DNA of 58,688 nt from Actinomycetes bacterium (GTDB taxonomy: Bacteria > Actinomycetota > Acidimicrobiia > Acidimicrobiales > Acidimicrobiaceae), in assembly GCA_021822605.1 (NCBI GenBank), contig JAKAQL010000010.1, forward strand, positions 1-58,688, in the 5' to 3' direction. The position numbers and the translations under genes are program-made. Of the stretch, positions 1 through 58,688 are shown one piece after another. The notes beneath the pieces are model-generated. The model had not been told where the DNA came from. It worked only from the letters and a program-made list of their open reading frames with translations, and did not search any database. The first letter of the stretch is position 1, and each line of letters begins with the position of its first letter.

Positions 1-3000
1 TCCGATCTGGGTATGTCGAGCGCCTCAGCGACCTGGGATGAGATCGTGATACCTTTGACATTTCTGGGATAGACACCGCCACCAGGAGAGATGGCAGATT
101 CAGGGTAATCCTCCCATGTCGTTCCAGCTCCCTGTGAAAAGATGGCAGAGCGTGCCTGCCACGATACCTCTGGCTCAGGATCCGGGTCCAGGAAGATGTG
201 GCGATGGTCGAATGCCGCGATCAGCTTGAGCTGGTGTGAACGTAGTGTCCCGTTGCCAAAGACATCGCCAGAGAGGTCGCCGATTCCAACGACTCGTATC
301 GGAGTTCGCGCGATGTCGATCCCGACAGCATCGAAGAGATGCTCGACCGAGACCCAGGCTCCCTTCGCGGTGATACCCATCTGCTTGTGGTCAAATCCAT
401 GGGACCCCCCTGAGGCAAAAGCATCGCCGAGCCAGTAACCATGGTTCATCGCGATTTCGTTAGCGATATCGGAGAACGTCGCTGTTCCTTTGTCGGCCGC
501 TACCACGAGGTAATGATCAGGGCCATCGTGGCAAACGGTGCCCTCTGGAGGAACGATCTTCCCTGCCACGAGGTTGTCGGTCAGCGAAAGCAGCGTCTCC
601 ATGAAGATGCGATACGAGCGCTCGATCTTTGCGGCATTGCGACCTTTGGGATCAAGATCCTTTACGATAAAGCCGCCTTTGGACCCCACTGGAACGATGA
701 CGGCGTTCTTGACCGTCTGAGCCTTCATCAAGCCCAGAATCTCCGTTCTGAAATCCTCCATACGGTCAGAGAACCTGATGCCGCCTCGCGCGACTGGGCC
801 GCCACGCAGGTGAACTGCTTCGGTGGTTTCGTTGCGTAGATAAATCTCGTAACGTGGCTTGGGGTCGGGAAGAAAGCTGAGGTTTCGGGGGTCGATCTTG
901 AAGGCTACCGCTTTGCGATCCCTTTGGAAGAGGTTGGTTCTCAGCATAGAACGCACGAGCTCCTCCATTCCCCGCAGCACTTTGTCCTGATCTAATGAGC
1001 TGACCTCGCTCAGCTCTTCCTCGAGTGAAGCGATCAAACGTTCTGAGGTTTCGTCGCGGTCAAGTTCAGAGATCTCCGGGTCAAAGCGGGTATAAAACAG
1101 ACGGACCAATGTTCGAGCCAAGGTTGGCTGGTTGACCAGGGCCTGTTGACAGTAGGCCTCTGAGTAACCCAGGTTGGTGAGCCTCATGTAGCTCGCCAGT
1201 GCCCGCGTGACGGCAATCTCGTCCGGTTTCAGCTCGGCGGTAATGGCGAGCTGGTTGAGCTGATCGTTCTCTTCGTCGCCACGCCAAATAGCGGCCAATG
1301 ATTGTTCCACGCGCTCTCGAACTCGTCCCTGGCCAAGACGTTCGCGTGCCTCATCGGCGTCGACCACAAGGCCCAGATCTATGATCCAGAGTTCCCGGTT
1401 GCCCGTTCGACCTCGGTATGGTTGTTCATCCGATACCTTGAGGCCAAAGTTCTCGATGACTGGCAGAATTTGAGAGAGAGATAGTCGATTCCCTAGCAAG
1501 ATTAAGTGGAGGCGCAGCTCTCCATCGACATCGACGAGTAGTCGCGTGGAAAGTCGGCGGTCGGACTCCAACAACTCCGCGATGGCGGTGAGATCGGAGA
1601 TGATAAAGTCGTCGTTCTCTTCCTGTTGATAGCTCTCCTCGACCGATTCAGCAACAAGGTCCAATGCACTCAGCACCCGAGGCAACACATCTTGGTCTAA
1701 CTCTTGGCGGAGCTTGGTGCGTATTCTCGTTCGCCATGGTGTAGTCACACGGTCGAGCTCTTCTGTGAGCTTGTCGAGCCCCTCCGGGGTCAATGAGCCA
1801 AGCAGGATGTACTCCAATACGAGCCGACGTTCGGAGAAAAACCGACCGATTCGCTTCGGCACACCGTCACAAAAAGCTGCAAGCGTGTCATCGATTCGAT
1901 CTTCGATCCCAAACTCAACTCTGCCACCCGGCACCATAACCAGCAGGCGGCGCGGACCGGTCGGTGACTGGCTTAGGTAGACCTGTGTCCGCGACACCTC
2001 TTCGACCAAAAGGCCAGCGCGTGCGAGTTCCAGGAAGTCGGCCATCGGCAGCGCAAGCACGGTGTCGATGTTAAGCGACGTCACAAAGTCTTGCAGAACT
2101 CGGTAGGAGTGACTCGTTGGAAGTAAATTGAGCTGTGTGCGAGCCGCCTCAAGACGGTCGGCGACCTCTGGCACTGCAAGCCCAATCGACCCTGTTCGTT
2201 GGGGGCGAAAGATGCCGACGAAGTCAACCTCTCCCTCCGGCGCCTTGAAGGAGACTGCACGGAGTTGCGAAAAATCGAGAATCTCAGATCTGGCGGGAAG
2301 CACTTGGATGTGATAGTTCGTACTGATGCCTCGTGGCCAGTGTCGATCGATGGCGACGTCCTCACGGGTAATGCCGAGGTCGAGTCGCTGACCCTTCTTT
2401 GGGCGCCGAATCTCGGCAAATGGTAGAAAGTGAGCAAAGGCGGAGGTACTGATCGGAATCTCGGTCTTGCCATTAACGGGGAACTCCTGCTCTTCGATGA
2501 GGTGGAGGAGATCGGAGAGCATGCGATCGCGGTCTCTGTTGAAGTGATGGAGCTGTTGGTAGCGTTTTGCCAGAGTTCGTAGAAGTTGCTCGGCCTCGAC
2601 CTTGGTCACCGCCATTGGGATCTGAGCAGCAAAAAAGGAGAGAAGCTCGGTTGGCTGTGCTGAGGCGACGTTACATCCACATTGAGCAAGATCAGACCGT
2701 TCAAGAATGGGGTGAATGGTGGTCAGTCGATCGGATTTCTCGCGGATGGTCTGCAAAAAGGTGTCGACCAGAAACTCCATGTCGTTGCTAACGATGGAGA
2801 TCATGGTGCCCGACGCACGCATTGTTGAAAAGACTGACTCGAGTTCAGAGATCCCTTCTGGACGGCAGCGTATGCGGACGACGTCCGATCCCCGCACAAT
2901 CTCCATGACGCACATGTCCTCGACCGTGACGCTGTCCAGCGTATGGAGCTGAGCGGTGAGCGCCGCAATCACAAAGTCGGTGGAGAATGCGGTCTCCTCC

Positions 3001-3152
3001 TCAGGGTCGATATGCGCAGTGAAGGCACGAGCGAATCCGAGGAACGCCTTTCGCTTCTCAGGCGTCCCCAACTGGGATTCGAGCTCCCGCAGACGCTCCT
3101 TCAGCCCAGTAAAGACTGGATTTTTTCCAAGCTTCTTTGTTGTAAGTGTCAA
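1..3152 (-). CDS. gdh: NAD-specific glutamate dehydrogenase, giant (about 180 kDa) type, partial
   Basis: The minus strand is open from position 3152 to the left edge, giving about 1050 residues with the C-terminal part missing. It oxidatively deaminates glutamate to 2-oxoglutarate with NAD+. The diagnostic signature is GGPVARGGIRFSDR near residue 785, followed by the catalytic-domain stretch GSKGGF near 825 and KGAWVSVEHLFDAVG further on, as in the large bacterial NAD-GDH family (usually about 1600 residues). The start is taken as TTG at 3152, because a strong AAAGGAG ribosome site lies 6 bases upstream and an in-frame TAG lies shortly before it; the family's long, weakly conserved N-terminal regulatory region follows. 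It is transcribed divergently from the DUF1614 gene. Family assignment is secure; the exact start is likely but not certain. Confidence 0.93.
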   Translation of the reverse strand, partial: MTLTTKKLGKNPVFTGLKERLRELESQLGTPEKRKAFLGFARAFTAHIDPEEETAFSTDFVIAALTAQLHTLDSVTVEDMCVMEIVRGSDVVRIRCRPEGISELESVFSTMRASGTMISIVSNDMEFLVDTFLQTIREKSDRLTTIHPILERSDLAQCGCNVASAQPTELLSFFAAQIPMAVTKVEAEQLLRTLAKRYQQLHHFNRDRDRMLSDLLHLIEEQEFPVNGKTEIPISTSAFAHFLPFAEIRRPKKGQRLDLGITREDVAIDRHWPRGISTNYHIQVLPARSEILDFSQLRAVSFKAPEGEVDFVGIFRPQRTGSIGLAVPEVADRLEAARTQLNLLPTSHSYRVLQDFVTSLNIDTVLALPMADFLELARAGLLVEEVSRTQVYLSQSPTGPRRLLVMVPGGRVEFGIEDRIDDTLAAFCDGVPKRIGRFFSERRLVLEYILLGSLTPEGLDKLTEELDRVTTPWRTRIRTKLRQELDQDVLPRVLSALDLVAESVEESYQQEENDDFIISDLTAIAELLESDRRLSTRLLVDVDGELRLHLILLGNRLSLSQILPVIENFGLKVSDEQPYRGRTGNRELWIIDLGLVVDADEARERLGQGRVRERVEQSLAAIWRGDEENDQLNQLAITAELKPDEIAVTRALASYMRLTNLGYSEAYCQQALVNQPTLARTLVRLFYTRFDPEISELDRDETSERLIASLEEELSEVSSLDQDKVLRGMEELVRSMLRTNLFQRDRKAVAFKIDPRNLSFLPDPKPRYEIYLRNETTEAVHLRGGPVARGGIRFSDRMEDFRTEILGLMKAQTVKNAVIVPVGSKGGFIVKDLDPKGRNAAKIERSYRIFMETLLSLTDNLVAGKIVPPEGTVCHDGPDHYLVVAADKGTATFSDIANEIAMNHGYWLGDAFASGGSHGFDHKQMGITAKGAWVSVEHLFDAVGIDIARTPIRVVGIGDLSGDVFGNGTLRSHQLKLIAAFDHRHIFLDPDPEPEVSWQARSAIFSQGAGTTWEDYPESAISPGGGVYPRNVKGITISSQVAEALDIPRS

Positions 3153-3196
3153 CTTCGACTCCTTTGTCGAGTAGATCTTCCTCTAATTTAGCGCGT

Positions 3197-3208
3197 TCTC
3201 AACTGAGA
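3197..3208. promoter_or_regulatory. Perfect short inverted repeat upstream of glutamate dehydrogenase
   Basis: TCTCA-AC-TGAGA is a perfect palindrome with 5-bp arms, 45 bases upstream of the dehydrogenase start. On the minus strand it lies between a weak -35-like TGACGG and a -10-like TAAATT. That is where a repressor operator would be expected, but with such short arms chance cannot be excluded and no regulator is implied by the sequence. Confidence 0.25.
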
Positions 3209-3364
3209 CCGTCACATCTGCGGGTTCTACACCTGTTCTTTGGGGTGTGACCTGGTTTGTCTATCCTGGTCATTCGGCGCAGAATCTCGTTGACTTGATA
3301 GTGATGCTCGGTTGCGTTCGTGGTAACGGGACTAGGTTAGGGGAGGAGAGGAAGGATTACACCC

Positions 3365-4051
3365 ATGCGTCGCTCTGTCTACTGGGCCTTGGCCTGGCCC
3401 TTTTATCTAGCGCTGGCCCTGATGTTGTTGCTGCTGGTTGCTCTCCTTGGCCTCGATCTCCTCAGATTTGCGTACCAGCGGATTGGTATCGCGCCAGGCT
3501 GGCTAGTGATGGTACTTGTGGCCACGATTCTTGGGAGTTTCATCAATGTACCGGTTGCGAGGCTTCATAATCCGATGGAGGAGCCAATCGAACGTTCGAT
3601 CAGTTTTCTCGGAGTTCGCTATGTAATCCCGACTCCGCCTCGCCCGAGCGAGACATCGATTGCGGTGAATGTCGGTGGGGCCGTCATCCCAACCGGTCTG
3701 TCGGTCTATTTGGTGGTGCATGACCATCTGGAGCTGCTCGCCCTTATCGGTGTCGCGATTGCGGCGGCGGTGGTGCGCCTGGTGGCTCGTCCTATCCGAG
3801 GTGTCGGCATTGCGGTGCCAATCGTCTTACCCGCCCTGATAGCCGTGATCTTGGCCTCGTTGCTGACGGTGCATTATCTTGCTGCCCTTGCCTACATCAT
3901 CGGTGTGATGGGTGTTCTCATCGGCGCAGACCTCTCGAACCTCAACAAGACGAGAACCCTTGGTGCCTCTATCGTCTCCATCGGGGGTGCCGGAACCTTT
4001 GATGGGATCTTCTTGACGGGTCTTCTTGCGGTACTGTTGGCATCGATCTGA
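3365..4051 (+). CDS. DUF1614 family integral membrane protein
   Basis: A 228-residue, very hydrophobic protein with about six predicted membrane segments (roughly residues 8-35, 44-65, 103-125, 128-148, 153-178, 180-225). The C-terminal pattern GGAGTFDGIFLTGLLA and the ADLSNL motif before it match the DUF1614 family of unknown function found in archaea and bacteria. The ATG start has AGGAAGGA 8 bases upstream. It stands alone, divergent from glutamate dehydrogenase and convergent with isocitrate dehydrogenase. No catalytic residues can be named, so no function is proposed. Family placement is by remembered pattern and fairly confident. Confidence 0.75.
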   Translation: MRRSVYWALAWPFYLALALMLLLLVALLGLDLLRFAYQRIGIAPGWLVMVLVATILGSFINVPVARLHNPMEEPIERSISFLGVRYVIPTPPRPSETSIAVNVGGAVIPTGLSVYLVVHDHLELLALIGVAIAAAVVRLVARPIRGVGIAVPIVLPALIAVILASLLTVHYLAALAYIIGVMGVLIGADLSNLNKTRTLGASIVSIGGAGTFDGIFLTGLLAVLLASI

Positions 4052-4092
4052 GGACAGTCCTCCTGTCGGAGAACGAACGAACGTGCGTGAGC

Positions 4093-5544
4093 CTACTGCC
4101 CTTGGCTTAGGGAGTACCCCGGTACACCATCAAATGCATAGAGCCCTTCCGTCTTGATGAACGGGAGTCCCGCTGCATCAAGACGAGTTAACTGGTCGAT
4201 GAGATCTGCCGTTGTGATGGTGCTACCTGGTATACGCGGCTGGAAACGACAGCGCCAGTGATCGACACAGAAAGTCTCGGCAGCTCCGTTGGGGTAGACT
4301 TTTTGTCCTCGGTTGCTAATCATTACCAGAGTAAGGAGGGGGTTGAGATGGTCTTCGATCCGACGCCCAAGTTCTTCAACTGCACCTCGATACTCCAGGA
4401 ATATGTCGATCCCCTCGAGCGTCTTGATCTCGATTGGACGATCCTTGAGCCGGACGACGATCGGCTCCTCGGTGGCAGGGTAGTCAGCAGCACGAAGACG
4501 CTCGGGTGTGTGTCCGAGCCGTTCGATAACGGCGTCAGCAAAGGCGTCAGTGCCTACCTCTTTTGTCGATAGGCCATCGGTATAGATGTCAGGGGTATGG
4601 ATACCATCTTCGATCGTGCACAGCCATGCGTTTTGGACGCGGGTTGCGACCGAGCCGAGACCTAAATGAACCAGCATAAGCACGGCCCCCATCAGCAAGC
4701 CAGATGGGTTGGCGATATTTTGGCCCGCTAATGGAGGTGCAGAGCCGTGGATTGCCTCAAACATGGCGATCTCATCGCCGATATTGGCACTTCCAGCCAG
4801 TCCGACTGAGCCGGTAATCTCGGCAGCCACATCAGACAAGATATCACCATAGAGGTTTGGCAACACCAGGACATCGAATTGTTCAGGCGCGGTGGCAAGT
4901 TTCGCCGTACCGATATCAATGATCCAGTGTTCAGCTTCGATTTCTGGATATTCGGCAGCTATTTCGTCAAAAATCTTGTGAAAGGTGCCGTCGGAGAGCT
5001 TCATGATGTTGTCTTTGGTGAAGGTGGTGACCTTACGACGATGATAGCGACGGGCATATTCGAAGGCATAACGAATAATTCGCTCGCTACCGGGTCGGGT
5101 GATGAGTTTGAGGGTCTGAAATACGTCTTGGGTTTGACGATGTTCGATACCTCCGTAGAGGTCCTCTTCGTTTTCGCGGATGATAGCGAGATTCATCCCA
5201 GGATGCTGGGAGGGTATGAAGGGAGAATAGGAGACACAAGGGCGGATGTTGGCGTAGAGTCCAAAAGTCTTGCGGATGGTGACGTTGACACTTTTGAAGC
5301 CGCCACCCTGTGGAGTGGTGATTGGCGCCTTCAGAAGGACTTTGGTGCGCCGCAGCGAGTCCCATGCGCCTGGCTCAACCCCGGAGGTGATACCCTGCTC
5401 AAAGACCTGCGCTCCAAGCTTGATCCGTTCGATTTCGAGGTCGGCACCGGCCGCGGTGAGAATTCTTAGGGTCGCCTCCATGATCTCGGGACCGATTCCA
5501 TCCCCTTGGGCCACGGTGATACGTCGTCTATTTTCACTGGTCAC
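4093..5544 (-). CDS. icd: NADP-dependent isocitrate dehydrogenase, Thermus-type with C-terminal extension
   Basis: A 483-residue member of the isocitrate/isopropylmalate dehydrogenase family that would convert isocitrate to 2-oxoglutarate in the TCA cycle. Visible signatures are GDGIGPEI at residues 15-22, the substrate-loop region with NVTIRKTFGLYANIRP near 90-105, RENEEDLYGGIEH near 125-137, and the metal and nucleotide region LPNLYGDILSDVAAEI plus AMFEAIHGSAP near 230-270. About 140 residues follow the catalytic core, as in the Thermus/Rickettsia enzymes of about 490 residues rather than the 415-residue E. coli type. The start is GTG at 5544 with GAGGAG 5 bases upstream. It faces the DUF1614 gene tail to tail. 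Cofactor preference is inferred from the subfamily. Confidence 0.9.
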   Translation of the reverse strand: MTSENRRRITVAQGDGIGPEIMEATLRILTAAGADLEIERIKLGAQVFEQGITSGVEPGAWDSLRRTKVLLKAPITTPQGGGFKSVNVTIRKTFGLYANIRPCVSYSPFIPSQHPGMNLAIIRENEEDLYGGIEHRQTQDVFQTLKLITRPGSERIIRYAFEYARRYHRRKVTTFTKDNIMKLSDGTFHKIFDEIAAEYPEIEAEHWIIDIGTAKLATAPEQFDVLVLPNLYGDILSDVAAEITGSVGLAGSANIGDEIAMFEAIHGSAPPLAGQNIANPSGLLMGAVLMLVHLGLGSVATRVQNAWLCTIEDGIHTPDIYTDGLSTKEVGTDAFADAVIERLGHTPERLRAADYPATEEPIVVRLKDRPIEIKTLEGIDIFLEYRGAVEELGRRIEDHLNPLLTLVMISNRGQKVYPNGAAETFCVDHWRCRFQPRIPGSTITTADLIDQLTRLDAAGLPFIKTEGLYAFDGVPGYSLSQGQ

Positions 5545-6300
5545 GTCTGCTCCTCGCCCAACTGTTGATTCCTTGCCAAGACCGTTGCCAAGACCGATGC
5601 ATTCAGATCTCTGGAGAGATAGCGGTCATTGTTGCGACAAACAAATTGTAGACGACGGTTTCTTCGGCCACCAAATAGGGATGTGGGTTCGAAGTGCCAA
5701 AGTGGCTTATGGTGATCCCTGATAGGTGAGTATCTGCAGTCTTCCTGCAGACAATCGACTACCGGACGGAGACTGTCCCGGCATCAGCGAAGCAGGTGTA
5801 CTCTGGGTCCGTGTCAGTGGTTGTACCGCCGCTCCTGAGGCGGGTGAGCAATGAATGGATATTGGCCCATGCGCCGCCCTTGGCCCATGCGCCGCCCTTG
5901 GCCCATGCGCCGCCGGTGGGACGAGCTTCTTTCGACGGGCAGTAAGCCGCGATAGCACAAGCCCGCGCGAGCCCACAGACTAGACAACAAGGACGAACTG
6001 TGCGCTTTTGGAGAGGAGGTCGATCGTCGGCGATAAACGGACTGAGGTGGACGATGTTTTGGGGCCATGTCGCTGTGTTCCTCGCATGTTCGTGACCTGT
6101 CTGACCAGTAACGTGGCACTTGCCCCAACGATACCGCACACATGCGAGATCGTCAGGTGTCGTCTGTTGGGCGAGCCATTCGCAGTTGCTTGCCGCCGTG
6201 AAGGGAGTCCGTCAGAAGAAGGCGGATCGATCGAATTGGGTCCGTGTTAGCCTTACCAGAAGGATCGAGGATGACCAATCTCGTAAGATCGGAGAGAAAC
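5545..6300. other. 755-bp region without a supportable gene
   Basis: This gap separates the divergent isocitrate dehydrogenase and aldolase genes. It contains a 12-bp direct duplication (TTGCCAAGACCG, copies beginning at 5573 and 5585) and an 18-bp tandem repeat at 5862-5914. Open frames on the minus strand across the repeat (for example 5759-6139) have odd, Arg/Trp/Gly-rich composition and no recognisable family, so I do not call a gene. Promoters for both flanking genes must lie here, but I cannot place them with confidence. Confidence 0.6.
5862..5914. repeat. 18-bp tandem repeat, about 2.9 copies
   Basis: The unit TTGGCCCATGCGCCGCCC occurs at 5862-5879, 5880-5897 and 5898-5914, the last copy lacking its final base. 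The copies are otherwise identical. Contiguity without spacers rules out CRISPR. The unit length is a multiple of three, so it would keep any reading frame open, which explains the long spurious frames on the minus strand. It lies in the gene-free region upstream of the aldolase. Confidence 0.9.
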
Positions 6301-7188
6301 GTGAACGCAGAACAGCTTGAGCAGATGGCGCATGGGGCTGGCTTTATCGCGGCGCTCGACCAGAGCGGCGGGAGTACGCCCGGTGCCCTTGCACTTTATG
6401 GTATTCCTCGGGATGCCTATGATTCGGATGATGAGATGTTGTCGCTTATGCATGCGATGCGCGAACGAATCGTCACCAACCCCGCCTTCACCGGTGATCG
6501 CATCCTTGCTGCCATCCTGTTTGAGGATACGATCGATCGAAGGTTTGCTGGATCTGATGCGGCGAAGTATCTGTGGGGCGAAAAGCATGTGGTCCCCTTC
6601 GTGAAAGTTGACAAGGGCCTGGCTCCTGAGGAGAATGGAGCTCGTTGCATGAATCCGATGCCCGAGCTCGATGCACTGTTGGACAAGGCGATCGCCAAAG
6701 GAGTCTTTGGAACCAAGATGCGATCATTCATTCATCTTGCCAACCCCGTGGGTGTCCAGGCCGTGGTAGATCAGCAGTTTGAGATAGCGCTGAGTATTCT
6801 TGAAAAAGGGCTTGTTCCCATTCTCGAACCTGAGATTGACATTGCGAGTCCAGACAAGCAAGTCGCTGAGAGCCTGCTCCGCGACGCACTGGTGAAGGGA
6901 CTCGACGAATTGACTGGCGATCAGCGAGTCATGATCAAACTGACGCTGCCTGAGCGTGATGATTACTATGTCCCATTGATCGAACACCCTCGAGTGGTTC
7001 GGGTCGTCGCCCTCTCTGGAGGCTACACCCGTGACCAGGCCAACGAACGCCTGGTTCGCAACCATCGGATGATTGCGAGTTTCTCACGGGCTCTGACTGA
7101 AGGTCTCAACGTTGACATGAGCGACGATGGGTTTACGGCTGAACTCTCGAGCGCCATCGAAGAGATCTATGCCGCATCGATCACCTGA
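6301..7188 (+). CDS. fda: Fructose-bisphosphate aldolase class I
   Basis: A Schiff-base aldolase that splits fructose 1,6-bisphosphate into glyceraldehyde 3-phosphate and dihydroxyacetone phosphate. The N-terminus, MNAEQLEQMAHGAGFIAALD followed by QSGGSTPGAL, is very close to the staphylococcal class I enzyme, and the length (295 residues) matches that family. FVKVDKGL near residue 102, the lysine-bearing VFGTKMRS near 139 and EPEIDI near 180 are the active-site regions. The start is GTG at 6301 with GGAG 6 bases upstream, because it aligns exactly with the family N-terminus; an ATG at 6271 would add 10 residues. Actinobacteria more often rely on the class II enzyme. Confidence 0.92.
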   Translation: MNAEQLEQMAHGAGFIAALDQSGGSTPGALALYGIPRDAYDSDDEMLSLMHAMRERIVTNPAFTGDRILAAILFEDTIDRRFAGSDAAKYLWGEKHVVPFVKVDKGLAPEENGARCMNPMPELDALLDKAIAKGVFGTKMRSFIHLANPVGVQAVVDQQFEIALSILEKGLVPILEPEIDIASPDKQVAESLLRDALVKGLDELTGDQRVMIKLTLPERDDYYVPLIEHPRVVRVVALSGGYTRDQANERLVRNHRMIASFSRALTEGLNVDMSDDGFTAELSSAIEEIYAASIT

Positions 7189-7227
7189 AGTATGCTGGCA
7201 GGGGCCCTGAGGTGACCATGCGAGGCT

Positions 7228-7251
7228 TCGCCAACTCCTGTGAGTTGGCGA
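7228..7251. terminator. Hairpin between convergent aldolase and rpiA genes
   Basis: TCGCCAACTC and GAGTTGGCGA form a perfect 10-bp stem around the 4-base loop CTGT. It lies between the aldolase stop at 7188 and the rpiA stop at 7255, where it could serve both strands. There is no T-run on either side, so it is an imperfect intrinsic terminator at best. Confidence 0.55.
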
Positions 7252-7254
7252 TGG

Positions 7255-7914
7255 TTACTCGCTCGAATAGGTCATCACTTCAACTCGGTCTCCTCGACCG
7301 ATGAGAGCCATGGTCACCATCTCTGGGGGGAAAAGACCGTGTTCGATTAGGCCAGGAGTGTTGGAGAGAAGTGAAGCCGTCTCTCTTGGGTTCACCAGTG
7401 GGCCATGATAGTCTCCGATAACACCGCCGTCAGGACTTGAGGGTACCTCTCTGAGGGTGATATCGTTCAAGCGGCGAAGGGTCGAGCCAAGACCAAAGGC
7501 GAGTAGCTCGACTGGAACTGGACCCCGTAGAAGTTCGACCGGTTTGGTCGAGTCTGCAATCACAACAAATCGATCAGCGGTGATCGCTACGAGCTTTTCT
7601 CGAGTGTGAGCAGCACCCCCTCCTTTGATGAGCCAACCGTCTGGGGTTATCTGATCGGTCCCGTCGATCGCTAGATCCAGCCTGTCGATTGTCGTAAACG
7701 GCTCAACATCGATGTTGAGTTGGCGTGCGAGATCAGCGGTCCGTGGAGAGGTGGCAACGCAGCGGATAGCACGATGTCGCCGGGCCAGAGATGGTAACAG
7801 AAAAGAGACGGTTGAACCTGTCCCAAGACCGACGGTCATGCCGTCTTCAACAAGGTCCGCCGCGGCTTCGGCGGCGATTTGCTTTTCTCGGTCTCTCTGA
7901 TTGCTTGCAGTCAC
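7255..7914 (-). CDS. rpiA: Ribose-5-phosphate isomerase A
   Basis: A 219-residue enzyme interconverting ribose 5-phosphate and ribulose 5-phosphate in the pentose phosphate pathway. Family signatures are GLGTGSTV near residue 29, the catalytic region DLAIDGTDQI near 79-88 (usually DGADE; here DGTDQ), and KGGGAAHTREK near 95, containing the general-base and phosphate-binding residues. The start is GTG at 7914, preceded by GGGAGG at 7 bases and followed by the typical first helix; upstream in-frame starts lack a ribosome site. It is convergent with the aldolase. The DGTDQ replacement of DGADE is a minor deviation. Confidence 0.9.
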   Translation of the reverse strand: MTASNQRDREKQIAAEAAADLVEDGMTVGLGTGSTVSFLLPSLARRHRAIRCVATSPRTADLARQLNIDVEPFTTIDRLDLAIDGTDQITPDGWLIKGGGAAHTREKLVAITADRFVVIADSTKPVELLRGPVPVELLAFGLGSTLRRLNDITLREVPSSPDGGVIGDYHGPLVNPRETASLLSNTPGLIEHGLFPPEMVTMALIGRGDRVEVMTYSSE

Positions 7915-8534
7915 GGCTAGGCCTCCCACGAAGATTGCACTGTCGGCCGAGTACAACAACATGAGAGTCTACCACGCACCAGGCGAGGGCGAAGATCGCA
8001 TCGCTTGGGTGTATCGCATCGAACGGGTCGTTAGCCAACACAGGGTTCGTCTCTTCATCCAGGTATGGACGTTTGACCCCAGTCAGTGATGGTTGTTCCC
8101 AGAGGGTGGGTTCTCGATGCCCTCGTCTGCTTGACGACAGCGCGTGATCCCAGACCTGAGACAAATCTTGTTAGCGTGCCATGGTCCAGCGGTGGGGTCA
8201 GAGGAAGCGGACGTTCGTTGCGAAGGCCGCTCGCCGCGACTGGCGCGAGATGGCGACGATGTTAGTCTCAGCGTTCAGTGGAGAGAAGTTGAATCCATAG
8301 AGGAACAACGCTATGTCATGTGGAACCGATGCAGGGAGAGGACCGCAACGTAGTGGCGTCGTATGGAGATACCGGCGATAGGTTGACCGAGGACCACTGT
8401 GATCAAGCAGGTAGCACGATCTTGGTGGGTCGGACCAAGTCATGCACCTGGAGAGAGGCTGCCCAGAACCAGGCGTAGCCGAAGGTGAGGCACAACTGCG
8501 GGGCACTCGTGATACTCGGATCGAACAAGACGAG
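7915..8534. other. 620-bp region without a supportable gene
   Basis: I see no RNA gene, repeat or recognisable coding sequence here. Short open frames exist on both strands (for example 7961-8089 plus, 42 residues from an ATG; 8198-8719 minus, which runs through the tRNA), but none has a convincing ribosome site or familiar sequence. Confidence 0.5.
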
Positions 8535-8607
8535 TGGAGGTGAAGGGACTCGAACCCTCGGCCTCTACATTGCGAACGTAGCGCTCTACCAGCTGAGCTA
8601 CACCCCC
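8535..8607 (-). tRNA. tRNA-Ala (anticodon CGC)
   Basis: Read on the minus strand the 73-nt cloverleaf is complete: acceptor arms GGGGGTG and CACCTCC with one G-T pair, D-arm GCTC...GAGC, anticodon stem CTACG/TGTAG around loop TTCGCAA giving anticodon CGC, and a T-arm with GGTTCGAGTCC. The discriminator base is A and CCA is not encoded. It reads GCG codons. Confidence 0.95.
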
Positions 8608-8630
8608 GCGCGCAATAGTCTAACCGCTTC

Positions 8631-9089
8631 TCAAGCGATAGCTCGCTCTGATGTGCTGGTGCGGGAACTCGCCATACTCCGTCGTGAAGTAGCACTGACA
8701 GGGCGAGTGCGGGTCGCATTGTGGCTCGCTCTCGCCAATGTCAAGAAGACGGCTATTGAGACGGCACTGATGGCGGTGAGGAGCAACCCGATAGGTGAGG
8801 CAGCGACAACCAACGCTAGCCCGATGAGCAGTGAGCCTCCCAGGGAGGCCAGCGTCCTCTGCCTCCGTCGGTATGGAGGTGTGGTGGATGTCGCGGGTCG
8901 CATTGGACGATCAGAGTTTTTGCGCTGAGGAAGAGGCCGATTCTGGATGCCGGTTTCTAGAGCTCCTAGCTGAGTTCGAAAGGCAACGATTGATCGCAGA
9001 TAGTCCTTGCGCTTTCGAGCAACAAAGAACGGTTGCAGGAGTACCAAAGACCATCCGATGACGAGAACGGTGACTATCCCAGTTTGCAT
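8631..9089 (-). CDS. Small membrane protein resembling actinobacterial GlpR/SepX
   Basis: A 152-residue protein with one N-terminal membrane segment (about 4-23), a basic patch RKRK, a polar linker of about 55 residues, a second basic block YRRRQRT, and two closely spaced membrane segments (about 81-98 and 99-118), ending in a Ser/Arg/Thr-rich tail. This layout, including the RRR block before a hairpin of membrane helices, resembles GlpR of Corynebacterium (SepX in Streptomyces, Rv0996 in Mycobacterium), the membrane receptor for the MoeA-like protein Glp at the division site. Its ribosome site lies inside the last codons of moaC, the spacing is 4 bases, and the two are probably coupled. The link to Glp is inferred from architecture and molybdopterin-gene context; no glp is visible here. 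Confidence 0.6.
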   Translation of the reverse strand: MQTGIVTVLVIGWSLVLLQPFFVARKRKDYLRSIVAFRTQLGALETGIQNRPLPQRKNSDRPMRPATSTTPPYRRRQRTLASLGGSLLIGLALVVAASPIGLLLTAISAVSIAVFLTLARASHNATRTRPVSATSRRSMASSRTSTSERAIA

Positions 9090-9093
9090 CCGA

Positions 9094-9579
9094 TCATTCC
9101 CCCTCCTCGCGTCGCCAACTGCCAGACTTTCCTCCGGTCTTCTCCCACAGTGCTAGCTCGCCGATCACCATCGACCGATCGTAGGACTTGCACATGTCGT
9201 AGATTGTGAGGGCAGCAATCGATGCTGCCGTGAGGGCCTCCATCTCGACACCGGTTCGGTCCACCGTCTCCACCTGAGCCTCAACCTCCACGAAGGTGTC
9301 CCCCAGTGTGAAGTTAATATAGACCGACCCGATCAAAAGTGGATGACAAAGAGGTATAAGATCCGGAGTGCGCTTCGATGCCTGAATGCCAGCGATCCTG
9401 GCCGCTCCAAGCACGTCACCTTTGTTGACAGCGTTGTTCGCTACCAGAGCGGTGGTCTCAGGCTTCATAAAGACTTTGCAGCGTGCGAGCGCGCGCCGGT
9501 GGGTTGGTTCCTTGGGGGTGACATCCACCATTCTTGCCCGACCCAGTGGGTCGAGGTGGGTGAACTCTCGATCTGCCAT
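9094..9579 (-). CDS. moaC: Cyclic pyranopterin monophosphate synthase MoaC
   Basis: A 161-residue enzyme of molybdenum cofactor synthesis that rearranges the MoaA product into cyclic pyranopterin monophosphate. Signatures are KRTPDLIPLCHPL near residues 68-80, DRTGVEMEALTA near 106-117 and the catalytic YDMCKS near 126. Length is typical of single-domain MoaC. It lies 47 bases downstream of moaA on the same strand and its last codons contain the ribosome site of the following membrane-protein gene, so the three form one transcription unit. Confidence 0.96.
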   Translation of the reverse strand: MADREFTHLDPLGRARMVDVTPKEPTHRRALARCKVFMKPETTALVANNAVNKGDVLGAARIAGIQASKRTPDLIPLCHPLLIGSVYINFTLGDTFVEVEAQVETVDRTGVEMEALTAASIAALTIYDMCKSYDRSMVIGELALWEKTGGKSGSWRREEGE

Positions 9580-9626
9580 TCCTACACTTTAGGTGACTAA
9601 GTCACCGCGCGGCGGCATTTTTCGGA

Positions 9627-10634
9627 TTACCCACCAATTTGACTCATAGATTTTTGCGGTCGGATGAAGTTCACCCTGCCAATGGAGTGTCCGGCCCATT
9701 TCGTTGCGATGATCGTCTCGATCTGTGCTACGATGCGCGCTGAGGTAGCCTTCTCGCGAACGAGGGTTCGAAGATCGTGCTCATTAAGGGCGAAGAGACA
9801 GGTTCGAATTTTCCCCTCGGCGCTCAGACGCACGCGGTCGCAGTCACCACAGAATGGTTTAGTGACCGATGGAATAATCCCGAATGACCCCTTGCCATCT
9901 CGGTACCGATAGGTGGTAGCGGGAGCATTTGTTCGTGGAATTGGCTCGACGGGATAGACGCATGCGACCTGAGCAAGAATCTCATCAGCTGAGAGAACAG
10001 CGGCTTGATCCCAAGCATTTGCCCCATCCAGCGGCATGAACTCGATAAAGCGCACCTGTAGGCCACGATCACGGCCAAAGGTGGCAAAGTCAACAATCTC
10101 GTCGTCGTTGATACCTTTCATGGCAACCACATTGAGCTTCAGCGGGTGAAAGCCGACAGCCTGCGCGGCCTCGATACCTTCCAGCACTCGTTCAAACTGG
10201 GGGCGCTTGGTGATTTCGAGAAAGCGATCCGCCCGCAAGGTGTCGAGAGAGATGTTGATGCGATCCAAACCCGCGTCTCGTAAAGGTTCGGCAATCAGCG
10301 GGAGGGTGACCCCATTGGTGGTCATGGACAGATTGACCTTCTTGCCTTCATGAGTCTTGAGCGTGGCGAGCATGGAGACAAGACGTGGTAGCTGCGCACG
10401 AACGGTTGGTTCTCCACCGGTCAGCCTGATCGAGTCGACGTAGAAACGTTCCACGAATATTCGGCTGATGGCGGTGATCTCCTCGAAGGTCAATAGCTCA
10501 CTGCGCGGCAGCCAGTCGATCCCCTCCTCAGGAAGGCAGTAGGTGCAGCGAAAATTGCATCGATCAGTGACCGAGATTCGAAGATCTCGAATCTCGCGAC
10601 CGTAGCTGTCTATCAAGTGCTTCCGAGGATCCAT
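9627..10634 (-). CDS. moaA: GTP 3',8-cyclase MoaA
   Basis: A 335-residue radical SAM enzyme that starts molybdopterin synthesis from GTP. The N-terminal iron-sulfur motif is C26-x3-C30-x2-C33, followed by RLTGGEP for SAM binding; the second cluster motif FCGDCDRVR plus a later Cys near 281 lies in the C-terminal part, and the protein ends in the Gly-Gly typical of MoaA. The ATG at 10634 has no good ribosome site and may be translated from a leaderless message. The divergent MobA-like gene starts 52 bases away. Assignment is certain. Confidence 0.97.
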   Translation of the reverse strand: MDPRKHLIDSYGREIRDLRISVTDRCNFRCTYCLPEEGIDWLPRSELLTFEEITAISRIFVERFYVDSIRLTGGEPTVRAQLPRLVSMLATLKTHEGKKVNLSMTTNGVTLPLIAEPLRDAGLDRINISLDTLRADRFLEITKRPQFERVLEGIEAAQAVGFHPLKLNVVAMKGINDDEIVDFATFGRDRGLQVRFIEFMPLDGANAWDQAAVLSADEILAQVACVYPVEPIPRTNAPATTYRYRDGKGSFGIIPSVTKPFCGDCDRVRLSAEGKIRTCLFALNEHDLRTLVREKATSARIVAQIETIIATKWAGHSIGRVNFIRPQKSMSQIGG

Positions 10635-10686
10635 ACTCTAGTAGCGTAGTGACAGTGGGCGAAGGTGAAACCTTGAGGCGGGGTGC

Positions 10687-11220
10687 ATGAGACCCCTTGT
10701 GTGTCTTCTGAGCGGGGGACGCTCTCGACGCATGAGACAGAATAAGGCAGGCTTATATCACGGTGGCCTCACACAGGCGGTGTGGCTCTCTCGGCTGGTG
10801 AAGCAAGTCGTTGGTCCCCGAGTACTAGAGCTGGGTGGCAGCTGGACCGAAGGGGATTCGTTTCTTGATACCGGACTTGGACCAGCCCTCGCGCTCCGCG
10901 AGGCGGCACTGGCTGGGGCGCTCGGGTGGACTGGAACGATCATTGTGTTGCCGATTGACCTCTATCGTCTTGAGTCAACGGGTCTTTGTTGGTTGGTGAG
11001 AGAGACTCTTCGCATGCCGAGTGTCCTCGTTGTCGATCAGAGTCCAAGTTGGGCGACGTTCGGGGCTCCCGTGGAGATCCTACTCCGCGGACCGACCGGT
11101 GGGTCTCTACGGGCATTGACCTCACCGCTTCGACATCTTGAAGTCCCGAAGCCCTTGGAAGATCAGTTTCGTGATAGCGATTACCCATGGGAATTGCCCC
11201 CCACGGTTTCTGTGCGCTAG
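10687..11220 (+). CDS. mobA: MobA-like molybdenum cofactor nucleotidyltransferase
   Basis: A 177-residue protein whose N-terminus carries the nucleotide-binding signature LLSGGRSRRMRQNKA (residues 7-21), matching LxGGxSxRMGxxKA of MobA and related NTP transferases that attach GMP or CMP to molybdopterin. A later LPIDLYRL region fits the metal-binding aspartate strand. It diverges from moaA and has GAGG 8 bases before its ATG, so a role in the same cofactor pathway is likely. The C-terminal half is short and poorly conserved, so it could be a diverged or reduced enzyme. Its stop codon shares the bases CTAG with the stop of the converging TetR gene. Confidence 0.75.
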   Translation: MRPLVCLLSGGRSRRMRQNKAGLYHGGLTQAVWLSRLVKQVVGPRVLELGGSWTEGDSFLDTGLGPALALREAALAGALGWTGTIIVLPIDLYRLESTGLCWLVRETLRMPSVLVVDQSPSWATFGAPVEILLRGPTGGSLRALTSPLRHLEVPKPLEDQFRDSDYPWELPPTVSVR

Positions 11221-11705
11221 ACCGCTTCTACCAACTCTGCATAACGTCGGAGAGCAGAGTCCTCGCATGCCGTTGCACGTAGGAGATATCGTTCGAACAG
11301 CAAACCAATTACCATTGTTCGTTTGGCTCGATCGCCGTTTGGGAGTAGAAGATCGAGAAGGTGACCAAACTGCTCAGAGGCGCGTTGTCTAGTGTCAGCC
11401 ATGCAGATCATCAGTGCAGTAAGCCATAACGCCGCCATCGGCTCATCAAAGACGGAAAGTTTCCACATTAGATCGCGAGAGGGATCCGTGAGTTCTGCCT
11501 CTAACGTCATCGGAATATAGGTTACCTCTTGCAATAAATCTGCTTTTGAACTGAAGTAGTGATAGATCAATGCAGGGTCAACGCCAGCGGCTTTTGCTAC
11601 ACTGCGAATCGTCAAACTGCTAGCACCATCGTTGACGAGTACATTCATGGCTGCTCGAAGGATCTGCTCTCTCCGTTCGCGCCAGGTCTCTTGAACATTT
11701 CCCAT
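11217..11705 (-). CDS. TetR family transcriptional regulator
   Basis: A 162-residue regulator. Residues 8-58 form the TetR helix-turn-helix: REQILRAAMNVLVNDGASSL, then TIRSVAKAAGVDPALIYHYF and SSKADLLQEV, all at the usual spacing. The remaining 100 residues are the ligand and dimer domain, shorter than the usual 190-210 total. The ligand cannot be read from the sequence. It stands between the MobA-like gene (convergent, overlapping stops) and otsB (same strand, 90 bases downstream), so the osmolyte genes or itself are the first candidates for control. Confidence 0.9.
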   Translation of the reverse strand: MGNVQETWRERREQILRAAMNVLVNDGASSLTIRSVAKAAGVDPALIYHYFSSKADLLQEVTYIPMTLEAELTDPSRDLMWKLSVFDEPMAALWLTALMICMADTRQRASEQFGHLLDLLLPNGDRAKRTMVIGLLFERYLLRATACEDSALRRYAELVEAV

Positions 11706-11795
11706 GATCGGATCCGCCTTTGCACTTTGCAGGTTGCCAAGAGGTATCGGATCGATTTGTGGATTCTAAACTTTCTTTGCGAGCCTTTGAGCCAG

Positions 11796-12527
11796 TTAGC
11801 TGGCTTGGACGGAGGCTAACGAGATGAGATAGCGGACGAAAGTGGATCGAGAAACACTCTCATCTGCGATCATAGACAGCTCCGCCGGCGTCTGTTCTGA
11901 GGTGACGGCGAGGCCACACGAGGGTAGCTTGAGGTCCTGCAGTGCCTCGAGCGCGGGGATGTCGCCGAGGTCATCTCCCGCGTAGAGTACCGGCGAGTGG
12001 TCCCCGGCTAGTCGACGCAAAACGGTACCCTTGTCGGAGTGATCACCAAGGGTGACCTCCACCACAGATTTTCCAAAGTCAAGAGTGACGTCGTGTTTGC
12101 GTGCTTGTCGACGTGCCCAACACAGGACATCGGGCGCTAGGGCAGGAGCACGTCGATAGTGGAGCGCAAGTGAACTCGGTTTTGTCTCTAGTAAAATGGC
12201 AGCAGGTAGCTCTTCGTGAGCCTGCGCGACCAGGGTGGCAAGCAGCCTTTGGTTCGGCGGCTCCAGTGTCTCTGGACGGCCATAGTTGCCGATGAGGCGA
12301 ATGTCGATACCCTGAAACTGTCGCTCCAGGTAGTGGGTTGGGCGACCGGAGATGACGATGACGTTCGTTAGGTTGCTCAACCTGGCAAGCGGTTGGCGTA
12401 GTCGTGAATCGAGCTGAGCCTGTTCAGGCGTTGGTACGATAGGGGCAAGCGTTCCATCGAAGTCAAAGGCAAGAAGCGCCGTTGCAGGGGACTGAAGATA
12501 GGCCTTGCGAAACTCATCGAAGCGCAT
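11796..12527 (-). CDS. otsB: Trehalose-6-phosphate phosphatase (HAD family)
   Basis: A 243-residue HAD phosphatase of the OtsB type that would release trehalose from trehalose 6-phosphate. Motif I is LLAFDFDGTLAP (residues 18-29, nucleophile D in DFDGT), motif II is the serine in VISGRP, and motifs III/IV are near DKGTVLRRL and YAGDDLGDIPA. The start is the ATG at 12527, which overlaps the end of otsA by 14 bases; the open frame continues upstream but only as a shadow of otsA. Overlap with otsA implies translational coupling. If the neighbouring synthase makes another sugar phosphate, this enzyme could dephosphorylate that instead. Confidence 0.88.
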   Translation of the reverse strand: MRFDEFRKAYLQSPATALLAFDFDGTLAPIVPTPEQAQLDSRLRQPLARLSNLTNVIVISGRPTHYLERQFQGIDIRLIGNYGRPETLEPPNQRLLATLVAQAHEELPAAILLETKPSSLALHYRRAPALAPDVLCWARRQARKHDVTLDFGKSVVEVTLGDHSDKGTVLRRLAGDHSPVLYAGDDLGDIPALEALQDLKLPSCGLAVTSEQTPAELSMIADESVSRSTFVRYLISLASVQAS

Positions 12528-13872
12528 CGCTAATGGTCTCCAACCATTTCGCCCATGTGTTCTGGTTGGTCCACTCACGCACCGGTTGAAGATCGCCACC
12601 TTGGAGCGCTCGATTGAGCGCCGATGCCGTCTCAGGGATGTCGAGCGGGTGGACCAGCTCCAGCCATTGTCCGACATGCTCGGCCGCGCCAGCTTCGGTG
12701 GAGAGAACGATTTGTGCAGTCGATTTGGCGGCGAGAGCGGCTTCGAAAACCACCAGGTTGAGGCCGTCACGTAAAGGGTTAACCAAGAGGGTGTCAAAGA
12801 TCTGGTAACTCGCAAGACTTCTGGTGGGATGGTCGGAGAGGTCGAGATGAATAGGTTCCCAACCCTTATGAGACCAACGTTCATTGATCTCTCGTACGAG
12901 GGTCTCGAGCTCAACGGTTAGGCGGCGGTATTTAGGGATGGTGCTTCGTGACGGGTAGGCGAAGAGGAGAGCCCTGAACTTCCCTACTGCCTTTGGATCG
13001 CGGCGTAACATTTCGTCGATGGCGTAGACGCCGCGCAGGAGGTTCTTGGATGGTTCAATCCGGTCGACTCGCAGTATTGTTGGCAGCCCCATGGTCAGCG
13101 GTTCGAGTTGATCGCGTTCATAGGCCACACGCTCATCAGAGAGGGAACTCAGTATACCTGAGGCATCGGCCGGTAGCGGGGCAACCACCGTTGGAGGTAG
13201 TTCGGACCCACCGCGACCAAACGAATCGATAAAGAATTGTTCCCAATGATGAGCATGGAGCCCGATAACGTTCGCCGCATTGAAGCTACGAAGGAGTTCA
13301 TTCCGGATGCCTGGCGGGATGAGGTCGGATTCAGATGCCGTACAGATCGGAGTATGAAAGAAGAGGACAATAGACCCAGTAAATCCACGACTACGTAAGA
13401 GTTGGGGCATCAACATCAGGTGATAGTCGTTGATGATGACTGTGGTATTGACTAGGTCAAGTTCTGATACTCTGTCGGCCATCTGGGCATTGAAACGGCA
13501 GTACTTGTCATAGGCGTCGTAGAATACCTGATCAAAAATGGGTTCAAAACTCAGGTCAAAGAGTCCGTGGAAGAGGTACCAAAAGTATTCATTCGCGATC
13601 ACTTGATAGGCGGTCATGTGGTCCTGCTCGTCGACGGGAGCAGGACAGAATCCCGGCTGGACTGCTTCGTATCGATGCTCTTGGGCTGCCCTCCGCTCGG
13701 CCTCGGAGGAGATAGGAAACAGCCAGCGAATGTCGTGTTTTCCAGGTTGATCCATCAATCCAAGCAAACCGCTCGCCAACCCTCCACCGGAGCGAACTAG
13801 CGCGTGCCCGTCGGGGCCAACCTGTACTGGCCCTCTGTTGGTGATAAAAAGGTATCGCGGAATCTGCTGCAT
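12514..13872 (-). CDS. otsA: Trehalose-6-phosphate synthase, GT20 family
   Basis: A 452-residue retaining glycosyltransferase that joins glucose from a nucleotide sugar to glucose 6-phosphate. GT20 landmarks are ITNRGPV near residue 10, SGGGLASGL near 30, INDYHLMLMP near 147, the R and K of RVDRIEPSKN near 280, and RDGLNLVVFE near 380 with its Asp and Glu. The usual RLDYxKG motif reads RVDRIEPSKN here, a variant I associate with actinobacterial GT20 proteins, and related enzymes such as glucosylglycerol-phosphate synthase share this fold, so the acceptor is not fully certain. ATG start at 13872; a TACAAT -10-like box lies just upstream. It forms a two-gene unit with otsB and diverges from glycerate kinase. 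Confidence 0.87.
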   Translation of the reverse strand: MQQIPRYLFITNRGPVQVGPDGHALVRSGGGLASGLLGLMDQPGKHDIRWLFPISSEAERRAAQEHRYEAVQPGFCPAPVDEQDHMTAYQVIANEYFWYLFHGLFDLSFEPIFDQVFYDAYDKYCRFNAQMADRVSELDLVNTTVIINDYHLMLMPQLLRSRGFTGSIVLFFHTPICTASESDLIPPGIRNELLRSFNAANVIGLHAHHWEQFFIDSFGRGGSELPPTVVAPLPADASGILSSLSDERVAYERDQLEPLTMGLPTILRVDRIEPSKNLLRGVYAIDEMLRRDPKAVGKFRALLFAYPSRSTIPKYRRLTVELETLVREINERWSHKGWEPIHLDLSDHPTRSLASYQIFDTLLVNPLRDGLNLVVFEAALAAKSTAQIVLSTEAGAAEHVGQWLELVHPLDIPETASALNRALQGGDLQPVREWTNQNTWAKWLETISDALR

Positions 13873-13919
13873 AGTTGGAGCCGACTCCTATTGTAGTGTC
13901 AGTTGGGGAGGCGGAGTGC

Positions 13920-14945
13920 GTGAAGGTTCTAGCCGCTTTTGATAGTTTTAAGGGCACGGCGTCAGCGCGAGACATCTGTCGCGTGCTCGCAGGAGTGCCC
14001 ACTGTCGATGAGGTGAGGGAGTGTCCTCTGTCCGATGGCGGAGATGGTTTTCTTGACATCCTCGCGGATCGATGGGAGCAGGTTGATACGGTGGACGCCC
14101 TTGGCCATCCGTGCGTTGCGCGGCTTGGTTATCGGGGATCCGATCAGAGCGGCGTTGAGGTCATTCTGGAGACGGCGGAGGCGATTGGCTTAACTCGTGT
14201 TGGTGGTGCTGCGCAGAATGATCCGATTCGTGCGGACTCGACAGGAGTCGCGATCCTGTTTGAGGAGGCATTGAAGAGGACCCAGCCCGTCAGCATTCTT
14301 ATCGGCTGTGGCGGCTCTGCGGTCACTGATGGAGGACTGGGCTTCATTCGGAGGATACGACAGCGTGGGCTCGAAACCTGCGCAGTCCCGTTGAGGATTG
14401 GACTTGACGTACAAACCCGTTTCAGTGATGCTGCAGCTGTTTTTGCCCCTCAGAAAGGAGCGGGAGCCGATGAGGTCAAGGTACTTGCAAGCAGGTTGAA
14501 AGCGCTGCGACGCTGGTACCAGCGTTGGTACGGGCTTGATCTCGATCAGTTTGATGGAACTGGTGCTGCAGGAGGCCTGTCGGGAGCGTTTCTGGCGCTC
14601 GGGGCGATACTCACTTCTGGCTTTGACGAGGTTGCTGGGCGAGTACAGTTGGCGCGCCATATCGGCGATGCGGACCTTGTCATGACCGGTGAAGGTCGGC
14701 TCGATATGAGTTCCTTCGACGGAAAGGTCGTGGGCGGTGTCCTCAAACTCGCAGAGAGTCGAGGCAAACCAGTCTGGGTAGTAGTGGGTTCGGCGACGGC
14801 GGAGGCGGTGCATGCCCTGCGTCAACGGGGTCATCAAGTATCGGTGCTCAGCGATCTTGTTGGCCCAGAGGCGGCGCTGACCGATCCGCTCGGACTACTG
14901 GCCCGACTCTTGGTAGCAGAAAGTGACCGAATGCGACCACGCTAG
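13920..14945 (+). CDS. Glycerate kinase (GarK/GlxK type)
   Basis: A 341-residue kinase that phosphorylates glycerate, in this family usually to 2-phosphoglycerate. It starts VKVLAAFDSFKGTASA, the classical N-terminal signature, and contains PLSDGGDGF, the STGVAILFEEAL stretch, IGCGGSAVTDGGLGF and MTGEGRLD, all conserved in the family. The GTG at 13920 has GGGGAGG 8 bases upstream; an in-frame ATG at 13875 lacks a ribosome site. It diverges from otsA and converges on gpgS, whose product uses 3-phosphoglycerate, so a role in glycerate-derived osmolytes is plausible. Its stop shares CTAG with the gpgS stop. Confidence 0.92.
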   Translation: MKVLAAFDSFKGTASARDICRVLAGVPTVDEVRECPLSDGGDGFLDILADRWEQVDTVDALGHPCVARLGYRGSDQSGVEVILETAEAIGLTRVGGAAQNDPIRADSTGVAILFEEALKRTQPVSILIGCGGSAVTDGGLGFIRRIRQRGLETCAVPLRIGLDVQTRFSDAAAVFAPQKGAGADEVKVLASRLKALRRWYQRWYGLDLDQFDGTGAAGGLSGAFLALGAILTSGFDEVAGRVQLARHIGDADLVMTGEGRLDMSSFDGKVVGGVLKLAESRGKPVWVVVGSATAEAVHALRQRGHQVSVLSDLVGPEAALTDPLGLLARLLVAESDRMRPR

Positions 14946-15703
14946 AGGAGTTGGGTGATCAGGGATTCCGCAACTTGCTCCTGGACGTCCACATCAAAAC
15001 GCTCGACGCGCTCTAGAAGCGCGCGGATGACCTGCCGTGATTGGACGGACAGCGACGATAGCGGCTGGTGGGGGTGCTCCTTGATGCCGAACGGTATCTC
15101 GATGATTGCGTCGCGTCCATAGCGTTGTGCGAGTTCGAGCAAAATAGCTATGTCGACACCGTAGTCACTTGGTAGATCCAAGGAAAGAACGTCGTCGCGA
15201 TAAAACGCCATCTCGCCGCTGAGTGGAGACTGCAAATCGGCGAATGTCGGGAAAAAAACCTCCAGCAATGGCTTCGCTGTCAGCTCGGTCACGCGCCCGC
15301 TGGCATCAGCGGAGTTGCCATAGGCGGCTTTAGCGAGCCTCACTCCTGGTTGGCGCGTCAGTGCACGAACAAGACGAGTCAGCTGTTCACGCTGCAGGGA
15401 GCCTAAGTCTGCGTCGCAGGTCACGATGATGTCGGCCATCGACTGTTGCCAACCGGCCTGGAGTGCTTTACCTTTGCCGGGTTTACCGTCACGGATCCTG
15501 ACAACGCTAACCTGGCTGAACTGACGGGCTACCGCGTCGGTGGCGTCGCTGGAGCCATCGTCAACGACGATGATCTCGTCGAAAAGAGCAGCGGGGTCAG
15601 AGGTGACAATGTCGAGGATATGGGGAAGCCTAGGAGCTTCGTTGCGAGCTGGTATGACGAGCGCCACGCTGTTCAAGAGGCTCAAGGAGTTTTCAACGAC
15701 CAC
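14942..15703 (-). CDS. gpgS: Glucosyl-3-phosphoglycerate synthase
   Basis: A GT-A fold glycosyltransferase of about 253 residues. VALVIPARNE, EIIVVDDGSSDAT, the GKGKAL box and the metal-binding CDADLGSL are common to GT2/GT81 enzymes; the stretch VTELTAKPLLEVFFP, then QSPLSGEMA and DYGVDIALLEL-like DYGVDIAIL point to GpgS, which transfers glucose from a nucleotide sugar to 3-phosphoglycerate en route to glucosylglycerate. GTG at 15703 is chosen with AGGA 9 bases upstream; a TTG at 15742 would add 13 residues. It converges on glycerate kinase. A dedicated GpgP phosphatase is not visible; otsB is the only phosphatase nearby. Confidence 0.8.
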   Translation of the reverse strand: MVVENSLSLLNSVALVIPARNEAPRLPHILDIVTSDPAALFDEIIVVDDGSSDATDAVARQFSQVSVVRIRDGKPGKGKALQAGWQQSMADIIVTCDADLGSLQREQLTRLVRALTRQPGVRLAKAAYGNSADASGRVTELTAKPLLEVFFPTFADLQSPLSGEMAFYRDDVLSLDLPSDYGVDIAILLELAQRYGRDAIIEIPFGIKEHPHQPLSSLSVQSRQVIRALLERVERFDVDVQEQVAESLITQLL

Positions 15704-15923
15704 GACGTACCATCCTAGGAGTTCGATCAGCCCTACGCGCAAAGAAGTTGCGTCAGAGCTGCCTTGTGCGGCTACAAGACTCGTCAGCCACCTCTCGCGC
15801 CACTCTGAGCGACTGATTGAAGGTGGCGGGGCTGTCGTCGTGGGCGTCGTGTCCTTGATTCGAGGGGGAACAGAACTTTGCGGTGCCGGGGTGCGTGATT
15901 CACTTACAGTCTGGCTAGGATTA

Positions 15924-15950
15924 TTAGCACTCTCATATGTAGAGTGCTAG
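15924..15950 (+). promoter_or_regulatory. CIRCE operator (HrcA binding site) of groEL
   Basis: TTAGCACTC-N9-GAGTGCTAG matches the CIRCE consensus TTAGCACTC-N9-GAGTGCTAA at all but the last base. It lies 30 bases before the groEL start. A possible -10 (TAGGAT, 15916-15921) directly precedes it, so HrcA bound here would block initiation or early transcription until heat shock. Confidence 0.95.
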
Positions 15951-15959
15951 TTTCGGTAA

Positions 15960-17606
<1,647 letters not shown>

Positions 17607-17622
17607 TCATGGTTCTTTGATG

Positions 17623-17663
17623 GCGATGGGCGGCACGGTTTGTGTCGCCCATCGCTGTTTTTT
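17623..17663 (+). terminator. Intrinsic terminator of groEL
   Basis: GCGATGGGCG (17623-17632) and CGCCCATCGC (17646-17655) form a perfect 10-bp GC-rich stem with a 13-base loop, followed by TGTTTTTT. It starts 17 bases after the groEL stop. Confidence 0.93.
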
Positions 17664-17798
17664 GGCGAGATGCATGAAGGTTTACGGGTCAGTAATTGCT
17701 GGTATCGTCGACGAGGTTCATAGGGTATAGATATCGGACCTGAAACGTTGGCTTGATGGCTGGGGGTTGCCCGGTTCACCATATAAGGAGATGACACA

Positions 17799-18545
17799 AT
17801 GGTAGAGGATGAAGCAATGATGAGTGTCGAAGAGCATATCGACGAGGCTGATGGACCGGGTGTTCCGTGTTCTGAGGTCACACAAGGACTCAGTGTCTTG
17901 CACCTCTTCGGAGATGCGACCGAAAATTTTGATCCTGAGCTTGCGACGGCGAGGGTTAAACAGAGCACTGAGCGTGGCACGCAGGTCTTAACGGTTGCAA
18001 CGCTGGGCCATCGTTGTGAAGTTGCCATTATGGCACTCGACCACGATCTTCTTAACCTTCGGCGCCTTCAGCTGGACCTACGACGTGCTGGTATCGTCTT
18101 CAACGATTCGTTTGTCTCCATCACCGAAGTATCGGAGTATGCCCGCAATATCACCGAGGAGCGTAAGCGACCGCGTCTCTATCCGAAGTTGCCACCCAAA
18201 GGCAAGGACGCATGGTGTTTCTACCCCATGGCGAAGCGTCGAAAGGTTGATCAGAATTGGTACTCGCTGGGCTTTGATGAGCGAGAACGCCTGATGGGAG
18301 AGCATGGTTCATCTGGTCGGAAGTTTGCAGGTCGAGTCACTCAGTTGGTCACCGGTGCGACTGGGGTGAGTGATTGGGAGTGGGGTGTTACACTGTTTGC
18401 TCGTCACCCCGATGACCTGAAGGATGTTGTGTACACTATGCGCTACGATGAAGCATCGGCAGTGTACGCAGAGTTTGGGCCGTTTTACGTGGGTATTCTG
18501 CAGGATCCCGAGGTTGTCTTCTCTTCCCTCGTTGCTGACACATGA
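17799..18545 (+). CDS. chdC: Coproheme decarboxylase (HemQ/ChdC)
   Basis: A 248-residue protein of the chlorite-dismutase fold that oxidatively decarboxylates coproheme to haem b, the last step of the coproporphyrin-dependent pathway of Gram-positive bacteria. The conserved FYPMAKRR block (catalytic Tyr about 142) is followed by NWYSL, and GEHG carries the proximal haem ligand His169; WEWGVTLFA and YAEFGPFYVGI are further actinobacterial signatures. The ATG has AAGGAG 8 bases upstream. The partner enzymes hemE and cgoX lie at 26.2-28.7 kb on the other strand. larE follows 41 bases downstream. Confidence 0.94.
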   Translation: MVEDEAMMSVEEHIDEADGPGVPCSEVTQGLSVLHLFGDATENFDPELATARVKQSTERGTQVLTVATLGHRCEVAIMALDHDLLNLRRLQLDLRRAGIVFNDSFVSITEVSEYARNITEERKRPRLYPKLPPKGKDAWCFYPMAKRRKVDQNWYSLGFDERERLMGEHGSSGRKFAGRVTQLVTGATGVSDWEWGVTLFARHPDDLKDVVYTMRYDEASAVYAEFGPFYVGILQDPEVVFSSLVADT

Positions 18546-18586
18546 TTCTCCTCGATGGTCGGCACGCGGAAAGGAAAACGTGAAGC

Positions 18587-19447
18587 ATGGTTCAGGACTT
18601 CGACACATCCCTGGTTGATGCCAAGATAGAGGAAGTTGGGCGCTGGTTCCAAGCCGTCGGCCGTGTGGTGGTTGCTCTCTCTGGAGGAGTCGACTCCGCT
18701 GTCCTTGCTGCGCTGGCCAAGAGGACGCTAGGACACGATGCGCTGGCGGCGACTGCCGTCTCTCCATCGCTGTCTCAAGAAGAACTCGATGGCGTTAGAG
18801 TGTTTGCTCGGCGAGAGTCCTTGAACTTCGTGGAGGTTCAAACCGATGAGATCAGAGACCCAAACTACGTCAAGAACGCGCCAGATCGATGCTATGTCTG
18901 CAAAAGTCACCTCTTCGAAGAGCTGTTGCCCATCGCGCGCCGACGAAATGCCACCATAGTGGTCGGCACCAACCTCGATGACCTAGGTGATTATCGTCCC
19001 GGTTTACAGGCCGCGAAGGAATTTGGAGTGGCCTCACCTTTCGTGGAGTGTGGGGTGAACAAGTGGATGATCCGGTCAATGGCTCGCTCGCTTGGTCTCG
19101 ACAAGATTGCGGAAAAGCCGGCATCAGCGTGCCTGGCCTCTCGGATTCCCTATGGCATGCCGGTTACGATCCAGCGACTCAGTGCAGTCGAGCGTCTTGA
19201 ACGGTTCCTCCATCGGCTGGGTCTCCCGGTAGTGAGGGTACGCCACCATGGAGATATTGCAAGGATCGAACTGCCACCAGAGATGTTCCCCCAAATGTTG
19301 GCCAATCGAGAGCGAATTGCGGCTGAAGCCGAACGGCTTGGATTCCTCTATAGTACGCTCGACTTAGGGGGATTTAGGAGTGGCTCTTTGAATCGGGTGC
19401 TCAGGGGGACAAGCGGCGATGAAAGTGATCGTCAAACTTTGGTATGA
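18587..19447 (+). CDS. larE: LarE-type ATP-dependent sulfur transferase
   Basis: A 286-residue PP-loop enzyme with the pyrophosphatase motif LSGGVDS (31-37). LarE adenylates and then thiolates a pyridinium biscarboxylate mononucleotide to build the nickel-pincer cofactor of lactate racemase and related enzymes. RCYVCKSHLF (Cys102, Cys105), GTNLDDLGDYRPGL and the KPASACLASR stretch with Cys182 are family features; Cys182 should match the sulfur-donating Cys176 of Lactobacillus LarE. The C102/C105/C182 trio may instead hold an iron-sulfur cluster, as described for some LarE. No larB, larC or racemase is in the window. It overlaps the NIL-domain gene by 29 bases. Confidence 0.88.
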   Translation: MVQDFDTSLVDAKIEEVGRWFQAVGRVVVALSGGVDSAVLAALAKRTLGHDALAATAVSPSLSQEELDGVRVFARRESLNFVEVQTDEIRDPNYVKNAPDRCYVCKSHLFEELLPIARRRNATIVVGTNLDDLGDYRPGLQAAKEFGVASPFVECGVNKWMIRSMARSLGLDKIAEKPASACLASRIPYGMPVTIQRLSAVERLERFLHRLGLPVVRVRHHGDIARIELPPEMFPQMLANRERIAAEAERLGFLYSTLDLGGFRSGSLNRVLRGTSGDESDRQTLV

Positions 19448-19664
19448 GGGAACGCTTATTGGTGAACCCATCATTGCTGAACTCGTGAGAAAGTTCGGTG
19501 TGGTTGCCAATATCAACCGCGCGAACGTCGAGGACGATCTCGGTTGGATCGTCTGCACGCTTGAGGGCGATCAACACTCCCTAGGGGACGCGAACGATTG
19601 GCTGGTATCCATTGGCGTGGAGGTGGAGATGATGGAGGAAGGCGGGGACGATGACGCTCGGTGA
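19419..19664 (+). CDS. NIL-domain protein
   Basis: An 81-residue protein consisting of little more than a NIL domain: a beta strand VIVKLWYEG, a helix IIAELVRKFGV, VNIxRAN-like VVANINRAN, and a second half WIVCTLEGDQ...ANDWLVSIGVEVEMM. NIL domains are ACT-like sensors usually found at the C-terminus of methionine ABC-transporter ATPases (MetN) or with 4Fe-4S domains in sulfur metabolism proteins. Here it is free-standing, overlapping larE upstream and the next gene downstream (14 bases), so all three are probably co-translated. A small-molecule sensor or sulfur-carrier accessory role would be a guess. Confidence 0.75.
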   Translation: MKVIVKLWYEGTLIGEPIIAELVRKFGVVANINRANVEDDLGWIVCTLEGDQHSLGDANDWLVSIGVEVEMMEEGGDDDAR

Positions 19665-20013
19665 GCAGGTAACCCAGGAGGAGTTTGAGAATATTTCTGC
19701 AGTCTTTCTTGAGGGGCTCCTGACGGCAATCCCGGCCTATTTTGCGCGAGTCGAAGCCGAGCTAGTCCGCGAGGGCGAGGTTTATCTTGACTGGCTCATT
19801 GAACTGGAGAGCGATGTCGAGTCAGAGTTAGCTCGTTTGTTGAGTGCGCCAGCGGAGACACAGCGAGAACCACCGGTCGGGTTGATTCGTCGGCGGATCT
19901 TAGAAGGGTTGGCCTCCAATGGTTGCTCAGCGAGCATACCAGCTCTACAGCGGCGAGGTCTCTTGCCTGCTAGCGCCGTCGACATCGACTCGGATCTTCA
20001 GCGTTACACCTAG
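19651..20013 (+). CDS. Hypothetical protein in the larE operon
   Basis: A 120-residue acidic, mostly helical protein that I do not recognise. The first 70 residues (to about AxLLSAP) are rich in Glu and Leu with heptad-like spacing and could form a helical bundle; the rest contains RRRILEGLASNGCSASIP and a short C-terminal tail. No membrane segment or signal peptide. It overlaps the NIL-domain gene by 14 bases with a GGAGG-like site (GAAGGCGGGG) upstream of its ATG, and is the last gene of the unit. The overlap makes it a real gene; function is unknown. Confidence 0.65.
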   Translation: MTLGEQVTQEEFENISAVFLEGLLTAIPAYFARVEAELVREGEVYLDWLIELESDVESELARLLSAPAETQREPPVGLIRRRILEGLASNGCSASIPALQRRGLLPASAVDIDSDLQRYT

Positions 20014-20071
20014 CCTGGGGCGTCGCGAAGGCTCGTAGGATGCGTGCACTCACCCAAGAGTCGACGAGGGG

Positions 20072-20260
20072 CTAGTTATCTTTGCGTTTTGGAATCTCCC
20101 ATCCGATCTTGGTGACCCGAGTGCGTGCCTCGTAGAAAAGGCAATCAGGTGGGCAGGCGAACGGAAGATCAAGGTTGGCTTTGAGCCTGCACCTTTGGAT
20201 GCGCTCCCCAGAAGGTAGCGTTTGTAGAACGTAATGTTTGCAGGTCTCTTGAATGGCCAC
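20072..20260 (-). CDS. Small Cys-rich protein, putative metal-binding
   Basis: A 62-residue protein with Cys7-x-His9, Cys24, and Cys36-x3-Cys40 in the context PFACPPDCLFYEAR, an arrangement able to bind zinc or iron. ATG at 20260 has AAGGG 5 bases upstream. The compact sequence, LKAN followed by PFACP..CLF, looks like a conserved actinobacterial small protein family rather than random coding, although I cannot name it. It diverges from the Nudix gene and converges on the larE operon. Confidence that it is coding is moderate to good; no function is proposed. Confidence 0.65.
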   Translation of the reverse strand: MAIQETCKHYVLQTLPSGERIQRCRLKANLDLPFACPPDCLFYEARTRVTKIGWEIPKRKDN

Positions 20261-20310
20261 CCTTGTAGAGTACCAGTCCTAAGCTGATGGGGAGCAAAGG
20301 AAGAAGTCAA

Positions 20311-21015
20311 GTGGGAGATGCGGAACAAAGTGACCAGGGTCTGGCAAGCGATCTGGGGTCAGCGACGGTGCATGAGCTAGCGGAGTGGATCCTATCGCTG
20401 ACCGCTATCGCACGGACCGGCTTAGCCTTTAGTGACTCGCTTTATGAGCGTGAGCGTTACGACGAAGTTCTCAAGGTGGTTGCCAGAATGCAGCAGGTGG
20501 CCATCGCCGAGAACACTGGGGTCGATGCGTCAGTGTTGACCGAGGAGGGGCCACGTGGAGTTCCGGGCTATGTGACGCCCAAGACTGCCGTCGGTGCCAT
20601 CGTGCTTGATTCCTCCCGGCGTATGCTCTTGGTACGTCGGGCAGATAGTGGGGTCTGGTTGTATCCAACGGGCTGGGCAGACGTCGGATACTCGCCAGCA
20701 GAGGTGGTGGTCAAGGAGGTTCAGGAGGAGACGGGCATCCGCTGCACGCCGACGCGTCTGCTTGCGGTTCTTGACGGAATGCGACTGGGGTTTACCCGAG
20801 TGGCAATGTATAGCTCCATCTTCCTTTGTCGAGCCGATGGCGGTGAACTCAAACCTCACCCACTGGAGACCTCAGGAGCGGACTGGTTCGAAATAGACGG
20901 GCTTCCGCCGCGTCTGGAAGCACTCCTAGCACTGCCATGGTTGAGCTGGATCCAACAGGGAACGGAGCCTCCGCTCACCACGTACTTCGATCCCGTGCGA
21001 AGTGATCGGGTCTAA
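20311..21015 (+). CDS. Nudix hydrolase with N-terminal Nudix_N-type domain
   Basis: A protein of about 234 residues. The first 60 or so residues form a helical domain (VHELAEWILSLTAIARTGLAF, YDEVLKVVARMQ) like the N-terminal extension of bacterial ADP-ribose/nucleotide-sugar Nudix enzymes. The Nudix fold begins near VGAIVLD; the box runs GWADVGY...KEVQEETGI. The first glutamate of the box (GX5E) is Tyr and the Arg of REUXEE is Lys, while the metal-binding EE pair is kept. GTG at 20311 with AAGGAAG upstream is preferred; an ATG at 20287 would add 8 residues but lacks a site. Substrate unknown. Confidence 0.8.
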   Translation: MGDAEQSDQGLASDLGSATVHELAEWILSLTAIARTGLAFSDSLYERERYDEVLKVVARMQQVAIAENTGVDASVLTEEGPRGVPGYVTPKTAVGAIVLDSSRRMLLVRRADSGVWLYPTGWADVGYSPAEVVVKEVQEETGIRCTPTRLLAVLDGMRLGFTRVAMYSSIFLCRADGGELKPHPLETSGADWFEIDGLPPRLEALLALPWLSWIQQGTEPPLTTYFDPVRSDRV

Positions 21016-21038
21016 CCGCTAGGTCGCGCAGGGTGCCT

Positions 21039-21893
21039 TTACTCGCCTTGCTGTCTCCGGAGAAAGCGCTCCGCTTCGATGGCGATCGTATCAATCGATG
21101 ATCGCACGTTCAGTTCCTGTTCGTAGTTGGACTCGAGCGAAGAGACATAGGCGACGAGATCGGGGTCGCGAGAGACGAAGTCCTTGACCTCCTGATCGGT
21201 GTCGCCGAGGTCCTCCCTGAGCTCTCGGAAGTCCTCCTCCATGCCGAGGAGGATTTCGAGCTGGCGCAGAAGAGCTAGTGCGGACCGTTGCGCAGGAAAC
21301 TGGCTGAGATAGTGCGGCACTTCGACCCAGAGGGAGACAATCTCAGTGCCATAGCTGACTGAGGCTGACTGGAGCACACTCAAGAAGCCGGTGGGTCCTT
21401 CGTAGCGAGGACTGTCGAGTTGAAGCAGGTCGGCGATGTCAGGAGTGCTTGCATAACCAAAGAGCCTCGGCGGTTTCGTGTGTGGCGCAGGTGCGAGTAG
21501 CGAACCAAGGGTGATCACCCGGTCGACGGCCAGGAGGTTGGCTACCCCAAGCAGCTCTGCCGACGCAGTCTTCCACCGGAACTGTGGTTCGGGTCCAAAG
21601 AGGAAAAAGACCGGTCCGTAGCGCTTTGTAGTCGCTTCGCCGATTACGAGCGTACTCCAGCGAAGTTCGGAGATGCCATGGTGGTCAATGGTTACCATTG
21701 GTCTGACCATTGAGAAGTCATAGAACTTCTCTGGATCGAGGTACGCAAGATCGACCAGCCCAAGTGCTGTAGCGATCTGATTATAGGCAATCGTTGCCGC
21801 ATCGCCCGCATCGGTCCACCCAGAAAGCGCCGCGATGAGCGTCGCGGGCTTTCGGCGCTGGCCAACCCGCCTATGCCAGACGATATCTCTCAT
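21039..21893 (-). CDS. PAC2 family protein
   Basis: A 284-residue cytoplasmic protein of the PAC2 (proteasome assembly chaperone-like) family common in actinobacteria. The N-terminal LIAALSGWTDAGDAATIAYNQI, the YDFSMVRPMVTID block and GPEPQFRW, then LGSLLAPAPHTKPP and YEGPTGFLSVLQ are characteristic. The C-terminus is charged and helical. The bacterial role is unknown, though genomic links to proteasome-related functions are known. The ATG at 21893 has no ribosome site, and a -10-like box sits 7 bases upstream, so a leaderless message is likely. It diverges from the GNAT gene. Confidence 0.85.
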   Translation of the reverse strand: MRDIVWHRRVGQRRKPATLIAALSGWTDAGDAATIAYNQIATALGLVDLAYLDPEKFYDFSMVRPMVTIDHHGISELRWSTLVIGEATTKRYGPVFFLFGPEPQFRWKTASAELLGVANLLAVDRVITLGSLLAPAPHTKPPRLFGYASTPDIADLLQLDSPRYEGPTGFLSVLQSASVSYGTEIVSLWVEVPHYLSQFPAQRSALALLRQLEILLGMEEDFRELREDLGDTDQEVKDFVSRDPDLVAYVSSLESNYEQELNVRSSIDTIAIEAERFLRRQQGE

Positions 21894-21900
21894 CGTATCT

Positions 21901-21929
21901 ATGCTAGTTGCAAAAGGTGAAAATTGAAG
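21901..21929 (-). promoter_or_regulatory. Possible leaderless promoter of the PAC2 gene
   Basis: On the minus strand TAGCAT (21906-21901) ends 7 bases before the ATG, placing the transcript start at the start codon. A weak -35-like TTCAAT lies 16 bases further upstream. The absence of any Shine-Dalgarno site supports leaderless initiation. Confidence 0.35.
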
Positions 21930-21951
21930 GTATGTGAGAGGAGTTTTGGCG

Positions 21952-22401
21952 ATGCTTGAGGATGAATGGCACATCGTGGAACCATCAGAGGGAACTGTCG
22001 AGCTGGTCGAGGCGATAAACTTGCTGTTACCACAGCTATCGCAGCGAGCCCCGCTGCTTACCCTTGAGAGGCTTGCCGAGTTTCTTGCTGCCCCATCGAC
22101 CCATCTCTTTGTCGCTGCCAACCGCCAGGGCAAGATCGGTGGCATGCTGACCTTGGTGGTCTTCCCGATCCTGACCGGCCGACGGGCCTGGGTCGAGGAT
22201 GTGGTCGTGGATGTCTCCTCCCGCGGTGAGGGATTGGGCCGCCTGCTCACCGAGGGAGCCCTACGTGTCGCGCAGGAACTCGGTGTGGCCACGGTCGACC
22301 TTACATCTCGTCCGAGCAGAGTCGCTGCTCATCGACTGTATGAGTCGGCTGGGTTTGGAGTTCGCGACACAAGTGTGTACCGTTTTGTAGTGGAGGCGTA
22401 A
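21952..22401 (+). CDS. GNAT family N-acetyltransferase
   Basis: A 149-residue acetyl-CoA dependent acyltransferase. The core shows LFVAANRQGKIGGMLTLVV, then VEDVVVDVSSRGEGLGRLLTEGAL with the Q/RxxGxG/A pyrophosphate loop (SRGEGLG), and the C-terminal AAHRLYESAGF motif, all in standard order. The substrate cannot be read. ATG at 21952 is preferred, with GGAG 8 bases upstream, over a GTG at 21934. It is followed 38 bases later by citrate synthase on the same strand. Confidence 0.88.
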   Translation: MLEDEWHIVEPSEGTVELVEAINLLLPQLSQRAPLLTLERLAEFLAAPSTHLFVAANRQGKIGGMLTLVVFPILTGRRAWVEDVVVDVSSRGEGLGRLLTEGALRVAQELGVATVDLTSRPSRVAAHRLYESAGFGVRDTSVYRFVVEA

Positions 22402-22439
22402 TAAGAGCCGCGAGACAAGAAGAGGTGGAAGAGGAGAAA

Positions 22440-23708
22440 ATGCCTGATTCGATCACGATCACAGACAACCGTACTGGCGAGACGTTCGAGGTTCCTGTCG
22501 TCGATGGGACAGTATCCGCAGAGCAATGGAACAAACATCTACCTGGTATTTGGTTCCTTGATCCAGCCCTCGCCACGACGGCGATGTCAGAGAGTAGTAT
22601 TTCGTACCTTGACGGGGAGGCCGGGATCCTTCGCTATCGCGGTTACCCGATTGAGCAGCTAGCCGAGAAGTCAACCTACCTGGAGGTTTCGTACCTCTTG
22701 CTCAATGGTGAACTGCCGACAGAGACACAACTTTCGGCTTGGGTCGACGAGGTGACCCACCATACTTTCATTCACGAGAACGTACGAAAGCGTTTTCTAG
22801 AGGGTTTTCATTATGATGCCCATCCCATGGGCATTCTGGTCTCAGCAGTTGCGGCACTCTCGACTTTCTATCTGGACGCGAAGGAGATTTTCGATCCTGA
22901 AGCGCGTCATCGTCAGATCGTGCGGTTGATTGCGAAGATGCCAACGTTGGCAGCAGCGGCCTACCGGTTCTCACAGGGGATGCCTTTTGTCTACCCGGAT
23001 AATGCGTTGAGTTTCCCTGAGAACTTCCTTTCCATGATGTGGAAGATCGCCGAACCTCGGTACGAGGCGGACCCGAGACTGATCAGGGCGGTTGATGTTC
23101 TCTTTATTTTGCATGCTGATCATGAGCAGAACTGCTCTACCACGGCGATGAGAGTAGTTGGTTCGGCGCATTCGGATCCCTACTCCTCGGCAGCAGCGGC
23201 TTGCGCTGCCCTCTATGGGCCACGTCATGGCGGTGCCAACGAGGCGGTAGTCAAGATGCTGACCGAGATCGGCGCCATTGAGAATGTTCCAGATTTTGTT
23301 CGATCGGTCAAAGAGGGGCATGGACGGCTCCAGGGTTTCGGTCATCGCGTCTACAAGAATTATGATCCGCGAGCCAAGATCATCAAGAATGTTGCCTACG
23401 ATGTGTTTGACGTGACTGGCAAGAATCCACTGCTTGACATTGCTCTCAAACTTGAGGAGGTGGCGCTCTCGGACGAGTACTTCATCTCGCGTAAGCTCTA
23501 TCCGAATGTCGATTTCTACTCTGGGCTGATCTACCAGGCGATGGGCTTTCCGGTCGACATGTTCCCAGTCCTGTTTGCGATCCCTCGTATGTCTGGTTGG
23601 TTGGCACACTGGCAAGAGCTGCTGGATCAAGACGCCAAGATCGCTCGACCGCGCCAGCGCTATATCGGTGCTGACAAGCGCGACTTCGTACCGATGGCTG
23701 ATAGGTAG
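22440..23708 (+). CDS. gltA: Citrate synthase
   Basis: A 422-residue type II citrate synthase that condenses acetyl-CoA with oxaloacetate at the entry of the TCA cycle. Landmarks are GILRYRGYPIEQLAE near residue 65, ILHADHEQNCSTTAMRVVGS with the first catalytic His near 230, GPRHGGANE near 264 and GFGHRVYKNYDPRA with the second catalytic His near 305; the catalytic Asp lies in NVDFYSG. The ATG at 22440 is preferred over a GTG at 22425. The gene ends at a long perfect hairpin shared with the convergent thioesterase gene. isocitrate dehydrogenase of the same pathway is at 4.1 kb. Confidence 0.97.
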   Translation: MPDSITITDNRTGETFEVPVVDGTVSAEQWNKHLPGIWFLDPALATTAMSESSISYLDGEAGILRYRGYPIEQLAEKSTYLEVSYLLLNGELPTETQLSAWVDEVTHHTFIHENVRKRFLEGFHYDAHPMGILVSAVAALSTFYLDAKEIFDPEARHRQIVRLIAKMPTLAAAAYRFSQGMPFVYPDNALSFPENFLSMMWKIAEPRYEADPRLIRAVDVLFILHADHEQNCSTTAMRVVGSAHSDPYSSAAAACAALYGPRHGGANEAVVKMLTEIGAIENVPDFVRSVKEGHGRLQGFGHRVYKNYDPRAKIIKNVAYDVFDVTGKNPLLDIALKLEEVALSDEYFISRKLYPNVDFYSGLIYQAMGFPVDMFPVLFAIPRMSGWLAHWQELLDQDAKIARPRQRYIGADKRDFVPMADR

Positions 23709-23716
23709 CTATTATT

Positions 23717-23752
23717 GGCTTGCTGCTCAGGATTCTCGCTGAGCAGCAAGCC
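23717..23752. terminator. Bidirectional hairpin between gltA and tesB
   Basis: GGCTTGCTGCTCAG and CTGAGCAGCAAGCC form a perfect 14-bp stem around an 8-base loop. It fills the 45-base gap between two convergent stop codons, so it probably ends both transcripts, although neither side has a real T-run. Confidence 0.8.
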
Positions 23753-23753
23753 G

Positions 23754-24608
23754 TCAAGCCCTCACCCTGATGAGACCTTCTTGGGCTACCGACAGGAGGA
23801 GCCTTCCTGCGCGGTCATACATTCTTCCTTGGGCAAGTCCTCGTGAGTGCTGTGTGGTGGGGCTCACCATGTCATAGAGGAACCAGTCGTCTGCTCTTGC
23901 GCGACGGTGAAACCACATCGCATGATCAAGGCTCGCAGCAAAGATCCTCTGATCCATCCAGGACAGCTGATGGGGGAGTAGGGTGCTGTCGAGCAGGGTC
24001 ATGTCTGAGGCATAGGCGAAGAGACAGGCATGAAGGAGGGGCAGGTTTGGAAGTTCGCCATCTGCCCGAAGCCAAATCATCTGCTGAGGCTTGCGGGGCT
24101 GTGGCTGTTTCGCCATGGTAGGTGGAAGGACATAACGAATATCGAAAGGTCGTGGACGATCGTACCATTCGCCCATCGACTCCGCCCACGGCGCCATCGT
24201 CTCCTCGAAATCAGGCAGGCTGAGTGGATCAGGGACTAGAGGCGCCTCGACTTGATGCTCGAGTCCGTCCTCTTCAATTTGGAATGACGCCGACAGGTTG
24301 AAGATGGGTTTGCCGTGCTGAATGGCCAGCACACGGCGAGTGCTGAAGCTTCTCCCATCGCGGATACGTTCCACCTCGTAGAGGAGCGGAATGGTTGGAT
24401 CGCCGGGCCGAATGAAGTAGGCGTGCAGGCTATGCACAGCTCGATCGCTTGACACTGTTCGCCCTGCTGCGACCAGTGCCTGACCGGCAACTTGCCCGCC
24501 GAAAACGCGCTGGCGATCCTCTCTGGGGCTCTGTCCTCGAAAGATGTTGACCTCGATCGGTTCAAGATCCAGTAGGGCGATAAGATCATCGAGGGCCTTG
24601 GACACCAT
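23754..24608 (-). CDS. tesB: Acyl-CoA thioesterase II
   Basis: A 284-residue double hot-dog thioesterase that hydrolyses acyl-CoA to fatty acid and CoA. RVFGGQVAGQALVAAGRTV near residue 33, VHSLHAYFIRPGD near 58, SFSTRRVLAIQ near 87, and in the second hot-dog DMTLLDSTLLPH followed by SLDHAMWFHR near 228 (catalytic Asp region) are TesB signatures, and the length fits. ATG at 24608 follows AGGAGA closely; the next codon is GTG (24605), which has slightly better spacing. It converges on gltA and diverges from gtrA. Confidence 0.95.
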   Translation of the reverse strand: MVSKALDDLIALLDLEPIEVNIFRGQSPREDRQRVFGGQVAGQALVAAGRTVSSDRAVHSLHAYFIRPGDPTIPLLYEVERIRDGRSFSTRRVLAIQHGKPIFNLSASFQIEEDGLEHQVEAPLVPDPLSLPDFEETMAPWAESMGEWYDRPRPFDIRYVLPPTMAKQPQPRKPQQMIWLRADGELPNLPLLHACLFAYASDMTLLDSTLLPHQLSWMDQRIFAASLDHAMWFHRRARADDWFLYDMVSPTTQHSRGLAQGRMYDRAGRLLLSVAQEGLIRVRA

Positions 24609-24641
24609 TCTCCTATCTGCGCCCTCCGTTGAGGGCCATGG

Positions 24642-24669
24642 TTATCAACCGCTATGGAGCGACTAGGAT
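24642..24669 (+). promoter_or_regulatory. Predicted leaderless promoter of gtrA-cobT
   Basis: TTATCA (24642-24647) and TAGGAT (24664-24669) are separated by 16 bases. The expected transcription start, 7 bases after the -10 box, coincides with the GTG start codon of gtrA, which has no Shine-Dalgarno site. Confidence 0.45.
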
Positions 24670-24675
24670 TGCTCC

Positions 24676-25158
24676 GTGCAGTCGCTCTATCGCACAGTCT
24701 ATGGCTGGTTGGTCGCCAAGGTCGGCCTTAAAGCCATTAAGTACGCGCTTGCCTCTGCGGTGTCGGTTGTCGTCACAGAGGTCGTGCTGTTCCTTGTCTT
24801 TGGTGCATTTCGCCTCTTCTCCGCTGAGGTATCCAACATCGTGGCTACCGGTGTGGCCGCAGTTCCCTCATACTACCTGAACCGGAACTGGGCTTGGGGC
24901 AAGTCTGGCAAGTCACACTTCCTCCGTGAGATCGTCCCTTTCTGGACGCTCGCATTTATTGGGCTCGCGCTTTCGCTGATCACTGTCGGTCTGGCGCAAT
25001 CGTTTGCACAGGCCCATGGCCTTTCGCACCTTATGGATGCCCTCTTCGTGAACTTTGCATCGTTGGTTGCGTTTGGTGTGGTATGGATTGGTAAGTTCTT
25101 CATCTTCAACATTTGGCTTTTTGTAGAGACACCAAGCAGCGAGGTAGGGCCACTATGA
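24676..25158 (+). CDS. GtrA-like membrane protein
   Basis: A 160-residue protein of the GtrA family with four membrane helices (about 19-42, 50-68, 84-107, 120-148). LIKYALAS-like IKYALASAVSVVVTEVVLF and the loop PSYYLNRNWAWG are typical; GtrA proteins are proposed to help flip lipid-linked sugars in cell-surface polysaccharide synthesis. The GTG start is probably leaderless. Its TGA overlaps the ATG of cobT (ATGA), an unexpected pairing of a surface-sugar protein with a cobalamin enzyme. Confidence 0.82.
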   Translation: MQSLYRTVYGWLVAKVGLKAIKYALASAVSVVVTEVVLFLVFGAFRLFSAEVSNIVATGVAAVPSYYLNRNWAWGKSGKSHFLREIVPFWTLAFIGLALSLITVGLAQSFAQAHGLSHLMDALFVNFASLVAFGVVWIGKFFIFNIWLFVETPSSEVGPL

Positions 25159-26207
25159 ATGTATCCAGAGAGGAAAGCAGTCGGTCGCTTGACCGTTCCG
25201 CGATGGAGGCTGCCAAGCAGTTGCACGGTCGGTTGACCAAGCCTGCTGGGTCATTGGGTCGATTGGAGGACTTGGGAGTGCAACTAGCCGGCATTAGCCG
25301 CGCCTGTCCTCCTCGTGTCCCAAGGCAACCGATGGTTGCGATAGCAGCGGGGGACCATGGGGTTTTAGCTGAGGGAGTCTCTCCGTGGCCCCAGGAGGTT
25401 ACGGCGCAGATGATCCAGAACTTTCTTGCCGGAGGCGCTGCAATCAATGTACTCGCAGACGAAGTCGGTGCGCAGGTCGTCGTGGTTGACTGTGGTGTTG
25501 CTGCGACGTTTCCGGCGTCTCCAATGTTACACACCGTTAAACGAGCTCGTATGACGGGGAATATCCATGTCGAACCAGCGATGCCCGAGGCTGTTGCCGT
25601 GGCCCTCATCGAGGAGGGTAGGCAGTTTGCCTTGGACCAAGCCTCGCGTGGGATTGATCTCTTCTTGACTGGAGATATGGGGATAGGCAATACTACGCCA
25701 TCGGCAGCGCTTATCGCGACTGTCTGTGGCGTGAGTGCTGTCCAGGTGACGGGCCGCGGTACCGGTGTCGATGACCATACGTTCGCAAAAAAGACGGCAA
25801 TTGTTGCGCAGGTTGTTGAGTCCTACCATGGCGATCGTTCGAACGCCCCGCAACTTCTGGCGCGTATGGGAGGCTTTGAACACGCCTTTCTTGCCGGACT
25901 GATTCTCGGCGCTTCGGAGGAGCGCGTTCCCGTGATTCTCGACGGTGTCATCGCTATCGCAGCTGCATTGTTGGCCGTCCTAGAGGCTCCAACGGCTGTG
26001 GGCTATCTCATTGCAGGACATCGTTCCGTTGAGCCAGGCGCCTCGGTTGGACTAGCCCATCTCGGACTAGAGCCTCTACTGGACCTTCAACTTCGTTTGG
26101 GGGAAGGAACGGGGGCTGTGTTGGCCGTTCCGATGGTCCGCTCGTCCGCGCGCATACTCGCTGAAATGGCAACCTTTGACGCAGCAGGAGTGACCGAAAA
26201 AGGTTAG
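25155..26207 (+). CDS. cobT: Nicotinate-nucleotide--dimethylbenzimidazole phosphoribosyltransferase
   Basis: A 350-residue enzyme that transfers phosphoribose from nicotinate mononucleotide to the lower-ligand base of cobalamin. Signatures are RLTKPAGSLGRLEDLGVQLAG near residue 27, AAGDHGV near 60, the GDMGIGNTTPSAA loop near 175, and LRLGEGTGA near 317, containing the catalytic glutamate. The ATG at 25155 overlaps the gtrA stop. No other cobalamin gene is in the window, so it may serve lower-ligand activation during salvage or late synthesis. Confidence 0.95.
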   Translation: MNVSREESSRSLDRSAMEAAKQLHGRLTKPAGSLGRLEDLGVQLAGISRACPPRVPRQPMVAIAAGDHGVLAEGVSPWPQEVTAQMIQNFLAGGAAINVLADEVGAQVVVVDCGVAATFPASPMLHTVKRARMTGNIHVEPAMPEAVAVALIEEGRQFALDQASRGIDLFLTGDMGIGNTTPSAALIATVCGVSAVQVTGRGTGVDDHTFAKKTAIVAQVVESYHGDRSNAPQLLARMGGFEHAFLAGLILGASEERVPVILDGVIAIAAALLAVLEAPTAVGYLIAGHRSVEPGASVGLAHLGLEPLLDLQLRLGEGTGAVLAVPMVRSSARILAEMATFDAAGVTEKG

Positions 26208-26231
26208 CTGGCTGGGCTGAATTGTCGTCGT

Positions 26232-27566
26232 TTAGACGGACACGAGTTGTTGGGCACGAAGCCTGGCAGTTGCAATACACGTCGGTATCCCTGAGCCATT
26301 GATATAGGCGCCGGTGACTCCGATGTCGCCGTGGAATCGATCGAATAGATCGGTATCTAGCTTGGCGATCAACTGCGAGTGGTAGGGTTGAAAATGTGGG
26401 AACGATCGGTCCCAGCGTACGATCCGTTCCCAGCTCATGGGCAGCTTGTGATCGAGGATTTGTGTTGCCTCAAGTGTCAGCGTCTCCTGCAGCTCAGAGT
26501 CCTTGGTGCGTAGATGGCGTCGGTCGTAGAGTGAACCGGTTGATATCCGCAGGAGGGTTCCCGTCTGCCCAGTCCAGTCCGGCCACTTGTTTGAGGCGAT
26601 GGAGATCGCCGTTGTGAGGAGGCCCAGGTCTCGCTCGACCAGGATGCCGCTGACATCGAGCAGATGCCGTGGCAACACCTCCTTGGAATAGCCGATGAGC
26701 ATTGAAACTGACGAGTAGTGAATAGTACGAAGCAGATCGAGTCCTTCGCCAAAGAGAGGGCCGAGGAGCGAGGCGCTTTGATAGGCGGGCAGGGCGAGAA
26801 GTAGCCGTTGACTCGAGTGCACCGATGTCGGAGTCGTGATGAGAACCTCGGATGGTCCGCGCCGTTCGATCGACAGTACAGGAGATGAGGTGAGCATCCT
26901 GCAGCCCCCAGCTACCAATGCCTCCTCAAGTCGGTTGATCAGCGTGGATAGTCCGCCCGATGGGGTTCCAAAGGTGGGTCGTGTCGGCCCGCCAGTTGGT
27001 GGTGCCGGTGGAGGTCCGTTTACAATGGTGGGCGCACTGGTTTGGGCGCTCAGCCCGTAGATGGTGTTCGCATTGATACCACCAACGAGGGGCTCGACGT
27101 TTGCGTCTGCCCACCGACGTCCGTAACGATTCGTGACGATCGTGCCGAGGTCATCACTGAGGCCTCCGGGCAATAGTGATGGGAACAGTGTCCCGATGGC
27201 AGCTCGTAGCCTAGCGGAGGGTGGAACAAGGTGATTGGTGATCGCCTGCTGGGCTCGAAGTGGAGTGCCGAGGTTGAGGCCTGCTGGGATGGGTTGGGTC
27301 CCCGAGCGAGTATAGAGGAGTGCCTTGCCTGCTGCTGGAGAGATCTCGGATAGATCCAGACTTTCGATGAGTTCATTGGCGGATGAGTTACGGCGTAGAT
27401 AGGAATCCGGTCCTAGCTCCACCCGGATACTATCGATTGTCGCCGTCTGCAACTTGCCACCAAGTCGACTCCCCTGTTCGAAGAGTGTTACTTCATGTCC
27501 TCGTCGCATGAGTTCCCATGCCGCCCCCAGGCCGCTGATGCCACCGCCAACGACACTGACCCTCAT
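26232..27566 (-). CDS. cgoX: Coproporphyrinogen III oxidase (HemY/CgoX type)
   Basis: A 444-residue FAD-dependent oxidase. The N-terminal dinucleotide fold MRVSVVGGGISGLGAAWEL and GGKLQT, followed by LGPDSYL, are typical; ANVEPLVGGINA near 155 and the C-terminal VTGAYINGSGIPTCIATA flavin-binding stretch confirm the protoporphyrinogen oxidase family. In Gram-positive bacteria this enzyme oxidises coproporphyrinogen III, and the presence of chdC at 17.8 kb supports that role. It overlaps hemE by ATGA and is co-translated with it. Confidence 0.92.
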   Translation of the reverse strand: MRVSVVGGGISGLGAAWELMRRGHEVTLFEQGSRLGGKLQTATIDSIRVELGPDSYLRRNSSANELIESLDLSEISPAAGKALLYTRSGTQPIPAGLNLGTPLRAQQAITNHLVPPSARLRAAIGTLFPSLLPGGLSDDLGTIVTNRYGRRWADANVEPLVGGINANTIYGLSAQTSAPTIVNGPPPAPPTGGPTRPTFGTPSGGLSTLINRLEEALVAGGCRMLTSSPVLSIERRGPSEVLITTPTSVHSSQRLLLALPAYQSASLLGPLFGEGLDLLRTIHYSSVSMLIGYSKEVLPRHLLDVSGILVERDLGLLTTAISIASNKWPDWTGQTGTLLRISTGSLYDRRHLRTKDSELQETLTLEATQILDHKLPMSWERIVRWDRSFPHFQPYHSQLIAKLDTDLFDRFHGDIGVTGAYINGSGIPTCIATARLRAQQLVSV

Positions 27567-28651
27567 TGGCTCACCTCGCCTTGGACCCTAGCAGTCTCGC
27601 TGCGTAGCTGAGCTCCCCGTTGGTGGACGAGTTCTACCACCGCTGAGAGCGTGTCTGGGTTTGTCTCGGGTAAGACGCCATGACCGAGGTTGAATACGTA
27701 GCCTTTAGCGTTGGCCGACGCCGTCAGGACATTCTCCGTCGCCGTCAACACCGCCTCCGTCGGCGCGAGGAGGATTGATGGATCCAGGTTGCCCTGCAAC
27801 GCCACCCGAGAACCTAGTTGCGTGACAGCGTGCGCGAGATCGATACGCCAGTCGAGCCCCAGTGCCGGGAAGCCGAGATTAGAGAGGTCATCAAGCAAAC
27901 CCGCTGTTTCGACCCCGAAATAGATGACAGGTACGCCGAGGCGATTGGCTGCATCCGCAAGACGCTGCAGGTGCGGCCGTACTAACGTACGAAACATCCA
28001 TGGACTGAGTGTTCCGATCCACGAATCGAATATCTGTACGACGCTCGCCCCATTGGCAACCTGGAGGGTGAGTGTAGCAATGGCGATATCTACAAGGCGA
28101 GAGGAGAGTTCGTGAAAAACCTCTGGGTTCTGAAGCATCAATGCTTTGATAATGGCATGCGTCCGTGATGGACGCCCTTCGACAAGGTAGCTTGCGATGG
28201 TGAAAGGGCCGCCGCAAAACCCGATCAACGGGACGGTGAGCTCCTTAACACACAGCGCGACCGCGCTGGCCATTGCGGCGAGGTCGGTTGAGGGATCAAC
28301 CGGTCTGAGTCGCTGAACATCATCCATGGATCTCATGGGCTGCTCGACAACTGGGCCTACTCCGGCGACGATATCGATCCCTATCCCGAGGTTCGCCAAC
28401 GGAGCCATGATGTCGGAATAGAGTATTGCGGCGTCGACTTGGTAGCGGCGCACTGGTTGCAGAGTGATCTCTGCCGCCAACTCTGGAGACTGCAAGACTT
28501 TGAGGATTGATTCTACTCCACGCACTTCTCGATACTCCGGCAAGGAGCGGCCGGCTTGGCGCATAAACCAGATGGGTGTTCGTTCCGTTGTCTCCTGATG
28601 GAGTGCTTTGACGAGTAGAGAGGACCTAAGGTCGGTGGTCTGTGTATTCAT
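27563..28651 (-). CDS. hemE: Uroporphyrinogen decarboxylase
   Basis: A 362-residue enzyme that removes four carboxyl groups from uroporphyrinogen III to give coproporphyrinogen III. PIWFMRQAGRSLPEY near residue 27 is the family signature; YSDIMAPLANLGIGI, GFCGGPFTIASYLVEG near 145 and FNLGHGVLPET near 330 are further conserved blocks. ATG at 28651 is chosen; an upstream in-frame TTG adds four residues. Its end overlaps cgoX, so the two consecutive haem-pathway enzymes form an operon, divergent from helD. Confidence 0.97.
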   Translation of the reverse strand: MNTQTTDLRSSLLVKALHQETTERTPIWFMRQAGRSLPEYREVRGVESILKVLQSPELAAEITLQPVRRYQVDAAILYSDIMAPLANLGIGIDIVAGVGPVVEQPMRSMDDVQRLRPVDPSTDLAAMASAVALCVKELTVPLIGFCGGPFTIASYLVEGRPSRTHAIIKALMLQNPEVFHELSSRLVDIAIATLTLQVANGASVVQIFDSWIGTLSPWMFRTLVRPHLQRLADAANRLGVPVIYFGVETAGLLDDLSNLGFPALGLDWRIDLAHAVTQLGSRVALQGNLDPSILLAPTEAVLTATENVLTASANAKGYVFNLGHGVLPETNPDTLSAVVELVHQRGAQLRSETARVQGEVSQ

Positions 28652-28867
28652 AGGGCTTCTCAAGGAGTCTACCGGCGTAGCACCCTGAAGATCGGCTTTC
28701 GATGCGGAGGGCCTCGGTGTTCGTCCCCTGTGAATCTATCCCTAGGGACCGGGTAGAGTGGATGGTCGGGATAAGCGAGACGTGTGCGAACGTCACCAGT
28801 GGCGATAGGTATGGTTTGGGATATGTATATCGGTGGCCAACAGCCACCTCTGAATTGGTTGTGACCA

Positions 28868-31027
28868 ATGGCATCTAACCAACGGGAGCACGCAACCGGT
28901 GCTGAACCCGATGCTTTTGAAGCAGAGCGTGCCTATGTAGAGAGGGCGTACAAGACACTCGACGATCTGAAAGCGAGGATTGAAGGATCCATGCATCAGG
29001 CGTTAGAGCTCCCAAGGGGGGGCACGCCACAAGCGCGCCTGGAACGCGATGTGACGATAGAGACGTCGCTGACTCGTCTCGCCCGCTTGGAGGTGGGCGC
29101 ACACCCTCTCCTCTTCGGACGCATCGACTTTGGCGATACCGTTGGCGAGGCGTCGTACCATATCGGTCGTATCTCCCTCTCGGACGCTCAGGGTGACCCA
29201 CTCGTTGTTGACTGGCGGGCACCAGTCGCGGAGGCATTTTATCGGGCAACGGCACTCCATCCAATGGGTCTGCAGCGGCGATGGCATCTAGCGATTACCC
29301 ATCGCACTCTCGTCGGCCTAGAGTGTGAAGACCTGGCGGCGCCAGATCGCGTTGGGCAAGAAGATGCGCTGGTGGGACGCGCCTCGTTGTATGCAGCGCT
29401 CGAGCGTCCACGCACCCTAGAGATGGCTAACATTGTCGAGACGATTCAAGCGGATCAGGATGAGTTGATCCGAAGACCGCTGAATCGGACGATTGTGATT
29501 GAGGGGTCACCTGGAACTGGCAAGACTGCGGTTGCACTGCACCGAGCGGCCTACCTTGTCTACACCTACCGATGGAGGTTAGAACGCCAAGGTGTGCTCG
29601 TGCTTGGCCCGTCAGAGTCATTTGTTCGCTATGTACGTTCGGTTCTGCCCTCCTTAGGCGAGAGCGGCGTGGAGGTACGGTCCATCGCTGGGTTACGCGA
29701 ACCGCACGTCAGCTCGACTCCCACCCAAGATCCGGCAGTTGCCCGCCTGAAGGGTGATCCCCGCATGGCCCGAGTACTTTTCAAGGCGGTGAAGGATCGC
29801 GAACGACCACTCAAGCAGAAGGCGAGCATACCCTTCGGATCCAGAATCCTTGTTGTATCTCCCGAATTGACACAGCAAGCGATTCTTGCTGGTGCGGCAG
29901 CCAAGGGGCGTCATAACCAACGGCGCAAGGTCGTCGAATCGTACCTCGCGAGAGAATTGGCGAGCGAGTTTCTTCGGGGCGGCCAACTGTCCACGAGTCC
30001 TGCAGATCTCAACGAGAATGTCATCAACCTTTTCGATGACGATCTCGATCTGCCGCTTCGGCTTCCAGAGGACTCGGAGGAGGACATTATCCGTGATGTG
30101 GTCCATCAACTCCGTCGCGTGGAGCACTTCCAACGAATTGTTGAGCGTATTTGGCCGGTTTTGCAAGCAGAGGAGCTTCTTTTCGATCTCTTCACCCATC
30201 GACCATTGCTCCAACTTGCTGCGAGATCGATCCTCCGGGCAGATGAGGTTGACAGCTTGGTGTTCCCACCCAATCTGACGTTCCCTGCAGTACAGTGGAC
30301 TGACGAGGACGTGATACTCCTCGACGAGATCGACATGCTGGTTGGGGTGGCTCAGCCTAAGATATTTGGCCACGTTATAGTTGACGAGGCGCAGGATATA
30401 TCGCCGATGGCCGCAAGGGTGATTCGTCGACGGACTTCTAAGGACTCCCTCACCGTACTCGGAGACCTCGCACAGGCAGTGAGCCCATACCGTGGAAGGT
30501 CCTGGAAAGAGGTGATGGCTCCCTTTGGGGTATCCGGATTTGAGCTGATACAGCTCCCAATGAACTACCGTTCTCCACGGCTTCTCGCGGAGGTTTCGGG
30601 CCGTCTTCGACGCCTCATACTGGGCAATCAGGCACTTGAGGAGCTTCCGGTGAGAGGAGTGATCGGTAGCCTTGAGACCACGGTCATCGATCGTTCCCTT
30701 GTCGTTGGATACCTTGAGGACCGGGTGCGATCATGGCTGGCTGACTCCGGGGGAACGGCTGCGATCGTGGTTCCCGATGATGTTCCGGAGTTGCTCCATT
30801 TGATTTGCAATTGCAAAGTCGATGTCGGTAGAGTGTTCGTAGCTAGTGTGTCCGGGGTCAAAGGGATGGAGTTCGATTCAGTAGCGCTTGTTGGGTTCGA
30901 TATGCCGAGAGAGGGTGATCTCCTCCGACGTTCGATGTACGTAGCCCTTACTCGCGCGACTCGCTCCGTCTCGATGGTATTCCTCAACTCGAACCCTGGA
31001 TGGGTCGAGTCCATACTCGCTGGATAG
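28868..31027 (+). CDS. helD: HelD/HelR-type UvrD-like RNA polymerase-associated ATPase
   Basis: A 719-residue superfamily 1 helicase-like ATPase. A charged N-terminal coiled-coil (residues about 14-75, ERAYVERAYKTLDDLKARIE) is followed by YHIGRISLSDAQGDPLVVDW, diagnostic of actinobacterial HelD, then Walker A EGSPGTGKTAVALHR (211-225), Walker B VDEAQDISPM near 502 and YRSPRLLAEVS plus the C-terminal KGMEFDSVALVG and YVALTRATRSVSM motifs. HelD removes stalled RNA polymerase from nucleic acid and in some actinobacteria (HelR) protects against rifampicin. No clear ribosome site precedes the ATG. It is followed 72 bases later by the respiratory operon. Confidence 0.9.
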   Translation: MASNQREHATGAEPDAFEAERAYVERAYKTLDDLKARIEGSMHQALELPRGGTPQARLERDVTIETSLTRLARLEVGAHPLLFGRIDFGDTVGEASYHIGRISLSDAQGDPLVVDWRAPVAEAFYRATALHPMGLQRRWHLAITHRTLVGLECEDLAAPDRVGQEDALVGRASLYAALERPRTLEMANIVETIQADQDELIRRPLNRTIVIEGSPGTGKTAVALHRAAYLVYTYRWRLERQGVLVLGPSESFVRYVRSVLPSLGESGVEVRSIAGLREPHVSSTPTQDPAVARLKGDPRMARVLFKAVKDRERPLKQKASIPFGSRILVVSPELTQQAILAGAAAKGRHNQRRKVVESYLARELASEFLRGGQLSTSPADLNENVINLFDDDLDLPLRLPEDSEEDIIRDVVHQLRRVEHFQRIVERIWPVLQAEELLFDLFTHRPLLQLAARSILRADEVDSLVFPPNLTFPAVQWTDEDVILLDEIDMLVGVAQPKIFGHVIVDEAQDISPMAARVIRRRTSKDSLTVLGDLAQAVSPYRGRSWKEVMAPFGVSGFELIQLPMNYRSPRLLAEVSGRLRRLILGNQALEELPVRGVIGSLETTVIDRSLVVGYLEDRVRSWLADSGGTAAIVVPDDVPELLHLICNCKVDVGRVFVASVSGVKGMEFDSVALVGFDMPREGDLLRRSMYVALTRATRSVSMVFLNSNPGWVESILAG

Positions 31028-31053
31028 GTTTGCGGAATAGGGCTGTGTGATAG

Positions 31054-31072
31054 TGTCAGGGTTGCTCTGACA
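31054..31072 (+). promoter_or_regulatory. Inverted repeat upstream of the respiratory operon
   Basis: TGTCAG-N7-CTGACA is a perfect 6-bp inverted repeat in the 72-base gap between helD and ctaE, 28 bases before the ctaE start. A weak promoter-like pair (TTTGCG, TAGTGT) precedes it. It could be an operator or a small leader hairpin. Confidence 0.35.
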
Positions 31073-31099
31073 AAGGAGTGCTGGGAGTGATGGGTAACA

Positions 31100-31696
31100 A
31101 TGGCTGAGACAACTGTCGCAGCGCCGACGAGACGAGAGCCGATCCGGTTCTCGAAGCCATCCATACTCGGGTTGGGTACTATCGTCTGGCTTGGCTCTGA
31201 GTTAATGTTCTTCAGCGGACTCTTTGCCGCCTATTTTACGATTCGGGCCCATGATGGTTCTCCGTGGCCACCAGCTGGGACCCATCTGGACACGTTGCAG
31301 GCGGGTATTTTCACGGCCATCTTGGTGATGTCGAGTGTGACAATGCAAAAAGCAGTTTTCGAGGCAGAACATGATCGCCCCAGAAGTGCGATGTGGTGGA
31401 TCGTTCTGACCTTCGTCATGGGAGGGTCGTTCATTGCGAACCAGGCGGTGGAGTGGTCGACGCTGAAGTTCGGCCCGCAAACCAATGCCTATGGTTCTCT
31501 GTTCTACGTCATGTCTGGAGTCCATGGGCTGCACGTGATTCTTGGTTTGGTGGCCATGCTCTTTCTTCTGTTTCGCCTCAAGGGCATCAAGGGAGGCTCT
31601 CGCCACTTGCCAGGTCTTCAGGCGCTCTCCTATTACTGGCACTTTGTTGACATCGTGTGGGTTGCCCTCTATGCATGCCTGTTCTTGGTGCATTGA
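31100..31696 (+). CDS. ctaE: Cytochrome c oxidase subunit III
   Basis: A 198-residue membrane protein with five helices, the short actinobacterial form of subunit III of the aa3 oxidase. LGTIVWLGSELMFFSGLFAAYF, the AxWxTLKFG-like AVEWSTLKF, YVMSGVHGLHVILGL and YYWHFVDIVWVALY are characteristic. It is the first gene of ctaE-qcrC-qcrA-qcrB-ctaC-ctaD-ctaF, and the arrangement ctaE-qcrCAB is the usual actinobacterial one. The ATG at 31100 is the first in frame after a TGA. Confidence 0.95.
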   Translation: MAETTVAAPTRREPIRFSKPSILGLGTIVWLGSELMFFSGLFAAYFTIRAHDGSPWPPAGTHLDTLQAGIFTAILVMSSVTMQKAVFEAEHDRPRSAMWWIVLTFVMGGSFIANQAVEWSTLKFGPQTNAYGSLFYVMSGVHGLHVILGLVAMLFLLFRLKGIKGGSRHLPGLQALSYYWHFVDIVWVALYACLFLVH

Positions 31697-31739
31697 GCGT
31701 GCGGTATTTGGTGTGGTTGGAAGATGAGGGGTTGGCGTG

Positions 31740-32621
31740 ATGAACGATCACAAGAGGCGTAAGAGTAAAAAGCGATCGCAACTCAGCTGGGCAGTGGGTT
31801 CTGTCGCATCCGGGGCAGCAGTACTTGCGCTCGCCACTATAGCGCTGTATCCCCATCAGGGGCATGCGGAGGTCCTTGCGAGTGCCAAGGTAGCGACGCA
31901 TGCGAAGGTTGCAGCGAAACCCGCCGCTCATGGTGCCTCGTCCCAGCAGCCCATCGTCTACAAGAATCCACCAAGAAGCCTGATTCCACAGGGCAGGCAG
32001 CTGTTTGCCGAGGATTGCCAGACTTGCCACGGACCAGACGCAGAGGGTTCAGTTCGAGCTCCAAACCTGCAAGGTCTGGGAGCGGCAACCGTTGACTTTT
32101 GGGTAGCAACAGGACGCATGCCGCTCGCAGACCCGACGGAGGAGGCTGAGATCAAGCCGCCTCGATTGTCTCATGAGCAGCAGTTGGCGGTTTCAGCGTA
32201 TGTTGCATCGCTGGCGCCTGGTGGACCCGCGATCCCATCCCCGAACCTTGGTTTGGCGAATCTGTCAAAAGGGGAATCACTGTTCGCCGAGAACTGTGCC
32301 GCTTGCCATACCATTACCGGAGCTGGTGATGCGCTCGCCAATAATATCTATGCACCTTCGCTTTGGGCGGCGACTCCGACTGAAGTAGCCGAGGCCATAC
32401 GGACAGGTCCTGGGGATATGCCGCGGTTTGGCCCTGGTACCTTCTCCAATCAGGAGGTTGATGATATTGTTCGCTATGTGGCCTACATCCAACATCCTGA
32501 TGATCGTGGTGGGCTGGCACTAGGTGGCGTTGGACCAGTAGCTGAGGGCTTTGTTGCGATTCTTATCGGATTGGGTTCGTTAATGGTGGCAGGTTATTGG
32601 ATTGGAGGACGGGCGCAATGA
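31740..32621 (+). CDS. qcrC: Diheme cytochrome c subunit of the bcc complex
   Basis: A 293-residue membrane-anchored cytochrome that carries electrons from the Rieske/cytochrome b core directly to the oxidase. An N-terminal basic region and membrane helix (about 18-38) lead to an Ala-rich periplasmic linker; two haem c domains follow with CQTCH near residue 97 and CAACH near 188, each with a downstream Met region (GRMPLAD, GDMPRFG). A C-terminal helix (FVAILIGLGSLMVAGYWIGG) anchors it. Spacing and the ATGA overlap with qcrA indicate tight coupling. Confidence 0.95.
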   Translation: MNDHKRRKSKKRSQLSWAVGSVASGAAVLALATIALYPHQGHAEVLASAKVATHAKVAAKPAAHGASSQQPIVYKNPPRSLIPQGRQLFAEDCQTCHGPDAEGSVRAPNLQGLGAATVDFWVATGRMPLADPTEEAEIKPPRLSHEQQLAVSAYVASLAPGGPAIPSPNLGLANLSKGESLFAENCAACHTITGAGDALANNIYAPSLWAATPTEVAEAIRTGPGDMPRFGPGTFSNQEVDDIVRYVAYIQHPDDRGGLALGGVGPVAEGFVAILIGLGSLMVAGYWIGGRAQ

Positions 32622-33514
32622 GCGACACCCAACTCTTTGAGGGTGCCGGAGATGAGGAGATCCGGCGTCCACTGATGGAAAAGGTGATCGCAATCAGCTT
32701 CATCATCTCCGTTCTCGGTACTGTTGGTCTTGGGGTCACCTATTGGGTCGGAGGTCAACCTCAGGTTGAGGGTGGATTTCTGTTCCTGGCTCTTGGTGGC
32801 ATCGGAGTTGGCATCGTCTCGTGGGGCAAGTACTTGGTGCCACAGGGGCCCTACGTTCAGGAGCGCCATGAGATGAGGAGTGCCCCCGAGGACGTTGACG
32901 CAATGCACGCGTCACTCTCTCGAGGACTTGGTCAGGTTGGCCGAAGGAAGTTCTTGTTACGTCTTCTGGGTGGAGCAGTGGGGGTCTTTGGCCTCATCAA
33001 CCTGTTTCCGTTCCTTCGCTCGCTCGGTCCAGTCCCGGGGAAGTCGCTCTTTGTGACCAACTGGAAGCACGGCTCAGAGCTTGTGACTGCTGATGGACGA
33101 ACGGTGTTGGCAAGTGACCTTGAGGTCGGCGGCGTGATGACTGTCTTTCCCAAGGGGTTCGAAGGTGAGCCATCCAACGCGATCGATCAGGTTATCCTCG
33201 TTCGGGCGGCTGACTATGACTTGGTTACTCGCCCAGGAAGAGAAACTTGGGGACCGGAGGGTTATCTCGCATTCTCTAAGGTGTGCACCCACGCTGGTTG
33301 CCCTGTTGGGCTGTACCAGGAGCTGACGCAACAGCTCCTCTGTCCATGCCATCAGAGCCTTTTCGATGTCCTCACAGGGGCGACGAATGTCTTTGGTCCA
33401 GCTCCGCGACCGCTCCCTCAATTGCCGCTGTACGTGGGTACTGATGGTGTATTGCGGTCGCAGGCTGGCTTTGATGAACCGATTGGTCCTGGGTTTTGGG
33501 AGCGTGGAGCGTGA
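32618..33514 (+). CDS. qcrA: Rieske iron-sulfur subunit of the bcc complex
   Basis: A 298-residue protein with three N-terminal membrane helices (about 26-47, 55-74, 117-137) and a C-terminal 2Fe-2S domain. CTHAGC near residue 226 and CPCHQS near 247 supply the two Cys and two His ligands. The third helix is preceded by GRRKFLLRLLG, a twin-arginine motif, as in actinobacterial QcrA proteins whose last helix is inserted by Tat after Sec inserts the first two. It overlaps qcrC (ATGA) and qcrB (GTGA). Confidence 0.96.
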   Translation: MSDTQLFEGAGDEEIRRPLMEKVIAISFIISVLGTVGLGVTYWVGGQPQVEGGFLFLALGGIGVGIVSWGKYLVPQGPYVQERHEMRSAPEDVDAMHASLSRGLGQVGRRKFLLRLLGGAVGVFGLINLFPFLRSLGPVPGKSLFVTNWKHGSELVTADGRTVLASDLEVGGVMTVFPKGFEGEPSNAIDQVILVRAADYDLVTRPGRETWGPEGYLAFSKVCTHAGCPVGLYQELTQQLLCPCHQSLFDVLTGATNVFGPAPRPLPQLPLYVGTDGVLRSQAGFDEPIGPGFWERGA

Positions 33515-35079
33515 GTACGCTAGAACAGAGAGCAGTAGACGCTGCTGACTTTGCTGATGAGCGGTTAGGGGTTGCAAAATTCGCCCGTAGCTCGTTCAAT
33601 AAGATCTTCCCTGATCACTGGTCGTTCATGTTAGGCGAGATAGCCATGTACTCCTTTGTGATTCTGATCTTCACAGGTGTATTCCTCACGCTGTTCTACG
33701 TTCCCTCCTCGCACATGATCACCTATCACGGTTCATATGCGCCGTTGCGGGGACAGAAGATGTCAGAGGCATACGCCTCCACGCTCAATATCTCCTTCAA
33801 CGTTCGAGCCGGTCTCGTCATGCGCCAGATTCACCACTGGGCTGCCGATGTGTTCATCGCTGCGATCGTGGTCCATCTGTTGCGGATCTTCTTCACGGGT
33901 GCCTATCGCAAGCCGCGCGAGTTGAACTGGATTATTGGGAGTTCCTTGCTCATCCTTGCCATTGTGAATGGATTTATCGGATACTCTCTGCCGGATGACT
34001 TGATCTCGGGTACAGGCATCCGTATTGCCTTTTCGATTATTCTCTCGATACCTGTCATCGGTAGTTATCTGGCCTTCTTCGTATTCGGTTCGAACTTTCC
34101 TGGAACCTCCATCATTCCAAGGTTTTTTATCATTCACGTACTAATCCTTCCCGCTATCATCGCGGCGCTCATCGGGGCGCACCTGGCCATCATGTGGCAC
34201 CAGAAGCACACCCAGTACCCTGGACGAGGACGGACAAACCGGAATGTTGTTGGCATTCCTTTCTGGCCCGCCTATGCACTCCAGGCCGGTGGCTTCTTCT
34301 TCATCACCTCCGCGGTGATCGCGGCACTCGGTGGCTTTGTCCAGATCAACCCGATCTGGCTCTATGGCCCGTATATTCCCTACAAGGTCTCCTATGCGGT
34401 GCAGCCGGATTGGTATATGGGTTGGCTTGATGGTGCTTTACGCTTGATGCCGAGTTGGGAGGCGGTATTTGGGCCAACCTACGGTGGTCATATGATCCCG
34501 AACGTGTTCTTCCCGGCGGTCTTGCTTCCAGGCATTACCTTTGGCCTGTTGTTCTCGTGGCCATGGATCGAGAAGAGATTTACTAAGGATGATCGTGAGC
34601 ACAACATCTGCGATCGCCCAAGAGAGCACCCTGTGCGCACCTCGGTGGGTGTTGGCATCCTGATGTTCTATATCGTGTTGTTCCTCGCAAGTGCCACTGA
34701 TGTCCTGGCGAACACCTTCCAGACCTCCCTGAACCTCGTGTTATGGACGTTGCGAATTATGCTCTTCGTCCTCCCGCTGGTGGCCGGTCTCGTGACCTAT
34801 CTGCTGCTTCGGGAGATGGCTGCTATCCCGTCGATTGGTGACCCCAAGATTCCGGTTGAGATTCGCCGTGACTTTGATGGATCCTTCACGTTGGCCGAAC
34901 TCAGTATCCATGGTGAGGAGGAGGAGATCCTCGAGCTACCGGAGGAGGTTGCCTACCGCTCTCTGGTGGGAGGACATGGACATTCGGCACCGTCGATGGA
35001 TACCAACGGCGATCAGAGCTCAGTGGAGACATCTGAGGCCGGGGACGACCACGGTGTCTTTGAGGTTCCAAGAGATTGA
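33511..35079 (+). CDS. qcrB: Cytochrome b subunit of the bcc complex
   Basis: A 522-residue membrane protein with about eight helices holding two b haems. NVRAGLVMRQIHHWAADVFIAAIVVHLLR and the second histidine pair in HVLILPAIIAALIGAHLAIMWHQKH are visible, as is the quinol-site region NPIWLYGPYIPY and QPDWYMGWLDGALRL. A charged cytoplasmic C-terminus of about 90 residues, rich in Glu and Gly, is typical of actinobacterial QcrB and not of mitochondrial cytochrome b. GTG at 33511 overlaps the qcrA stop and has GGAG 8 bases upstream. Confidence 0.97.
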   Translation: MSTLEQRAVDAADFADERLGVAKFARSSFNKIFPDHWSFMLGEIAMYSFVILIFTGVFLTLFYVPSSHMITYHGSYAPLRGQKMSEAYASTLNISFNVRAGLVMRQIHHWAADVFIAAIVVHLLRIFFTGAYRKPRELNWIIGSSLLILAIVNGFIGYSLPDDLISGTGIRIAFSIILSIPVIGSYLAFFVFGSNFPGTSIIPRFFIIHVLILPAIIAALIGAHLAIMWHQKHTQYPGRGRTNRNVVGIPFWPAYALQAGGFFFITSAVIAALGGFVQINPIWLYGPYIPYKVSYAVQPDWYMGWLDGALRLMPSWEAVFGPTYGGHMIPNVFFPAVLLPGITFGLLFSWPWIEKRFTKDDREHNICDRPREHPVRTSVGVGILMFYIVLFLASATDVLANTFQTSLNLVLWTLRIMLFVLPLVAGLVTYLLLREMAAIPSIGDPKIPVEIRRDFDGSFTLAELSIHGEEEEILELPEEVAYRSLVGGHGHSAPSMDTNGDQSSVETSEAGDDHGVFEVPRD

Positions 35080-35087
35080 GGTGGGGC

Positions 35088-35873
35088 GTGAGTAAATATA
35101 AATTTAGAGAGCAGCGAGGTCTCCAATCAATTGGAGGAGTGCACAAGGTGACGAAGTCTGCCGGGCCGCTTGGAGGGGTTCTGGCAGCGGGCCTCGTACT
35201 GTCAGCCTGCAATCTTCCGAGTTTCGGTGCCTTTAAAGGCAATACCGTGCAAGGGAACAGCACTTTTCATCTCTTCCAGGGTTTCTTTGTTGCCTCAATC
35301 TTTGTCGGAGGCATCACCTTCATCCTTTTAGCATTGGCGATTATTCGATTCCGTCGCAAGGGGGAGTCGATCATCCCTAAACAGATTCATGGCAACACCA
35401 AGCTTGAGGTGTTTTACACAATCGTTCCAGTGCTCATCGTCGCAGTGCTGTATTTCTTTACCGTACGCGTCGAGAACAAGGTGGATACGGTGGCCCGTAA
35501 CCCCAATCTGCGGGTGGATGTCACCGGATTTCAGTGGGGCTGGAAGTTCTTCTACCCGAAGTATGGGGTGACCACTATCACCAAAGGTGTCGACCTGTAT
35601 CCCACGCTTGAGTTGCCGGTGGGTGAGACTGCCACGTTCCGCTTGGTCTCTAACGATGTCGTTCATGGCTTTTACATGCCGGAGTTTGATTTCTCACGGT
35701 ATGCGTTGCCCGGCGTGACTAACTACTTCGATTTCACGCCCCAGCACACGGCGAATTTTATTGGTCGCTGCTCTCAGTTCTGTGGGCTGTACCACGCAGA
35801 CATGCTGTTCTATGTTCATGTTGTCTCCCCGAGTCAGTTCCAGTCCTGGATTCATGCTCATCAGGGGGCTTAG
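35088..35873 (+). CDS. ctaC: Cytochrome c oxidase subunit II (lipoprotein)
   Basis: A 261-residue subunit II with a lipoprotein signal ending in the lipobox LSAC, two membrane helices (about residues 63-88 and 104-122) and a periplasmic CuA domain. The CuA ligands are in CSQFCGLYHADM near residue 227 together with the earlier His of VVHGFYMPEF. VTGFQWGWKFFYP is the aromatic electron-entry region. No haem c domain is attached, as expected when QcrC feeds the oxidase directly. GTG at 35088 has GAGG 6 bases upstream. Confidence 0.95.
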   Translation: MSKYKFREQRGLQSIGGVHKVTKSAGPLGGVLAAGLVLSACNLPSFGAFKGNTVQGNSTFHLFQGFFVASIFVGGITFILLALAIIRFRRKGESIIPKQIHGNTKLEVFYTIVPVLIVAVLYFFTVRVENKVDTVARNPNLRVDVTGFQWGWKFFYPKYGVTTITKGVDLYPTLELPVGETATFRLVSNDVVHGFYMPEFDFSRYALPGVTNYFDFTPQHTANFIGRCSQFCGLYHADMLFYVHVVSPSQFQSWIHAHQGA

Positions 35874-35909
35874 GTTGTGTTGTGTCGAGATAAAGGTTGA
35901 GGTAAGACG

Positions 35910-37595
35910 ATGACGATTCTCCAAGAACCCCAGGTTGCCACAGGATCGGTTCTGCACGAGCAGAAAGCTCCGGGTGGGTTTTATAAATGGATCACCTCCG
36001 TGGACCACAAGGTCATCGGAAAGAACTACATGTACACGGCGTTAGCCTTCATGTTTATTGCGGGTGCGATGGCCCTCCTGATACGCACCCAACTCTTTAA
36101 TCCGAACGGTCATGTCGTCTCATTGCAGACCTACAATGAGCTCTTCACGATTCATGGCTCCATGATGCTGTATCTGTTCGCCGGCCCATTTGCCTTTGGT
36201 GGATTTGCCAACTTCATCGTTCCTTTGCAGATTGGTGCGCCCGACATGGCGTTCCCGAGGCTAAACAATCTTTCGTATTGGCTCTTCCTACTCGGTGGCG
36301 TCACGATGCTGTTTGGCTTCTTCACCGCATCAGGCGCAGCGGCCTTTGGATGGGTCGCCTACGCTCCACTTTCGACCGCACCGTACTCTCCTGGTCCTGG
36401 TCCTGATCTTTGGATCGTCTCGATTGCGATGGTGGGCTTCTCTGGCATCTTCACGGCCGTCAACTTGGTGACTACTATCTTTTATCTGCGCGCTCCTGGT
36501 ATGACTATGTTCCGTATGCCCTTGTTCAGCTGGAGCATGTTGGTCACCGGGGTGCTGATCCTGATCGCTTTTCCGGTCTTAACCGCTGCGCTCGTTTTGC
36601 TCTATGCTGATCGACACTTTGGAGCACACTTCTTTAGCGTCGCTGGTGGTGGTGTCCCGGTGATGTGGCAGAACCTCTTCTGGTTCTTTGGGCACCCGGA
36701 GGTGTATATCCTCGCGCTCCCCTTCTTTGGGATCGTTTCGGAGCTGATCCCGGTCTTTTCGAAGAAGCCCATCTTCGGGTACAAGGGTATGGTGTTTGCG
36801 ACACTTGCGATCGCGGGTCTCTCTACCGGCGTCTGGGCGCACCACATGTTTACCACCGGCACTGTTTTGCTTCCGTTCTTCTCTGCGATGTCGCTGTTGA
36901 TTGCGGTTCCAACTGGCATCAAGGTGTTCACTTGGATCGCTACTATGTGGGGTGGGCAGATCAAGTTCAATACCTCTATGTTGTTCGCGGTTGGCTTTAT
37001 CTTTGCGTTCGTCATGGGCGGGATCACTGGTGTGATGCTGGCATCGCCCCCTATCGATTTCTATACCCATGACACGTACTTTGTTGTCGCGCACTTTCAT
37101 CAGGTGTTGATTGCCACCACGGTCTTCGCTGGTTTCGCTGGTATTTACTACTGGTATCCTAAGCTCACTGGGCGCTTTATGCACGAAGGTCTTGGCAAGT
37201 GGAATTTCTGGGTGACCTTCATCGGATTCTGGTTTACATTTATGCCACAGTATCTACTAGGGCTACGTGGCATGCCTCGTCGTATCGCCATCTACTCACC
37301 TACAGATGGCTTTACCTTCCTGAATCGCATGTCGACGGTTGGGGCTTACATGATGGGGATCGGCATGTTCCTGTTCTTGCTCAACTTCATTGTCTCTTGG
37401 CGCCGCCCAAGGCCCGCGGGCGACAATCCTTGGGATGGGTTCACACTGGAGTGGGCGACGAGCTCCCCTCCTCCGGCGCATAATTTCCATTCCCTGCCAC
37501 CCATTCGATCGGCCCGGCCGACTTGGGATATGAATCACCCGGAGCACGCAGATGCGGTTCCAGTTGTAACAGGAGGTGATGAGAGTGCGGAATGA
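35910..37595 (+). CDS. ctaD: Cytochrome c oxidase subunit I
   Basis: A 561-residue catalytic subunit with 12 helices of an A-type haem-copper oxidase. The haem a ligand lies in [16 protein letters not shown], the CuB and proton-pathway region in [14 protein letters not shown] (including the Glu of A1 enzymes), and AHHMFTTG plus [14 protein letters not shown] supply the remaining CuB and haem ligands. It reduces oxygen to water and pumps protons. In many actinobacteria ctaD is elsewhere; here it is embedded between ctaC and ctaF, completing the cluster. Confidence 0.98.
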
Positions 37596-37998
37596 GTCAC
37601 GGATCTATCTTGGTATTGGTAGCTTCTTTGTTGTTGTCCTGATTATCTATTTTCTGTGGAGTCACGAGTCGACCGGTTCTGTGCTGCTCCTGGCAAGTGC
37701 GGGCCTTGGTTTGATGCCGGGACTGTACTTGGGGTGGTGGTCTCGTAGGATGCAGCCGCGACTTGAAGATACTGAAGTCGAGCCAAAGGATATCACCGGC
37801 GTGATCGGTCAGTTCCCGGAGAATACTATCTTCCCATTCACGTTGGGCGTCGGCGTGTGGCTTGTTGGACTCGCTTTCGTCTTCGGTCTATGGTTTGCCA
37901 TCATCGGTATGGGGTTTGTCTTTGGGGCAGCGATTGGCGCCACACAAGAGTCCAAACGGGCGTCATACTCAGAGGAGGAGAACGTACCCCGCCATTGA
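37585..37998 (+). CDS. ctaF: Cytochrome c oxidase subunit IV, actinobacterial CtaF
   Basis: A 137-residue membrane protein with four helices in two pairs (about 8-26, 32-50, 88-108, 110-126), separated by a soluble segment ending in [16 protein letters not shown]. CtaF is an accessory subunit specific to actinobacterial aa3 oxidases. GTG at 37585 is preferred, with AGGAGG 8 bases upstream and an 11-base overlap with ctaD; GTG at 37576 and ATG at 37579 are too close to that site. It is the last gene of the operon. Confidence 0.88.
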
Positions 37999-39158
37999 GG
38001 TTGGCGCCTGTTCGGGTTCGCCGTCTGGAGTCGTAGGAACCCTCAGGAATAGGTCGGGTTGTTTGGTTGAATCCGAGTTGACGGCTGATGTGTGCCGCTG
38101 GGCTTTGAGGTCAGAGTGGTCTCATTATAAAGCGGAGTTGTTGTGTCTCTTTGGAGATAGTTTGGCGGCCGCACTCGGTGGTGTCCAAGGGTGTGAACCT
38201 GGCAGCTAGGTTATCCTTGAGACAACTGAGCGGGCGCGAACGCTTGGCGCGGCACAGCTATTTCGGGTCGCCGTCGTCGTTCTGGTGTTGATGGCTGTGT
38301 TCGCAGGCCGGCAAGGAGCTGGGTGAGTATCCGAGTGTGGGCTGTTCCTGCCCGTCGTCGGAAGATTGATGGGTGAGAGGGATGAGCGCCGGGTGTTTGA
38401 GTTGCCGCATCCCGGTGCTGCGAAGTGCGACCGGGATGCGGAGAACCAACAGGGTTAAGAGGGTGTCGCCAGCTGGCTTGGTGATGGGAAGGCCACAGAC
38501 AACGAGGAGGGGTAGCGGGGTTAATGTAGCCCCGGATCGTTCGTTTGGGAAGCACGCTGGTTGGTAATGATCGCGTGAGGGACGACGATTTTGGGGTTGC
38601 CCGATGGAGCTGGTTCCGAGAAGGCGACGGGCGGTGGCAGGTTCCTTTTTAACGTTGTCGGCTGTAGGGGATGGGTAGATTGACTATCGGTCGGGCTCTT
38701 TTCCTTATCGTCTGCGCGTCTTCTGTCGCCACTCTCCTGCGAGAGTTCGGTAGCCAGGCGGGTTGGTGAAGTCATTGAGAGCTTGATGGGAGATCGAGAT
38801 CCTGGGTGCGCTGTCGTGTTCTGGGTTGAGCGCTCGCTCTTGGGGTAGTGGTCACCCTGATCCGGGAGCGATCAGCCTCCCTGTCAGAATCTGTGTGGGG
38901 ATGATGACTGTGTTGGAGGCAACGACCGCACATAGCGCCCAGGGGGTGGTAGGTGTTGGATGTCTTGGGCTCACCCTCAGCCAGCGGATATCACGGTTTG
39001 ACTCCGCCGTCATGGCGGATCGTTGCAGGACGGGTCATTGGCCCGTACCTGTGCATCCCCTCCCAACGTGGCTGACCTTAAGGGACCACGAACGTCGGCT
39101 CGGATACTTAGTTGCGTAGGAGAGGTCCAGTCCGAAATAGGTCGGAATCGCGGCGATT
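37999..39158. other. 1.16-kb region without a supportable gene
   Basis: This is the longest gene-free stretch in the window, between ctaF and tatA. Open frames exist on both strands (for example the minus frame around 38258-38650) but their Pro/Arg/His-rich translations match nothing I recognise and lack ribosome sites. A decayed gene or insertion-sequence remnant is possible but no transposase motif or terminal repeats are seen. It contains one striking 12-bp inverted repeat at 38405-38441. Confidence 0.55.
38405..38441. repeat. Perfect 12-bp inverted repeat with 13-base loop
   Basis: CCGCATCCCGGT (38405-38416) and ACCGGGATGCGG (38430-38441) are exact reverse complements. No T-run follows on either side, and it is far from any gene end, so it is not a standard terminator. 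It may be an RNA hairpin, a protein-binding site or a remnant of a mobile element. Confidence 0.9.
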
Positions 39159-39353
39159 CTATTCAGGTTTGGTACCCTCGTCAGGCTTGGCTGTGTCTGA
39201 GCGAGATCCTTCGTCAACACCCTTCTTGAACTCGGAGGTTGCTGACCCAATAGAACGGGCCAGACCGGGCAGCCGTTTGCCTCCAAAGATGAGGAGGAGC
39301 ACGACGACGACCACGATAAGGTCGGTAGGGCTGAATATGTCTGCTAGTAACAT
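39159..39353 (-). CDS. tatA: Twin-arginine translocase subunit TatA
   Basis: A 64-residue TatA/E protein: a short N-terminal membrane helix (DLIVVVVVLLLIF), the hinge FGGKRLP, then an amphipathic helix GLARSIGSATSEFKKGV and an acidic tail. It forms the pore component for export of folded Tat substrates. ATG at 39353 has AGGAG 4 bases upstream; further upstream in-frame codons lack a site. The Rieske protein of the nearby respiratory operon is a probable client. tatC is not in the window. Confidence 0.92.
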   Translation of the reverse strand: MLLADIFSPTDLIVVVVVLLLIFGGKRLPGLARSIGSATSEFKKGVDEGSRSDTAKPDEGTKPE

Positions 39354-39403
39354 GGTACTCCTTCGGTACTTCTCCATTAACTTAGCACGAGAGGTTGAAT
39401 AAA

Positions 39404-40039
39404 GTGAACTTTCTCGTCTCCCGGCTATTATCCGTTCCTTCGTTGCTAGCGCTCGTTTTGGTTTTTGGCTTTCCGGCTTTGGAGGCTTCGATCTTTCTGG
39501 GTTTTATTTTTCCCGGGGAGACCGCAGTCGTGTTGGGTGGGGTACTGGCGGCAGAGGGCCGGTTTCCGGTCTGGTTGGTAGGTGCCGTAGCGGCCTCCGG
39601 CGCGATTATTGGGGACTCGGTGGGCTATTGGGTTGGTGCTCGATACGGACCGCGACTCATCAAGAGGATCCCGCGAAGGTTGTTAAAGCCGGAATCACTC
39701 GACAAAGCTATCGATCTATTGCGTCGCCGTGGTGGCCTCGGTGTGTTTGTTGGTCGATTCACGACGGTGTTGCGAGTGCTCATTCCCGGAGCGGCGGGTA
39801 TTGCGGAGATGCGCTATCGACGGTTTCTGTTCTTCAACGCGCTGGGTGGCATCTGTTGGGCTGGACTCTATACGGCGCTTGGCTATGTTGCAGGAGCAAA
39901 CTATGCGTCTGTTCTCAAGGATGCGAGCACGAGCAGTGAGATTGTGCTCGCGGTAGTCGTTGTCTTGTTCTTCGGCGTGGGAATGTATCGTCACTTCGGA
40001 CCTCCGTTGAGGAGGCCCAAGTCATCGCCTGAAGGCTAG
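39404..40039 (+). CDS. DedA family membrane protein
   Basis: A protein of about 211 residues in the DedA/SNARE-associated family, now linked to undecaprenyl-phosphate and phospholipid scrambling. It shows FPALEASIFLGFIFPGE, GAxxGDxxGYWxGRxxG-type GAIIGDSVGYWVGARYG near residue 75, and the key VFVGRFTTVLRVLIPGAAG near 118, followed by two C-terminal membrane segments. GTG at 39404 with AGAGG upstream is preferred over TTG at 39395. It diverges from tatA and converges on the glycosyltransferase gene. Confidence 0.9.
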   Translation: MNFLVSRLLSVPSLLALVLVFGFPALEASIFLGFIFPGETAVVLGGVLAAEGRFPVWLVGAVAASGAIIGDSVGYWVGARYGPRLIKRIPRRLLKPESLDKAIDLLRRRGGLGVFVGRFTTVLRVLIPGAAGIAEMRYRRFLFFNALGGICWAGLYTALGYVAGANYASVLKDASTSSEIVLAVVVVLFFGVGMYRHFGPPLRRPKSSPEG

Positions 40040-40071
40040 TTTGAACCCGGTCGGGATTGTTCTTGGGGTTA

Positions 40072-40941
40072 TCAGGTCACCTTTCGGCGGTGTAGCCGTT
40101 CCTCAAGGAAAGGAATCGTGAGTGTCCTGGCCGCTTGAAGTTGTGCGACTGGCGACGATCGCACAGCCTCGAGGACGATCTTGGGTAGCAGCGACAAGTC
40201 ACGGTTCAGCAGTGCAGCGATGAACATGCGTTGGGTGTGCCATGCTAAAATCCGCTCCCGATCGGCTGGATCAAGGAGGGCCATGGCCGCAGTGGCTCCT
40301 ATCATCTGTTGGAGAGCGAGCCAGAAGCGACCGAGATCCTTTGAGACGCCGCCAGGTGAGTCGCGATAGAGGACAAGATCCTGCTCAAGGACTGCTAGGG
40401 CGCCCAACTTGGCACAGGCGATCCAATATGCCCAGTCTTCGACTGAGTCTAAAGCGGGGTTGAATTCGCCTACGGCAGTCGTCAGCTCCTTGCGGATAAG
40501 GACAGTTGACGTTTGGAATTGATTCATGAGGGCGAGGTCTCGATAGCTCAACCAACGGATCGATAAGTTTTGTTGAGGACTAGGAGTTGTACGCGACCAA
40601 CGTGTCGCGATGAGGTCGAGTTGTGGATAGCGTTTGAGGACGCTGATCTGGCGCTCCAGCTTTGTGGGATGCCATAGGTCGTCATCGTCGAGGAACGCGA
40701 TAAAGTCGCCGCTGGCATGGGCCATCCCAACGTTACGTGCCGCCGAAACGCCTCGGTTGGTCTGCTCTATGATGGTTGCGGTCGGCACGAGACTCCGCGC
40801 AAGTGCCGCCGAGCCGTCTGTTGAGCCGTCATCGACGACGATGATCTCAAGGGGCTGGACTGTCTGTCCGGTTACGCTGATGAGAGCGTCGGCAAGGGTG
40901 TCGCGGGCGTTGAAGCAGGGGACAATGACTGAGATTTGCAT
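40072..40941 (-). CDS. Family 2 glycosyltransferase
   Basis: A 289-residue inverting GT-A glycosyltransferase. ISVIVPCFNARDTLADAL, EIIVVDDGSTDGS, GVSAARNVG and the metal-binding FLDDDDLWHPTKL are the standard blocks, with a catalytic-base region at SVEDWAYW near residue 168. The C-terminal 110 residues are helical and variable, so donor and acceptor are unknown. It is a single gene divergent from murE and may act in cell-surface polysaccharide synthesis. Confidence 0.9.
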   Translation of the reverse strand: MQISVIVPCFNARDTLADALISVTGQTVQPLEIIVVDDGSTDGSAALARSLVPTATIIEQTNRGVSAARNVGMAHASGDFIAFLDDDDLWHPTKLERQISVLKRYPQLDLIATRWSRTTPSPQQNLSIRWLSYRDLALMNQFQTSTVLIRKELTTAVGEFNPALDSVEDWAYWIACAKLGALAVLEQDLVLYRDSPGGVSKDLGRFWLALQQMIGATAAMALLDPADRERILAWHTQRMFIAALLNRDLSLLPKIVLEAVRSSPVAQLQAARTLTIPFLEERLHRRKVT

Positions 40942-41021
40942 AGACTCCCAGGATTCTGTTGACGGTTGCGGCTGCTAGCCTAGCATCTCATGAGTGATGG
41001 CTTTTCGGCGGGACGATCTTA

Positions 41022-42479
41022 TTGCCTGGATTAGCAGAGCTCGCAAGCTTGTTACCCTCGGCTGAGCTGATTGGTGAGTCGGTGCCGCTGACGGATTTGA
41101 CACTTGATTCGCGCGCGGTTCGGCCTGGGTCACTGTTCTGTGCAACCCGTGGTAGCCGCTATGACGGGCATGTATTCATTGAGGACGCCATCGAGGCTGG
41201 TGCAGTCGCGGTGATGGTCGCACATCCAGTGGACGTCAGGATCCCACAGTTGATCGTTCCTTCGGTGCGCCATGCGATCGGCCGTGTAGCGAGTTACTTC
41301 TTTGGAGATCCATCGCGGTCCTTAGAGGTCATCGGAATTACTGGAACGAATGGAAAGACAACCACCTCGTATCTTGTCGAGTCGGTACTCAATCGAACGC
41401 ACCGTAGCGTCGGCCTGATCGGCACTATCGAGTCAAGGTTTGCGGGACTGAATCGGCCGAGTATTTATACCACTCCCGAGGCTCCTGACCTGCACCGCTT
41501 GTTGGCCGATATGCTACATGATGGGACTCAGTCGGTGGTGATGGAGGTCTCATCGCACGGCATCGATCAGCATCGGATTGATTCGATGCGTTTTGAGGTG
41601 GCGGTGTTTACCAACCTGTCTCCAGAGCATCTTGATTATCACGGCACGATGGAGCAGTACTACTACACCAAGGCGCGATTGTTTGTGCCCGAGCTGACCA
41701 ATGTAGCAGTTATCGGTACGGATACCGAGTGGGGCCTTCGTCTTGCCAGTCAAGTTGCTGTCGAACATGTCACGTATGGCCCTGGGCCGACGAATGATTT
41801 TGTGGTGTCCAATATTGAGTTGGTGCCCCTCGGCACCCGTTTTCTCCTGCGACACCGTGGGCAGACAACGCAGCTAACTGTTCCAATCCTTGGTGCGCAC
41901 AATGCCTACAATGCTGCTGCTGCAGCAGCAGTGGGTTTCGCCCTTGGGGTAGACCAGGATGATATTTACACGGGAATCGAGAATTGTCATGCGGTGGCTG
42001 GCCGGTTTGAGTCAATCGCGATGGGTCAGGATTTTCAGGTGGTGGTGGACTATGCCCATACCCCAGATGCAATTCGCTCTCTCATCGAGACGGTCAGACT
42101 CCAGTCATCGGCTGGCAAGGTTATTCTGGTCGCAGGAGCTCGAGGACGACGCGACCGACTTAAGCGTCCAGAGCTTGGCCGTGCGGCAGCGACGAGTGAT
42201 CTCGCGATCTTGACGGCGGATAATCCAGGAGATGAAGAGCCTGCCGAGATTGTCGCGCAGCTGCTGGCTGGCACCCTCGACGTCGCTACCTCTCAGATTG
42301 TGGTCGAGCTCGATAGACGAAGGGCGATTGAACTCGCGATCAACGAAGCGGAACCGGGAGATACTGTGCTTATCGTTGGGAGAGGACATGAACAGAGCCT
42401 GAGGGTCGGGCCAGCGGTTGTCTATCTTGATGATCGCGAGGTGGCGCGTTCGGCGTTGGCAGCGAGAAAGGGCAGCTGA
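41022..42479 (+). CDS. murE: UDP-N-acetylmuramoyl-tripeptide synthetase MurE
   Basis: A 485-residue Mur ligase that adds the third amino acid to the peptidoglycan stem. LTLDSRAVRPGSLF near residue 27, the ATP loop GITGTNGKTTTSYLVE near 107, the SSHG and YYYTKARLF (carbamylated Lys) region near 225, and VVVDYAHTPDAI near 345 are all present. The substrate-specificity motif, DNPR in meso-diaminopimelate enzymes, reads DNPG here (TADNPGDEEP near 407), so the amino acid added is uncertain. The TTG start lacks a good ribosome site. The gene is alone, outside a murein cluster, and converges on an ABC exporter. Confidence 0.93.
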   Translation: MPGLAELASLLPSAELIGESVPLTDLTLDSRAVRPGSLFCATRGSRYDGHVFIEDAIEAGAVAVMVAHPVDVRIPQLIVPSVRHAIGRVASYFFGDPSRSLEVIGITGTNGKTTTSYLVESVLNRTHRSVGLIGTIESRFAGLNRPSIYTTPEAPDLHRLLADMLHDGTQSVVMEVSSHGIDQHRIDSMRFEVAVFTNLSPEHLDYHGTMEQYYYTKARLFVPELTNVAVIGTDTEWGLRLASQVAVEHVTYGPGPTNDFVVSNIELVPLGTRFLLRHRGQTTQLTVPILGAHNAYNAAAAAAVGFALGVDQDDIYTGIENCHAVAGRFESIAMGQDFQVVVDYAHTPDAIRSLIETVRLQSSAGKVILVAGARGRRDRLKRPELGRAAATSDLAILTADNPGDEEPAEIVAQLLAGTLDVATSQIVVELDRRRAIELAINEAEPGDTVLIVGRGHEQSLRVGPAVVYLDDREVARSALAARKGS

Positions 42480-42482
42480 GAG

Positions 42483-43319
42483 CTACACCCGCTTACGGTA
42501 GATGTTGACCGACAATGGGATCATGATGATCAAGAGGCCGACGCACCAGATGATTGCAGTGAGGGTGAGGTCGCCAGTTGAGGATCCTGCTGCATGTGCT
42601 GCTACTGGCCCATCCATGAGGCTTCTCGCCGCGTTCACGGCCACGCTCAACGGTTGGTGATTCGCAAAGCCACGCAGCCATGAGGGCATGGTCTCTACCG
42701 GCACGAAGGCCGAGGAGGCGAAGGTGAGCGGAAAAAGCAAGGGGAAGGCCATCACCTGGGCGGTTTCACTGTTGGGCGCAGCGAGCCCGATCAGGGCAAA
42801 GAACCAGGAGAGCGCATAGGCAAAGAGCAGCGCGATCCCGATGCCCGCGAGGAACTCTCCTACGTTGGTTCCGATCCGGAACCCGACAAGGAAGCCGACG
42901 ATCACCATGATGACAATGACTACCAAGTTGCGGATGAGGTCGGCGATGGTTCTGCCTGCGAGAACCGCAGAGCGTGTCATCGGGAGCGCGTGGAAGCGTT
43001 CGATAATCCCTTTCTGCAGGTCCTCAGCCAAGCCAACGCCGGTCTGCACCGAACCAAAGGCGATCGTTTGAATAAAGATCCCGGGCATCAGGTAATTGAC
43101 GTAGCTCAAGCCGAGCTTGGAGGTCTCCGAACCGATGGCTCCCCCGAAAACATAACGGAAGAGGAGGACGAACATGACGGGTTGGATGGTTGAGAAGACC
43201 AGTGACTGGGGTATGCGGACGTAGTTCAGCAGGTTGCGTTTGGTGATCGTCAGGGCATCGGCCGTCATCCAATAGAGACGCGAGCGGTGCGGGTTGGCAG
43301 TGAGTTCAGCGAGTGCCAT
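42483..43319 (-). CDS. ABC-2 type exporter permease (DrrB-like)
   Basis: A 278-residue integral membrane protein with six predicted helices. RNLLNYVRIPQSLVFSTIQPVMFVLLFRYVFGG at the N-terminus, FGSVQTGVGLAEDLQKGIIERFHALPMTRSAVLAGR in the middle and the C-terminal FASSAFVPVETMPSWLRGFANHQP match the daunorubicin-resistance DrrB permease family. It pairs with the ATPase gene 3 bases upstream. The substrate, a drug or a lipid, cannot be read. Confidence 0.93.
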   Translation of the reverse strand: MALAELTANPHRSRLYWMTADALTITKRNLLNYVRIPQSLVFSTIQPVMFVLLFRYVFGGAIGSETSKLGLSYVNYLMPGIFIQTIAFGSVQTGVGLAEDLQKGIIERFHALPMTRSAVLAGRTIADLIRNLVVIVIMVIVGFLVGFRIGTNVGEFLAGIGIALLFAYALSWFFALIGLAAPNSETAQVMAFPLLFPLTFASSAFVPVETMPSWLRGFANHQPLSVAVNAARSLMDGPVAAHAAGSSTGDLTLTAIIWCVGLLIIMIPLSVNIYRKRV

Positions 43320-43322
43320 GGG

Positions 43323-44270
43323 CTATCCTTCCGTTGCGGCAGGTTGGTCGGTGAGTGCGAGAAAAACGTCATCCAAGCTCGGTTCTCGCAGGTTGATCCG
43401 AGTTGGGTTAATTTTCTCGTCGAGGAGACGCTCCAGTACAAGCGCTGTAGTCGCGGCCCCGTCAGCTACTGGGATCTCCAGCCGATCCTCGATCTGTTGA
43501 ACGGCCGCTGCTGCTAGCGCCACGACCGCAGTCTTTGCTTTACTAGCGACTTGTTCGTCTTTGAAGGACAGCTCTAGCACCGTCGCGCCAAAATTTGCCT
43601 TGAGTTCGTCGGGAGTACCCTCCGCGATGACCAGGCCATGGTCGACGACAGCGATTCTAGAGGCAAGACGGTCCGCCTCCTCGAGATATTGCGTGGTGAG
43701 CAGCACCGTCGTCCCATCGATCAGGAGTTTCTCGATGATCTCCCAGAGGTCGTTGCGACTCTTCGGATCGAGGCCGGTGGTGGGCTCATCCAAGAACAGC
43801 ACAGGAGGGCGAGCTACGAGTGCCGCGGCAAGGTCAAGCCTCCGTCGCATGCCTCCTGAGTAGGTGCTGAGCACCCGTTTCGATGCGTAGTCGAGGCCAA
43901 AATCATGTAGGAGTTCAGCAGTGCGGTCCCGTGATACCTGCTTGGGAAGGTGGTTGAGTCGGCCGATCATAAAGAGGTTCTCCTCGCCTGTCAGCCGTTC
44001 ATCAACTGCCGCGGCCTGACCCGCGAGGCCGAGGTGTTCTCGCACCTGTTGGGGAGATTTGGTAACGTCGACGCCCATGATGGTCGCCACGCCAGTGTCT
44101 GGAGCGATGATGGTGGTGAGAATCCTTACAATTGTCGTCTTCCCTGCGCCGTTGGGGCCGAGGAGACCGAAAACGGTGCCCGTCTCCACCTGGAAACTTA
44201 CATCGTCTAGTGCGGTAACTCCTCCTTTAAACGTTTTGCGTAAGTTGCGCACCTCGATGGCTACGGTCAT
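43323..44270 (-). CDS. ABC transporter ATP-binding protein (DrrA-like)
   Basis: A 315-residue ATPase energising the DrrB-like permease. Walker A is GLLGPNGAGKTT near residue 36, the Q-loop region follows, the ABC signature is YSGGMRRRLDLAAALVARPP near 135, Walker B is VLFLDEPTTGLDP, and the C-terminal 90 residues form the DrrA-type accessory domain (NPTRINLREPSLDDVFLALT). It precedes the permease by 3 bases in one operon. The 297 bases upstream, up to tRNA-Arg, hold nothing I recognise apart from a 10-bp direct duplication, AGTCCCGGTG, near 44399. Confidence 0.95.
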   Translation of the reverse strand: MTVAIEVRNLRKTFKGGVTALDDVSFQVETGTVFGLLGPNGAGKTTIVRILTTIIAPDTGVATIMGVDVTKSPQQVREHLGLAGQAAAVDERLTGEENLFMIGRLNHLPKQVSRDRTAELLHDFGLDYASKRVLSTYSGGMRRRLDLAAALVARPPVLFLDEPTTGLDPKSRNDLWEIIEKLLIDGTTVLLTTQYLEEADRLASRIAVVDHGLVIAEGTPDELKANFGATVLELSFKDEQVASKAKTAVVALAAAAVQQIEDRLEIPVADGAATTALVLERLLDEKINPTRINLREPSLDDVFLALTDQPAATEG

Positions 44271-44567
44271 CTCACCTCCGGTGAATCACTCATGTAGTAC
44301 GTCGCTTGTCGAGCTTCACCCGCCTCAGACGCAATCAGCCTCGGGCAGCTCTCCAAAGACTAGTTGTACCTACACACTTCTCATGACTCTAACGCCGGAA
44401 GTCCCGGTGAATAGTCCCGGTGGTGAGTGATGGATTTCTTGGGTCCGCGCGATGTGGGCAGTTGCACTCTTGTCGTCCGGCTTCGGTGGTGTGTGGCTGC
44501 CTGCTAATAGCTGATCGAGCGCAGCAGGTCAATTTACTGGACCTAGGGGAGCCGTGCTACACCTGGG

Positions 44568-44639
44568 CGCCCCCGGTAGGATTCGAACCTACGCACCCGG
44601 CTCCGGAGGCCGGTGCTCTATCCCCTGAGCTACGGGGGC
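44568..44639 (-). tRNA. tRNA-Arg (anticodon CCG)
   Basis: The 72-nt cloverleaf on the minus strand has acceptor arms GCCCCCG/CGGGGGC, D-arm GCTC/GAGC, anticodon stem CCGGC/GCCGG around loop CTCCGGA (anticodon CCG, codon CGG), a 4-base variable loop, and T-arm GTAGG-TTCGAAT-CCTAC. Discriminator G; no encoded CCA. It is divergent from argS, the enzyme that charges it. Confidence 0.95.
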
Positions 44640-44773
44640 TCAATCGGTCGAAGCTGAGTCTAGCGTTGTCTGGGGCGCCGAGTGCATCGTCTCAGCCGGT
44701 GACGCTGATATGCTTTGCTCAAAGCTCTTCGTTTCCAAGCGATAACTGTATTCGACAAGTGAAGGAGTAGACA

Positions 44774-46396
44774 GTGGCGATCGCAGACCGGCTGTTGACG
44801 TTGGTGCACACCACTGCCCAGGATGTTTTTGCGGCGTTACGGGCTAATCCGACGCCGTTGCAAGCAGTTGTGGTTGAAGAGCCATCGATCGCTGATCATG
44901 GTGACTACGCCACCAATGCAGCGATGGTGCTCGCAAAGGAACTGGGGGCACCGCCACGCGTGATCGCTGAGCAACTTGCGGAGGGACTACGCGCTGATGC
45001 AATGGTTGACAGAGTCACCATTGCTGGCCCTGGCTTCTTGAACTTTTGGATCGCGCCTGACGCGCTGGCACGCGAACTAGTGACACTCCTTGACCGAGGG
45101 GTGGAGTATTTTCGTCCTGATATCGGTCACGGCGCTACCGTGCAGGTCGAGTTTGTGTCAGCAAATCCGACTGGCCCTTTGCATGTTGGCAACGGTTGGC
45201 TTGCGACCTATGGCGATGCGCTGAGTCGACTGCTCGAATTCGTGAACTACCGGGTAACCCGCGAGTATTACGTGAATGATACTGGGGGACAGATTCGACA
45301 GCTTGGCGCCTCCATTATCGCGGTCCGCAGCGGAGCTGAGGTCCCCGAGGGTGGCTACAGGGGCGAGTACATCTCCGATCTCGCGCTTCGTTATCATGGC
45401 TCAGACGATGTCGTTGAGGCCGGCAGCTGGGCGGTACCGATCATCTTGGAGTTGATTCGCGCGACGCTTGTATCGCTCGGCATTGAGATGGATAGCTGGT
45501 TTTCGCAGGCTTCGATCGAGGAGTCGGGTGATGTCGCCTTGGTGGTGGCCAGACTGGATGCAACAGGAGCGACCTATCAGCGCGACGGCGCCCTCTGGTT
45601 TGCCTCTGAACGGTTTGGTGATAGTCGCGACCGCGTGATGCGCAAGTCCAACGGTGACTTCACGTACCTTGCCGGAGATATCGCCTATCACTACAACAAA
45701 CTTGTTATCCGGTCGTTTTCACTGGTGATCGATGTGTTAGGGGCAGATCACCATGGTCAGGTAGCCTCCATGATGGCTGCGATTCGAGCTCTGGGTATCG
45801 ACGAGCATCGACTAGAGATCAAGCTTGGTCAAATGGTCTCCCTACTTGAACAGGGTCAAGCGGTGAAGTTCTCCAAGCGGGCAGGAACTGCGATTCCACT
45901 CGACTGGTTGATTCAGGAGTTGGGCCGTGACGCAACCCGCCTCCTGATATTGTCCAGTTCGATCGATCGCGCTTCTCAGATCGACCTAGTACAGGCGAAG
46001 GCACAATCCATGGAGAACCCGGTCTACTACGTTCAATACGCCTACGCTCGCATCGCAGCATTGCTCCGCAATGTAGCGAGTCGCCAGATACGTGTCGAAG
46101 TGGGTTCATCCGACGCGCTGGCGGGTCTCAACCATCCACGAGAGTTGGCACTGATGAAGGACCTCTTGCGGTTGGAATCGGTGATCGTGCGCGCCGTAGA
46201 GGAGCGGGCGCCTCACAAAATTGTTGGATGGTTGATGCAGATGGCCTCCGACTTTCACGGGTTTTATCATGACTGTCCAGTGATCACCGCTGAGCCATCT
46301 GTGCGCGATGCAAGGTTGACGCTGGCAAGGGCGGCACAACTTGCACTAGGCGTAGCCCTTGATCTGCTCGGGGTCACGCCCCCTGAGGAGATGTGA
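44774..46396 (+). CDS. argS: Arginyl-tRNA synthetase
   Basis: A 540-residue class I synthetase that charges tRNA-Arg. The N-terminal Add-1 domain (about 1-110) is followed by VEFVSANPTGPLHVGNGW, the HIGH motif being HVGN, EYYVNDTGGQ near 160, and the KFSKRAGTAIPLDWL region near 370 in place of KMSKS. The C-terminal anticodon-binding domain includes NPVYYVQYAYARIAAL and ends DLLGVTPPEEM. GTG start with AGGAG 6 bases upstream. It leads the lysA-hom-thrC unit. Confidence 0.97.
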   Translation: MAIADRLLTLVHTTAQDVFAALRANPTPLQAVVVEEPSIADHGDYATNAAMVLAKELGAPPRVIAEQLAEGLRADAMVDRVTIAGPGFLNFWIAPDALARELVTLLDRGVEYFRPDIGHGATVQVEFVSANPTGPLHVGNGWLATYGDALSRLLEFVNYRVTREYYVNDTGGQIRQLGASIIAVRSGAEVPEGGYRGEYISDLALRYHGSDDVVEAGSWAVPIILELIRATLVSLGIEMDSWFSQASIEESGDVALVVARLDATGATYQRDGALWFASERFGDSRDRVMRKSNGDFTYLAGDIAYHYNKLVIRSFSLVIDVLGADHHGQVASMMAAIRALGIDEHRLEIKLGQMVSLLEQGQAVKFSKRAGTAIPLDWLIQELGRDATRLLILSSSIDRASQIDLVQAKAQSMENPVYYVQYAYARIAALLRNVASRQIRVEVGSSDALAGLNHPRELALMKDLLRLESVIVRAVEERAPHKIVGWLMQMASDFHGFYHDCPVITAEPSVRDARLTLARAAQLALGVALDLLGVTPPEEM

Positions 46397-46397
46397 G

Positions 46398-47678
46398 TTG
46401 GCCGATCTAGGGGCCCTGCCTGAACATCTCGCTCCACTCACTGCCGTAGTCGATCATGTTGGCGAGCTCTCTGTTGGTGGCCTCGCTGTCAGTGAGCTCG
46501 TCAGGCGTTTTGGGACTCCGCTGTTTATCTATGATGAGGAACACCTACGAAGCCGGATGAAGGAGGCCGTCAATGGCTTCGGTCGAGGACAGGTCATCTA
46601 CGCTTCCAAGGCGTTCCCGACGATTGCCATGGCGAAGATCGTCAGCGAAGAAGGGTTGTGGTGGGATGCGGCTTCTCTCGGAGAGATGCAGGCAGGCTTG
46701 CTCGGTGGTATCGAACCCGCACGTATGGTGTTGCATGGCAACAACAAGTCGATTGAGGAGTTGAGAAGTGCTATCGAGAATAAGGTCGGCAGGGTAGTCG
46801 TAGATTCATTTGATGAGCTCGATCGGCTCGAGCGTATTGTTGATGATGTGATTCAGGTATGGGTTCGGGTCACCCCGGGCATCGAGGCTCACACCCATGC
46901 GTATGTACGCACAGGGCAGCAGGACTCCAAGTTTGGCTTCAATCTCGCCAATGGAGATGCCGAGCGGGCGATTGCGAGGGTGGAGGCGAGTTCGCATCTC
47001 ATTCTGTCCGGCCTGCATTGCCACATCGGGTCGCAGGTCTTCGCATTGGAATCCTTTCGCGAGGCGATTGCGATCATGGCCCAACTCGTACAGGATAACG
47101 ATCTAGCGGAGCTCTGCGTTGGCGGTGGGTTTGGGGTCGCGTATCTGCGTGATGAGCGCGTACCCTCGCTTGGGGATTGGATGAGTTGGCTTCGTCAGAC
47201 ACTTGCGTCACACGGCCTTGCTGAGGAACGAACCTTTGTCGAGCCAGGACGTGCAATTGCTGCCACGGCTGCGGTTACCATCTACACCGTTGGAGTCATC
47301 AAGGAGATACCGGGCGTGCGCACGTATGTGGCGGTCGACGGAGGCATGAGCGACAATCCTCGCCCCGTCCTCTACGGGAGTGGTTACGAGGCATATGTGC
47401 CGTCGCGACTGTTTGACGTGCATGATACCAAGGTAGCCCTTGTCGGTAAACACTGCGAATCAGGTGATGTGCTCGTTCGCGAAGCTTGCTTACCTTCGGA
47501 TTTGCGTGTTGGTGAACTCGTCATGACTCCGGTCACAGGCGCCTATGGGTGGGCGATGGGGTCGAACTATAACAAGCTTCCTCGTCCGGCCGTTGTTGGA
47601 GTTCGGCGGGGGCAAGCGCGATTGATGGTTCGAAGAGAATCGATCGATGATCTCTTCCATTTGGAGCTGGGTCTATGA
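46398..47678 (+). CDS. lysA: Diaminopimelate decarboxylase
   Basis: A 426-residue PLP enzyme that decarboxylates meso-diaminopimelate to lysine. The PLP lysine is in IYASKAFPT near residue 65; SGLHCHIGSQV near 200, VGGGFGVAY near 240, EPGRAI near 285 and KHCESGDVL near 355 are the conserved barrel motifs, with YGWAMGSNYN near the end. The TTG at 46398 has GAGGAG 7 bases upstream and starts one base after the argS stop. It overlaps hom by ATGA. Confidence 0.96.
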   Translation: MADLGALPEHLAPLTAVVDHVGELSVGGLAVSELVRRFGTPLFIYDEEHLRSRMKEAVNGFGRGQVIYASKAFPTIAMAKIVSEEGLWWDAASLGEMQAGLLGGIEPARMVLHGNNKSIEELRSAIENKVGRVVVDSFDELDRLERIVDDVIQVWVRVTPGIEAHTHAYVRTGQQDSKFGFNLANGDAERAIARVEASSHLILSGLHCHIGSQVFALESFREAIAIMAQLVQDNDLAELCVGGGFGVAYLRDERVPSLGDWMSWLRQTLASHGLAEERTFVEPGRAIAATAAVTIYTVGVIKEIPGVRTYVAVDGGMSDNPRPVLYGSGYEAYVPSRLFDVHDTKVALVGKHCESGDVLVREACLPSDLRVGELVMTPVTGAYGWAMGSNYNKLPRPAVVGVRRGQARLMVRRESIDDLFHLELGL

Positions 47679-48955
47679 AAATTGGTCTTTTGGGTTGCGG
47701 AACGGTGGGCAGTGCACTCGTCTCGTTGCTTGACCAGGAGGGAGAACGTCTCGCATACCTGTTGGGCGAGCCGCTTGAACTCGGAAGAATTCTGGTTCGT
47801 GATCCAGAAAAGGAACGAAGTTGGCCGATCCCAGCGAGCTTGCTGACAACCCAGCTGTCGGATGTGATCGACGATGCTGAGATTGGGCTAGTCGTAGAGC
47901 TTCTCGGGCCGGGTGAGTTCGCGCTTGCGGCAATTCGAGCCGCGCTGAGAGCGGAGAAATCGGTGGTGACTGCCAACAAAGAGATCCTCAGTACCCACTT
48001 TCCTGAGCTTGAACTCGCCGCTGAGGCGGCAAATCGAGACATTTTCTTTGAAGCAGCGGTCGCTGGAGGTATACCGCTGATTCGGGCCTTGCGTGTCTCG
48101 CTCTTTGGAGAACGGCTCTCAAGGATTGTAGGTATCGTAAATGGAACCACCAACTACATTCTGACCAAGATGCAGGAGGAACACCTCAGCCTAGAGGTCG
48201 CGCTCGGGGAGGCCCAACAGCTGGGTTATGCTGAGGCAGATCCTTCAGGAGATCTGTCTGGCAGGGACGCGGCCTCCAAGCTCGCTATCATTGCCAGCAT
48301 TGCTTTCGGAAGCCACGTTGACGTGGAGGATGTGAAGGTGGATGGGATATGGGGAGTCACTCCATCAGATGTTGATTTTGCAGCGCGAAGCGGAGGGGTC
48401 ATCAAACTGCTTGCGCAGGCAGAGCGGGACGCCGATATCCCTGACGCTCCGATTCGCGTAGAAGTGTTTCCAGCAATTGTAATGTCGACACATCCACTCG
48501 CAAGCGTCCGTGGCTCATTTAACGCCGTCTTTGTGGAGGGGTCGGCGGTTGGCCAGCTCATGTTCTCTGGTCCTGGCGCGGGCGGCCTGCCAACGGCATC
48601 GGCGGTTTTGGCTGATGTCATTGATGCGGTCAAAAACCTGCGTAATTCGACGAGGGCACCTATGCGGGTAACGGAGGGCACTCATTTTGTCGACGACTCT
48701 ACCGTTGAAGCGGTCTTCGCGCTCTCCATGGAGGTAGTAGATGCCCCCGGGGTCCTTGCGCAGGTGAGCGAAGTATTTGGTCAGCATGGTGTCTCGATCG
48801 CCCGCATGGAACAGGATGAGCTCGGCGCTGAACTGGCACACTTGGTCTTTCTCACCCATCGAACCAGGCTGTCAGCCATGAAGGCGACGATTGCTGGATT
48901 GGCAGGACTTGACGTAATCGCGCGCTTACACCAGATTTTGCGCGTCCTGGAGTGA
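47675..48955 (+). CDS. hom: Homoserine dehydrogenase
   Basis: A 426-residue enzyme reducing aspartate semialdehyde to homoserine. The nucleotide fold is [17 protein letters not shown], then [10 protein letters not shown] near 105, the catalytic region [14 protein letters not shown] near 155-168 and [21 protein letters not shown] near 190. Residues about 345-426 form a C-terminal ACT domain ([20 protein letters not shown]), the usual site of threonine feedback inhibition. It overlaps lysA and thrC reading runs on 11 bases later. Confidence 0.97.
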
Positions 48956-48966
48956 GAGGTGAAGCA

Positions 48967-50013
48967 GTGAGAAAAGAGACGTGGCCGGGAGTAATCGAGC
49001 GATATCGCGCTTTTTTGCCAGTCGATGCGGCGATGCCAATCGTGAGCCTTGGCGAGGGAGGGACTCCGTTGCGCCACGCGCCACGACTGTCCAGTCGAGT
49101 TGGAGCGGATGTATATCTCAAACTGGAGGGGTCGAATCCGACTGGGTCCTTCAAGGATCGTGGCATGACCATGGCTGTTTCGCAGGCGGTAGCACAGGGG
49201 AGTCGTACCATTATCTGCGCGTCCACAGGGAATACTTCGGCGAGTGCGGCTGCCTATGCGGCCGCTGCTGGGATCGATGCGGTGGTGCTCATACCATCGG
49301 GACATATCGCGCTTGGCAAGCTCGCGCAGGCGCTTGTGTATGGAGCGCGGGTCATACAGATCGATGGTAATTTTGACGAGGGTCTTCACCTTGTTCGCAC
49401 CCTCGCAGAATCATATCCGTTGACCATCGTCAACTCTATTAACCCCTATCGTCTTCAAGGACAGAAAACGGGAGCCTTCGAGGTGATTGACGAGCTTGGG
49501 TTTGCCCCTGATGCCCAGTTCATCCCAGTCGGCAATGCTGGCAACATCAGTGCTTATTGGCTTGGCTATCGCGAGTACTACGAGGCAGGTTTCGCGCAAC
49601 AACTGCCAAAAATGTATGGCGTGCAAGCGGCTGGTGCTGCGCCCATTGTCACTGGTGCGGTCGTGCCACAACCTGAGACGGTTGCGACTGCCATCCGAAT
49701 TGGCAACCCGGCGAGCTGGTCTCTCGCATTAGCTGCGCGTGATGAGTCAGGGGGAGCAATTACAGCTGTGAGCGACGAGGAGATTCTGCAAGCCTATATA
49801 CTGTTAGCGAGAGAAGAGGCAGTATTCTGTGAACCAGCCTCAGCAGCGTCAGTTGCTGGACTTCTCAAAACCCCGGTTTCTCCTGGTTCATCAATTGTCT
49901 GTGTGCTGACCGGAAATGGGTTAAAGGATCCAGATACTGCGGTATCCCAGGTGCAGGTCCCAAAGGTAGTGGGTACGTCAATGAAAGAAGTGGCAGAGGC
50001 GATTGGTCTGTGA
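48967..50013 (+). CDS. thrC: Threonine synthase
   Basis: A 348-residue PLP enzyme that converts O-phosphohomoserine to threonine. [14 protein letters not shown] at the start and LGEGGTPL near residue 27, the PLP lysine in [11 protein letters not shown] near 60, [15 protein letters not shown] near 86 and the phosphate loop [13 protein letters not shown] near 182 are typical of the short actinobacterial form. GTG at 48967 (GAGG 7 bases upstream) is preferred; GTG at 48952, overlapping the hom stop, would add five residues. No thrB follows. Confidence 0.96.
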
Positions 50014-50087
50014 TTTTGAGGATCATGATTTGATGGGCGCCGCGTTGCTCAATTCGCCAAATTGCTTGGCAAAGAAGGGAAAAAACT

Positions 50088-51812
50088 ATGGACGTATCGT
50101 CTGGTACGCTTGAGTCACTTGACAAAGAAGCGCTGATAGGCCTAGCTCGTCAGCTTGATCTGAAAGTCTCTAGCCGGTTGAGGAAGGCAGACCTGATCTC
50201 GATGATCGAGAGTCGCGGGTCAGGCGATGGAGAGCGTAGGACGGCAACTGAGCGACCTAGCGTTGGGTCGCTTGGTCAGGAGCAAGAGCGCCCCAACACT
50301 AATGGTTCCGGCACGGCGGGATCGAATACCAATGGTTCCGGCACCGCGGGATCGAATACCAATGGATCCGCGCCCGGTAGTGCCCACCACCGTGAGGCAA
50401 CGCAAGTGAGGGGCAACGACGATGGTCGAGCTCTCAACGGGACTGGCGAGTCAAAACGCGGTGAGGGTACCCGCGGTGGACTTGCGACCCTGATTCCACC
50501 CATTACGGTCAATCCCACAGAGCGTACGAATGTACCGCAAGTAGATGAACCCCAGGCTCCTTCTTCGGCTCGCGGAGAGGACGGAACTTCGCGTCGTTCG
50601 CGGCGCAACAGGCGAGGAAAAGACAGAACAGATCGCCCAGAGAATGCCGAAAGATCGGAGAATCAACAAACGATAGAGCTTGTTACCGTCTCTGGCGTGC
50701 TCGATCTACGCGATGATGGCTATGGCTTTCTCCGAACAAAAGGGTATCTGTCGTCTAAAGAGGATGTATATGTCCCTGCAGCGTTGGCACGCAGAATGAG
50801 TCTACGCCGCGGAGACATCGTCGTCGGTGGAGCCCGACCTGCCGGGTCGACGGAGAAATATCCGGCGCTATCGAGGGTCGACACCGTTACCGGTCTCGAC
50901 CCAGAGACGGCAAAGGCACGCCGCCGTTTCGAAGATCTCACGCCATTGTTCCCGAACGAACGTCTCACGCTAGAGACAAGTGCTGACCCAACGAATATCA
51001 CGCCAAGAATCATTGATCTCATCGCACCGATTGGTAAGGGACAGCGTGGGTTGATCGTATCGCCTCCCAAGGCTGGCAAGACCACCATCATGAAAGAGAT
51101 TGCGAATGCAATCGAACGAAACAATCCGGATGTTGCACTCATTGTCCTTCTCGTGGATGAGCGCCCTGAAGAGGTCACCGATTTTCGTCGTTCGGTGAAG
51201 GGCGAGGTGATCGCCTCGACTTTTGATCGTCCTGCAGAGGAGCACACGCAGGTAGCTGAACTCACGATCGAACGCGCGAAGCGCATGGTGGAGATGGGTC
51301 GTGATGTGGTGGTCATCCTTGATGGCATTACTCGCCTCGCCCGTGCCTACAACCTGGCCCAACCTGCTAGTGGAAGAATTATGTCGGGTGGTATCGACTC
51401 TGGGGCACTTTATCCTCCAAAGAAGTTCTTCGGTGCGGCACGCAACATTGAAGAGGGGGGGTCGCTCACTATCCTCGCTACCGCTCTCGTGGAGAATGGC
51501 TCCAAAATGGATGAGGTGATCTTTGAAGAGGTGAAGGGAACTGGCAACATGGAGTTGAAACTCGACCGTAGGCTTTCAGAGCGCCGACTCTATCCTGCGG
51601 TTGATGTCAACGGATCTTCAACGCGTCACGAAGAGTTGCTCTTCTCGCGCGATCACCTCAACCAGATCTGGAAGCTGCGCAGGGTCTTGAATGCTATTAC
51701 CCAGGACGGCACAGCCGCCGCAGGACTTGAGTTGTTGCTCGACAAGGTTCGCAGCACCCGTTCGAACAGCGAATTCTTAGCGGAGATAGCTCGAAGTTCG
51801 GGGATGCAATAG
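50088..51812 (+). CDS. rho: Transcription termination factor Rho
   Basis: A 574-residue hexameric RNA helicase ending unneeded transcription. An N-terminal SAP-like Rho_N segment (1-45, [15 protein letters not shown]) is followed by a disordered insert of about 140 residues rich in Asn, Gly, Ser and Arg, including two and a half copies of [10 protein letters not shown] and basic [11 protein letters not shown]. The RNA-binding domain is [17 protein letters not shown] near 205, and the ATPase has [15 protein letters not shown] near 325, [12 protein letters not shown] near 355 and [15 protein letters not shown] near 405. Such long N-terminal inserts are usual in actinobacterial Rho. A small hairpin, GCCAA-N5-TTGGC (50058-50072), lies in its leader. 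Confidence 0.97.
50295..50370 (+). repeat. 30-bp in-frame tandem repeat inside rho
   Basis: Two 30-bp units (50295-50324 and 50325-50354) and about 16 bases of a third encode [10 protein letters not shown]-type repeats in the disordered Rho linker. The units are nearly identical at DNA level, differing at a few positions mostly in the first copy, so the expansion is recent or actively maintained and could vary in copy number between strains. Confidence 0.92.
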
Positions 51813-52124
51813 GGGAGCCTTACGATAACGGGCTAGCCGTGTATGGCGCGCTATGCTGGATCGCGGAGTTTGGAGCAGTCTTGTGCTCGCTGTGCTGGGA
51901 TCTTGGAGAGTATTGAGGTTCTCGGTGGCTGCCAAGCTTAACTGATGCCTCGGATTTCGGGTAGTTGGTTTGGCATGTCGGAGGTCGCGTTGCGAGAGAC
52001 ACAAGCTTGGTCGGTTCACTCCCGGCCGTGAGGATGCCGGGCTCGATAGCTGTTGTGGTCCGAATGGAGAGGTGTTCGTTTTCTGCGGGCACCAAGAGAA
52101 GGATAGGATAGAGAAGAGAGAAGT
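51813..52124. other. 312-bp gap between rho and rpmE
   Basis: I see no gene, RNA or strong terminator. A ribosome site for rpmE (AGAGAAGAGAG) is at its end. A leader structure for L31 control is possible but nothing specific can be recognised. Confidence 0.45.
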
Positions 52125-52343
52125 ATGAAGAAGGATATTCATCCAGAGTACGTGGTTGCGACGGTGCACTGTTCCTGCGGTAACACCTTTGTAACTCGTT
52201 CAACCAAGGCTGATCTCCACATCGAGTTGTGTAACGAGTGCCACCCATTTTACACTGGCCGTCAGAAGTTGGTGGATACCGGAGGCCGCGTTGAGCGCTT
52301 TCAGCGCCGATATGGTGATCGATCCAAGAATCGAGCACAATAG
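52125..52343 (+). CDS. rpmE: 50S ribosomal protein L31, zinc type
   Basis: A 72-residue L31 that begins MKKDIHPEY. The zinc ligands Cys16, Cys18, Cys36 and Cys39 (CSC and CNEC) are all present, so this is the C+ form rather than the zinc-free YkgM-like paralogue. [20 protein letters not shown] is the family C-terminal signature. It precedes the unknown gene by 15 bases in the rpmE-X-prfA-prmC-tsaC unit. Confidence 0.98.
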
Positions 52344-52358
52344 CTCGAGGCTCAAACC

Positions 52359-53339
52359 TTGGATGTACGAGGATTGTGGCCCAGCGCACCCTTCCGGGAT
52401 CTCTTCGGCCCAGTGCGTGAGGTGCATGAGCTAAGAGATGGCTGGCAGGTTGGTGTCACGTCTGATGCAGTGATCACCTGGCCAGTGCCAGCCGTTGGGT
52501 CGCTCTTGCCCTCCGTGGAGGCGATCCTTGGTCAGGTGATGATTTGTCGTCGCCGGTTCGCGGATTTGCCCTGTAAGGTTGTCCTTCCGTCTCATGCTAG
52601 CAGCCGCAACGACCAACGTTTGGTGACCGTTGAGGACTTTAATTCGGTGTTCGCGACTGCGGTGCCCGGTGTCGAGGTGCTCACAGCCGATCGGAGTCAG
52701 GTGCAGAGATTGCGAATCTCCCCTCCGCCGGCTGCAGTGGTCACCGAACTACTTCCTCCTTGGTTCAAAGCCTCGGTAGATCGAGTTTTTGGGAGCGTGG
52801 CCCGACCGGAGTTTGTCTGGTATCGCGGCTCGGTTTTCGCGGAGTATCTCGGTATTCCTGTGCTTGGAGTGGTTGACGAGTCGCTGGTCGCGGGTGTTGA
52901 CCCACGAGACCAGGCGATGGTCAAGGAAACGGCGATGCCTCCCGAGATGATTGAGTCGTTTGCGCGTGACGTTCTTGTGACGCTACTGGCCTCGCGTGAG
53001 CATCGCGAGGGTCGTTTTGATTTTTCCCGAATCGCGGTGGGTCGTTTGCTGCGTTCACGTTTTCGAGTTGACCATCCTGAGGTAGTGCCGATGGAGTTCG
53101 GTAAGGTTGGGCAAGCAAGGTCACGTGCGTATGCAAGAGAGGGTCATACCTTCTATGGTTTCGGCAGCGCGATCGACCTGTGGATCGTTGCCGAGGCGGC
53201 TGTCTTCTGGCAGTTGGTTAGTCAGGCGATCCAGATCACTTACGTTCTTGACGCGGAACCAGTGAAGGCGTTCGAGGAGCTGGCTAGGCTGGTAGGGATA
53301 CCCTATTCGATTGAGGTCAAGGAGCTTACCGGTGGCTGA
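52359..53339 (+). CDS. Conserved-looking protein of unknown function between rpmE and prfA
   Basis: A 326-residue soluble protein that I cannot place in a family. The N-terminal half has WPVPAVGSLLP, an RRRFADLPCKVVLPSH segment and a DRSQVQRLRI stretch; the C-terminal half contains GVDPRDQAMVKE and MPPEMIESFARDVLVTLLA, helix RIAVGRLLRSRFRVDHPEVVPME and an aromatic stretch HTFYGFGSAIDLWIVAEAAVFWQ. No membrane helices, signal peptide or nucleotide motif. It starts with TTG 15 bases after rpmE and its end overlaps the prfA start by 8 bases. Codon use and composition match the neighbours. In many actinobacteria this position is taken by a DUF1385 membrane protein, which this is not. Confidence 0.8.
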   Translation: MDVRGLWPSAPFRDLFGPVREVHELRDGWQVGVTSDAVITWPVPAVGSLLPSVEAILGQVMICRRRFADLPCKVVLPSHASSRNDQRLVTVEDFNSVFATAVPGVEVLTADRSQVQRLRISPPPAAVVTELLPPWFKASVDRVFGSVARPEFVWYRGSVFAEYLGIPVLGVVDESLVAGVDPRDQAMVKETAMPPEMIESFARDVLVTLLASREHREGRFDFSRIAVGRLLRSRFRVDHPEVVPMEFGKVGQARSRAYAREGHTFYGFGSAIDLWIVAEAAVFWQLVSQAIQITYVLDAEPVKAFEELARLVGIPYSIEVKELTGG

Positions 53340-54408
53340 TAGGCGTCTGGAAAAGTTTGAGCTCGAGTACCAGCGCAGTATCGAGGAGATGTCTGACCCG
53401 AAGCTGTTTCAGGATCAGCACCGAGCTCGTGAGGTCGCGCGGCGCCACAAAGCGCTTGAGGCGATTGTCGCAACCTTGCACGAGATTGACAAACTTCGGG
53501 ATGATCTGGCGGCAGCCTCAGAGCTCTATCAGGCTGCTCCTCCTGAGGAGCGGTCTCTTTGGGGAGACGAGATAGCAGCGCTCGAGTCGGCTCTTTCCAA
53601 GAAATCAGAGGAGCTTGAGATCCTTCTTTTGCCACAGGACCCCAACGATGGCCGTAACGTTATCCTTGAGATTCGCGGCGCCGAAGGCGGGGAGGAGGCT
53701 AACCTTTTCGCAAAGGATCTGACGGAGATGTACCAGCGATTTGGAGACAAGATGGGATGGCGGGTTGAGATGCTGGCCGCCGATCCATCTGAGCTTGGTG
53801 GTTATAATTTCGCGTCGCTCTTGGTCAAAGGGGATGACGCCTGGCGTCGTTTGAAGCATGAAGCCGGTCCCCATCGGGTCCAGCGAGTCCCAGTTACCGA
53901 GACGCAAGGGAGGGTGCATACCTCCTCGGCAACAGTAACGGTGTTGTCTGAGGCTGATGAGGTTGAGGTCCAGATCGATCCAAGTGATCTCCGGATCGAT
54001 GTCTACCGATCTACAGGCCCTGGCGGACAGTCTGTGAACACCACCGACTCAGCAGTCAGAATTACCCATATCCCAACCGGAATTGTTGTCGCGATGCAGG
54101 ATGAGAAGAGTCAAATACAGAACCGTGCCAAGGCGCTGCAGGTGTTGCGGGCACGACTACTCAAAGCCGAGCAGGACCGGGTCAATGAGGAGCTCTCCCG
54201 CACAAGGAAGTCTCAGGTTGGTGGTGGTGGACGCTCCGAGAAGATTCGCACCTACAACTTCAAGGAGAATCGGGTAACTGACCATCGGATCAAATTGACC
54301 CTGTATCGACTGGATCAAATTCTGATGGGTGACCTTCTTGAAATCTCTGATGCGTTGATTCAAGATGAACGAGCTACTCAGCTGCTCGATCAGGACGATG
54401 GTCGCTGA
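53332..54408 (+). CDS. prfA: Peptide chain release factor 1
   Basis: A 358-residue factor that reads UAA and UAG and releases the finished peptide. The N-terminal helical domain (1-100) precedes ILEIRGAEGGEEANLFA, the HRVQRVPVTETQGRVHTSSATV anticodon-mimic domain, and the catalytic STGPGGQSVN near residue 230, whose GGQ is the substrate for PrmC. GTG at 53332 has GGAG 7 bases upstream and overlaps the preceding gene by 8 bases. Confidence 0.98.
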   Translation: MADRRLEKFELEYQRSIEEMSDPKLFQDQHRAREVARRHKALEAIVATLHEIDKLRDDLAAASELYQAAPPEERSLWGDEIAALESALSKKSEELEILLLPQDPNDGRNVILEIRGAEGGEEANLFAKDLTEMYQRFGDKMGWRVEMLAADPSELGGYNFASLLVKGDDAWRRLKHEAGPHRVQRVPVTETQGRVHTSSATVTVLSEADEVEVQIDPSDLRIDVYRSTGPGGQSVNTTDSAVRITHIPTGIVVAMQDEKSQIQNRAKALQVLRARLLKAEQDRVNEELSRTRKSQVGGGGRSEKIRTYNFKENRVTDHRIKLTLYRLDQILMGDLLEISDALIQDERATQLLDQDDGR

Positions 54409-55216
54409 TCGTCCACACGAGGCTGACCCCGTCTCTGCGTTCTCCGGCAGTTCCCACGCTCGAGTGCAGGAGCGATGGTTGGAGCAAGCAGCCAAGAAGG
54501 AGGCGGCACGTACTGGTGACTCCGAGGATTCGGTGGTTGCCTGCTATCGTCAGCGCTTGCACCAGGGAGAACCGCTTCAATATGTGTTGGGTACTTGGCA
54601 ATTCCGGTGGCTCGACCTGCAGGTGGACCGTAGGGCGCTGATCCCACGCCCAGAGACAGAACTCCTTGTCGACCTCGTCGTCTCGGAGATAGCTGATGCG
54701 GGATCGGCAAGAGTTTTGGAGTTTGGAACTGGGACCGGAGCTATTGCAGCCTCCCTTGCTAGCGAGGTTCCATCTCTCTATGTCGTTGCAACGGACTCCT
54801 CTCAGGATGCCTTGGCATTGGCGGCAGAGAATATTGACCAGTTGGGGCTTGACCAGAGGGTAGAACTCCGCCGCGGGCACTGGTGGGAGGCGGTAGAACC
54901 CCATGAGCGTTTCGCTATTATCTGTTCGAACCCACCCTATGTCTCCGACGACGAATGGCTAGAACTGGAGACAGGTGTTCGTGACTGGGAGCCACGAGAG
55001 GCGCTAGTGGCGGGACCATCTGGTCTTGAGTGTTATCAAGTAATTTTTGAACGGGCAGTTCGTCACCTTGACGGCGAGCGTGGCGCGGTTATCGTTGAAA
55101 TCGGTGCTGAGCAGGGACCTGATGTTGTTGATATTGCCCGGAGCGCCTCCTTTGGGGCCGCCATCATTCGACAGGACTTAACTGGCAGGGACCGATTTGT
55201 GGTGGCTCGACGGTGA
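54398..55216 (+). CDS. prmC: Release-factor glutamine methyltransferase PrmC
   Basis: A 272-residue SAM methyltransferase that modifies the glutamine of the GGQ motif in release factors. PLQYVLGTWQF near residue 60 and LIPRPETELLVD near 86 are specific to PrmC; VLEFGTGTGAIAASLA binds SAM, and ICSNPPYVSDDEW near 178 has the catalytic NPPY. It overlaps prfA, the gene of its target, by 11 bases if the ATG at 54398 is used (54365 is an alternative), so the enzyme and its substrate are co-translated. Confidence 0.95.
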   Translation: MVADRPHEADPVSAFSGSSHARVQERWLEQAAKKEAARTGDSEDSVVACYRQRLHQGEPLQYVLGTWQFRWLDLQVDRRALIPRPETELLVDLVVSEIADAGSARVLEFGTGTGAIAASLASEVPSLYVVATDSSQDALALAAENIDQLGLDQRVELRRGHWWEAVEPHERFAIICSNPPYVSDDEWLELETGVRDWEPREALVAGPSGLECYQVIFERAVRHLDGERGAVIVEIGAEQGPDVVDIARSASFGAAIIRQDLTGRDRFVVARR

Positions 55217-55899
55217 TGAGCGAGCCGTTGTCGATGGTGGTCTATGATCTACGGACGGGCCACGTTTGGGAACGCGACGAAGCCGCCGCTATCGAGTGGG
55301 CACGATCAGAGTTGCGCGATGGACGGTGTGTTATCGCTCCAACCGATACCGTCTTCGGTCTCCTCGCCGACGCTCGCAACCCTCTGGCGGTAGCTCACAT
55401 CGCTCACATCAAGGGGCGGACGAGCGCGACACCTCCACCGGTATTGATCGATAGCGTTGCTATGGCGGAGCGCTTGGCCACACCGCCGATGCGTCAACCA
55501 TTGTTGAGGATCGCTGATCTTTGGCCGGGACCCCTCTCGGTCATCGTCGACATCGAGGATCCACTTGGTAGATCTGTGAATCCAGTGCTTGGGACGGCAG
55601 CGCTACGGGTTCCTGCGGTACCTTGGCTTCGTGCACTTTGTCGCGATCTACCACTGGCCGCCTCGTCGGCGAATCGGCATGGAATCGCCACCGCAACCAG
55701 AGTGGAGGAGGTGATCGAGTCGTTGTGCAGTGGGGCCCACTTTTCGTACCTTACCTTGGCGATCGACTATGGTACCGTCGGATCGACGGGATCGACCGTC
55801 ATCGACATGACCCGTCAGCCTCCAACGGTTGTACGACAGGGAGCGCTAGCCTACGACGTAATAGCCAAGCGCCTTCCAGGACTGCGGGCTGCTCCATGA
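55216..55899 (+). CDS. tsaC: Threonylcarbamoyl-AMP synthase (TsaC/YrdC-Sua5 family)
   Basis: A 227-residue enzyme that makes threonylcarbamoyl-AMP for the t6A37 modification of ANN-decoding tRNAs. APTDTVFGLLADA near residue 40, IKGRTSATPPPVLI near 62, LWPGPLSVIV near 100 and the SSANRHG loop near 147 are family signatures. It has only the catalytic YrdC domain, without the C-terminal Sua5 domain. ATG at 55216 overlaps the prmC stop; GTG at 55213 is an alternative. The prfA-prmC-tsaC order is common across bacteria. Confidence 0.92.
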   Translation: MSEPLSMVVYDLRTGHVWERDEAAAIEWARSELRDGRCVIAPTDTVFGLLADARNPLAVAHIAHIKGRTSATPPPVLIDSVAMAERLATPPMRQPLLRIADLWPGPLSVIVDIEDPLGRSVNPVLGTAALRVPAVPWLRALCRDLPLAASSANRHGIATATRVEEVIESLCSGAHFSYLTLAIDYGTVGSTGSTVIDMTRQPPTVVRQGALAYDVIAKRLPGLRAAP

Positions 55900-56015
55900 G
55901 CTAGCCTCGGCGCTCCCAAGGAGAACCTTGTAAGCTTTCGAGGCCAGCTCCCTCTACACTCAGTGGTATCGACTCCGTGAAGTAGCGGGCCGATGATTCG
56001 AAAGGGGGTTCCCTG

Positions 56016-57296
56016 TTGAGTTCTACCGAGTTGCTCCGGAGCCAAGATCCTGAGGTGGCACGACTTCTCGCCGAGGAGGAAGAGCGCCAGCGAACAACGC
56101 TCCAGCTGATCGCTTCTGAGAACTTTACCTCCCGAGCGGTCATGGAGGCTACGGGGAGCGTGTTAACCAACAAGTATGCGGAGGGCTATCCAGGTCGTCG
56201 ATACTATGGGGGCAACCAGATTGTGGACCAGGTCGAGGACCTCGCTCGCGAACGTTGCAAACAGCTCTTCGGCGCACCCTATGCAAACGTCCAGCCGCAC
56301 GCTGGTGCGAACGCGAATGCCGCAGCGTATTTGGCGCTGCTTGCGCCGAGGGATCGAGTCCTGGCTATGAGGCTCGACCAAGGTGGACATCTTACGCATG
56401 GTTCGCCAGTCAATTTCTCGGGACAAATATATGACTTCACGGCCTATGGTGTGCGCGAATCAGATCCAAATCGAGAGTGGTTGGACCTTGACCAGATGCG
56501 CCAGCTCGCCCTTGAGCGACGACCGAAGTTGATCGTGGTCGGAGCGACCGCCTATTCAAGGATTATTGAGATTGATCCAATTCGGGAGATCGCCGATGAG
56601 ATCGGCGCACTTGTTCTTTTTGATGCTGCCCACGTTGCAGGGCTGATCGCAGGGGGTGTCTATCCGAACCCGCTTTTCACCCGATCAGGGGGGCGGGGCG
56701 CTGATGTTGTCACCTTTACCACCCACAAGACGCTGCGTGGTCCGAGAGGCGCTGCGATCGTCGCGCATGAGGATCTTGGCAAGAGTCTCGACAAGGCGGT
56801 CTTTCCGGGGCTTCAGGGTGGGCCGCTTGAGCATGCGATAGCCGCAAAGGCGGTCGCATTCGCGGAGGCGTTCGATCCATCTTTTCGTGAGTATGCCGAG
56901 CGTGTCGTTGAAAACGCTCGCGCATTCGCTGATGCGTTGAGTGCAGAGGGATTTCGTATCGTCTCGGGAGGCACGGACGTCCACCTGCTATTGGTGGATC
57001 TTCGCGATTTCGACGCCGATCTTGATGGGCGCACGGCGCAAGATCGACTGGACCGTGCGGGGATTACCTGTAACCGAAATCAGATTCCCTTCGATCCTCG
57101 CTCGCCCTTCGTCACCAGCGGACTACGTCTCGGTACCGCCGCCATGACCACGACGGGCATGAGGGCTGATCAGATGAAGACGGTAGCCGCATTGATCTCG
57201 CGGGTGTTGCGCACCGATGACGATCAGACTCCTCAGGAGGTCCGTCAAGAGGTAGCTGAGCTTTGCCAGGCCTTCCCTCCGCCTCTCGAGAGGTAA
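56016..57296 (+). CDS. glyA: Serine hydroxymethyltransferase
   Basis: A 426-residue PLP enzyme interconverting serine and glycine with tetrahydrofolate. [31 protein letters not shown] near the start, YGGN near residue 65, the [14 protein letters not shown] region, and the PLP lysine in [14 protein letters not shown] near 232 are characteristic. TTG at 56016 has GGGGG 7 bases upstream. About 116 bases of non-coding sequence without a recognised riboswitch separate it from tsaC. It precedes the transferase gene by one base. Confidence 0.97.
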
Positions 57297-57297
57297 T

Positions 57298-58440
57298 GTG
57301 CAATACGTCCTGGTAACGTTTGTCGCAGCCGTCGTTACGTTCTTAGTGGTGCCGATTGTTCGACGGGTTGCATTCAGGACGGGTCAAGTGGTGCAACCGG
57401 GTGGTCGCATGGCACATCTCAAACCTACGCCTACCCTTGGGGGCATTGGCATGTTGGTAGGATTTGGGGCAGCAATGGGAGTTGGTAGCCTGCTCCATGC
57501 GTTTCGTCCGGTCTTCACCGACTCCTCTGAACCGATGGGGGTGCTTCTCGCGGCTATCGCCATTACGGCGATCGGCATCGTTGACGATGTGTGGAACCTT
57601 TCAGCCCCCGCAAAGGTTGCCGGGCAGGTGCTGTCGGCCTCCTTGCTCTGGATCTTCGGCGTGACGATGTTCTGGTTCAAGGTTCCCTTCGCTGGAATCG
57701 TGGTCCTTTCGAACTCACTCACTCCATTGTTAACTGCGATCTGGGTCATCGCAATGGAAAACGCGATCAACCTTATTGACGGCCTTGACGGGCTCGCATC
57801 CGGGATCGTTGCGATCGCCTCGTTAGCCTTCGGTCTCTACTCGCTGAGACTCGAAGCCCTGGGGCAGTTGCCCAACTCCTCGATCGGGCCGCTCATCGCG
57901 TTCGCGATTCTAGGAATCTGCGTTGGGTTTTTGCCCCACAACTGGAATCCCGCAAAGATTTTCATGGGTGATACCGGCGCCATGCTCCTTGGACTCCTCT
58001 TGGCGGCGAGCACCTCAGTTGTGGGGGGTCGGACTGCCAATGTCTCCGATCAGACATTCTTCTTCTTTGCCCCGCTCGTCATTCCTTTTGTAATACTCGG
58101 TGTTCCAATGGCGGATTTGGTCTTTTCGGTGCTTCGTCGTACTGCTCATCGGGTGAGCTTCGCCACGCCAGATAAGAAGCACCTACACCACCGTTTGATG
58201 GAGATGGGTCACGGCCCACGCCGGTCGGTGGCTATTCTCTGGGCCTGGACAGCCATCTTGGCAGCCTTTGCCCTGATCCCGACCTATGTAAGCGGTTTCG
58301 GATTTGAACTTCCGATTGCTGTTGCGGCGGTTGGAGTGCTACTCTATACGTTGTTCCACCCTGATTTGAAGGGGACGCATTCGCGGAGCGGTAGAGCCTT
58401 GCAGGTGATTCGTCGGAGGAATGCCGGAGTGAGGCGGTGA
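57298..58440 (+). CDS. wecA: WecA/TagO-type undecaprenyl-phosphate N-acetylglucosamine-1-phosphate transferase
   Basis: A 380-residue polytopic enzyme, about 10-11 helices, that attaches a sugar phosphate to a polyprenyl phosphate at the membrane. HLKPTPTLGGIGML near residue 40, GIVDDVWNLSAPAK near 96, NAINLIDGLDGLASG near 155, MGDTGAMLLGL near 222 and the cytoplasmic DKKHLHHRLMEMGHG near 297 are the MraY/WecA motifs; the HLHHRL loop favours the WecA/Rv1302 branch over MraY. GTG start one base after the glyA stop. In actinobacteria this gene leads into the ATP synthase operon. Confidence 0.9.
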   Translation: MQYVLVTFVAAVVTFLVVPIVRRVAFRTGQVVQPGGRMAHLKPTPTLGGIGMLVGFGAAMGVGSLLHAFRPVFTDSSEPMGVLLAAIAITAIGIVDDVWNLSAPAKVAGQVLSASLLWIFGVTMFWFKVPFAGIVVLSNSLTPLLTAIWVIAMENAINLIDGLDGLASGIVAIASLAFGLYSLRLEALGQLPNSSIGPLIAFAILGICVGFLPHNWNPAKIFMGDTGAMLLGLLLAASTSVVGGRTANVSDQTFFFFAPLVIPFVILGVPMADLVFSVLRRTAHRVSFATPDKKHLHHRLMEMGHGPRRSVAILWAWTAILAAFALIPTYVSGFGFELPIAVAAVGVLLYTLFHPDLKGTHSRSGRALQVIRRRNAGVRR

Positions 58441-58524
58441 GTTGTTTTGGTTCCGGCCAGGATGACAGTTGGTTGGCCCATAGCTGGTAAAGTGACTTAG
58501 GTTTGGTTCGGAAGAGGTTCGATC

Positions 58525-58688
58525 GTGGACAGCCCGTCAGTGGCCCGAGGTATGGTAGCGAGTTTTAGCGAGGCAATTGCTAAAATGATTGAGTCCTTTG
58601 GGACGATGGTACTCTCGCTCGTTATCGCCGTCGTGGTCGGTCAGTGGACACACTCCTGGGGGTGGGGTGTTGGAATAGCCATTTTTGG
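58525..58688 (+). CDS. Start of a small membrane protein, truncated by the window edge
   Basis: GTG at 58525 has GAGG 7 bases upstream and opens a frame of 54 codons running off the window. It encodes a helical start (ASFSEAIAKMIESFGTM) and one membrane segment (VLSLVIAVVVGQW). Its position after the WecA-type gene is where AtpI/AtpZ-like proteins of the ATP synthase cluster occur in related actinobacteria, but too little sequence is present to confirm this. Confidence 0.6.
   Translation, partial: MDSPSVARGMVASFSEAIAKMIESFGTMVLSLVIAVVVGQWTHSWGWGVGIAIF

Follow-up and report, generated by a model that had tools for sequence, protein, structure and literature searches.

The window, i.e. the whole stretch of 58,688 nucleotides that was analysed, is contig C78 of a 2.8-Mb genome that consists of 120 contigs and is 95.3% complete. 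Its forward strand carries a larE gene (18587..19447, 286 aa), followed by the gene of a free-standing NIL protein (19419..19664, 81 aa; PF09383 with 53.1 bits, cut-off 24) and by a third open reading frame (19651..20013, 120 aa). The overlap is 29 bases between larE and the NIL gene and 14 bases between the NIL gene and the third frame; the unit of three overlapping genes that the sequence-only reading had described is real. Its boundary at larE, however, did not hold. A gene for a HemQ-like protein of the chlorite dismutase family (17799..18545, forward strand; PF06778 with 149.5 bits) ends 41 bases before the start of larE on the same strand, and groEL (Cpn60; 15975..17606, forward strand; PF00118 with 271 bits) precedes it as the first gene of the conserved neighbourhood. 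In many relatives, groEL adjoins HemQ or NIL. The NF008913 score of the HemQ-like protein, 207.5 bits, is below the cut-off of 253, and ‘HemQ’ is used here as shorthand for this gene. Downstream of the three genes lies a NUDIX hydrolase gene (20287..21015, forward strand; PF00293 with 56.6 bits), which is also found close by in a number of relatives.

The LarE protein exceeds the cut-off of the curated TIGR00268 model (292.5 versus 150 bits) and matches LarE entries of the PDB. It contains the SGGXDS motif as SGGVDS, and its Cys102, Cys105 and Cys182 form a CXXC-C arrangement that is common to the other 23 class LarEs aligned (sequence L108 is cut before the RXR segment). Alignment to PDB entry 5udq places the third cysteine one position off Cys176 of LarE_Lp. 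Thermotoga maritima LarE, a [4Fe-4S]-dependent sulfur insertase of nickel-pincer-nucleotide (NPN) synthesis, shares the SGGXDS motif, the CXXC-C arrangement and the shifted third cysteine, and its three cysteines are ligands of the [4Fe-4S] cluster according to the available part of PMC9283937. Furthermore, Ser185 and the RVR arginines align, in the SRIPYG and RVR segments, with Ser180, Arg212 and Arg214 of LarE_Lp, which the same part of that paper gives as proposed P2CMN phosphate-binding residues. Since LarE has the SGGXDS and CXXC-C motifs, ordinary NPN synthesis is the best reading, with the window LarE as a candidate [4Fe-4S]-type NPN sulfur insertase of the ordinary kind. The window LarE differs from its T. 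maritima counterpart in that its gene is preceded by a HemQ-like gene and shares an overlap with a NIL gene, and its cluster and activity are predicted; the word NIL is absent from the main text of the T. maritima paper (PMC9283937).

Neither the third protein nor its family gave a Pfam or NCBIfam match over cut-off. Congeneric relatives exceed it by about 20 residues, and inspection by eye shows a continuation that matches theirs in a different frame of the window, reaching about position 20075. The third frame is thus broken near its end, in the region 19990-20075, by an assembly error or in reality, and the protein is a divergent, shortened representative of an unnamed family that belongs to this neighbourhood. 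A direct search had found the gene in 10 of 42 genomes of the taxonomic family, in three of its eight genera, which gave the impression that it was confined to this group. An iterated profile overturned this view: of the loci fetched from L057 on, 67 contain the family (several represent the same gene), and in 52 of these it lies within 700 bases downstream of NIL. In loci of the class, it follows NIL or, in some of them, LarE where NIL is missing. For an intact relative, structure prediction gave a fold made up of helices only (pLDDT 95.9), for which the PDB offered no convincing match (best E 0.43). As the family is present in loci without LarE, a role of the third protein in NPN synthesis is unlikely. 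Its gene belongs to the neighbourhood in this class and is no partner of LarE.

The NPN pathway and its client protein

The sequence-only reading had noted the lack of larB, larC and a racemase gene. This is correct for the window, where no LarB, LarC or Lar_N match over cut-off was found, but it does not apply to the genome, which encodes LarC (C38:14119-15234, 289 bits), two LarBs (C38:13458-14090, 208 bits; C81:8887-9501, 223 bits) and a single LarA homologue (Lar_N, C7:20072-20647, 136 bits). The two LarB paralogues are 38% identical (L056 7411-8106 and L110 8827-9681); one precedes LarC and the other lies near a Sua5-type gene. larE on C78 is not clustered with larB and larC on C38, and the genes are likewise apart in other sampled relatives. 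Clustering of larE with larB and larC is a frequent feature of the NPN pathway, not a defining one.

Among 148 genomes of the class, the own one included, matches over cut-off were obtained for LarE in 24, LarC in 25, LarB in 25 and Lar_N in 27, and the four sets of genomes overlap almost completely. The few exceptions are G145, with LarA, LarB and LarC and without LarE over cut-off, G004, with LarE, LarB and LarC and without Lar_N, and G054, G075 and G087, which have Lar_N without LarC. In a sample of 296 genomes of the phylum, LarC was found in 193 and LarE over cut-off in 178.

The LarA homologue retains the first catalytic histidine and the lysine, whereas the second histidine of the catalytic pair His108/His174 is missing. 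In the LarA of the relative G014 (L111), an asparagine takes the place of LarA_Lp His174 in HMMER alignments with 6c1w and 2yjg (positions counted by hand); the own homologue has the same segment, without a histidine there. Its best PDB match is 9q2u, a single-His enzyme (E 3e-36), although in this comparison the asparagine position falls inside a four-residue gap. By residue count, 9q2u is the LarA_Sp of PMC12611868 as far as the accessible text of that paper goes. There, lactate racemization was not detected for LarA_Sp, and carbohydrate metabolism is suggested for single-His LarA homologues. The own homologue resembles LarA_Sp and LarA_Bw of that text in having one catalytic histidine, with asparagine at the His174 place in the relative's alignment, and differs in its setting, which is a lipid-like operon. 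Next to the LarA gene lies a gene for an SDR-HAD protein and, in relatives, also genes for a Zn-alcohol dehydrogenase and a PlsC-type acyltransferase by Pfam; tblastn showed similar genes beside the own LarA. LarA loci were fetched from 12 of the 27 class genomes with Lar_N, and PlsC adjoins LarA in 11 of them (L041-L051, not L040). The operon of SDR-HAD, Zn-alcohol dehydrogenase, single-His LarA homologue and PlsC is conserved across L109 7293-13903 (C7 of the own genome, G000), L111, L113 and L041-L051.

Because of the missing second catalytic histidine and the lipid-like operon, lactate is an unlikely substrate, and the LarA homologue is probably not a lactate racemase. The suspicion that the module does not serve lactate racemase is therefore supported, for a reason other than the one originally given. 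The operon suggests an NPN enzyme in lipid metabolism, and the homologue might carry out a new client reaction for NPN.

Genomic settings of the NIL gene

In the class sample, NIL was found once each in 32 of the 148 genomes. LarE over cut-off is present as well in eight of these, in every case adjacent to NIL; the other 24 lack LarE over cut-off and have NIL mostly behind HemQ. Conversely, 16 of the 24 LarE genomes gave no NIL match. Twenty-two loci from the 24 genomes with NIL and without LarE were fetched (L064-L085), and HemQ stands beside NIL in 21 of them; in the remaining one (L076), NIL lies behind an apparent groEL, as read by eye. From the class alone, it seemed that NIL belongs to HemQ, which is contradicted as a full explanation by the survey of the phylum.

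Using a profile built from the class NILs, we found NIL in 113 of the 296 phylum genomes. It neighbours LarE, within about 1 kb, in at least 25 genomes from 11 families and in three arrangements. This number comprises 23 genomes by coordinates plus G220 and G246 by their loci (the pair of G405 is 1.04 kb apart), and it is a lower bound as the phylum LarE matches listed go down to about 260 bits. Among the 23 pairs found by coordinates, 18 have LarE before NIL, four, all of one family, are convergent, and one has NIL before LarE. By chance, adjacency would be expected in about 0.14 genomes, on a rough assumption of 2500 genes and with related genomes not being independent. Conservation of NIL next to LarE therefore extends far beyond the genome under study. 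A lack of such conservation had been named in advance, together with a complete larA/B/C set elsewhere, as speaking against the sequence-only reading, and it was not observed.

Presence and absence of the two genes gave a different picture. LarE occurs in 90 of the 113 genomes with NIL and in 88 of the 183 without it (kinship uncorrected), which at first looked like an excess of co-occurrence. The source of this excess is 73 lower-scoring NILs, mostly longer frames, only four of which are adjacent to LarE. Among the 40 genomes whose NILs are closest (at least 79 bits), no excess of LarE was observed (26 of 40, compared to 178 of 296 overall; kinship uncorrected), and in 21 of these 26 the two genes are adjacent. 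The signal for the NIL type of the window is adjacency, not presence or absence.

Other settings of NIL were collected by a pattern scan of named genomes that required N-x-R-R-A-N and ranked loci by identity to a LarE-linked NIL; the following shares refer to the best 80 of 117 loci and are not unbiased rates. LarE lies within 1.6 kb of NIL in 39 of the 80. The other 41 comprise HemQ without LarE (16), genes like those for cysteine synthase, ThiS, ThiF or serine acetyltransferase (10), MnmA (6), groEL (2) and other neighbours (7). Nine of the 39 LarE-linked loci are convergent and do not form an operon. A SAT-like gene adjoins NIL in nine of the 39, which form a single cluster with Thermoleophilia among its members, and six of these nine also have a ThiF-like gene. 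On chosen neighbours, Pfam confirmed PALP, ThiS, ThiF and a NifU_N-MnmA protein as well as a hexapeptide/SATase_N protein in L148, while all neighbours other than these examples are named by tblastn. In six loci (L172, L173, L180, L182, L184 and L187), NIL is flanked by a MurJ-like gene on one side and, on the other, by an MnmA-like gene in convergent orientation; in L172, these are MurJ and a NifU_N-MnmA fusion by Pfam. NIL is not specific to LarE, as it stays in the 24 class genomes that lack LarE over cut-off and is found in MnmA and CysK/ThiS settings. Since NIL persists without LarE in so many of the class genomes that carry it (24 of 32), it cannot act solely as a LarE regulator.

These settings bear on the question whether NIL is a mere neighbour of LarE, i.e. 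part of an old block of groEL, HemQ, NIL and the unnamed family inside which LarE happens to lie, with no role of NIL in NPN synthesis. The almost constant HemQ neighbour in the LarE-less class loci and the continuation of the groEL-HemQ-NIL block with the unnamed family are in line with this view. Outside the class, however, the pairing of NIL with LarE persists where the stretch read contains no HemQ, with the gene order reversed or convergent and with surroundings that differ between lineages. In addition, LarE-linked NILs form several clusters on the NIL tree, where the LarE label requires 6 changes compared to a shuffled mean of 27.3 (MnmA 1, HemQ 2), although the tree is built on few columns, leaves 38 of its 77 inner branches open and places the window NIL on a long branch. 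We consider it unlikely that NIL is no more than a passenger.

Proposed role of the NIL protein

The structure model of the window NIL (pLDDT 91.7) matches C2 domains of MetN (Foldseek E 3.8e-8, TM 0.80), and MetN or MetN-type NIL domains make up its top eleven Foldseek hits. In the sequence profile, Asn31 aligns with Asn295 of E. coli MetN (position counted by hand), and the N295A mutation of MetN increases the Ki for L-methionine 28-fold according to the available part of PMC12357092. This asparagine is kept in 66 of the 71 rows of the class profile, the others having serine (3) or aspartate (2), with some loci repeating a gene; in the 80-locus scan it was demanded by the pattern, and its presence there is uninformative on conservation. 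The window NIL shares with the MetN C2 domain the predicted fold and the aligned ligand residue. Unlike this domain, it is free-standing, with no transporter attached, and has R-A-N where E. coli MetN has S-A-Q. A NIL domain is likewise tied to a sulfur-transfer system in the NIL/ferredoxin proteins of homocysteine synthesis (accessible portions of PMC5764234 and PMC12068725), whereas the window NIL has no ferredoxin domain (81 aa with the NIL match at 4-70) and neighbours LarE instead of a DUF39/COG1900 protein.

Owing to the MetN C2-like fold and the aligned ligand asparagine, a ligand-sensing role is the most economical reading, in which NIL would be a putative sulfur-status sensor acting on sulfur-transfer enzymes. 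NIL had been described from the start as a sensor tied to sulfur; the predicted fold and the conserved asparagine support this description, and the sensing itself is what we infer from them. We propose that LarE would make the dithiocarboxylate intermediate between the LarB and LarC steps, with LarB and LarC being encoded elsewhere in the genome and NPN destined for the LarA homologue, whose reaction is probably other than lactate racemization. NIL, made just downstream of LarE, would most likely bind a sulfur amino acid, i.e. methionine or a relative, and tune LarE, possibly by physical contact, to the sulfur supply, as it might tune other sulfur-transfer enzymes in other lineages. The third protein would stand outside NPN synthesis. 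To this proposal as a whole, an ordinary LarE insertase tuned by a NIL sensor next to an unrelated third protein, we give an even chance.

Alternatively, NIL might be an adaptor or sulfur-relay subunit that docks PP-loop or carrier-dependent sulfur transferases such as LarE, MnmA and CysK/ThiS to a cysteine desulfurase or sulfide source. Sulfur transfer is what the NIL partners have in common, and NIL/ferredoxin proteins are required for homocysteine formation in Desulfovibrio, as stated in the portion of PMC5764234 at hand. Against this stand the fold, which is that of a ligand-binding domain, and the lack of a conserved cysteine: Cys46 occurs in 20 of 40 LarE-linked NIL rows and 3 of the 7 ‘other’ rows, whereas all HemQ/groEL (18), MnmA (6) and Cys (10) rows lack it. 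A persulfide carrier acting through Cys46 had seemed attractive, as it looked like a switch between the LarE-linked NILs of this order, which have Cys46, and the HemQ-only NILs of other families, which do not; the idea was dropped because LarE-linked NILs of other classes have leucine at this position. An adaptor role is thus rather improbable. The least probable alternative is the original suggestion of the sequence-only reading, in which the sulfur would go into a molecule different from the NPN precursor. The placement of larE on a different contig from larB, larC and larA can be cited in its favour, but this suggestion is very hard to reconcile with the ordinary LarE motifs, the retained residues proposed for P2CMN phosphate binding, the joint distribution of LarE, LarB, LarC and LarA across the 148 class genomes with few exceptions, and the complete larA/B/C set elsewhere in the genome, a finding that had been named in advance as speaking against it and that makes sulfur insertion for another pathway unnecessary.

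Returning to NIL as a sensor that tunes LarE, a wider role can be considered. NIL might be a general sulfur-status subunit that unrelated systems (LarE, MnmA and cysteine-synthase/ThiS) have adopted and whose gene, in NPN synthesis, would join larB, larC and larE as a fourth maturation gene that has gone unrecognised. We regard this extension as tentative and somewhat doubtful. If true, a single small regulator would serve nickel-cofactor, tRNA-thiolation and cysteine pathways alike, and the NIL genes beside MnmA and CysK/ThiS genes would point to such a shared sulfur sensor. The available part of PMC11796402 presents NPN synthesis as the work of LarB, LarE and LarC alone. In an open-literature search, no paper was found that joins the NIL domain with LarE or with HemQ, so that a recurrent NIL partner of otherwise ordinary NPN synthesis appeared in none of the papers searched. 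What is new is the association of NIL with sulfur transfer and the operon of the single-His LarA homologue, rather than a LarE substrate. A conserved partner of LarE would be a hint of control over the sulfur step of NPN synthesis, and the NIL-LarE pair is small enough for direct testing.

The trio of LarE, NIL and the unnamed gene is also carried by the relative G014 (locus L106), which we take to be Acidimicrobium ferrooxidans. The text of PMC5764234, as far as available, lists Acidimicrobium ferrooxidans as an organism without the traditional, the DUF39 and the protein-thiocarboxylate routes to homocysteine.
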